Assembly: GCA_017503015.1 (NCBI GenBank)
Contig: JAFVTX010000003.1
Span: 1-34,516, forward strand
DNA: 34,516 nt
DNA from: Fibrobacter sp.
GTDB lineage: Bacteria; Fibrobacterota; Fibrobacteria; Fibrobacterales; Fibrobacteraceae
Reading direction: 5' to 3'
The position numbers were made by a program, and so were the translations under genes. The notes beneath the pieces were generated by a model, which worked only from the letters and a program-made list of their open reading frames with translations, was not told where the DNA came from and did no database searches. How positions within the stretch are numbered: position 1 is the first letter of the stretch; each line of letters begins with the position of its first letter. Shown in pieces: positions 1-34,516 of this stretch.

Positions 1-581
1 GCAACATACGACACCCTAAAAAATTTCTCAGCAACAAGCCCTAACCATTGATCGTGCATGGGAAGATTTCTGGGGAATGGAAGAGCCCTATCCAAGATAC
101 TCCGGCGGAATGCCATACAGCAACCCGTAAAGGAATTTTTCCACCAATTGGCAAACACCCCCTTCGTGTAAGGGCGAATTTCGCTCAACTTGCCATCGCG
201 AACCCACGAGGAACCGGACGGCTCGAAAGGTCGAAGCATCCACGCATCGTGAACAACGAGGTCGCCATCATTCAACGCTGCAAGAACCTTCTCCACTTTT
301 CCAGGAAGCCAAATATCATCTTGATCGGCGAGGAAGATGAATTCCCCCTTAGATGCCTGCAGAGCACGTTCATAATTATAGATAACGCCCAGATGCTTTT
401 CGGCGGGCAACACACGAATGCGTCCATCACCAAAAGAATTCACAATAGCGAGGGTATCGTCAGTCGTGCCATCGTCAGCGACAATAACTTCGGCATCAGT
501 GGGCAACTGCGAAAGAATAGTTTCCAGCTGTTCGCGGATAAATTTACCGCCGTTATATGTCGCCATGCAGACCGAAATCAT
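1..581 (-). CDS. Family 2 glycosyltransferase, C-terminus cut by window edge
   Basis: The frame stays open to the left edge, giving 193 N-terminal residues of a cytoplasmic GT-A glycosyltransferase. It begins MISVCMATYNGGKFI, the nucleotide-sugar binding strand. A DDG motif follows near residue 37 and ADQDDIW near residue 93, the usual metal-binding Asp motif of rhamnosyltransferase-like GT2 enzymes. A late MHDQW motif is shared with the GT2 at 7123-8073 (VHDQW), so the two are probably related. The ATG at 581 has an AGGGGG ribosome-binding site about 8 bases upstream. It follows the preceding GT2 by 12 bases and is the last visible gene of the polysaccharide operon. Donor and acceptor sugars cannot be told from sequence. 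Confidence 0.9.
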   Translation of the reverse strand, partial: MISVCMATYNGGKFIREQLETILSQLPTDAEVIVADDGTTDDTLAIVNSFGDGRIRVLPAEKHLGVIYNYERALQASKGEFIFLADQDDIWLPGKVEKVLAALNDGDLVVHDAWMLRPFEPSGSSWVRDGKLSEIRPYTKGVFANWWKNSFTGCCMAFRRSILDRALPFPRNLPMHDQWLGLVAEKFFRVSYV

Positions 582-593
582 ATCCACCACCCC

Positions 594-1574
594 CTAATGC
601 TTCAAAAACACACTAGGGATAAACAACTTGGGCAACCGCTTAACAAAGCCCATCGAAAACGACGCCAACTGAGGAAGTCGCTTTAGAGCCTCCCCCTTAT
701 TGTTGTACGCCAAGGCAGAAAACCAGGCCGTCTTAAACGCCTGGCGAGCCTTTGAATATAATGAATGACCTTTGTAGCAATCAATTGCCCTAAGCATTCC
801 CTCGTAGATCTTGTTTATCGTCTCTTTATTTTTCAACGACGACAAATTGTTCCCATGAATGCGGTAATGACAGCAGTTGCAGCTAATGACAGGGACTTTT
901 CCATATTCATACACTAACTTGAGAATCATGGGAAAATCTTCCTGAAAGCAGGATGCATTATAACCACCGAGCCGACGGAACTCCGCCACGTCTATCATTT
1001 CAGAACAGCCGTGAATTTCCTTTTTACCCAAAAAAAACTCTTCAAAGGAAACTTCGGGAACAGATTTCAAATACCTCGGGTCAGGATTTGGATTCACAAC
1101 CCCATTTTCGTCCATTGTATGGATTTGACCAAAGCAGGCCTTGTACTGTGGGTGATTTATCAAAAATTCGCTCTGGACTTTCAACCGATCCGGTGGCATT
1201 ATATCGTCTGAGGCAAATGAACAAAAATACTTGCCACGCGCCATGGACAAGAGTTCGTTCATGGTAGCCACGACTCCCCTATTTTCGCGATGGACATAGG
1301 TAAATCGCAATTCGGAGGAAAGTTTCTCTAGAATTTCAGGAGACTTATCCGTGCTGCCGTCATCGATAACAATGAGTTCAAAAGTGACACCCTTCTGCGC
1401 CATCACCGAACGGACCGCTTCTTCCACGAATTTTTCGTGGTTGTAACTCGCCATAAGCACCGACACTACAGGCGGAAGCTCCCGCTGTTCTGTCTCGACT
1501 CCTTGAGCGAAGGCCTTCACATAGACATTCTCGGTCATCTTTTCGGCAAACATGTTGGTTACGGAGTATTCCAC
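594..1574 (-). CDS. Family 2 glycosyltransferase
   Basis: 326 residues. The GT-A fold is shown by VVSVLMASYNHEKFVEEAV near residue 36, VIDDGSTD near residue 71 and FASDDIMPPDRL near residue 119. It would add one sugar to a lipid-linked repeat unit at the inner membrane. The GTG start is preceded by GGAGG with five spacer bases, a strong ribosome-binding site, and overlaps the end of the flippase gene by 16 bases. An ATG at 1553 is possible but has no comparable site. The C-terminal ~80 residues are basic and amphipathic, with KRLPKLF near the end, and may lie on the membrane. Substrate is unknown. Confidence 0.9.
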   Translation of the reverse strand: MEYSVTNMFAEKMTENVYVKAFAQGVETEQRELPPVVSVLMASYNHEKFVEEAVRSVMAQKGVTFELIVIDDGSTDKSPEILEKLSSELRFTYVHRENRGVVATMNELLSMARGKYFCSFASDDIMPPDRLKVQSEFLINHPQYKACFGQIHTMDENGVVNPNPDPRYLKSVPEVSFEEFFLGKKEIHGCSEMIDVAEFRRLGGYNASCFQEDFPMILKLVYEYGKVPVISCNCCHYRIHGNNLSSLKNKETINKIYEGMLRAIDCYKGHSLYSKARQAFKTAWFSALAYNNKGEALKRLPQLASFSMGFVKRLPKLFIPSVFLKH

Positions 1575-2830
1575 TTGAGCCTCCGAACCAAGATGTAAAG
1601 TGTGACTAGATACAAGAAATTTTCCGTAGCATAGGCAAGCATGGGACCATTAAAATCGACAAGCTTGACTCCAACAAGCGTTCCGACAGACAAGAAAATC
1701 TCTGAACATATTTCAACGGTTATAAACTTCACCGTTTCTGCCCGAGCAATTAGCACAAGGGCTAGGGCATATCCGCCGGCCCTGAAAAAATCACCAACAA
1801 GCTGAAGCGGCATGTAGTCCACCGCCCCCATATAGGCCGAAGAAAACAGCACCTGAACCAGGAGACTCCTGCCAAAATACAACGTGGCTATCATCACGAG
1901 GGATATTCCCATGACCCGAAGCAAAACTGGGTGGAACATACCAAAGAAATCAGCCCGAGACATTTTGGGAGAAACTTTTGGCAAAATGATCACAGTGAGA
2001 ATCGCCGACATCGCCATGAACAGAAAATCAGAAACCTTCCAGACACTTTGCCAGATTCCCGCCGCATCGTTACCAAAATTGGAAGCCACCGTAAGACGCA
2101 TGACCGTGAGCACTACCGGAGTGAGCGCCATGGGGACAAGTCCCATGAGGGCATAGGACAGCCATGGTCTGCGGGTATCAAGAGCCGTTTTCCAAATATA
2201 TTTAACGCTAAAGCCCGCCTGACTTGCTATGCGGATGGCAAAGAACGCCGCTACGATGGATTGGGTCGCAATAATCGAAAGAACGGAAAGTCGACCCGTA
2301 AACAAGAAAAACGCAACCCAGAGCACTTGCCAGATAGATGACGCAATATTGATGGTCGCCCATTTGCGGTTCTCGTCAAGGCCATTCATGACTGCAGCCG
2401 TAATGGTTATAATATTTGTGGCAAAAATGCCAGGCAAGGCAAACAGGATTGCCGCCTGGGCAAGGCGAGTGGGGATTCCCGGCAAGAGGGTGTCTAGCGG
2501 GGCCATGAAACAGAACAGAAGCGCTGCAATAAAGGTAAACAAACTTGCAAACGTGGTTAAGCGAAGCCCGCCCCGCCAAATACCCAGCAGCTTTTCTTTA
2601 GAATTCTTGTTTTGGGCGGTAAGGGCTGTCCAACCATTCTGCAAGGCAAGAGAAGACGTTGCTGTGCCGATACTCATCAGATTGAGGAATTGTCCCACAC
2701 AGGCAAATGCCGCCGGCGGCAAGAAAATAGCCAACAGTTTGTTAATGGCAAATGCCCGGATGGCGTTCACCAGGGTTACCGCCCCGGAGCCTGCAAAAAG
2801 TTTCGCAAATTTCAAATCAGAGGATTTCAT
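1559..2830 (-). CDS. Wzx-type polysaccharide/O-antigen flippase
   Basis: About 423 residues with some 10-12 hydrophobic segments spread over the whole length and short polar loops. This is the profile of the MATE/MOP-superfamily exporters that flip undecaprenyl-PP-linked repeat units. The start (KFAKLFAGSGAVTLVNAIRA) resembles the WzxE-like branch of O-antigen translocases, which often sits next to a sugar aminotransferase as it does here. The ATG at 2830 overlaps the aminotransferase stop by one base (TGATG), so translation is probably coupled. A TTG three bases earlier is an alternative. The family is clear; the exact glycan is not. Confidence 0.85.
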   Translation of the reverse strand: MKSSDLKFAKLFAGSGAVTLVNAIRAFAINKLLAIFLPPAAFACVGQFLNLMSIGTATSSLALQNGWTALTAQNKNSKEKLLGIWRGGLRLTTFASLFTFIAALLFCFMAPLDTLLPGIPTRLAQAAILFALPGIFATNIITITAAVMNGLDENRKWATINIASSIWQVLWVAFFLFTGRLSVLSIIATQSIVAAFFAIRIASQAGFSVKYIWKTALDTRRPWLSYALMGLVPMALTPVVLTVMRLTVASNFGNDAAGIWQSVWKVSDFLFMAMSAILTVIILPKVSPKMSRADFFGMFHPVLLRVMGISLVMIATLYFGRSLLVQVLFSSAYMGAVDYMPLQLVGDFFRAGGYALALVLIARAETVKFITVEICSEIFLSVGTLVGVKLVDFNGPMLAYATENFLYLVTLYILVRRLKWNTP

Positions 2831-3948
2831 CAAATAAAAGCATTTATAGATTCTATAACGTATGCGACCTGTTCATCGCTCAAGGAGGGGCCCATAGGTA
2901 TGCTGAGTTCCGTGCGAGCTAGTTCCTCGGTAAGGGGAAGTGCCCCATGGCGGAGTTCCCCGCGATCTACGGCACCCACAAAAGCCTCCTGCAAATGAGG
3001 TGGAATAGGATAATGGACAAGAGTCTCAATTCCACGAGCCTTCAGGAATTCCTGTAGTTCGTCCCGCCGCTCGCAAAAAACAGGAAACACATGCCATACG
3101 TGAGCATTAGGGTTTGCAGGCAGAGGCGTCAAACGAACCAGCGGGTTCTTGATTTCGGAGCAATACCGAGCCGCAATTTCTCGGCGACGATTGTTCCAAT
3201 TATTTAAATGCTTCATTTTTTCTAACAACACCGCAGCCTGTATTTCATCCAGTCGAGAATTCACACCAACATATTGATTTACGTATTTCGTTTCGGAACC
3301 GTAGTTGCCGAGCATGCGCACAATACGAGCCAATTCCGCATCGTCAGTGACAACCATGCCAGCATCACCCAGTGCGCCCAGGTTCTTTGTCGGGTAGAAA
3401 CTGTAGGCTGCAGCATTTGATAAGAAATTTTTTTCGTCTAAAAAAGCTCCATGAGCCTGGGCAACATCTTCAAACACGAGTATGTTATGTGATTTTGCAA
3501 AAGTACAAATAGCTGGCATATCCGCCAAACGACCGTAAAGGTGAACAACCAAAATTGCACGTGTTTTTGGTGAACAAGCCTCTTGCAAACAGTCTACATC
3601 TAGATTACAGGAATCGCGACAAGGTTCCACCAATACAGGCACAAGCCCAGCAGCTCTCACGGCAAGTATCGTTGCGATGTACGTGTTCGCGGGCACTAGA
3701 ATCTCATCGCCCGGTTTGAACCGCCCAAGCTCTATGGATGCGCGGAGCATCAAGGTCAAGGCGTCCAGGCCGTTCCCGACACCCACCCCATACGCACGTC
3801 CGCAATAGGCGGCAAATTCTCGCTCAAAACGTTCGCAATAGGAGCCACGGATGTACCATCCGGACTCTACGACCGCAGTTGCAGTGTTTTTTAACGCATC
3901 CATGTATGGTGCGTTCACCTGCTTCAAATTCAAAAAGGGAATCTTCAC
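2830..3948 (-). CDS. DegT/DnrJ/EryC1 PLP sugar aminotransferase (FdtB/QdtB-like)
   Basis: 372 residues. Fold-type I aminotransferase of the sugar family: a GNGLDALTL phosphate-binding loop, FEDVAQAHGA carrying the Asp that contacts the PLP ring, and SFYPTKNLGALGDAG carrying the PLP Lys. That last motif is typical of FdtB/QdtB enzymes, which make dTDP-3-amino-3,6-dideoxyhexoses from the 3-keto product of an FdtA/QdtA isomerase, encoded two genes upstream. The GTG at 3948 overlaps the upstream stop as GTGA and has GGGAGAGAG just before it, so it is preferred over a TTG at 3975. 3-amino chemistry is inferred from motif and neighbour; dTDP-Fuc3N and Qui3N cannot be separated. Confidence 0.85.
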   Translation of the reverse strand: MKIPFLNLKQVNAPYMDALKNTATAVVESGWYIRGSYCERFEREFAAYCGRAYGVGVGNGLDALTLMLRASIELGRFKPGDEILVPANTYIATILAVRAAGLVPVLVEPCRDSCNLDVDCLQEACSPKTRAILVVHLYGRLADMPAICTFAKSHNILVFEDVAQAHGAFLDEKNFLSNAAAYSFYPTKNLGALGDAGMVVTDDAELARIVRMLGNYGSETKYVNQYVGVNSRLDEIQAAVLLEKMKHLNNWNNRRREIAARYCSEIKNPLVRLTPLPANPNAHVWHVFPVFCERRDELQEFLKARGIETLVHYPIPPHLQEAFVGAVDRGELRHGALPLTEELARTELSIPMGPSLSDEQVAYVIESINAFI

Positions 3949-4898
3949 CGATAGCTCTCTCCCGCCGGTTCGCAACCGTCGAACTCAAACGTATACTTCA
4001 AATCAGCGAAGCAACCTACGCTTTCCTTGAAAGTACAAAGGCCCTCGCTCGCAATCCCGTCCGATGCCGCCGGCCCGAGATCAAGATAATCAAAGCCCTG
4101 TTCCCGGTAATACCGAAACATTTCACGAGCAATCACATTCAGGGGGCGCTTGTCCAAGGCGGACTGGTCGGCACCCCAGTAAATCATCTGCGCAACCTTG
4201 TCGCTGACCCTGTAAATGATAGTCGATGCCACCGGGAAGCCATCTACACGCAACAGGCAAAAATCAATGGGAATAATTTCTGCTGTTTTCTTCAAGTCCT
4301 CAAACTTCATCCACAGCGTATAGCCCTTCGCCTTGTAGTGATCCTGAATAAAACCGTAGACGCGGCGCTGCTGTTCTACAGCTGTTTCCTGCGTAAAAGC
4401 GCACTCGCTATGGGCAAACTGCTTGTAATTTCGCGCACCCATGTAATGGAGGCGTTTTTCGTACGGTGTCGAGTCCGTAAAATCAAACGCATAATTCAGG
4501 TTAGCATACGATTGCCGAAATCCATTCTGGAGTAGCGCCGACACAACCTTGGAATAAAGCATCCGATCATAAAAAATTGGTGGCAGCGTAACCTTAAAGG
4601 ACTTCTTCTGCAAGAGCAGCAAGTCCTTCAATTCACGCATAGCAAAATTCAGGCACGCAATCGTCTGTATCTGGGAGCAGACAAAACCGCAAAAAGGAGC
4701 CGAGTAAGGAGAGCGCCACTCATCGCCCTTCTCGCCCACGGCAAGGCCAATGCGCATTCCGTTGTCTTCAAACGCAAAGAAACGGACTACGTCCACCTTC
4801 TCCGCATTCAACATATTGAAATCCGCCTTCATGTAACAGGCGACCGGATTTGCAAAATGGCGAGCGTACTCGTCCGCTGTAATTTCAAGCCACGCCAT
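3945..4898 (-). CDS. FemAB/GNAT-like acyltransferase
   Basis: 317 residues resembling the FemAB-like, GNAT-fold acetyltransferase group (Acetyltransf_6 type). The second half has the usual order: an ID-CLLRVDG strand, VASTIIYRVSDKVAQMIYWGA, a LNVIAREMFRYYREQGFDYLDLG helix-strand unit, then LCTFKESVGC near the end, the typical FK--FG signature. It lies between the ketoisomerase (stop directly abuts this ATG) and the aminotransferase (4-base overlap). It is therefore likely to N-acylate the amino sugar made by its neighbours. Classical FdtC/QdtC use a left-handed beta-helix fold instead, so this would be a replacement of that step. Role inferred from position. Confidence 0.75.
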   Translation of the reverse strand: MAWLEITADEYARHFANPVACYMKADFNMLNAEKVDVVRFFAFEDNGMRIGLAVGEKGDEWRSPYSAPFCGFVCSQIQTIACLNFAMRELKDLLLLQKKSFKVTLPPIFYDRMLYSKVVSALLQNGFRQSYANLNYAFDFTDSTPYEKRLHYMGARNYKQFAHSECAFTQETAVEQQRRVYGFIQDHYKAKGYTLWMKFEDLKKTAEIIPIDFCLLRVDGFPVASTIIYRVSDKVAQMIYWGADQSALDKRPLNVIAREMFRYYREQGFDYLDLGPAASDGIASEGLCTFKESVGCFADLKYTFEFDGCEPAGESYR

Positions 4899-5792
4899 CT
4901 AAGCCTTCTTGAATTCGAGGTACTTGCCGTAACTGCGCCAGTAGTCGCTCTCGTCAAACTCGTGCGAAGTCAATACTAGGCAGATGGAGCCCGAAGAGAA
5001 ATTCAGTTCTTCGGCCCAGACTCCGGGCGGGACATGCAGGCCGTAGTACGGACGGTCCAGCCTGTAAATCTTCTCGTTCTTGCCGTCGGAAACCTTCACG
5101 TCAAAAGCTCCGCTCGCCGCCACCAGCATCTGGTGGCATTCCTTGTGGGCGTGCCCACCGCGGTTCTCGCCACCGGGAATATCGTACAGGTAAAAGATGC
5201 GCTTCACGTCGAAAGGAATGTCCTTGGAGTTCTCGAGCGAGGTCAGGCTTCCCGAACGTTCGCTATGGCGAGGGAGTGTCAAAAGGGCACAGTCATCTAT
5301 GGTCGCGGCCTTCACGGCGACAATGTCCGGAGCTTTATCACTCACGGCGTCAGGCGCATATTGTAGCGGTAGCGGCGTCCACGCGGACTTAATCCGGCAG
5401 AACTCGTCACGTTCCCAGATGTAGTCATCTTCCTCGTACGGGGTTGACGAAATTACGAGCGCAAGGGAGTTCGTCGAGAAGTTGTCAAGCGTACGGTAGT
5501 GCATGGGTGGCAGGTAGAGCCCGTAATAGGAGCGAGAAAGCGAATAGCGCTTTTCTTCCTTGCCATCGTGAATCACGGCGTCGAAGCTCCCCGAAAGGGC
5601 GACAATCACTTCGTGTTGGTTCTTGAAGGCGTGGCTTCCGCGTAGTTCGCCACCGGGAACATCGTAAATCCAGTAACAACGGCGAAACCGGAAAGGCACT
5701 TGTTTTTGCGATTCCACCACACTCAAGTTCCCGCGTTCATCGAGAAACTTAGGAAACTGGACGATTTGCGCCTTTTCTTCAAAAATCGGCAT
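4899..5792 (-). CDS. Tandem FdtA/WxcM-like cupin: sugar 3,4-ketoisomerase
   Basis: 297 residues made of two copies of the FdtA-type cupin, about residues 10-131 and 165-297. Both copies have the family pattern: a D/SxRGxL start, PF-KR-YxxYDxPGG, RGxHA, GxFD-DGK-EK, LxxxYYGL and a DY near the end. FdtA/QdtA isomerases convert dTDP-4-keto-6-deoxyglucose to a 3-keto sugar using two His in an HAH motif. The second copy has it (His214, His216, plus His220). The first reads HAF (His54, Phe56, His60). The first domain may be inactive, regulatory or of altered specificity. The ATG at 5792 is preferred to a TTG at 5798. The gene precedes the acyltransferase with no gap. TATATT lies 11 bases upstream. 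Confidence 0.85.
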   Translation of the reverse strand: MPIFEEKAQIVQFPKFLDERGNLSVVESQKQVPFRFRRCYWIYDVPGGELRGSHAFKNQHEVIVALSGSFDAVIHDGKEEKRYSLSRSYYGLYLPPMHYRTLDNFSTNSLALVISSTPYEEDDYIWERDEFCRIKSAWTPLPLQYAPDAVSDKAPDIVAVKAATIDDCALLTLPRHSERSGSLTSLENSKDIPFDVKRIFYLYDIPGGENRGGHAHKECHQMLVAASGAFDVKVSDGKNEKIYRLDRPYYGLHVPPGVWAEELNFSSGSICLVLTSHEFDESDYWRSYGKYLEFKKA

Positions 5793-5803
5793 ATTCAACT
5801 ATC

Positions 5804-5809
5804 AATATA
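5804..5809 (-). promoter_or_regulatory. Possible -10 element (TATATT) before the ketoisomerase gene
   Basis: TATATT on the minus strand lies 11 bases before the ATG at 5792, in the 99-bp gap after the GT4 gene. The same hexamer precedes many genes in this window. No clear -35 box is seen. Confidence 0.35.
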
Positions 5810-5891
5810 CAAAAAAAGCTAATGACTCTATAGTGTTTCTACATTCACGACAAGACTAGGGCAACAGTGTAGACTTTTACCATTTCTGATT

Positions 5892-7067
5892 TCAAGTCAT
5901 CAAATTCAAAAATTCAACAACACGTTTTGAATATGATTCAATGGAAACTCGATCCAGTAATTTTTTAGCATTTTCTTCGTTCACGATTTTTTCGCCAGCA
6001 AGCACCCGATCTAGCACTTTCACGTATGCCGCAGCATCAGTCGGCGGATCAATGAGCGGACACACCCCTTCCAGGTTTTCAAGCAACGCTGTCGTTGCAC
6101 CAGCAACAGCGGGCGTCCCGCAACTGATTGCTTCCACTGGAGGAAGACCAAATCCCTCAAGCAATGATGGATACACCATTAGCTCCGCATGATAATAAAA
6201 TTCCCGCAACTCAGGCGCATTGAATTCTGGAAAATGAAAAACGTTATAAAGTTTTTTTTCATCTATAATGGACCGATAATGCGGAGTCAACTTACCCACG
6301 CGGACAAACGCAACATCTGGGCGCATGCGGGCCATTTCATAATAGGTTTCCACATTCTTTCGCGGTTCAGCAAGCCCCACATGCACGCACATCGACTTGT
6401 AATTCTTAATACCATACCTACGGCGAAAAGCTTCACGTTCCTCAGGTGTTTTCTGCGTTTCCAAACGCTTAAACACAGTTCCGTCAATCGGGCAACCAAT
6501 AACTGCACCCGGAGCATTCGCCATACGCGGTCCAAAATGCCTGCATACGGCGTTCTTTGTCCATTCAGAATTAAACACAAAGCCATCGGCATTCAACGTT
6601 GGATTGATATAGAACTTGTTGAGCAAGATAAACTTGATGTTGTGGGGATACTGGGTTTCAGCAAAATCGTCATGCAAATACAAAACCGTCTTTGCGTCGG
6701 GGCCACCTTCCCCTTTTGTTTTTTCAATCGCCTTTTTCGCCGATGAAATCAAGAAACCAAGCTCTGGACGAATAAAAAATACTATGTCTGGTTTTATGTT
6801 TCGAACGCAATCATACACAGGTTTGCGCAGGCTCCAAAATCCCGTATAAAGAGACTTAACCCATACCTCATGTGCCGTATACGTACGAGGGTCTGCGACG
6901 ATCTTACCGCCATCAGCCGTATGCTCTGGATTTGGAAAGAACTTGGGTGTTTTCATCCACAAAACATGTGTTTCGAATTCTTTGGACACCGCCCTAACAA
7001 GGTTCAATGTCAAGCGTCCAAAACTTGTACACTCGTTCTTATCGCAAACAAATAGGATTTTTTTCAT
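5892..7067 (-). CDS. Family 4 glycosyltransferase (GT-B fold)
   Basis: 391 residues from MKKILFVCDKN. The frame is open for 44 more codons upstream, but that stretch is AT-rich, unlike a protein, and crosses the divergent promoter region. The C-terminal half shows the GT4 hallmarks: VHVGLAEPRKNVETY after the inter-domain linker, FPEFNAPELREFYYHAELMVYPSLLEGFGLPPVEAISCGTP near residues 300-340 (an E-x7-E nucleotide-sugar binding motif), and TALLEN after it. Retaining enzyme, cytoplasmic face. First gene of the minus-strand polysaccharide operon and divergent from the GT2 at 7123. Substrate unknown. Confidence 0.9.
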   Translation of the reverse strand: MKKILFVCDKNECTSFGRLTLNLVRAVSKEFETHVLWMKTPKFFPNPEHTADGGKIVADPRTYTAHEVWVKSLYTGFWSLRKPVYDCVRNIKPDIVFFIRPELGFLISSAKKAIEKTKGEGGPDAKTVLYLHDDFAETQYPHNIKFILLNKFYINPTLNADGFVFNSEWTKNAVCRHFGPRMANAPGAVIGCPIDGTVFKRLETQKTPEEREAFRRRYGIKNYKSMCVHVGLAEPRKNVETYYEMARMRPDVAFVRVGKLTPHYRSIIDEKKLYNVFHFPEFNAPELREFYYHAELMVYPSLLEGFGLPPVEAISCGTPAVAGATTALLENLEGVCPLIDPPTDAAAYVKVLDRVLAGEKIVNEENAKKLLDRVSIESYSKRVVEFLNLMT

Positions 7068-7086
7068 ATTCAAATTCCAACAATTG

Positions 7087-7118
7087 CACAATATATAAAA
7101 ATTATATTTTATATTGTG
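7087..7118. promoter_or_regulatory. Inverted repeat in divergent promoter region
   Basis: CACAATATA and TATATTGTG form perfect 9-bp arms separated by 14 AT-only bases. It lies between the GT4 gene (start 7067, minus) and the GT2 gene (start 7123, plus). Each arm contains TATATT on the strand of the gene it faces, so the symmetry may be two back-to-back -10 elements or an operator controlling both arms of the locus. Confidence 0.4.
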
Positions 7119-7122
7119 GAAT

Positions 7123-8073
7123 ATGACAAAACTATGCGTCGTAATGACTACGTACAATGGCGAAAAATATCTTTCGCAAATGCTGGATTCGCTCGTCAAT
7201 CAAACAAGACCTGCTGATTCTGTCATTGTCGTTGACGACGGCTCTACCGATTCGACTGTAAAGATACTTGAAAGATATACCGGCACCCTTCCCCTAAAAA
7301 CCATTAAGTTTGAACACAATCAGGGGCACCGAATTGCTTTTGCCAGAGCTCTTGAAGAAGCACAAAAAACACTTACCGAAAACGACCTTATTGCTCTTGC
7401 CGACCAAGATGACATTTGGCTTCCAGAAAAACATGAACTTTTAATTAGGGAAATTCAACGCCATAATGTTGACCTTATTTTGGGAGATGCCAACGTTATT
7501 GATGCCGAAGGGCGCAAAATTGCCGATTCATGGCGTACCTTCGGAAGTATTCCCGAGCATCTTTCCCTACGAGCTATTATGACCGGCTTTACCAATGTGA
7601 CCGGCTGCATGGTCATTTTTAGAGCTAGCCTTCTCAAAGATATTCTCCCGATCCCTCTAGAAGCTCCCGTCCACGACCAATGGATTACATTCTGTGCTTC
7701 AGCAAGAAACGGTTATATTTCAATTAATCACCCTGTTATCCAGTACCGTATTCACGATTCTAACGCCATTGGTCTCGGCCATTCACACACATGGACAGGC
7801 AATTTGAAGCTAAACCTGCAGTGGGCAAAAATGATTCGAGAAACACGACATTTTCTAAAGTTGAAACAAGACGACCAAAAATTTCTGAACGACTATATTG
7901 GCTATGTCGAAAAGCGTCTTTCTAAAATTCTCCTGCCAGGTTATCTTTTCTGGATTCTCCGAAACACTCATTCCTTGTACCCACACATCACAAAAAAATA
8001 CGCCTTGATTCCACGTGTTTTGTACGGAATCATCGGAGCTAAACTTGCAGTTAAGTTGATGGGGAGGTCGTAA
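7123..8073 (+). CDS. Family 2 glycosyltransferase (rhamnosyltransferase-like)
   Basis: 316 residues from MTKLCVVMTTYNGEKYL. Motifs are VVDDGSTDST near residue 40, LADQDDIWLPEK near residue 90, and VHDQW near residue 184 followed by QYRIHDSNA, the arrangement of O-antigen rhamnosyltransferase-like GT2 enzymes. It resembles the partial GT2 at the left edge. The ATG at 7123 is preferred over a TTG three codons earlier. The TATATT at 7110-7115 would put a transcription start almost on this ATG. It overlaps the next GT2 by one base (TAATG). The gene is AT-rich compared with the housekeeping genes to the right, as is common in horizontally exchanged polysaccharide loci. Confidence 0.9.
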   Translation: MTKLCVVMTTYNGEKYLSQMLDSLVNQTRPADSVIVVDDGSTDSTVKILERYTGTLPLKTIKFEHNQGHRIAFARALEEAQKTLTENDLIALADQDDIWLPEKHELLIREIQRHNVDLILGDANVIDAEGRKIADSWRTFGSIPEHLSLRAIMTGFTNVTGCMVIFRASLLKDILPIPLEAPVHDQWITFCASARNGYISINHPVIQYRIHDSNAIGLGHSHTWTGNLKLNLQWAKMIRETRHFLKLKQDDQKFLNDYIGYVEKRLSKILLPGYLFWILRNTHSLYPHITKKYALIPRVLYGIIGAKLAVKLMGRS

Positions 8074-8975
8074 TGCCGGTTTGCACTGTCCTTGTCAACT
8101 ATAAAAATGCCGAATTGACCATACGTTGCCTGCATGCGTTGGAACACGGTACAATCAAGCCCGACAGGATTTATGTTGTTGACAATGGAACAAGTTCTGA
8201 ATCCCAAGATATTTTTAAGGCCGAAGTTTTTTCTTTACCAATCCAGTTTATTTGGAACGAGCGGAACATCGGCTTTGCACCAGCATGCAACTTGGGAGCG
8301 ACTAAAGCCATCAAAGATGGTTTTCATGGTTACATATGGTTTTTAAACAACGATACCGAGCCATCAGAGGTGGCTCTTGAAAAACTACTAGAGAAAGCAA
8401 CAGAATCACATGCAGGCATAACAGGTTCCCTTATTGTAAATGAACAAAATCGCTATATCGGTGGAGTCGGATTGACCCATTCCAAATTTGCCTCGGTAAG
8501 TCGTCCATCAGCCCCGCAACGCAGAAACATTCCACACTTTGACTATGTCGAAGGATCTTCTTTTTTAATCTCCCCTGACTGCATCAAGACAATCGGTTTA
8601 TTGTGCGAAGATTTCTTTTTGTATTTTGAAGAAAGTGATTATTGTTTTAGGGCGAAAAAAGCAGGTTTTACACTTGCCTGGGCAACCGAAAGCATCGTCG
8701 TCCATCGAATTGGCTCAAGCACCGGGAGCGAAACCGCCAAAGGCAAAGTTCCCTTCTTTATCGATTGCCTGATGATTCGAAATCGAATTCATTTTGCCAG
8801 GCGGAACAATTTTCCTAGTATTGGCATTTGGATAGGCTTTTTAATATCTCTTGCCCTGCGTGTAAAGCGACTTCAGTTCAAGAGGGTCCTAAAAATCATC
8901 GAAATAACCATTTCCTCAAAAAGGCTAAAAAAATTCATCGAAGAAAATGGTGGCTACTATGAAATTCAAGATTAA
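8073..8975 (+). CDS. Family 2 glycosyltransferase (WbbL-like)
   Basis: 300 residues. N-terminal CTVLVNYKNAELTIRCL, VVDNGTSSES near residue 36, NERNIGFAPACNLG near residue 62, FLNNDTEPSE near residue 90 as the metal site, and LYFEESDYCFRAKKAGF near residue 187 with the probable catalytic acidic residues. This is the pattern of WbbL/rhamnosyltransferase-type GT2 proteins. A C-terminal hydrophobic stretch (IGIWIGFLISLALRV) could anchor it to the membrane. GGGGAGG lies five bases before the ATG, which overlaps the previous stop, so the two GT2 genes are translationally coupled. Donor sugar not determinable. Confidence 0.9.
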   Translation: MPVCTVLVNYKNAELTIRCLHALEHGTIKPDRIYVVDNGTSSESQDIFKAEVFSLPIQFIWNERNIGFAPACNLGATKAIKDGFHGYIWFLNNDTEPSEVALEKLLEKATESHAGITGSLIVNEQNRYIGGVGLTHSKFASVSRPSAPQRRNIPHFDYVEGSSFLISPDCIKTIGLLCEDFFLYFEESDYCFRAKKAGFTLAWATESIVVHRIGSSTGSETAKGKVPFFIDCLMIRNRIHFARRNNFPSIGIWIGFLISLALRVKRLQFKRVLKIIEITISSKRLKKFIEENGGYYEIQD

Positions 8976-10371
8976 ATTTACAGCAAGCCTCATTCTTATA
9001 TTTCTGCAGGCAACGTTTGCAGAAAATGCACACGTTTCGTTTGTCGACTCCGCCCGGCACCACGAGGTAAATATCGGAGCCCAACTTAAGGACTCCCTGA
9101 CCGTCACCAACCTGAAAAACGCCCCCACCCACTACGACAATTCCATGTCCGTCCGGTTCTTTCTGGATGGTCACTTTACCGACAAGTTCTTATTTGCGGC
9201 CCGGGTCAACGTCAACACGGACTATACCAACCGGGAAATTCTAGGCCACAGTTACAACCCCGAAGAAGGCATCCCCTACAACAAGCAGAGCGACAACCGC
9301 CGGACCTGGGACCTGTTTGCGGCCCACGCCAGTTACCAGCTGGACCCGGTGACGCTCCTCGCCGGATTTGACTACCTGAGCATGGGTCCCGCCCGCAGGA
9401 ACCACGTGATTCTCCGAGGCGAACAGAACCCCTACCGACCCTGGCAAGACAGCAGCAGCCGTTTGCAAAAGCCCGCCCCTACCCCCTATTTCGGTTACCG
9501 ATTCGAATTGGGACCCGTAGAATACACCCAGTACGCGGCCAAGCTCTTTGAGAAAAAAGGCTACAACAAGTACGTCCACGTCCATCGACTGAACCTGAAC
9601 CTGCCGGAAAACATCACCTTCGGCCTTTCGGAAACAGCCCTTTACGGGGAAACTACGGAACATGCAGGAACAAATCCCAATCCCGACGCTGACAGTACCT
9701 ACCGGGATTTTGAATGGGCCTACGTGATTCCCTTTATCCCCTACGTGTTCCAGGAGCACCTGCAAGGGGACCGGGACAACATCTCCTTGGCCTTTGATTT
9801 AAACGTCAAGACCATCCGCCACTGGGAACTTTATGGAGAACTCCTGTGGGACGACATGAAGTCGCCCACCAGCATGTTCGACGACAGCTGGTGGGGCAAC
9901 AAGTGGGCCGCCTCCATAGGCATTGCCCGTGACAGCCTGCGCCTGGGCCCTGCCCTGTTCGGCTGGTTCACCGAATTCACCCGCATAGAGCCCTGGGTCT
10001 ATACCCACCACAAGGGGGGCGGCTACACCTACGCCCATTACAACCAGAGTCTAGGGAGCAATCTTGGCCCCAATAGCGAAGAACTGTACACGGAACTGGA
10101 CGCCCATATCGGCTTTGTCGACATGACCCTCTTTGCAAGCATGGTCAAAAAGTGCAACAACTTCGGAAGCCACATCCGGGACATCCACACTCCCGACAGC
10201 CCCACCGACAAGCATTTCTTGAAGAAAGGCTGGACAGACGAATACACGGAATTCGGCGGTTCCCTGAAGATTACGCCCTGGGAATTTATTTCGGTAGAAG
10301 CCGGTTATTCCCGATTCTTCGGGGACTACGAAGGCTATACGGCTAGAGCGGCAGGGAGCCTGCAGTGGTAA
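8959..10371 (+). CDS. Wzi-like capsule assembly outer-membrane protein
   Basis: 470 residues. A signal peptide (MKFKIKFTASLILIFLQATFA) is followed by alternating hydrophobic/polar strands rich in Tyr, Trp and Phe, ending in SLQW, as in outer-membrane beta-barrels. Length and motifs such as GFDYLSMGPARRN and SLGSNLGPNSEELYTELD fit the Wzi capsule-assembly family, which attaches or organises surface polysaccharide. The ATG at 8959 (GGTGG five bases upstream) gives the better signal peptide than the ATG at 8947; both overlap the upstream GT2. GC content rises sharply from about 9010 compared with the GT genes before it. Its end overlaps the convergent pseudouridine synthase gene by 29 bases. Confidence 0.75.
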   Translation: MKFKIKFTASLILIFLQATFAENAHVSFVDSARHHEVNIGAQLKDSLTVTNLKNAPTHYDNSMSVRFFLDGHFTDKFLFAARVNVNTDYTNREILGHSYNPEEGIPYNKQSDNRRTWDLFAAHASYQLDPVTLLAGFDYLSMGPARRNHVILRGEQNPYRPWQDSSSRLQKPAPTPYFGYRFELGPVEYTQYAAKLFEKKGYNKYVHVHRLNLNLPENITFGLSETALYGETTEHAGTNPNPDADSTYRDFEWAYVIPFIPYVFQEHLQGDRDNISLAFDLNVKTIRHWELYGELLWDDMKSPTSMFDDSWWGNKWAASIGIARDSLRLGPALFGWFTEFTRIEPWVYTHHKGGGYTYAHYNQSLGSNLGPNSEELYTELDAHIGFVDMTLFASMVKKCNNFGSHIRDIHTPDSPTDKHFLKKGWTDEYTEFGGSLKITPWEFISVEAGYSRFFGDYEGYTARAAGSLQW

Positions 10372-11368
10372 CGTCCACGGGCTTTAGGGTCGCCGCCATT
10401 TCGTCTGGAAAATGAAAATCCGTAAACACCCTGGGTTCATCCCAGTAGGGCAGCTGCACTTGCACCTTGTAGGCATAGAGCATCTGATGGTGAGCCCCCA
10501 AAAGGTCAAAGTCCTCTTCGGATAGCGAACCACCGCCGGACATCTTCTGGTAGAATTTTCCATCGAAACTGTACAGCCGGTCTCCAACGATGGGGAACCC
10601 CAGTTCTGCGAGGTGGGCACGAATCTGGTGCTTGCGACCGGTCAACAGTTCACATTCCACCAGGGAACGGCAGGAGTTTTCGGCAGCAGTTTCTGGCGAA
10701 GCTGATTTTGCCACAGCACCCGGCAAAACGGCAAGCCTCCTGAACACCGTAGAGCAAGGCTTTCCGCCCGGAGTATGGTACATCTTGATACGGATAGGTG
10801 CCGACGGATTTTCCGAAAGCGGCAAGTCGCAACGGACTTCCCCTTCGGGAAATTCCCCAGGAACTACCGCCAGATAGAACTTACGGAGCAGAATCCGGTC
10901 CAGATGTTTCTGGAACCTTGACGCCGTATCGGCACTTTTGGCAAACAGCATGATTCCGCCGGTATCCCTATCCAGACGGTGCATGGGAGTAGCCGTCTCG
11001 CAGTCAAAGCCCCGACGGATAATGGCGGTAAAGGTGTTGTAGAAAATCCGACCCGTATGATGGACAGGAACTCCGGCAGGCTTTGCCACCAGCAAAAATT
11101 CCTCGTCTTCGAAAAGAGTCTCGTAATGGGTGGGCACGTCGGGTTCGCTGTAGTTTTCCACATGGTAGATTACCTTGTCGCCCCTGTGGCCCAGCGTTTC
11201 AAGCGTCGCGGGATTGCCGTTAATTGTCACCAGCCCGCGAGAAATTTTTTCGGACCATTCTTCACGACTGTGGTAGGTGAACCGCTCCGAAAGACTGTCC
11301 AGCAAAAGCCGGCCGTTCTGTTCCGGCCGGACTTCGCTTTCAAAGAACATATCCTTGGGGGCACTCAC
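10343..11368 (-). CDS. RluA-family RNA pseudouridine synthase
   Basis: 341 residues. An N-terminal S4-like RNA-binding segment (EEWSEKISRGLVTINGN, residues ~37-53) precedes the RluA catalytic domain: LLVAKPAGVPVH near residue 92, then MHRLDRDTGGIMLFAKS near residue 128 with the catalytic Asp, LLTGRKHQIRAHLAELGFPIVGD near residue 240. It isomerises uridine to pseudouridine in rRNA or tRNA; which site cannot be predicted. The GTG start overlaps the upstream stop as GTGA. Last gene of the operon beginning at 15798. Its end overlaps the convergent Wzi-like gene, so no dedicated terminator fits between them. Confidence 0.9.
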   Translation of the reverse strand: MSAPKDMFFESEVRPEQNGRLLLDSLSERFTYHSREEWSEKISRGLVTINGNPATLETLGHRGDKVIYHVENYSEPDVPTHYETLFEDEEFLLVAKPAGVPVHHTGRIFYNTFTAIIRRGFDCETATPMHRLDRDTGGIMLFAKSADTASRFQKHLDRILLRKFYLAVVPGEFPEGEVRCDLPLSENPSAPIRIKMYHTPGGKPCSTVFRRLAVLPGAVAKSASPETAAENSCRSLVECELLTGRKHQIRAHLAELGFPIVGDRLYSFDGKFYQKMSGGGSLSEEDFDLLGAHHQMLYAYKVQVQLPYWDEPRVFTDFHFPDEMAATLKPVDVTTAGSLPL

Positions 11369-12669
11369 CTGAGAGAATCCCTGACGTAGCCCGAAGAATC
11401 CCGAAGTTCATCTATCACGTCGAAGGCCAGTGAACCAATCACCGCACCGTCCTTGTAGGCGGTCTCTACGCGGTACTTGCCTGCCGGGACCTTGCTCTTC
11501 TTGGAATAGCTCCGGAATCCCTGTTCACGACCGCCATTGATGACCATACGGCCAGAAGAAATCTTATCCGTAAGGCGGTACTCCCCCGTAGAGGGGTCCT
11601 TGTAATACCAGCGGTACTCCAGCTCCGCCTTCAAGGCGGCCGGCGCATAGACGGCGGCCAAGAAATACACCTCCCCATCGGGAGCCTTGTGTACCGAAGG
11701 TGCCTGCAGGCCGAGCTTCTGCAAAAATCCTGGAGCATCCACGTCGCAGGAGAAATTCTTGCGGTCAAAATTCTGGCAGGGAATCTGCTGTTTCAGCACG
11801 AGAGGAACCGGCGGCACCCAGTTCATCAAGTAGGCTACAATCAACAGGGAACTGATAAAGACCGGTGCAACCAAAACCGCCTTGCTCCGGTGCGAAATTT
11901 TCCAGATCCAAACGCAAAGCCCCAAGGAAAGAAGAGTGCTGAGCAGGAACCAAAAAAAACCGATCCGATGTACAACGTGGGGAATGATAAAATTCAGGAA
12001 CATGGTTCCCAACAAGCAGAAAAAGGCAAGGCTCACACCAAAGCTTTCGTACTTTTTCTGCAAGAATTCATTGCCCACCAGCATGCACGCAAGGGCAATG
12101 ACCAGCAAGAACGACGCCAGGGAACCGCTACTCTTGAAATAACAGACCACCAGTGCACTGAACAGGCCACCGAACAGGAACTGGACTGCCCAGGTAAAAC
12201 GGGCTTTCCATACCGGACTCCATTCCCTGTCTAAAAAACGATGATGCACCACGATAGCATTGACGGGAACTGCCGTCGATTCGTAGCCGATTTTGTCGGC
12301 AATTTGTTGAGCCTTGTTTTCGGCAGCAGATTTAAGTTTTTCCGCAACTTCTTCGACCTTGGTCTGGGGTTCCTTGGAGGTGGCAGGCCCTGGAGCCGCC
12401 TGAACCCCCTGAGCTTTCGCCACAGCGGCAAGACGTTCCTTAGTCCAACCTTCCGGGTGGTCCAGCTTAGCCGACAACAAAATCACTAGAATAAAAGCGC
12501 CAACGTAATACGCCAAAAGAATCAGCAGGTCGGAACCATAGACCATGGTACCGAGGGTAATGGAATCCCAACCGAATCCCGCCAGAAAAGCGATAGCAGG
12601 GAAAAACTTCTCAACCCGCTGGACAATGGGGGTCGCCCTTAATTTTTCAATCCGTTCCTTCGCCTGCAT
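11365..12669 (-). CDS. DUF2914-containing membrane protein
   Basis: 434 residues from MQAKERIEK, two bases after the nadD stop. The N-terminal two thirds have about eight hydrophobic segments, with a polar Ala/Lys/Glu-rich loop around residues 85-140. The C-terminal ~120 residues are soluble and look like the DUF2914 domain: AELEYRWYYKD, ISSGRMVINGG, FRSYSKKSKVPAGKYRVETAY and GSLAFDVID in order. The domain is short and beta-rich, probably extracytoplasmic; its function is not known. Co-transcription with nadD and rluA is likely from the tight spacing. No function is proposed. Confidence 0.8.
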   Translation of the reverse strand: MQAKERIEKLRATPIVQRVEKFFPAIAFLAGFGWDSITLGTMVYGSDLLILLAYYVGAFILVILLSAKLDHPEGWTKERLAAVAKAQGVQAAPGPATSKEPQTKVEEVAEKLKSAAENKAQQIADKIGYESTAVPVNAIVVHHRFLDREWSPVWKARFTWAVQFLFGGLFSALVVCYFKSSGSLASFLLVIALACMLVGNEFLQKKYESFGVSLAFFCLLGTMFLNFIIPHVVHRIGFFWFLLSTLLSLGLCVWIWKISHRSKAVLVAPVFISSLLIVAYLMNWVPPVPLVLKQQIPCQNFDRKNFSCDVDAPGFLQKLGLQAPSVHKAPDGEVYFLAAVYAPAALKAELEYRWYYKDPSTGEYRLTDKISSGRMVINGGREQGFRSYSKKSKVPAGKYRVETAYKDGAVIGSLAFDVIDELRDSSGYVRDSLR

Positions 12670-12671
12670 CT

Positions 12672-13307
12672 TTAAGCCCCATAGAGATTGTTGTCCAGAA
12701 TGTAGCGGTAAATTTCGGGTAGCAAGCCTTCGGGGCAAACGCCCCTGTTCTTCAACAGGCTCCGGCGGATTTCAGTACTGGAAAAGCGGCCCACAAAACC
12801 TTCCTTGGGTCCAAGCCAGAACATACCGGCATAGCCCTTGGCCTTGTGTTCAGCAGGATCGATTATTGGAGAGCCAGCGCGGGCAAACACGATGATTTCG
12901 AATTCCTTCATCAACTGTTCACCGTTAAATTCCGTACCGTAAAAATGCAAGGGGTCTCGCCACTGGGGCATGGTCTCGTAACTATCGGCACCGGTCAGCA
13001 AACGGAAATTGATGTCGGGAAACTTTTCTCGCAAGCCTTTTAAGAAAATATAGGTTCCCCGGTAATCCCCCTGCTCGATTTCCAAGTCCGAAAGAATAAA
13101 GCGGGGTTCATGGCCGGTTGCCATTTCCAGCATCTTGAAACGGTGTTCCGGAGACGCATTGATAATCTTGTCCCAGCGGTCGGGGCTGGGCATAAACCAG
13201 ACCTCGTCGCAGAAGCCTTTCTTTAGGCAAAGTTCCGCCACATAAACATGGTCCCTATGGACCGGGTCAAATGCCCCGCCCATGACGGCAACGGTCTTAG
13301 AAGACAT
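12672..13307 (-). CDS. nadD: Nicotinate-nucleotide adenylyltransferase
   Basis: 211 residues. VAVMGGAFDPVHRDH near residue 8 holds the GxFDPxHxxH nucleotide-binding motif, FMPSPDRWDK the phosphate-side loop, and FSSTEIRRSL near residue 182 the second nucleotidyltransferase signature (SSTxIR). NadD adenylylates nicotinate mononucleotide in NAD synthesis. The usual PP-P-H-K motif after the first strand is altered here (MPSPDRWDK), so a related nucleotidyltransferase is not fully excluded. The frame is open upstream, but translation probably starts at the ATG at 13307, which overlaps the preceding gene by 11 bases. Confidence 0.8.
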   Translation of the reverse strand: MSSKTVAVMGGAFDPVHRDHVYVAELCLKKGFCDEVWFMPSPDRWDKIINASPEHRFKMLEMATGHEPRFILSDLEIEQGDYRGTYIFLKGLREKFPDINFRLLTGADSYETMPQWRDPLHFYGTEFNGEQLMKEFEIIVFARAGSPIIDPAEHKAKGYAGMFWLGPKEGFVGRFSSTEIRRSLLKNRGVCPEGLLPEIYRYILDNNLYGA

Positions 13308-13860
13308 AAGCGGCAAACCCGAAATTGAGCTGGATGCGGCTTCCGGAAACCGATTTCCCCATAAAGGGGTCGTAATGGTCCAGCACCCAGCGGTAGCTGA
13401 CTTCGGCAAAGAGCATAGAAGTCGTAAAAATGTTGACAACAGAGCCGAATCCGGCCCCCCATTCATTCCAGGCGATGTCGCCCAAGTCACTGAGTTCCTT
13501 GGCCCTGGAATAAGAACCAGTAATGTAGAATAGGCTCCAGGCATGGATTCCCAACTCCACATCGAAATTTGAATGGTCTATCTCGTACTTTTCATCGTCA
13601 GATTCTTCTTGATAATCAAAAAATCCATACCCGACCCTCAAGAATCCAAGACCAGGGTACCAAACGCCAATCATGGGCTCAATCTGCCGTAGGCCAAGGC
13701 CCTGGCTTGCACCCACTCCCGTTCCCGAACCAAAACCAAGAGCACCGCCCAAGAACAGAGGCGTACGGATTCCTGCCAAGGTTCCGCCATCCTGGGCAAA
13801 TGCACCTGCCACAGAAAAGGCTAGGAAAAAGAGTAATGTTCGCAAAAAACGAGGTTTCAT
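13297..13860 (-). CDS. Predicted small outer-membrane beta-barrel protein
   Basis: 187 residues. A signal peptide (MKPRFLRTLLFFLAFSVAGAFA) with an AxA-type cleavage site is followed by a Gly-rich segment and about eight amphipathic strands, ending AAYVF with a terminal aromatic residue as expected for BAM-dependent barrels. I recognise no specific family. It lies between the small membrane protein and nadD, overlapping nadD by 11 bases, so it appears to be part of the same operon although unrelated in function to NAD synthesis. Confidence 0.7.
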   Translation of the reverse strand: MKPRFLRTLLFFLAFSVAGAFAQDGGTLAGIRTPLFLGGALGFGSGTGVGASQGLGLRQIEPMIGVWYPGLGFLRVGYGFFDYQEESDDEKYEIDHSNFDVELGIHAWSLFYITGSYSRAKELSDLGDIAWNEWGAGFGSVVNIFTTSMLFAEVSYRWVLDHYDPFMGKSVSGSRIQLNFGFAAYVF

Positions 13861-13878
13861 ATAGAGTCCATCTACTAT

Positions 13879-14286
13879 CTACAAAACTAAAAAAAGCGCA
13901 ATGACAAGCCCAAGCAGGGCGTTCAAAAAAGCATCCCCCTTGGACAATAAATAGGTTTTTCGGGAAAAATCGCCAGTCCGTAAAATCTGGAGCAAGGCCA
14001 AATCAGAGCCGACCAGGGTCAAGGCCAATTTTATGGCGACAAAAACCGTCACCCATATAGCGAGCCCCGAAAAACAAGTCAGGGCAACATAAACCGACGA
14101 AAGAACGAAAGAAAGCAAAAAATTGGACCGGCGCATAGCCCCTTCGCTAGCTCCGTTTACCCGGGCCATTTCCTTCAGCTCTCCCGCCTTTTCAGAAAGA
14201 GACTGAAAACTGGCCAAAAATTCCGATGCGTTATAGCCCATCATCACAATGGATGCCACCAGCATTATCTTGGATGCAATATCCAC
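13879..14286 (-). CDS. Small membrane protein of unknown function
   Basis: 135 residues with hydrophobic segments at about 5-25, 55-95 (probably two) and 115-135, linked by a basic stretch (RTGDFSRKTYLLSKGD). No family recognised. The GTG start lies 14 bases after rsgA, and the next gene follows 18 bases later, so it sits within the rsgA-nadD operon. Coding is supported by the tight operon fit and the coherent membrane-protein profile. Confidence 0.6.
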   Translation of the reverse strand: MDIASKIMLVASIVMMGYNASEFLASFQSLSEKAGELKEMARVNGASEGAMRRSNFLLSFVLSSVYVALTCFSGLAIWVTVFVAIKLALTLVGSDLALLQILRTGDFSRKTYLLSKGDAFLNALLGLVIALFLVL

Positions 14287-14300
14287 CTAACCCACACTCC

Positions 14301-15533
14301 CTAATTTCTCGAATTCAAGATTCTCAAATAACTGGCGTAACGTGCCCGGGAAAGCCTACCCGACTCTACGGCCTCCCGCACCGAACAGCCAGGCTCCTTT
14401 AGGTGCAGGCAGTTGCTGTACTTGCAGGTAAAAAGGTCGCCTTCGAAAAATCCCGGAAAAATTTTAGCCAGAGTCTCGCCGTCCATATCGTCTTCGCCAT
14501 TAGAAAGGCCGATACTCCGGATACCCGGCGTATCGATGACGTAGCCCCCGCCAGGAAAATCAAACAGACTCGAAGAGGTGGTGGTATGCCGGCCCTTGCC
14601 GTCCCGTTCCCGAACGGCCCCCGTTTCCAGCTCAGCACCAGGCACCAGGGCGTTCACCAGCGTAGACTTACCTACACCGCTCTGGCCGCTAAATACCGAA
14701 GACTTGCCTTGCAGCTCCTCGCGTAACCTGTCCAGACCTTCGCCGGTCCTGACGCTTACCGGAATCACCTTGTCCACGATGGTCATGAAGTCCCGGATAT
14801 CGTCGGTCAAGTCCGCCTCGCCATTGGGGAGCAGGTCCATCTTGGTCAGCACCAGCACAAAAGGCAGGTTGTTGAGGTTTGCCGCCAAAAGGAATCGGTC
14901 CATAAAGCCGTAGTTGAATTCCGGTTGGGCCACGCTGGCCACAATCACCACCTGGTCGATATTTGCCGCCAGGGTGAGCTTACGCCTGAAACTGTCCCGA
15001 GGGCCCGGACGCTTGAGTTCGCTCTTTCGCGGAAGCACCCGCACCACGCAGTACTTTTGGGAGCCTACCCCCTCGCCGGTATCTTCGTCTTCGTTCACCT
15101 GGCCAAGCAACACTCGGTCCCCTACGGCAGGGAATTCCCCTAAAGCCTTGGAGGTGGTGGCACGGTACATGGCGGTAACAATTAAATTCGGAGTTCGGAG
15201 TTCGGAGTTCGGAGTTAATAATTCTGAATTCTGAATTCCGAAATCTGAATTTGAAGCCGAAGGCTTCAATCGGACTTCGCAGGTGCGGCGGTGGACTTCT
15301 ACTACCAGGCCTTCGACGCAGTCCTTTTCGTCAATCTTTTCCAGCGGGTCCTTGATTTTCTTGATGCGGGGATTCTTGAATTCGCGACTGAAACGCTCCT
15401 TGACGGGGCGTTCATCTACCACGCCCGACTCCATCTCCCGCATCACGTCGATACGGCGGCTGCGGTGGTCCCGACGGGTGGGCCTTACACGCCGAAGCGT
15501 CTCCGGTTCGTCATCGAATTCGTTATTTAGCAT
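14301..15533 (-). CDS. rsgA: Ribosome small-subunit-dependent GTPase A
   Basis: 410 residues, longer than the usual 290-350. The GTPase motifs are circularly permuted as in RsgA: LTKMDLL (G4) near residue 230 precedes GQSGVGKSTLVNAL (G1) near residue 287 and DTPGIRS (G3) near residue 335. A zinc-binding tail follows (CKYSNCLHLKEPGC). RsgA checks late 30S subunit maturation. There is a basic N-terminal extension of ~70 residues before the OB domain. The OB domain itself is interrupted around residues 95-117 by two near-identical 7-residue repeats (NSELLTP/NSELRTP) encoded by a 7-bp-period DNA array at 15187-15253. The start overlaps the upstream gene by 11 bases. Confidence 0.92.
   Translation of the reverse strand: MLNNEFDDEPETLRRVRPTRRDHRSRRIDVMREMESGVVDERPVKERFSREFKNPRIKKIKDPLEKIDEKDCVEGLVVEVHRRTCEVRLKPSASNSDFGIQNSELLTPNSELRTPNLIVTAMYRATTSKALGEFPAVGDRVLLGQVNEDEDTGEGVGSQKYCVVRVLPRKSELKRPGPRDSFRRKLTLAANIDQVVIVASVAQPEFNYGFMDRFLLAANLNNLPFVLVLTKMDLLPNGEADLTDDIRDFMTIVDKVIPVSVRTGEGLDRLREELQGKSSVFSGQSGVGKSTLVNALVPGAELETGAVRERDGKGRHTTTSSSLFDFPGGGYVIDTPGIRSIGLSNGEDDMDGETLAKIFPGFFEGDLFTCKYSNCLHLKEPGCSVREAVESGRLSRARYASYLRILNSRN
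15187..15253. repeat. 7-bp-period array inside rsgA
   Basis: Four units of the type TTCGGAG are followed, after a short AT step, by degenerate CTGAATT/CCGAAAT units, all at a 7-bp spacing. Read in the rsgA frame the array keeps the frame open and gives a 7-residue protein repeat (three DNA units = seven codons). Confidence 0.85.
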
Positions 15534-15798
15534 CTTTCTTGGAATTTAGAAAAGCGGGGAGCGTTTCTTCCAGTTCCTCTTCGGTTACAGGTCGATTCTG
15601 TCGGATGGACTCCATCAGAAAATGAATTGCCTTGAGCCGTCCGTTGCACTTTTCGATGCAGTTGTCGTAAAAGCCCTTGGTCTTGTAGTCTCCTTCTACC
15701 ACCCGCTCCGAGGCATAGAGAAAATGCTCTACGCAAATGGAGAGCTGGTCGGCTTCGGCCCGAAGGTCTTCAAGGTTGCTCTTGGTAAAAAAAGGCAT
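15523..15798 (-). CDS. Small acidic protein of unknown function
   Basis: 91 residues, mostly helical in character (LEDLRAEADQLSICVEHFLYASERV, later EEELEETLPAFL), with no signal peptide and no membrane segment. Two Cys near residues 22 and 47-51 are not in a recognisable metal motif. It is the first gene of the minus-strand operon and overlaps rsgA by 11 bases, which supports translation. No family recognised; a small cytoplasmic helical protein is all that can be said. Confidence 0.6.
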   Translation of the reverse strand: MPFFTKSNLEDLRAEADQLSICVEHFLYASERVVEGDYKTKGFYDNCIEKCNGRLKAIHFLMESIRQNRPVTEEELEETLPAFLNSKKDAK

Positions 15799-15819
15799 AG
15801 GGTAAAGATAGTAAATAGG

Positions 15820-15854
15820 GACTAGGATCTAGGAGCTAGGGGTTAGGGGTTTGA
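15820..15854. repeat. 7-bp-period array upstream of the rsgA operon
   Basis: Five units at exact 7-bp spacing: GACTAGG, ATCTAGG, AGCTAGG, GGTTAGG, GGTTTGA. It lies in the 249-bp gap 15799-16047 between divergent genes, 21 bases before the ATG of the 91-aa gene. The rest of the gap, to about 15940, is GC-rich with short hairpins (GGCGCTTTGCGCC) and holds no gene. Confidence 0.85.
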
Positions 15855-15943
15855 GGTCGCTTCGCTTTGAGGCATGAGGTCGGCGCTTTGCGCCTTTGGG
15901 GTGCGAGGAACCAGGTATGGGGGATTATCTAATTTCTAAGTTC

Positions 15944-16034
15944 CACATTGCACATTGCTCATAACTCATAACTCACTACTCACTACTCACCACTCACAAC
16001 TCATAACTCACAACTCATAACTCACAACTCATAA
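15944..16034. repeat. 13-unit 7-bp-period array before the prenyltransferase gene
   Basis: Thirteen consecutive 7-bp units: CACATTG twice, then eleven units of the CTCAtAA/CTCAcAA/CTCAcTA type, with no break in phase. It ends 13 bases before the ATG of the UbiA-family gene, leaving no room for a classical ribosome-binding site. Confidence 0.92.
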
Positions 16035-16035
16035 C

Positions 16036-16041
16036 TATATT
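16036..16041 (+). promoter_or_regulatory. Possible -10 element (TATATT) next to a start codon
   Basis: TATATT ends six bases before the ATG at 16048 and directly follows the 7-bp array. If it is a -10 element, transcription would begin at or beside the start codon, giving a leaderless mRNA. Confidence 0.35.
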
Positions 16042-16047
16042 TACGCC

Positions 16048-16944
16048 ATGCTCTTCGCCCTTTTCAAAATGATTCGTCCGGTAAACGTCGTCATCGCCAT
16101 GGTGACGCTTGCCATCGGTTACTACCTGCTTGGAGTATTGCCCCTACAGGAAATGAACATCAGCTGGTTGACCTTGATTTTACAGGCCCTGGGCTTTGCC
16201 TTCGCCATCGGGTTTGCCAACATCCAGAATGACATCTGGGACCTGGAAACAGACAAACTGAACCGTCCGGAGCGTCCCCTTGTAAACGGAAAAATTTCAG
16301 TCTCCGCCGCCCAAAAGGTATGGATCGTTCTTCTTGTCCTCTCCCTTCTTTGTGGCCTTGCAGACAGTCTTATTACAAAGACGGGATTCACGTCGGCCAT
16401 CTTCTTTGTGCTGCTAGACACGCTGCTCATCGCCTACAACAAAAAACTCAAGCACATCCCGCTGCTCAAGAACATGACCGTTGCCCTCCTGTGCGCGACT
16501 CCCTTAATCCTGTGCCTTTTCTACCCAACCGGAATCCCGGAAACCGAAGACCTGATGTGGACGCCTGCCGACAAAATCGGTTTTCTGTACCCCGCCATGA
16601 TGTTCGCCTTTCTGCTGACGACGGCGCGGGAAATCTACAAAGACCTGGAAGACGAGATTGGAGACCTGAAGGCTGGCATCATGACTTTCCCGCTGATTGC
16701 AGGCGCCCCTACCGCAAGGCGCCTCGCAGGCTTCATCTGCATTTTTTGCTGGGCACTGCTCCCGCTTCCTGTGGTGCAAGGTTTCTATCCAACCTTGTTC
16801 CTTATTATTACGGCAGCCGTTCTCACACCGACTTTTGCCGCCATTCTAATTTTTGCTCACAAGAAGAACTATCGGCGGGCTCAAAAACTTGTAAAGGTCG
16901 CCATGTTCGCAGGCCTGGTGGCCCTACTTGTCTGCAGTTTCTAG
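16048..16944 (+). CDS. UbiA-family prenyltransferase
   Basis: 298 residues, about nine membrane segments. The first Asp-rich motif NDIWDLETDKLNRPERPLV near residue 65 is the canonical NDxxDxxxD for binding the prenyl diphosphate through Mg2+. The second, DLEDEIGDLKAG near residue 205, is also present. It transfers a prenyl chain to an acceptor in the membrane. The RP-RPLVNGKIS continuation resembles the digeranylgeranylglyceryl-phosphate-synthase-like subgroup as well as quinone enzymes, so the acceptor (quinone precursor, heme or glycerol-phosphate lipid) is unresolved. No quinone genes are adjacent. No ribosome-binding site is visible. Confidence 0.85.
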   Translation: MLFALFKMIRPVNVVIAMVTLAIGYYLLGVLPLQEMNISWLTLILQALGFAFAIGFANIQNDIWDLETDKLNRPERPLVNGKISVSAAQKVWIVLLVLSLLCGLADSLITKTGFTSAIFFVLLDTLLIAYNKKLKHIPLLKNMTVALLCATPLILCLFYPTGIPETEDLMWTPADKIGFLYPAMMFAFLLTTAREIYKDLEDEIGDLKAGIMTFPLIAGAPTARRLAGFICIFCWALLPLPVVQGFYPTLFLIITAAVLTPTFAAILIFAHKKNYRRAQKLVKVAMFAGLVALLVCSF

Positions 16945-16962
16945 GTTATGACAAACCGTTTA

Positions 16963-17967
16963 TCAATAACGGACGACCACAAAGTTCAGGCCCGCTGTCC
17001 AAGACTTGGATGTAGCAGCACCTCCGTTAAAGAACAAACCATCCATGGTAGCGTTGGCAGAAATTCCAACACTCCATTGAGGAGCAACTCTCCATAGCTT
17101 GCCAAATTCAACAGACATAACCATACCGGTTTCGGCAATTTCAAAATCTTCCTCATAGCTGTCATAGTAATCGTATTCCGTGTCAGTTCCGGCAGCTTCA
17201 AATACGATTCCCACACCTGCACCTACAAAGACCCCGTGTATGACACTGTTGGTGTCAGTAGAAAGGAAAAAGTTCGTTCCCGCACCCAGTGTAAAACGGA
17301 GTGCATCCATTTCGTAATCAGCACGGATAATCTGGCGACCGTTGCTGTAACGCCTCACCTTGAAATCCCCCGAAGATACGGCAGAAAGGGACGCATTGAA
17401 AAAGAGGGCCAACCTGTTGGACACAAGGGTTCCAAGCTTCATCGAAATATCCGGACCATATCCGGAATATTCCTTGCGGATAGAATTTCCCTTGTCACCG
17501 ATAATCCAGACACCGTCCTGATTAGGGTCCTTGGTCCGAACGTATTCCTTGAAGGACAAGTCGGCATAGCGAAGTCCCAGTCCAAAAGTCAAGAAAAAAC
17601 TGTTCCTTTCGCGAGCTTCCTTTGCATCGGTCTTTTGGGCTTGTGCCGCCAAAAGTGAGCCTATAGAAACCTGTAATTGCGGACGAGTCTGAGCCGTATC
17701 CACAGGCGCAGCTTCTTCCTTTGCAACAGGAGCCACTTCAACCTTTGCCGTATCGGGAACCGCATCGGCAGTGTCCTGCAAAACAGTATCCTGAACTGGG
17801 GCTGTTTGAGCAACAAGGGCAGAGGAATCGGCCACAGGGGCATTCTCTGCCGCGATGGGTTCGGAGTCCACCCGAACAAACAGGGTGTCAGAAGCAGGAT
17901 TATTTCCTTCATCGGCTGCCAGGGCAGCCACCGCAAAAGCAAGGGGAGCAAAGTAAGCTAATCTCAT
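16963..17967 (-). CDS. Predicted outer-membrane beta-barrel protein with Ala/Pro/Asp-rich linker
   Basis: 334 residues. A signal peptide (MRLAYFAPLAFAVAALA) is followed by a low-complexity Ala/Val/Asp/Thr/Pro linker to about residue 105, then a barrel-like domain of alternating strands (SFFLTFGLGLRYADLSF to the C-terminal FVVVRY). The terminal aromatic-x-aromatic ending fits an outer-membrane barrel. No specific family recognised. It shares an AT-rich divergent promoter with guaA and converges on the UbiA gene, with an 18-base gap. Confidence 0.75.
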   Translation of the reverse strand: MRLAYFAPLAFAVAALAADEGNNPASDTLFVRVDSEPIAAENAPVADSSALVAQTAPVQDTVLQDTADAVPDTAKVEVAPVAKEEAAPVDTAQTRPQLQVSIGSLLAAQAQKTDAKEARERNSFFLTFGLGLRYADLSFKEYVRTKDPNQDGVWIIGDKGNSIRKEYSGYGPDISMKLGTLVSNRLALFFNASLSAVSSGDFKVRRYSNGRQIIRADYEMDALRFTLGAGTNFFLSTDTNSVIHGVFVGAGVGIVFEAAGTDTEYDYYDSYEEDFEIAETGMVMSVEFGKLWRVAPQWSVGISANATMDGLFFNGGAATSKSWTAGLNFVVVRY

Positions 17968-17976
17968 AATGACCTA

Positions 17977-17986
17977 AATATATATT
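17977..17986. promoter_or_regulatory. Overlapping divergent TATATT elements
   Basis: AATATATATT reads as TATATT on both strands: 9 bases before the minus-strand outer-membrane gene and about 70 bases before guaA. It could serve as a pair of overlapping divergent -10 elements. No -35 boxes are obvious. Confidence 0.35.
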
Positions 17987-18012
17987 TTCTAAATTTTATT
18001 TGAAAGAACGGA

Positions 18013-18055
18013 CCTACAGGCCTACAACCTAAAACCTGTAACCTAAAACCTATTT
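18013..18055. repeat. 7-bp-period array abutting the guaA start codon
   Basis: The trinucleotide CCT recurs at 18013, 18021, 18028, 18035, 18042 and 18049: one 8-bp step, then strict 7-bp steps, in units of the type ACCTAAA/ACCTGTA. The array runs to within four bases of the guaA ATG and replaces the usual ribosome-binding region. Confidence 0.85.
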
Positions 18056-19891
18056 ATGAAAAACGTCGATACTATTGCAGTTTTGGACTTTGGCGGGCAG
18101 TACGCCCACCTGATTGCTAACCGCGTGCGCCGCCTGGGCGTGTTTACCGAAATCCACTCCCCCGCCGCTCCCGTCAGTGAGCTCGAAGGCGTGAAGGGAA
18201 TCATCTACAGTGGCGGCCCCAGTAGCGTGTACGCGGCCGACGCCCCGGAATACAATCCTGAAATTCTGAACCTCCCGGTGCCCAAACTCGGCATCTGCTA
18301 CGGTCACCAGCTCATCGCCCAGCAGTTGGGCGGGCACGTGGAACCGGGCAAGGTCAAGGAATACGGCATCGCCGACCTGATTGTGGGCGACGAAAACTGC
18401 CCGATTCTGAAGGGCCTCCCGAAGGCTAGCCCCATGTGGATGAGCCACGGCGACCAGGTGACGAAGCTCCCCGAGGGCTACAGGATTGTGGCCAGCACCA
18501 AGGACTGCGAAATCGCCGCCGTCGCTTTCGATAGCGACAAGCCCGAACGCCAGATTTTCGGCATCCAGTTCCACCCCGAAGTCACGCACAGCAAGTTCGG
18601 CATGAAGTTGCTCGAGAACTTCGTGGACTTCACGGGCGCAAAGAAGACCTGGAACATGAAGAGCTACTTGCCGCTCATCACGGAACGCATCAAGGAACAG
18701 GTCAAGGACCGCAAGGTTTTCCTGCTCGTGAGTGGCGGCGTGGACTCCACCGTGGCATTCGTGCTCCTGAACCGCGTGCTCGGACCGGAAAAGGTCTTGG
18801 GTCTGCACGTGGACAACGGCATGATGCGCCTTGGCGAATCCCAGAAGATTATGGAATTCTTGAAGGCCGAGGGAATGAACAACCTCAAGGTCCGCGACGC
18901 CAGCGAACACTTCCTCGCGAAGCTCAAGGGCGTGACTGCGCCGGAAACCAAGCGCGGCATCATCGGTAAGGAATTCTTGACGGTGAAGGACGAGGAAATG
19001 GCGAAGCTCAACCTCGATCCTAACCAGTGGATGATGGCGCAGGGCACCATCTACCCCGACACCATCGAAAGCGGCGGCACCAAGAACGCCGACAAGATCA
19101 AAACGCACCACAACCGCGTGCAGGAAGTTTTGGACCTCATGGAAAAGGGCCTCGTCTTGGAACCACTCGCCGACCTGTACAAGGACGAAGTCCGTGCCCT
19201 CGGCGAAGAACTCGGCATTCCGCACAACCTCGTGTGGCGTCACCCATTCCCGGGTCCGGGCCTCGGCGTTCGCCTGCTCTGCAGCGAAGGCAAGCTCACC
19301 GACGATATGGTGAAGTTTGAAGACGTGAAGGATACCGCCGGTCAGTCCCTCGCCGACTACCTGAAGGCGAACAACATTGCGGGCCGCCTGCTCCCCATCA
19401 AGAGCGTGGGCGTGCAGGGCGACGGCCGTACTTACGCGCAGCCGTTCCTCATCACCACGACCGGCCTTAGCTGGAAGGATTGCGAAAAGTTCTCCACCGA
19501 ACTTGCCAACCGTTTCAAGGCCATCAACCGCGTCATCTACCAGATTGGCAGCGTGGCCGATGAAGACCCGAAGCTTGTGGAACAGTTCGCCACCCGTGAG
19601 AACTTTGATACGCTCCGCAAGTTCGACAACATCTGCACTGAATTTCTGCAGGCAAACGACCTGTACGAAAAAATCTGGCAGATGCCGGTCGTACTAGTCC
19701 CGCTCCGCACGGCGGGCAAGCCCTGCATCGTGATGCGCCCGGTGAACTCCACCGAAGCCATGACCGCAAACTTCGCCGAAATCGACCAGGGAATGCTGGC
19801 CGGACTCTGGCGCAAGTTCGAAGCAGAAGGTGCAGGCTCGCTGTGGTACGACGTGACCCACAAGCCCCCTGGAACCATTGAGTGGGAATGA
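18056..19891 (+). CDS. guaA: GMP synthase (glutamine-hydrolysing), long form
   Basis: 611 residues against about 510-525 in most bacteria. It aminates XMP to GMP. The class I amidotransferase domain has LGICYGHQL with the nucleophile Cys81, and FHPEVTHS with the catalytic His. The ATP-pyrophosphatase domain has LLVSGGVDSTV near residue 223 and ends at HPFPGPGLGVRLL. The dimerisation part is expanded: one core-like unit (LPIKSVGVQGDGRTY) is followed by ~100 residues and a second (MPVVLVPLRTAGKP), ending GTIEWE. This resembles the long GMP synthases of eukaryotes. All catalytic motifs look intact. Confidence 0.97.
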   Translation: MKNVDTIAVLDFGGQYAHLIANRVRRLGVFTEIHSPAAPVSELEGVKGIIYSGGPSSVYAADAPEYNPEILNLPVPKLGICYGHQLIAQQLGGHVEPGKVKEYGIADLIVGDENCPILKGLPKASPMWMSHGDQVTKLPEGYRIVASTKDCEIAAVAFDSDKPERQIFGIQFHPEVTHSKFGMKLLENFVDFTGAKKTWNMKSYLPLITERIKEQVKDRKVFLLVSGGVDSTVAFVLLNRVLGPEKVLGLHVDNGMMRLGESQKIMEFLKAEGMNNLKVRDASEHFLAKLKGVTAPETKRGIIGKEFLTVKDEEMAKLNLDPNQWMMAQGTIYPDTIESGGTKNADKIKTHHNRVQEVLDLMEKGLVLEPLADLYKDEVRALGEELGIPHNLVWRHPFPGPGLGVRLLCSEGKLTDDMVKFEDVKDTAGQSLADYLKANNIAGRLLPIKSVGVQGDGRTYAQPFLITTTGLSWKDCEKFSTELANRFKAINRVIYQIGSVADEDPKLVEQFATRENFDTLRKFDNICTEFLQANDLYEKIWQMPVVLVPLRTAGKPCIVMRPVNSTEAMTANFAEIDQGMLAGLWRKFEAEGAGSLWYDVTHKPPGTIEWE

Positions 19892-19897
19892 TTTATT

Positions 19898-20314
19898 CTA
19901 GGCTAGGCCTTCGTCGAACCAGCGTTGCAAAATAATGGCAGCAGCGGCACAGTCTATGACCGCCTTGTTGGCCTTTTTCTTTTTAACGCTCCAGTGAGCA
20001 GTCTGTTCCTGGGCCTGCACACTAGAATATGATTCATCCTGTGTATGGATTTTCATGCCAGGAAACCGCAGTTCCAAGTCCTTGATAAAAGCCTCCACCA
20101 CCACGTTCTTGCCGTCCTTGCGGCCATCGGGGTGGTAGGGCATGCCCACTACAAACTCGTCCACCTTGTTCTGCTTTACAAGCTGGTCCAAACGTTCAAA
20201 GAGATTTGTGGTCTTGCAGTCTATCGTCTCGCGCGGGAACGCCATGCGAATCTCGGAATCCCCAAAGGCAATCCCTACACGATGTTCACCGTAATCAATG
20301 GACAGGTAATTCAC
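19898..20314 (-). CDS. YqgF/RuvX-family putative Holliday-junction resolvase or rRNA nuclease
   Basis: 138 residues, the normal family length. RNase H-like fold motifs are LSIDYGEHRVGIAFGD at the start, VVGMPYHPDG near residue 57, DESYSS near residue 92 and VIDCAAAAIILQRWF near the end, giving the acidic residues expected at the active site. E. coli YqgF is needed for 16S rRNA 5' processing, and the family is also annotated as a resolvase. The GTG at 20314 has GGGG six bases upstream and follows the upstream stop by 14 bases. It converges on guaA with only six bases between the two stops, so no separate terminators fit. Confidence 0.88.
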   Translation of the reverse strand: MNYLSIDYGEHRVGIAFGDSEIRMAFPRETIDCKTTNLFERLDQLVKQNKVDEFVVGMPYHPDGRKDGKNVVVEAFIKDLELRFPGMKIHTQDESYSSVQAQEQTAHWSVKKKKANKAVIDCAAAAIILQRWFDEGLA

Positions 20315-20328
20315 GGCAAGCCCCACAA

Positions 20329-22692
20329 TTACTCCGGATAGGCGCAACAGCGGAAACCGATAACGGGAGACTTGTAATAAGCAGAAGCTCCACGATAGGC
20401 CGTGGTCTTGCCCGTCAAGAACACCACTTCGATATGGTCCGGCACGTACTTGAGGCCGTTACTGATGGTCTCGAGCCATTTATCCCCGCCGTTCTTGTAT
20501 TCGGAATAGAGGGCGTAATCTGTACCGATAACCGCACCTGTCGTGTCCTGAACCTTGAAGAACTGCAAGGAATCCTTAAAATCCTTGGTCCGCAAAAGCT
20601 TGTAAAGAGTTCTCGTGGTATCAGCCGCATAAACCGTATCTACCTTGGCGCCTTCACGATACAAGAAAACAGAATCCTTCACATATTCCAGACGGGTAAA
20701 ATAAGGGAACGACCGGTTCGTGCAATAAGCAATTTCTTCCCTTTCCAAACCGTTGAACACTTTATAACTTCCACCCTTCACCACGGCAGCTGAATCTTCG
20801 GAACGGCCCTTTGCCCATTCCTGGAGTTGTCCCGGGAAATCCCTAATGCCCATAGGGTTCACACAACGCGGGTTGCGTAAAGTTATGTCGTTTGCACTAG
20901 CAGAATCATTGGTCGCCACGTTACAATAACTGAACAGGTATTCCGTAGCATCGATTTCATCTTCTTGAAGCACCCCGTAAGAAAGCGTGCCGCCAGAAAG
21001 ACAGACCCGTTCCCAATCTCGTTCATTACAGAGACTCACCTTGAATCCGCTGGCCGTAATCGCTTCGCAGGCTGCCAGGGCTTCGGAGTACAGCACATTG
21101 CTCACGAACTTGCCGGAATCATCCTGGTGTTCAAACCTTTCCATACAGAAAACCGTATCTTTAGAAACAGACACCGGCAGGAACCCGTCTGGGCAAGTCA
21201 CCTGTTTGGCAAGGCTCCCTGGAGACACCGCAATAGTATCAATCAATGCTACGGAGTAATATCCCGACTTATCCTTGGAACGAATCCTTAGAATCAAGGT
21301 ATCCCCAGGAGAAACCCAACGAATAGTGTCCGTCACAAAGGAACCGGTAGAGGCAACCTTCATGGTATCGGCGCTTCTTGTGTACAAGATGGAATAACGG
21401 CCTTCTCCACCCACGTTATCGTAGGTTATCCATTCCTTTGAAGCCGTGTCGTAATAGTCGACTACGTATGAAGCGACCGTATCAAAGCAAATTCCAAATC
21501 CACAGGTATCGGGAATCCACAAAACCGTATCCGCAATAATCCCATGGTTCTTATTCGTTGGATCAAGGCTTCGATTCCAGAAAATCCGCAGGCGGTTGTT
21601 GCTGTCGAGCCGAGCCATTCCCGGGAACAGGGTATCTTCCAGCACGTAGAGCTTTGTAGGCATCAAGGGCGCAATGGAATCGGTAGTCATGAACAGTTGA
21701 TAAGATTCTACCGTGGCCACACCCTCGTTACCGGAGGAATTTCCGCTAGAATCCCAAGACGAGAGCCCGATATTATATTTGGACTGCGCCTTCAGGCCTT
21801 CAAACACCACACGGAAACGGTTCAGGCTATCTGTATCGAAGTCGAATCCTTTACCATCCAACACCACAAAGCGCAAATAGTTCTTCACGTTATTATCGTG
21901 GCTAACTCCGTCCACCCAGACAGAATCATTGTTGGCACGGATTCTGGCGTGACGCTTGTAAAGTACGCCTCCCGTCATATCCTGACCATTGGGCGCATAG
22001 AGGCTGATCTTGACATTGCGCAGGTCCTCGTTCTTGTCCGGAGAATAAAGGACAATGTTGTAGCCCACAATGGGGCCAGAGAGTTCCATGGGCTTGTAAA
22101 AATCCGTCTGGTCCGTAGGCCTATACCACTCAATCAGGGCGCCTGTGGTCCATACGGAATCGTAGAGGCTCACCCGAGACGGCGGCATGTCATCGCCAAA
22201 ATGAATGAACACCCGCTGTACAGCTCCCGGATCGTCATTGTCATCGTATTCGCAATAAAAAGCCACCTGAAGGCTGTCATAGGTATCCCGGAAATCCTTC
22301 ACGTACTCCGTTACGTCAATAGTGTCGTAAAGAGCCTTGGTCCCTTGAGGGTAGTCGAAACTGGCCGTCGCCTTCGAAACCTGGTCCGAAGAAACCGCCT
22401 TGGAAGTGTCGTCCAAAACGGTAGTGTCCACCCACATGTAGATGCGGGCCAAGTTTTCGGTTTCAATGGGGTAACGGAGCCTAATGCGGTAACAGGCAGA
22501 GGTATCGCCTTCGGTAGCACAGGACCGGAGCACGCTCACATCCGAGGCTTCCCTATCGAACAGGAACTCGATAGTACTATCGTCGTCGGAACAGGCCGTC
22601 AAGGAAACGGCAAAAAAAGCCGCCCACATGGTGAGCACAGCCGGCCAAAACAGGGGCCTACGACACAGGTCTTTCAGACCGCAAAACATCAT
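20329..22692 (-). CDS. Large lipoprotein with Fn3-like region and FGE-like C-terminal domain
   Basis: 787 residues. The N-terminus has a long hydrophobic segment ending in the lipobox SLTAC, so it should be lipid-anchored. Residues ~170-490 are beta-rich with Fn3-like strands (PPSRVSLYDSVWTTGALIEWYRP; YNIGLSSWDSSGNSS). From about residue 500 the sequence looks like the formylglycine-generating-enzyme/sulfatase-modifying-factor fold: CPDGFLPVSVSKDTVFCMERFE, then ALAACEAITASGFKVSLCNERDWERVC, NPMGIRDFPGQLQEWAKG and VVKGGSYKV, ending GFRCCAYPE. FGE-like domains often lose activity and serve as lectin-like or scaffold domains, so no enzyme activity is claimed. It lies just upstream of yqgF. Confidence 0.75.
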   Translation of the reverse strand: MMFCGLKDLCRRPLFWPAVLTMWAAFFAVSLTACSDDDSTIEFLFDREASDVSVLRSCATEGDTSACYRIRLRYPIETENLARIYMWVDTTVLDDTSKAVSSDQVSKATASFDYPQGTKALYDTIDVTEYVKDFRDTYDSLQVAFYCEYDDNDDPGAVQRVFIHFGDDMPPSRVSLYDSVWTTGALIEWYRPTDQTDFYKPMELSGPIVGYNIVLYSPDKNEDLRNVKISLYAPNGQDMTGGVLYKRHARIRANNDSVWVDGVSHDNNVKNYLRFVVLDGKGFDFDTDSLNRFRVVFEGLKAQSKYNIGLSSWDSSGNSSGNEGVATVESYQLFMTTDSIAPLMPTKLYVLEDTLFPGMARLDSNNRLRIFWNRSLDPTNKNHGIIADTVLWIPDTCGFGICFDTVASYVVDYYDTASKEWITYDNVGGEGRYSILYTRSADTMKVASTGSFVTDTIRWVSPGDTLILRIRSKDKSGYYSVALIDTIAVSPGSLAKQVTCPDGFLPVSVSKDTVFCMERFEHQDDSGKFVSNVLYSEALAACEAITASGFKVSLCNERDWERVCLSGGTLSYGVLQEDEIDATEYLFSYCNVATNDSASANDITLRNPRCVNPMGIRDFPGQLQEWAKGRSEDSAAVVKGGSYKVFNGLEREEIAYCTNRSFPYFTRLEYVKDSVFLYREGAKVDTVYAADTTRTLYKLLRTKDFKDSLQFFKVQDTTGAVIGTDYALYSEYKNGGDKWLETISNGLKYVPDHIEVVFLTGKTTAYRGASAYYKSPVIGFRCCAYPE

Positions 22693-22700
22693 CTGGTTAC

Positions 22701-22706
22701 AATATA
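22701..22706 (-). promoter_or_regulatory. Possible -10 element (TATATT) before the large lipoprotein gene
   Basis: TATATT on the minus strand, eight bases before the first of two ATG codons (22692, 22689). The 5' leader would be only a few bases. Confidence 0.35.
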
Positions 22707-22750
22707 GAAAAAAGCCCTATTCCAGGACAAACCTACGGTCCGCCACAAAA

Positions 22751-22779
22751 TAAAAACGGCCGCTACAAGAGCGACCGTT
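22751..22779 (-). terminator. Intrinsic terminator after rpmA
   Basis: On the minus strand, downstream of the rpmA stop, AACGGTCGCT pairs with AGCGGCCGTT (10 bp, one G-U) around a five-base loop, followed by a T run. It should end the rplU-rpmA transcript. Confidence 0.8.
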
Positions 22780-22799
22780 CAAATCGAAACAAAATCGAA

Positions 22800-23060
22800 T
22801 TAGGCTTCTTCGGGGTAGACAGAAACCTTCTGACGCTTTGCATCGAGGCGTTCGAACTTCACCTTGCCGTCAACCAGGGAGAACAAGGTGAAATCCTTGC
22901 CCATGCCCACGTTCACGCCACTGTGGAAGTGAGAACCGCGCTGACGAACGATGATGTTGCCAGCCTTGACGGTTTCGCCCGCGTACTTCTTAACACCAAG
23001 ATACTTGGCGTTACTGTCGCGGCCGTTACGTACTGAACCTTGACCTTTCTTATGTGCCAT
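22800..23060 (-). CDS. rpmA: 50S ribosomal protein L27
   Basis: 86 residues with the full L27 sequence pattern: [19 protein letters not shown] at the N-terminus, whose tail reaches the peptidyl-transferase centre, then [22 protein letters not shown] and the [15 protein letters not shown] core. It has no Firmicutes-type cleavable N-terminal extension. The ATG follows the rplU stop by three bases, and GGAGG lies within the last codons of rplU, so the two are translationally linked. Confidence 0.98.
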
Positions 23061-23063
23061 GGA

Positions 23064-23549
23064 TTAAGCCTCCTTAGCCTTGCGCAGAGAGTTCTTCTTG
23101 ACCTTGGCGGGCTTTGCGATACCCTGGGCAATCTTTTCCTTGCGAGTAAGGGGCTTGTTCTGCTCCTTCTGCTTGGCGAGCGCGGCCACGCGAGCGCGGT
23201 TGCGTTCAATCACCTTGGGATCGACCTTTGCGGATTCTGCGCCGGAGCGAAGTTCCGTGACCAGCACCTCGGTATAGCCCTGACGATGACCGTTACGGCG
23301 TTCGTAACGGGTGCGACGCTTCTTCTTGAAAACGATGACGGTGTCATACTTGCCGTGGGCAAGGACTTCCACCTTCACGGAGGCGTCGTTCAGGACAGGG
23401 GTGCCGATTTGCACTTCTTTTCCTGCGAAAAGAAGAACGGACTTGAGCTCCAGTTCGGAACCAACAGCGGCGTCAAGAGTGGGGACCTTGTAGGCCTTGC
23501 CCAGCTCGACTTTATACTGGAAACCACCTGTTTCAACAATAGAATACAT
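23064..23549 (-). CDS. rplU: 50S ribosomal protein L21 with C-terminal extension
   Basis: 161 residues. The first ~103 are standard L21: MYSIVETGGFQYKVELGKAYKV, then VLNDASVKVEVLAHGKYDTVIVFKKKRRTRYERRNGHRQGYTEV at the rRNA-binding end. The remaining ~58 residues are a basic, Lys/Ala-rich, probably helical tail (NRARVAALAKQKEQNKPLTRKEKIAQG) not found in typical bacterial L21. AAAGGA lies seven bases before the ATG. The gene heads the rplU-rpmA operon. Confidence 0.97.
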   Translation of the reverse strand: MYSIVETGGFQYKVELGKAYKVPTLDAAVGSELELKSVLLFAGKEVQIGTPVLNDASVKVEVLAHGKYDTVIVFKKKRRTRYERRNGHRQGYTEVLVTELRSGAESAKVDPKVIERNRARVAALAKQKEQNKPLTRKEKIAQGIAKPAKVKKNSLRKAKEA

Positions 23550-23585
23550 TTTGTAATCCTTTTTGGGTTGCTATTGGAGTCCCAA

Positions 23586-23607
23586 ATTTAGCATAAAACG
23601 GCTAAAT
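23586..23607. promoter_or_regulatory. Inverted repeat in the rplU leader
   Basis: ATTTAGC and GCTAAAT form perfect 7-bp arms around eight bases, 37 bases before the rplU ATG. It may be a leader hairpin or operator for L21/L27 control, or part of the promoter. Weak evidence only. Confidence 0.3.
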
Positions 23608-23676
23608 CGTAAAGGGATAAAGGGTTAAAAACGGCGATTTTTGGATTAAAATCGGGCATTTTTCACCCCGAACCAA

Positions 23677-23780
23677 GGGGGGAAGTCTCCCCCTCGCTCT
23701 CCTTCGTTGGCTCCGTGACAAAGGTCCCTGAGCCCGCCGAAGGGCCGCTACCCCCTCTCCTAAGGGGACACCCCCTAACA
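23677..23780. repeat. GC-rich, hairpin-rich intergenic element, possible dispersed repeat
   Basis: Within the 238-bp gap 23550-23787 between rplU and the radical SAM gene lies a block of short G/C palindromes: AGGGGGGAAGTCTCCCCC at its start, and CTCCTAAGGGGACACCCCC at its end. A very similar hairpin (AGGGGGAAACCTCCCCC) occurs at about 33651-33667 inside tilS. No open frame of interest. It may be a REP/MITE-like element. Confidence 0.45.
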
Positions 23781-23787
23781 CCCCCGA

Positions 23788-24864
23788 TTACGCTCCGGCG
23801 TCTTCCAGTCGTTTCACATGGCAATAAGCCAGTTCTTTGGTCTTTTCATCACGTAAATGCAGGCTGGAGCCTTCGCAGTAGCGCCAGTACTTGCAGGTCT
23901 TGCAGTCGCCAATCTTTGCCCAGCGGCGGTCCCGCATCACCTGGTAGCGGTTCTGCCACACGTCCCAGATATCGTCCTTGTAGATGTTCCCCTGGATGTA
24001 GTCGCCGCGGAGGCTCGGGCATGCCGAAATGCTCCCGTCGCAGAGCACGGAACTGACGTTCACACCGGCGCGGCAGAAGAAAGGGTAATTTCGGGCTTCT
24101 TTCTCGTAGCTCCCGAGGAACCCTTCGCAGCCGTAGTTCACATTGATGACCTTCAGGGACTTCACCTCCCGGATAAAGTCAAAGACTTGCCGGAATTCTT
24201 GGTTGGTCAACTGGAACAGCGGGTTGTCCTTGGCGCGGCCCTTGGGGAACACCGTCGCAATACGCCAGCGCTTCACGCCGATTTTCAGGAGAATTTCGAG
24301 AATCTTCGGCAGTTCCTTCAGGTTCTCCCGGTTCACGCAGGTCATCACGTCGAAAGTGAGCCCTTGGGTGTGAGCGGCCATGTCGATGGCCCGGAGCGCG
24401 TTGTCAAAGCTGGTGGGAGCGCCGCGGAAATGGTTGTGGCTTTCCCGGAGGCCGTCGAGGCTAATGGTAAGCGAGCGGAGCCCGGCGTTCAAAAGTCCCT
24501 TGTAACGCTCTGGCGTCATGGCAAGGCCGTTACTGACCATGCCCCAGGGATAGCCCCGCTTCTTGATTTCTTGCCCGCATTCTTCAAGGTCAGGGCGCAT
24601 CAGGGGCTCGCCGCCGGTAATCACCACAATAAAATGTTTCGGGTCTATGTGTGGGGTAAGCTTGTCCAGAGCCCCCAAAAAATCTTCGCGGGGCATGTCC
24701 GGGATGGCATCCTTCACGCAGTCGCTACCGCAATGCAGACAGTGCAGGTTACAGCGCAGCGTACATTCCCAAAAGAAATAGGTCAGCGGGTGCGCCTTAA
24801 TTTCGTTATGACGGTAAAGACGATAGGCTTCGAGGGCGAGTTTTTTCTTAAAACAAAGATGCAT
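23788..24864 (-). CDS. Radical SAM/SPASM enzyme of an rSAM-lipoprotein system
   Basis: 358 residues. The radical SAM cluster motif CxxxCxxC is at Cys38, Cys42 and Cys45 (LRCNLHCLHCGSDC), followed by VVITGGEPLMRPDLEECG (the GGEP SAM site) and LRSLTISLDGLRESHNHFRG. The C-terminal SPASM part has FFCRAG, VLCDGSISACPSLRGD, IQGNIYKD and CKTCKYWRYCEGSS with a final AYC, enough Cys for auxiliary 4Fe-4S clusters. From memory, it closely resembles the Bacteroidetes radical SAM enzymes encoded next to a small lipoprotein, and lipoprotein genes lie directly upstream here (five-base gap). SPASM enzymes modify peptides or proteins; the substrate is not known. Confidence 0.92.
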   Translation of the reverse strand: MHLCFKKKLALEAYRLYRHNEIKAHPLTYFFWECTLRCNLHCLHCGSDCVKDAIPDMPREDFLGALDKLTPHIDPKHFIVVITGGEPLMRPDLEECGQEIKKRGYPWGMVSNGLAMTPERYKGLLNAGLRSLTISLDGLRESHNHFRGAPTSFDNALRAIDMAAHTQGLTFDVMTCVNRENLKELPKILEILLKIGVKRWRIATVFPKGRAKDNPLFQLTNQEFRQVFDFIREVKSLKVINVNYGCEGFLGSYEKEARNYPFFCRAGVNVSSVLCDGSISACPSLRGDYIQGNIYKDDIWDVWQNRYQVMRDRRWAKIGDCKTCKYWRYCEGSSLHLRDEKTKELAYCHVKRLEDAGA

Positions 24865-24869
24865 GGAAA

Positions 24870-25346
24870 CTATTCATCTTCCGTCGGCTTTTCAGGGCAG
24901 TTTATGGTGGGAAAACACCCGGCCAATGGGTCAGGGTCAAGGTTGGGATTGCGTTCTATGCAAACTTCCTGGGCCGACTCGCAGTTCTTGGCCTTGTCGG
25001 AACCCGCCTCAGGAGCCAGGGCTTCCACACCTTCTGGGAGCACCACCCCCTCCCCCGTGGCATCGGAAGGATCTCTCAAGTACCTGTTTCCATCGGTGCA
25101 GTCGATAATCTTGAATTCCTTGCCTGCTTCGTTTTTCGCCATGTCATTAAAACATAAGGTTATAGACTTAAAATCAGCAGGAGCACCATAAAGAGCGACT
25201 ACCATGCCTACGGAATCCTCAACAGACATCCCCACATCTTCTTTCTTGTCAAATGACGAGTCGTGGTCTGATGTAGAATCGCCACAGCCTGCCCAGAAGA
25301 ATCCGGTCAGTGCAAGTGCAATCTTTTTCCAATGCCGGTAGAACAT
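24870..25346 (-). CDS. Cys-module lipoprotein A, partner of radical SAM enzyme
   Basis: 158 residues. Signal peptide MFYRHWKKIALALTGFFWAGC ends in a lipobox, giving a lipid-anchored protein. A short acidic linker leads to VVALYGAPADFKS, which matches the YGxPxAD(F/Y) motif I recall in lipoproteins paired with this radical SAM family. One module follows with six Cys in the order LCF, DCTDG, NCE, VCIE and GCFPTINC. GGAG lies five bases before the ATG at 25346; a longer frame upstream lacks such a site. It is five bases from the radical SAM gene. Signal peptide and module are clearly paralogous to lipoprotein B. Confidence 0.85.
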   Translation of the reverse strand: MFYRHWKKIALALTGFFWAGCGDSTSDHDSSFDKKEDVGMSVEDSVGMVVALYGAPADFKSITLCFNDMAKNEAGKEFKIIDCTDGNRYLRDPSDATGEGVVLPEGVEALAPEAGSDKAKNCESAQEVCIERNPNLDPDPLAGCFPTINCPEKPTEDE

Positions 25347-25419
25347 TTTCGCTCCTTCACTACCCAAGCCTATCCAGCAAAATACAATTTTTTGATAAAC
25401 CCATCAACGACGCACGTTC

Positions 25420-26196
25420 CTATTTGTGTGGACAGTCGATGGTCGGGGCGCAGTATTGCTTCTTGGAGCCACAATCGGTCTCTGCACAGGTGTCTGGGCC
25501 AAGCTTACAGTTTTTAGCATTCTTTCCGCCTGGTTCCGGGAAGCCAACAGTGACATCTTCCGGTATAGAAATCGGGTTTGTTGCACATATAGAGAATGGT
25601 GCCTGTTCCCGGGTCCATTTGTGACCGTCATCGCATTCAACAATGTCAATCTCTACGTCGTCCTTGTTTTTTACCGATGTGGCATAGCAGTTGATTGTTG
25701 TCGTATCAGGTTTGTAGGGACACTCGATAGTCGGGTAGCAGCCGCCATACTGCCGTCCCTGGGAATCAATTTTATCGACACAAAGCGGCGCTGCGTTGAA
25801 ATTGCAATTGTCGCCCTCGATTCCCTCTCGCGGTTCGCTCCATAGAATGTCCTTCGGGATTCTGTCTTTTAAGCCCTCCGAGTACACGACAAAATCCTTG
25901 AGGTATTTTTTCCCGTTGTCGCATTCAAAAATACTATAAGAGGAGCCGGCGGTATCTTTTACAGACGTGGTGTAGCAGTTGACAGGCGCTCTGCCGCTGC
26001 TAGAACTACTGGAAGATTCATCCGTGTCGCCATTGTCGCTTATTGTAGCGGAAGACTCGACTTTATCGGAGTTGCTGCTCTGGTATTCCGGTGGAGGCCC
26101 ATAAAGGCACTCAGCTTCTGACGAAGAATCGTCACAACCGGCCCAGAAAAAACTGGTCAGGGCAAGCAAAAAGACTTTCCAGTATTTGTAGAACAT
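25420..26196 (-). CDS. Cys-module lipoprotein B with two modules
   Basis: 258 residues. MFYKYWKVFLLALTSFFWAGC is nearly the same lipoprotein signal peptide as in lipoprotein A. CLYGPPPEYQSS repeats the YGxP motif, then comes a Ser/Asp/Glu linker and two modules, about residues 72-162 and 166-258. Each has NCY-TSVK, ECD-GxK(Y/W), a central IP(K/E)D, and a C-terminal (G/Y)C-PTI-CP-K. Module 1 has six Cys, module 2 has eight. AAGGAG sits six bases before the second of two ATG codons, chosen here and matching lipoprotein A. Function unknown; genome order suggests both lipoproteins are substrates or partners of the radical SAM enzyme. Confidence 0.85.
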   Translation of the reverse strand: MFYKYWKVFLLALTSFFWAGCDDSSSEAECLYGPPPEYQSSNSDKVESSATISDNGDTDESSSSSSSGRAPVNCYTTSVKDTAGSSYSIFECDNGKKYLKDFVVYSEGLKDRIPKDILWSEPREGIEGDNCNFNAAPLCVDKIDSQGRQYGGCYPTIECPYKPDTTTINCYATSVKNKDDVEIDIVECDDGHKWTREQAPFSICATNPISIPEDVTVGFPEPGGKNAKNCKLGPDTCAETDCGSKKQYCAPTIDCPHK

Positions 26197-26228
26197 CATC
26201 TGCTCCTTTTCGCCCATTCCCTGTCAGT

Positions 26229-26234
26229 AATATA
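26229..26234 (-). promoter_or_regulatory. Possible -10 element for the lipoprotein/radical SAM operon
   Basis: TATATT on the minus strand, 32 bases before the ATG of lipoprotein B. It would leave a leader of about 26 bases that includes the AAGGAG ribosome-binding site. No convincing -35 box. Confidence 0.4.
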
Positions 26235-26285
26235 CATTTTTTACCGTTCTAAAAGCACCTTTCAGAAAAAAAGGAAACCCATATC

Positions 26286-26316
26286 ACAAAAAGCCCGCCT
26301 CGTGAGAAGCGGACTT
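26286..26316 (-). terminator. Intrinsic terminator after the GH94 gene
   Basis: On the minus strand AAGTCCGC pairs with GCGGGCTT (8 bp, one G-U) around a ten-base loop, followed by TTTTTG. It lies about 50 bases downstream of the GH94 stop. Confidence 0.75.
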
Positions 26317-26330
26317 GAAAGTTTCTAGGA

Positions 26331-26354
26331 GATCCCCGCCTGCGCGGGGATGAC
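26331..26354. repeat. REP-like palindromic repeat, copy 1
   Basis: ATCCCCGCCTGCGCGGGGAT is an almost perfect palindrome followed by GAC. A copy differing by one base is found at 33425-33448 inside tilS. Near-identical palindromes are common dispersed repeats in many bacteria. Confidence 0.8.
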
Positions 26355-26363
26355 ACCGCAGGA

Positions 26364-28874
26364 TTAACCCAAAGTAACTACTACTTTATGAACACCCTTC
26401 GTAAAGATAGGTGCCACGTCGGCGTCAATCTTCTTGCCATCGACGATCATCTCGGCGACACCCTTGCACACGTGCTTCGGGTTCTTCACTTCGATTTCGT
26501 AGGTTGCACCACGGAACTTGCGGGTCACCTTGAAGCCGTCCCACTTGGAGGGGATGCAGGGGTTGATAATCAGGCCCTTGAAGCTTGCGCGGACACCGAT
26601 GATGAACTGGGTTGCAGCCTGGTAGGTCCAGGAGCTGGTTCCGGAGAGCCATGCGTTACGGCCCATACCGAACTGCTTGTGTTCGTCACCGAGAATGTTC
26701 TGCGGGTAGCAATAAGGTTCCGATTCGAACTCGTCGAGCTTGGTGTTCTTGGCAGCCGGGTTAATTTGGCTGTAATACTGGAAGGCCTTGTCGCCACGGC
26801 CTAGAATCGTTTCGGCAATCATCACCCACGGGTTGGTGTGGAGGAAGATACCGCCGTTTTCCTTGGCTCCAGGAGGATAAGTGGAGATGCCACCCACGTT
26901 GGGGTCGAAGCCGCGGTAGCCCGGAGTAGAGCTCTTCACGCCGTTGGCGGTGTTGAGGAGCTTGTTCAGGCTGTCCATGCCCATCACGGCGCGGTCGCCG
27001 GTAGCGATACCGGAAATCACGGACCAGGACTGGCTATTGCAGTAAATCTTGCCGTACTTGGCCTTGTTGGTGCCGTAGGCGTTGCCCTGCTTGTCGAACC
27101 AGCGGACCCACCACTTGCCGTCCCAGGCGCTCTTGTTGAAAGCGGCCTTCACGTCTTCGTACCACTTCTTGTACATTTCCACGGACTTCTTGTCGCCGAG
27201 AGCTTCGCAGATGTCCATCATCTCGAGCAATGCCTTGGCGTAGAGGCCGGTGTTGAAAGAAGATTCTGCACCGAGAGGCAGGTTCATGCAGTCGTTCCAG
27301 TCAGCAAAGCCAAGGAGCGGAAGGCCGTGCTTGCCCAAGTGAGTGCGGGTAAAGTTGAGGGAGCGCTTCAGGTGTTCAAGGACAGTGCCCTTTTCACGCT
27401 GGGCGCGCTTCTTGCCAGCTTCGTAGAACGGAACTTCTTTCTTGAGAAGATCCATCTTGCCGGTTTCCTTGAGGTAGTTTGCAATCGTGAGCACGATCCA
27501 GAGGTGGTCATCGCCGTACCAGTCAGCGTAAGCCGGCTGGCCCTTTTCGTCGAGGACGCCCTTCTTTTCGCGGGAGTCGCCGGCGTTTGCTTCGTTGCCG
27601 TTGTCTTCTTCGAGGGCAAGCGGAGCGTACTGGTGCATGGCGTTACCTTCGGGGCGCTGCACAGAGAGCAGGTTCAAAGCGAGCTGGAGAGCTTCTTCCG
27701 GCATGTGGCTCATGACGCCCATCAGGTCCTGGCTGGAGTCACGGTAACCGATACCGCGGCTGGTGCCGTAGCCCAGCTGGTACAGGGACAGGTAGCGGCT
27801 CCAGTTCTTGGTGGTGTGGCACTGACGGGGGTTGTGGACGTTCACCATGGAGTTGAACGCTGCATCCGGAGTCTGCACCTGGATAGTAGAAAGGTAGTTC
27901 TGCCAGAACTTGGCCAGTTCGTCGAAAGCCTTGTCCACGTTCTTCAGGTCGCGGTACTTGGCGATGGCCTTGGCGGCAACCTTCAGGCTCTGTTCCTGAC
28001 CGAGCTGGGTGCAGGTGCGGAAGGTCTTGCCTGCGGCAATCTTGCCAGCGTGGATCATGAGAGCGGCAATGTTGTCGCCACGGTCGCATTCGCTGTTGGA
28101 AAGTTCTTTGTTGGCGAGGCTGAGCGGAGCTGCCCAGGAACCCATTTCGTTTGCGCCGAGGAACACGCGGCGGTCGCCATCGAAGCTACCGACCTTGCAG
28201 TTAGCGGTCACATAGTTCACGGCAAAATCGCGCTTCATGTAGGCGTACTGTTCCAGCACCACGTGGCCGTCCTTTTCCCAGTGGCCCTTGAGGGTCATGG
28301 TCTGGGGAACCCAGTCGGCGTTGGTGAGCTGCTTTTCAGCTTCGAAATGGCTGAATTCATAAACCGGGATAATGTCCACTTCCTTGGCGGTCTTGTCGAG
28401 GTTGGTGACCTGGATGTCCTGGAGGAGAGTGTTGGAGCCGGTCGGAACGAAAATCGTCACTTGCGTACGGAGGCCTTCGCATTCGGCAATCCAGCGCATG
28501 TAAGAAAGACCCACGTGACATTCCCACTTCTTCATCTTGGTGAGGGTCGGGACCACAAACGGGGAGAACACGGTGTAACCCTTGGCGTTCTTCACACGGA
28601 TATAGATGGTGCTAGCCTTGAAGTCAGAGCAGGGCATCTGGGCGATGTACTTGGTGATACGGTTCAGGGCGGGGTCGCCCTTGCAAACCAGGGTACCGCC
28701 GGTGGTATCCACGATACCGCCGAAGTTCAAAGTACCGACGTAGTTACACCACTTAATCGGGGTTGCCGGGGTGGTGAGCACGTATTCTTTCTTGGCGTCA
28801 TCGAAGTAGCCGTACTTGGCGGCCGGGGCCTTGGAGGCGACCTTCTTGACACTCTTCTTCTGTTTTGTAGCCAT
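26364..28874 (-). CDS. GH94 glycoside phosphorylase (cellobiose/chitobiose phosphorylase-like)
   Basis: 836 residues, the usual GH94 size. A basic N-terminal tail (ATKQKKSVKKVASKAPAAK) precedes the beta-sandwich domain, then the (alpha/alpha)6 barrel with GYRDSSQDLMG near residue 380, MHQYAPL, WYGDDHLWIVLTIANYLKETG and GFADWNDCMNL near residue 525, where the first Asp of DWND is the general acid. GH94 enzymes split beta-linked disaccharides with phosphate, saving ATP, which suits a cellulose degrader. The Tyr-Gly-Asp-Asp-His-Leu-Trp version differs from classical cellobiose phosphorylase (NDDPLW), so chitobiose, laminaribiose or longer glucans are possible. No signal peptide: cytoplasmic. A clear GGAG site precedes the ATG. 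Confidence 0.9.
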   Translation of the reverse strand: MATKQKKSVKKVASKAPAAKYGYFDDAKKEYVLTTPATPIKWCNYVGTLNFGGIVDTTGGTLVCKGDPALNRITKYIAQMPCSDFKASTIYIRVKNAKGYTVFSPFVVPTLTKMKKWECHVGLSYMRWIAECEGLRTQVTIFVPTGSNTLLQDIQVTNLDKTAKEVDIIPVYEFSHFEAEKQLTNADWVPQTMTLKGHWEKDGHVVLEQYAYMKRDFAVNYVTANCKVGSFDGDRRVFLGANEMGSWAAPLSLANKELSNSECDRGDNIAALMIHAGKIAAGKTFRTCTQLGQEQSLKVAAKAIAKYRDLKNVDKAFDELAKFWQNYLSTIQVQTPDAAFNSMVNVHNPRQCHTTKNWSRYLSLYQLGYGTSRGIGYRDSSQDLMGVMSHMPEEALQLALNLLSVQRPEGNAMHQYAPLALEEDNGNEANAGDSREKKGVLDEKGQPAYADWYGDDHLWIVLTIANYLKETGKMDLLKKEVPFYEAGKKRAQREKGTVLEHLKRSLNFTRTHLGKHGLPLLGFADWNDCMNLPLGAESSFNTGLYAKALLEMMDICEALGDKKSVEMYKKWYEDVKAAFNKSAWDGKWWVRWFDKQGNAYGTNKAKYGKIYCNSQSWSVISGIATGDRAVMGMDSLNKLLNTANGVKSSTPGYRGFDPNVGGISTYPPGAKENGGIFLHTNPWVMIAETILGRGDKAFQYYSQINPAAKNTKLDEFESEPYCYPQNILGDEHKQFGMGRNAWLSGTSSWTYQAATQFIIGVRASFKGLIINPCIPSKWDGFKVTRKFRGATYEIEVKNPKHVCKGVAEMIVDGKKIDADVAPIFTKGVHKVVVTLG

Positions 28875-28903
28875 TGTATCTCCGTGAGAGGGGGGTTAAT
28901 AGA

Positions 28904-28933
28904 GGTTAGGGGTTAGAGGCTAGGGGCTAGAGA
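28904..28933. repeat. 7-bp-period array upstream of the GH94 gene
   Basis: TTA/CTA cores at 28906, 28913, 28920 and 28927 are exactly 7 bp apart, in units of the type GGTTAGG/GGCTAGA. It lies in the GH94 leader region, between TATATT (28967-28972) and the start codon. Confidence 0.8.
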
Positions 28934-28966
28934 CACCAGCCATAAACCACAAATTTTTTCATGACA

Positions 28967-28972
28967 AATATA
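28967..28972 (-). promoter_or_regulatory. Possible -10 element (TATATT) for the GH94 gene
   Basis: TATATT on the minus strand, 92 bases before the GH94 ATG. If used, the 5' leader would contain the 7-bp array at 28904-28933. Confidence 0.35.
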
Positions 28973-29014
28973 GTTTTTAGTAAAATGTTCTCAAACAGCC
29001 GAGGGGTTAAAAAA

Positions 29015-29045
29015 CTAGATCCTAGCCCCTAGATCCTAAATCCTA
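29015..29045. repeat. 7-bp-period array overlapping the PadR stop codon
   Basis: CTA recurs at 29015, 29022, 29029, 29036 and 29043, exactly 7 bp apart, in units of the type CTAGATC/CTAGCCC. The last unit contains the stop codon of the PadR gene, so the array begins right where coding ends. Confidence 0.85.
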
Positions 29046-29648
29046 ATCTTTCTTCTGGTTGAAATTCTCAAAATCCCGGTTACCGAAGTTGATGTAGAAG
29101 TAGCCGTCCAGCTTCTTATTGCGGATGGGGTCCCGCAAAATGCCGATAGCGGCACGCACGTACTTGAGTTCCACCAGAATGTGGTCCCGGCTCATGCAGT
29201 TGAGGAAGGGACCTTCGGGGTAAAGGGTGGGCCTGGGTTCTTCGGCGATCATCTTCTCGAGATTCTCGATTTCCTGCACCAGGCGGCGCTCGTGGGCCTC
29301 CAGGGTGCGGATAAGTTCCTTGTTCTCGGCACCGTAGAGGAAGGCAAAACCAAGCGTCCTCGGGTCGTCGTTGAACCCGGTCAGATGCTTGAGGACCTCC
29401 TTGCGGAGGGTTTCCTTCCCCTTCTCGGTAATGCTGTACATCACGCGTTCGGGGCGATTGCCGTCTTTTTCGGCACGGCCAAGGATACTTCCATTCTTTT
29501 GCAGGGTGGTCAAGCGGTTATAGACCGTAGAGGTGCTGATCTTTGCCCAGCGGTCCAGCTCGCGGACCCGAATCTCCGTAATGATGTCATATCCGCTGCG
29601 TTCCTTTTCATCAATCAAGCCCAAAAGCACCAGGTCATAACGGTTCAT
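29043..29648 (-). CDS. PadR-family transcriptional regulator
   Basis: 201 residues. The N-terminal winged helix has the PadR pattern: LVLLGLIDEKERSGYDIITEIRV, then WAKISTSTVYNRLTTLQKNGSILGRAEKDG, VMYSITEKGKETLR, residues 4-85. It is followed by a Vir-like helical dimerisation part (LEAHERRLVQEIENLEKMIAEE) and a C-terminal tail. AAGGA lies seven bases before the ATG at 29648; a TTG one codon earlier is less likely. PadR proteins usually repress their own gene and a neighbour, and a perfect 15-bp palindrome lies 44 bases upstream. Ligand and targets are not known. Confidence 0.9.
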   Translation of the reverse strand: MNRYDLVLLGLIDEKERSGYDIITEIRVRELDRWAKISTSTVYNRLTTLQKNGSILGRAEKDGNRPERVMYSITEKGKETLRKEVLKHLTGFNDDPRTLGFAFLYGAENKELIRTLEAHERRLVQEIENLEKMIAEEPRPTLYPEGPFLNCMSRDHILVELKYVRAAIGILRDPIRNKKLDGYFYINFGNRDFENFNQKKD

Positions 29649-29692
29649 CAAAATTCCTTCGTTTTAGCGCGATATTATTCGCACGTGTGATT

Positions 29693-29710
29693 ATTCCAAC
29701 TTGGAATATA
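29693..29710. promoter_or_regulatory. Palindromic operator candidate overlapping TATATT, upstream of PadR
   Basis: ATTCCAA-C-TTGGAAT (29693-29707) is a perfect inverted repeat with 7-bp arms. Its right arm overlaps the TATATT (minus strand, 29705-29710) expected to act as -10 of the padR-like gene, an arrangement typical of an autorepressor site. Confidence 0.5.
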
Positions 29711-29798
29711 TACAAAAAAAAGCACAAAGGTACAGAGAATTGTAAAAAAAGACCCTGATTTTGCGAAAATATTAGTTTACAAGGTTGAAAGGACAGAT

Positions 29799-30473
29799 TT
29801 AATTGCACATTTTGCTGTACATCTCACTTTTCTGTTCAGGAGTGTACTTTTCGTCGGCTGTTCCTTGCGCCGTCATATTGAGCATATCCCCTTCGCATGT
29901 GGCAAACATGGTCATATCCGTTTCGTCTGAAGCCGCCGCCATGGTTCCAAAAACGGTGAGTAAGGCAGCTGTTTGCATACATTCCTCTTCGCTTTGGGCT
30001 TTACCTTCAGTAGCAATACTAAACCACAGGTCACCGTTGTCCTTGAATTTGATAGTTACATCAACTGAAGAATCCGCTTCAACTGTTTCAAAATGCCATT
30101 CATCGTCATCTAACGAGAATGTACAATCCATTTTCTGGTCTGGCACATACCTGGTCACATCCATGCCCGTGGAACCCGACGACAGGTCTCCGGAACCGCC
30201 CCCAAAATCACTAAACCAATCATCTCCCCAGCCATCATCAGGAAAATCGAAGGATTCTGAACTTGTGCCACCGCCCGTGGAACTGCTACTTTCTGAACCT
30301 ACATTAGCCGAGCTGCCTTTCGCTGATTCCTTGTCTCCAGTCTGGTTAAACCCGGGAATATTCGAAAGATCATCATCACCGCGGGAACCCTTGTCTGGGC
30401 TGGAAACGCTCTGGGAGCAAGCCCAGAACAGGACTAAGCAGGAACAGGCCAAGGCGATTTTCAACAACTTCAT
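29799..30473 (-). CDS. Ser/Gly-rich lipoprotein of unknown function
   Basis: 224 residues. Signal peptide MKLLKIALACSCLVLFWAC ends in a lipobox. A Ser/Gly/Asp-rich linker of about 80 residues follows (GSESSSSTGGGTSSES), then a globular domain from about residue 103 (TRYVPDQKMDCTFSLDDDEWHF to the C-terminal MYSKMCN) with four Cys that could form two disulfides. This layout is common among Fibrobacter surface lipoproteins. No family recognised. It is flanked by PadR downstream (147-bp gap, no gene seen in it) and NIF3 on the same strand. Confidence 0.7.
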   Translation of the reverse strand: MKLLKIALACSCLVLFWACSQSVSSPDKGSRGDDDLSNIPGFNQTGDKESAKGSSANVGSESSSSTGGGTSSESFDFPDDGWGDDWFSDFGGGSGDLSSGSTGMDVTRYVPDQKMDCTFSLDDDEWHFETVEADSSVDVTIKFKDNGDLWFSIATEGKAQSEEECMQTAALLTVFGTMAAASDETDMTMFATCEGDMLNMTAQGTADEKYTPEQKSEMYSKMCN

Positions 30474-30498
30474 AACAAACCCCTCTCTAACTTAAATC

Positions 30499-30504
30499 AA
30501 TATA
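30499..30504 (-). promoter_or_regulatory. Possible -10 element (TATATT) before lipoprotein gene
   Basis: TATATT on the minus strand, 25 bases before the ATG at 30473, in the 52-bp gap after the NIF3-family gene. Confidence 0.35.
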
Positions 30505-30525
30505 TATAAATCCTGACAAATTCGT

Positions 30526-31287
30526 CTATATGGGATTGTCAATATCCACAAATACCGCCGGAATCCCCAAATCAGCCGTAATTTTTTGAGCCAGGGCCCG
30601 AACTCCGAAGACCTCGGTCCGGTGGTGGCCGCAGGCAATGAGGTTAAAACCAGCCTCTTCTACCGCAATAGGCACGTTTTCCTTGATTTCGCCGGTCACA
30701 AATGCATCGCAGCCCAGGGCCATGGCCTCTTCTAGGCCAGAAGCGCCGCTCCCGCTGCAGATGGCCACACGGCGGATCTTGTCGGAGCCGAACATGAAGC
30801 TGTTCTGGACGCCTGCAGGAAACGCCTGGGCGGCAATTTCCAGAAAACGCTCCTTGGAAACAGGCGTGCCCCACTCCCCCACCTGGCCCACGCATTTTTC
30901 ACCTTCTTGCATGAAGCCTTCCACCACATTAAGTCCCAAGGCCTTGGCAATCAGGGCGTTGTTCCCGATTTCGGGGTGGCCGTCCAGAGGCAGGTGAAAA
31001 CCGTAGAGGGAAATCCCGTGCTGCATAAGCTGGTGAATACGCCTGCCGAAATGACCTACCGGAATCTTGGAATCCCCGTTCCAGAAGCCATTTGGGTGAT
31101 GGACGATGATTGCATCCGCACCCTCTTCGATGGCGCGCTCAATCAGGCGGTCGCGAAAAGAAACGCCTGTTACCACCTTGGTCACCTTGTCAGAAGCCTC
31201 TACACAAAGTCCGTCAACGCAGTAATCCTTGAACGCCGCCGGAGTGAGCAAACGGTCTAGCCAACACGAAAAATCCTTCAATTCCAT
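30526..31287 (-). CDS. NIF3/YbgI/DUF34-family dinuclear metal protein
   Basis: 253 residues, the usual length of the single-domain family. Metal-site motifs are present: ADAIIVHHPNGFW near residue 62, GFHLPLDGHPEIGNNALIAKALGL near residue 96, and ACGHHRTEVFGVRALA near residue 218, giving the His, Asp and Glu that bind two metals in the hexameric ring. Members have been linked to damaged-metabolite control and GTP cyclohydrolase type 1-like folds, but the biochemical role is not settled. It is a single-gene unit with TATATT at 31315-31320 and an AT-rich upstream region. Confidence 0.9.
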   Translation of the reverse strand: MELKDFSCWLDRLLTPAAFKDYCVDGLCVEASDKVTKVVTGVSFRDRLIERAIEEGADAIIVHHPNGFWNGDSKIPVGHFGRRIHQLMQHGISLYGFHLPLDGHPEIGNNALIAKALGLNVVEGFMQEGEKCVGQVGEWGTPVSKERFLEIAAQAFPAGVQNSFMFGSDKIRRVAICSGSGASGLEEAMALGCDAFVTGEIKENVPIAVEEAGFNLIACGHHRTEVFGVRALAQKITADLGIPAVFVDIDNPI

Positions 31288-31314
31288 AAAAGCCTCTAAT
31301 AGCAGTCTCTACTG

Positions 31315-31320
31315 AATATA
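31315..31320 (-). promoter_or_regulatory. Possible -10 element (TATATT) for the NIF3-family gene
   Basis: TATATT on the minus strand, 27 bases before the ATG at 31287, within an AT-rich divergent region shared with the XRE gene. Confidence 0.35.
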
Positions 31321-31415
31321 TAACAAAAAATGCGAAAAAACGAGATTTTTCCGAAAAATGTAACCATTTGTTATCACCGAAAGTGGCCGTAAATTCCTAG
31401 AAATCACATTTGCGG

Positions 31416-31745
31416 ATGAAGAGGAAAAACGAAATAGAAAGATCTTTCGACGAAAGTATCGCCTATTTGCTGAGAAAAGGCCGGGAAAAGCATGGCCACT
31501 CCCAGGACCTCGTCGCCCAGGAAGCGGGCATCAGCCGGGTTACCCTAGGGAAATGGGAGCGGGGCGAAAAGACCCCGAATTCCTTTGATCTGTACAATGT
31601 GCTCAATGTCCTCAAGTGGGAACCTGAAGATTTTTGGGCAGAACTGGGCAAGCATTTTGAACCGACGGCAAAGCCCCTGCGGATTGCCGCCGAACGGACC
31701 AAAATAAAAGCCTATATCGAACAGACCAAGAAAAAAAGGGCCTAG
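31416..31745 (+). CDS. XRE-family helix-turn-helix regulator
   Basis: 109 residues. The helix-turn-helix spans about residues 14-70: LRKGREKHGHSQDLVAQEAGISRVTLGKWERGEKTPNSFDLYNVLNVL, with the standard Q-LV-E-G-S--L--WE-G---P pattern. A basic C-terminal tail (RTKIKAYIEQTKKKRA) ends the protein. The start is uncertain: an ATG at 31416 or a TTG two codons earlier, with no clear ribosome-binding site. It converges on the ArfA-like gene, whose frame runs antisense into this gene. Target unknown. Confidence 0.85.
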   Translation: MKRKNEIERSFDESIAYLLRKGREKHGHSQDLVAQEAGISRVTLGKWERGEKTPNSFDLYNVLNVLKWEPEDFWAELGKHFEPTAKPLRIAAERTKIKAYIEQTKKKRA

Positions 31746-31950
31746 TAACGAAACGAAAAGGAAAATCCCCCGCGTCGGCGAGGGACTTCTTGTGCTTCAA
31801 GTTCCGGTTGTACTTTGTCTTGTCGCGGACCACCCTGGTCCGTAACGTGGCTCCGTTCTGGGAGCCGTCTATGCGTAGCGCTCGCATTCTTGCGCTTTCT
31901 GTTGCGGCATCGGCAACCTTGCCCGCCGCTTTCGCTCTGTTTTTAGCCAT
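31612..31950 (-). CDS. ArfA-like ribosome-rescue factor candidate, encoded as a non-stop message
   Basis: The ATG at 31950 has AAGGAGG five bases upstream, one of the best ribosome-binding sites in the window. The first ~62 residues are small and very basic, with LRTRVVRDKTKYNRNLKHKK at about 36-55. The spacing of Arg, Val, Lys, Tyr, Arg and Lys-His resembles the LFRxRVexxKKGKGSYxRKxKH core of ArfA. An intrinsic terminator (31764-31787) lies inside the frame, right after this core and before any stop; the frame runs antisense into the XRE gene until 31612. In Proteobacteria arfA is similarly cut before its stop codon, so tmRNA degrades the product unless trans-translation fails. Assignment is by motif only. 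Confidence 0.6.
   Translation of the reverse strand: MAKNRAKAAGKVADAATESARMRALRIDGSQNGATLRTRVVRDKTKYNRNLKHKKSLADAGDFPFRFVTRPFFSWSVRYRLLFWSVRRQSAGALPSVQNACPVLPKNLQVPT
31764..31787 (-). terminator. Intrinsic terminator inside the ArfA-like reading frame
   Basis: On the minus strand AGTCCCTCGC pairs with GCGGGGGATT (10 bp, including G-U pairs) around the loop CGAC, followed by TT and the T-rich CCTTTTCGTTTCG. The frame stays open through it. On the plus strand no good T run follows, so it serves mainly the minus-strand gene. Confidence 0.7.
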
Positions 31951-31967
31951 AGAAGCCTCCTTAAGGG

Positions 31968-31991
31968 GTAAATATAAATTCTTATATTTAC
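31968..31991. promoter_or_regulatory. Perfect inverted repeat between divergent ArfA-like and lipoprotein genes
   Basis: GTAAATATAA and TTATATTTAC form perfect 10-bp arms around ATTC. Each arm contains a TATATT facing its gene (minus: 31976-31971; plus: 31983-31988). It could be two mirrored -10 elements or a shared operator. Confidence 0.45.
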
Positions 31992-32021
31992 ATTGGAAAG
32001 TCACATCACATGGATTTTTTT

Positions 32022-33083
32022 ATGAAAAATTTTTTTATTCTTGCAACCTTAACTGCATTATTCATCGCTTGCGGTGATAGCAATTCTTCGTCAGCAACGG
32101 ATAACGATATTTTATCTTCATCTGAAGATAATTCTATTGATTCGTCCTCAGACGATAAAATTGGGAGTTCGTCGTCGGAAAACAAAAAAGAACAAAGCTC
32201 TTCTTCAAGTATCCAAGAAACAAGTTCTTCTGTCAGCGAAATAGAATCTTCATCATCAGCAAACAACGAGCCAACTTACAACTTCAACGATGATGAACTC
32301 GTCATAAAACAAATTCCAATATTTGACAAATTTGAAGGAAAACCTTTTTACTTTACAACTGAACCAAGATGCACTTATCGGAATGGAACTTTTTCAACCA
32401 ATCCCGATATGTCCGATTACGCCTATTTTTACGACATTTCAAAAGATACTCTTACAATGTCTCTAATAAAACTACATAAAATACTTGCCGGAAATTACGA
32501 AGACTTGCAACTCAGAGAAACATATTATGGTCAAAACAATACTATCAACGGAGAATGGGAATATCTGTGTTATCTTAGTTTAAACAGTGGAACATCTGAT
32601 TGCCCACATAATTTCAAAATAATTATTACATCGGATACCATTTACAATATTCACTCCATCAACCAATCAAAGGACAAAAATATATTCGAAATTATCGGAA
32701 AAATTACACATGTTGATCTAGGATATTTCGAGGACCTGAATTCTGCAGAACGATCCACAAAATATGCAGAAAATGGTATCACCATAGATTCCTCTGGAGC
32801 AAAGACTTTAATAAACATTCATGACAAGGGAATCATATCTATTGACGAAATAGCTACCAAAGTTATAAACAACCACGAAACAATATCTACAAAAATAGCC
32901 TTGTCAACAGACAAAAAAGAATGCATTTTAACATCTGAACGCACCCCTGTTAAATCGTCAAAATACTGTTCCGAAGAATATCTTCCCTATCTTGAAATAG
33001 ATGATTTTGATGGATATGTCTCAGCTTACACAAAAGGCAATCAAGAAGAATTTGACTCCTGCCTAGAGAACCTATTTAATTGA
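32022..33083 (+). CDS. AT-rich Ser-linker lipoprotein of unknown function
   Basis: 353 residues. Signal peptide MKNFFILATLTALFIAC ends in a lipobox. An ATG four codons earlier (32010) is an alternative. A linker of about 65 residues rich in Ser, Asp and Glu (blocks such as SSSSE) follows, as in many Fibrobacter surface lipoproteins. The globular part from about residue 85 shows no family I recognise; it has several Cys (RCTYRNG, YLCYLSL, DCPHNF, ECILT, KYCSEEY, DSCLEN) that could form disulfides. The gene is visibly richer in A/T than its flanks, which suggests later acquisition. Its stop overlaps the TTG start of tilS. Confidence 0.75.
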   Translation: MKNFFILATLTALFIACGDSNSSSATDNDILSSSEDNSIDSSSDDKIGSSSSENKKEQSSSSSIQETSSSVSEIESSSSANNEPTYNFNDDELVIKQIPIFDKFEGKPFYFTTEPRCTYRNGTFSTNPDMSDYAYFYDISKDTLTMSLIKLHKILAGNYEDLQLRETYYGQNNTINGEWEYLCYLSLNSGTSDCPHNFKIIITSDTIYNIHSINQSKDKNIFEIIGKITHVDLGYFEDLNSAERSTKYAENGITIDSSGAKTLINIHDKGIISIDEIATKVINNHETISTKIALSTDKKECILTSERTPVKSSKYCSEEYLPYLEIDDFDGYVSAYTKGNQEEFDSCLENLFN

Positions 33084-33424
33084 GTTTTGATTTAACGCAA
33101 AATATTCGCCGTCATGGATTCAAACGCCTGCTGCTTGCAGTTTCGGGCGGTCTAGATTCGATTTGCCTAGCGCATTATTTTATTTGCAATAAAGAGGCTT
33201 TTGGCATTGAATGGCTAGGGATTGCCCATGTGCATCACGGGCTGCGGGTCGGAACTGCCGACAGGGATGCTGCATTTGTGGAGTCTTTCGCCCGCAAGTA
33301 TAACGTTCCATTTTTCTTAAAAAAGTTGGATGGCGAAGCCCTAAAAAGTGCCGAAGGCTCGCTGGAAGAAAACGCACGAGACGCCAGGTACAAGGCGCTG
33401 GAAGAAATATTCAACGAGACAGAA

Positions 33425-33448
33425 GATTCCCGCCTGCGCGGGGATGAC
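33425..33448. repeat. REP-like palindromic repeat, copy 2, inside tilS
   Basis: Differs by one base from the copy at 26331-26354. It encodes DSRLRGDD in the tilS frame, between NARDARYKALEEIF and VIVTAHHAGDQAE, where most TilS proteins need no such segment. It keeps the frame open. Confidence 0.8.
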
Positions 33449-33578
33449 AATAAGGACGTCATCGTGACAGCGCACCATGCAGGCGACCAGGCGGAAACCA
33501 TGTACATGCGACTCCATCGCGGAACGACCCTTTCGGGACTCCGGGGAATCCAGGAATTTCGCATTCTTAGCAATAGCC

Positions 33579-33676
33579 AGGGCGTTGCGGGGCTGGCGTC
33601 TGAAGCCCCGCTAGAGGGGGTGATGGAAGACCGTGCAACGGGCTGCAATCAGGGGGAAACCTCCCCCACCTCGCGC
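33579..33676. repeat. GC-rich hairpin segment inserted in tilS
   Basis: Palindromes GGGGCTGGCGTCTGAAGCCCC and AGGGGGAAACCTCCCCC lie in a stretch read as about 30 residues between the SGLRGI motif and the RPFL-V-REEL motif of TilS, where typical proteins have only a few residues. The second palindrome closely matches one at 23676-23693 in the rplU upstream region. Confidence 0.5.
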
Positions 33677-34238
33677 CTATTCCGTCCTTTCCTTTCTGTC
33701 ACCCGCGAAGAGCTTCTCGCCTACGCCCGCGAAACAACCTTGAATGGGTGGAAGACGAGAGCAACGCCGACGTGAATTTTGCACGGAACAGGATTCGGCA
33801 CGAGATGTTGCCTCGGCTGGAGCGCGAATGCCCCGGTGCGACGGCTCAACTTTGCCGGATTGCCGCCCTTGCGGACAGGGCGTACGGGAAGGTGATGGAG
33901 GTGTGCGAGGGGCTATTCGGGACATGCCTGCGCGAGGATGACATTCCTCATGTCTCAATCATTCTGGACAAAAAGAAGTTCCGCAAGGTGCTGCTAGCCC
34001 ACGAGAACACTGACCTTTCCGAAATGTTTCGGCTGTGGCTTTCGGAGAAGGGCCTGCGCTTTCCTATCGGGTTCTTTTACGATCCGAAAGAGCCTGCCTG
34101 CGTCAAAATCCCCCACCACGCCGTTTACCGCAGGCGCGCCATCGTAAAAATCGGCCAGTCAGTCCGAATTTGCGAATTTGACAGCCCCGAAGAAGCCGAG
34201 ATTTTTGTATCTTGCGGAAAGAAAAATAAAGGATTATA

Positions 34239-34516
34239 ATGAGCCAACCCAAGAAGCCCACCTCCCCTTTCAAGAATCGCAATTTTATCATCGTCCTTGT
34301 GATGCTTTTGATGCTGTTCGTGATGTTCCCCCTCACAGGGAAAAGCAGCGAACAGGACATGACCCGCACGGAATTTCTCGCCATGATGGGAGATTCCACC
34401 AAGGTGATTACGGAACTTACGCTCCAGAAGACCCCCGACGGCATCATCATCGAAGGGGCCTACCAGATGAGCCCCGAAGAAATCGCCAAGGCAAACGAAC
34501 AGCGCAGCGCCCTCGC
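34239..34516 (+). CDS. ftsH: ATP-dependent zinc metalloprotease FtsH, N-terminus only
   Basis: The first 92 residues are in the window. A short basic N-terminus (MSQPKKPTSPFKNRN) precedes a transmembrane helix at about 16-33 (FIIVLVMLLMLFVMFPL), then the start of the periplasmic domain (MTRTEFLAMM, ITELTLQ). No AAA or HExxH region is visible because the window ends. Identity rests on this N-terminal architecture and on the tilS-ftsH gene order found in many bacteria. The ATG overlaps the tilS stop by one base. Confidence 0.75.
   Translation, partial: MSQPKKPTSPFKNRNFIIVLVMLLMLFVMFPLTGKSSEQDMTRTEFLAMMGDSTKVITELTLQKTPDGIIIEGAYQMSPEEIAKANEQRSAL

Follow-up and report, generated by a model that had tools for sequence, protein, structure and literature searches.

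A small Fibrobacter gene with a transcription terminator inside its reading frame: a candidate backup ribosome-rescue gene

The gene and its in-frame terminator

The window, that is, the whole stretch of 34,516 nucleotides analysed here, belongs to contig JAFVTX010000003.1 of Fibrobacter sp. On its minus strand, a reading frame opens with the ATG at 31950 and runs straight through a hairpin and its U-tract, until the first in-frame stop is reached at 31612. The features of this locus are as follows.

31971..31999, minus strand: putative sigma-70-like promoter, TTTCCA-17-TATATT; weak, from a consensus scan
31956..31962, minus strand: Shine-Dalgarno sequence AAGGAGG, read from the sequence
31950, minus strand: start codon ATG, downstream of the Shine-Dalgarno sequence
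31756..31950, minus strand: functional coding part, about 62-65 codons, MAKNRAKAAGKVADAATESARMRALRIDGSQNGATLRTRVVRDKTKYNRNLKHKKSLADAGDFPF; supported by homologues, pN/pS and the family alignment A1
31792..31842, minus strand: core motif RTRVVRDKTKYNRNLKH, that is R-x-R-V-x-x-x-K-x-x-Y-x-R-x-x-K-H, residues 37-53 of the conceptual protein; from alignment A1
31762..31789, minus strand: intrinsic-terminator hairpin inside the frame, GAAGTCCCTCGC-CGAC-GCGGGGGATTTT, 12 pairs with the loop CGAC
31756..31765, minus strand: U-tract TTTTCCTTTT; the mRNA is predicted to end here, around codons 63-65, and the relatives cease to be homologous at this point
31612..31755, minus strand: open frame past the terminator, antisense to the convergent gene; unconserved in sequence, with stops at random distances, and predicted to be accidental and not translated
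31410..31745, plus strand: convergent HTH_3 (XRE-type) regulator gene (Pfam HTH_3, E 3e-11), a neighbour outside the system

The Shine-Dalgarno sequence had been noted as a strong ribosome-binding site in the first-pass annotation, and the homologues bear this out, since AAGGAGG(C) or AAGGAG(A) is found upstream of the ATG in nearly all of them. As for the putative promoter, matches in the consensus scan are about as frequent as in shuffled sequences. The search of the window against Rfam gave no match, nor did the NCBIfam search.

The hairpin occupies codons 54-63, and its 12 pairs include an A/U flank, 8 of them being in the GC-rich part. A terminator hairpin of 10 bp directly after the core, with no stop codon before it, had been described in the first-pass annotation; the location and the open frame are confirmed, while the size has to be corrected. 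The minimum free energy is -18.3 kcal/mol (z -3.5), and the hairpin is the strongest terminator-like site within 24000-34516. In the whole window, no other strong hairpin followed by Ts lies close to the 3' end of any ORF. The U-tract is interrupted by CC, and therefore termination may be partial. Among 39 distinct hairpin variants from the relatives, 97.6% of the pair cells are standard, compared with 45-63% when the partner is slid, and one pair is seen as C-G, U-G, U-A and A-U.

It could be argued that the hairpin serves the convergent regulator gene, which ends close by at 31745, as its terminator, or that it attenuates a gene further downstream, and that it lies in this frame by accident. 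However, reading on the plus strand gives CTTCTTGTGC after the hairpin, which contains no U-run, and almost every relative has another gene downstream whereas the hairpin is constant, so that there is no conserved gene to attenuate. Such an accident is very improbable, and a chance origin of the combination of frame and hairpin is excluded because the combination is conserved among homologues. Elsewhere in the window, a palindromic CCCGCGCAGGCGGG-type element is located at 33413-33442, in frame within an apparent tilS gene (33080-33775), and it is possibly a repeat insertion in a coding region.

Conservation without a conserved stop codon

Homologues were identified by protein search in 70 of 168 Fibrobacterota genomes, nearly all in the window's own genus; those relatives that have a name are Fibrobacter, most of them assembled from metagenomes of the rumen and gut. 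Matches with E of about 0.001-0.01 in three genomes (G002, G115 and G140) were not counted, nor were those above 0.01 in a second search that fell outside the clear homologues. A tblastn search against plasmids gave no match. About 70 loci were examined, and the frame is open through the hairpin at every intact one. The sole exception (L029, in genome G061) is due to the end of a mobile element that has inserted into the loop of the hairpin and brings its own stop and hairpin (L092, at the end of contig 76); the same terminal sequence occurs near-complete eight times in G061, several times at contig ends. Homologues that reach an ordinary stop ahead of the hairpin had been named beforehand as the case that would speak against the proposed design, and all that was found of this kind is this single insertion-sequence disruption, together with phage and mobile copies that have no hairpin.

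The protein part is well conserved. For 59 unique cores the pN/pS is 0.18, and the core is under purifying selection. The short, very basic protein with an R-RV---K---Y-R---KHK core that had been recognized from the single sequence is recovered in alignment A1, where the core motif is nearly invariant, Lys52 is invariant and His53 is kept in more than 90% of the sequences. These values bear on the supposition that the frame is spurious and that the locus, which is short and has its own terminator, encodes a small RNA. The pN/pS and the strong, conserved Shine-Dalgarno sequence both speak against it, as does the fact that the amino-acid motif is common to phage proteins whose DNA differs; a small RNA is consequently extremely improbable here.

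The hairpin is also kept where its sequence is not. Three loci, from other genera and from a second copy, have a different hairpin at the same place, namely TCCATCGC/GCGATGGA (L069), TCCTCGAA/TTCGAGGA (L070) and ACGGCCC/GGGTCGT (L071). In another family of the phylum, a weak homologue (L091; E 0.002 to the Pfam family DUF7230 and 0.009 to A1) contains an unrelated terminator, AAAGGGCC...GGGCCCTTTTT, in frame upstream of its stop. At a further locus (L057), 21 nt are inserted between the core and the hairpin, and the frame is kept.

Past the U-tract, the relatives share 27% identity, which equals the random level, and 48 distinct contexts are found among the 59 unique cores. The first in-frame stop lies on average 21 codons past the hairpin, about the 64/3 expected for random DNA, and the same holds for the other two frames. 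The gene is thus one without a conserved stop, and its homology ends at the U-tract. Since the frame of the window is open to 31612, we also considered an ordinary small gene whose stop was missed, in which some transcripts normally pass the terminator and the product is that of the long frame. With sequence at the random level and stops at random positions past the U-tract, the tail of the long product would differ in almost every species, and this explanation is hardly credible.

The gene is not essential, because at least four near-complete genomes of the genus (G062, G087, G090 and G095) lack it yet keep tmRNA; these absences are lineage losses. Two loci of a different kind were also noted. 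One Fibrobacter genome has a second, diverged copy, MPVITITISIDTGKETPAQRKVRIAETQNGRKTRTRAIPDKRHKAPKHKKNPIDGE, with an ordinary stop (L072, G107 contig 34, 22496-22624), perhaps on a mobile element. A contig filed as 'Bacteroidales bacterium' (L141, JAKSMI010000017.1) carries a Fibrobacter-type non-stop gene with the hairpin, and is probably mis-binned.

Relatives in phages and the relation to ArfA

The core RTRVVRDKTKYNRNLKHKK gives weak matches to Pfam DUF7230 (PF23876) and to three unnamed phage families, phrog_2701, phrog_18092 and phrog_6310. Against DUF7230 the window protein scores 21.8 bits, below the cut-off of 27, and the relatives from viral contigs are also just under this cut-off. 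Comparison of the Fibrobacter family with a phage set (proteins from IMG/VR contigs plus Staphylococcus and Vibrio phages) by hhalign gives a probability of 99.4% with E 1e-21, and in a single-HMM test of this relationship all 33 family members score above all shuffled sequences. Homology of the Fibrobacter protein to the small basic phage proteins is clear, the profile-profile comparison by hhalign being decisive. The phage members come from IMG/VR contigs (L145-L151), a small contig filed as Clostridia (L143), Staphylococcus phages of the Twortvirinae (Romulus and P4W) and Vibrio phages, with L153, L154 and L156 among the loci of the last two groups. Many other tblastn matches in Vibrio phages were rejected as chance, being located in thymidylate synthase.

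The phage relatives are 45-70 aa long, apart from one longer frame, and their function is unassigned in the annotation. They share the core with the Fibrobacter gene, but the phage genes examined end at an ordinary stop codon, in most cases a few codons beyond K-H-K, and have no hairpin. Because they stop so soon after K-H-K, the protein needs nothing beyond the predicted end of the Fibrobacter mRNA.

How close, then, is the gene to arfA? The first-pass annotation had called it ArfA-like and proposed a search with the ArfA family HMM, which does not support the name: PF03889 has no match in the window's genome, nor among the 33 family proteins (the window protein and 32 relatives). With a single HMM of ArfA, the Fibrobacter family scores no better than shuffled sequences. 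In the profile-profile comparison with ArfA (proteobacterial and phage sequences), the similarity is weak and covers 21 columns only (probability 27.8%, P 6e-4); on the Fibrobacter side, this alignment reads TLRTRVVRDKT---KYNRNLKHKK. A bridge is offered by the Pseudoalteromonas phage protein J2-1, annotated as ArfA, which reaches 41.3 bits with PF03889 (cut-off 25.5) and 28.6 bits with DUF7230 (cut-off 27), while E. coli ArfA reaches 13 bits on the DUF7230 profile. No ArfA was found when viral contigs were searched with an ArfA query. Because J2-1 exceeds both cut-offs, a remote common descent with ArfA is plausible on the profile scores, though not proven.

Consequently, the Fibrobacter gene is not classed as a member of the ArfA (PF03889) family, and 'ArfA-like' is retained for the design and the short core motif, its clear relatives being phage proteins. 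ArfA (YhdL) of beta- and gamma-proteobacteria is likewise a basic protein, of 55-72 residues, made from a non-stop mRNA by means of an in-frame hairpin, with tmRNA as the primary system, and it contains the R-x-R-V...K...Y-x-R-x-x-K-H stretch in the same order. Unlike ArfA, the Fibrobacter protein lacks the K-K-G-K-G-S-Y form, is 3 residues shorter between K and Y, has a different N-terminal half (ESA..R.LRIDGSQNGATL) and occurs in a different phylum. The family profile gave no match to solved structures up to E 10. The AlphaFold2 model from 33 sequences is uninformative (pLDDT 61.5, pTM 0.25); it is consistent with a peptide that may be unstructured off the ribosome, and is not evidence for it.

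A putative backup to trans-translation

An in-frame hairpin is the site at which the arfA mRNA of E. coli is cleaved or terminated, and the brfA gene of B. subtilis contains an intrinsic terminator ahead of its stop (PMC8012679, PMC6881298). Both ArfA and BrfA receive the tmRNA tag, and they build up only if trans-translation fails; the Lys-His of their basic tails lies in the mRNA entry channel, and RF2 is recruited (PMC8012679, PMC6881298). BrfA (YqkK, B. subtilis group) resembles the Fibrobacter gene in its published architecture, with an in-frame intrinsic terminator, a product of about 62 residues and a Lys-His tail near residue 50, although it belongs to a different phylum (PMC6881298). 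Rescue systems of different species are reported to be poorly compatible with one another (PMC6881298).

Three features of the ArfA/BrfA class are found for the Fibrobacter gene, namely an in-frame terminator before any stop, a basic Lys-His tail, and tmRNA-SmpB together with RF2 in the cell. Lys52-His53 of the conceptual protein is the counterpart of the Lys-His in ArfA and BrfA. The window's genome contains tmRNA with the tag ADENYALAA (the gene being cut by a contig end), SmpB, and an RF2 with the SPF motif, and 68 of 80 genomes of the genus have a tmRNA match that exceeds the gathering score. As a separate observation, tandem tmRNA matches, two or three side by side, occur in some Fibrobacter genomes (G070 contig 23, 43557-44980; G088 contig 17, 30318-31214), possibly reflecting ssrA duplication.

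We therefore suggest, with a probability of about 0.8, that the gene is a backup ribosome-rescue gene under the control of trans-translation, which may work in the manner of arfA in proteobacteria and brfA in Bacillus. RNA polymerase would halt at the in-frame hairpin, giving an mRNA without a stop codon, and the ribosome reaching its 3' end would stall with about 62-65 residues on the peptidyl-tRNA. As long as tmRNA-SmpB is working, the product would be tagged and degraded; once it is absent or overloaded, untagged protein would be released and accumulate. The basic Y-x-R-x-x-K-H tail could then be inserted into other stalled ribosomes, in which the mRNA channel is empty, and the middle part of the protein would recruit a release factor, probably RF2. 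The non-stop backup logic that had been put forward for Fibrobacterota on one sequence thus gains strong support from comparative genomics, through the conserved frame and hairpin, the missing stop, and the presence of tmRNA, SmpB and RF2.

A different function under the same control should also be weighed, in which the mRNA is non-stop and subject to trans-translation, but the protein acts otherwise on ribosomes or RNA, for example in hibernation or as a phage-derived inhibitor, and the design merely keeps its level low. Some room for it is left by the weak homology to ArfA, and by the fact that the nearest certain relatives come from phages and have no assigned function. However, the described genes with a non-stop design that we found in papers are those of ArfA and BrfA (PMC6881298, PMC8012679), the core has the Lys-His tail of both, and the phage protein J2-1 forms a bridge to ArfA. 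Non-stop feedback suits a rescue factor because the factor appears when rescue fails. Another function is accordingly unlikely, and a backup rescue role is preferred.

A wider and more tentative proposal, to which we give a little less than an even chance, is that ArfA, the Fibrobacter non-stop gene and the widespread phage proteins of the DUF7230/phrog_2701 type may constitute one superfamily of rescue factors recruiting release factors. The phage versions with stop codons would escape tmRNA control, and Fibrobacterota cells would impose it by the in-frame terminator.

In a 2024 survey, arfA was reported to be confined to Gammaproteobacteria, some Betaproteobacteria and the B. subtilis group, with no instance among 1,956 genomes from the Fibrobacterota/Chlorobiota/Bacteroidota group (PMC11633108). 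In the open-licence literature, no paper was found on DUF7230 or on a Fibrobacter gene of this kind. The same non-stop feedback in a third lineage points to one of two histories: the solution is a recurrent one, or the family is old, diverges fast and has been missed by profile searches. A testable function is also offered for families of small phage proteins listed as unknown. Moreover, such factors can be searched for by a usable signature, namely a conserved terminator at which the reading frame, but no stop codon, is conserved.

ArfT of Francisella and ArfB (YaeJ) are likewise alternative rescue factors. ArfB is a GGQ hydrolase, whereas the Fibrobacter peptide has no GGQ. A 164-aa GGQ protein (GSGPGGQHRN), related to release factors and not clearly ArfB, is encoded at another locus (L096, G000 contig 24), and it could be one more factor for rescue or release.
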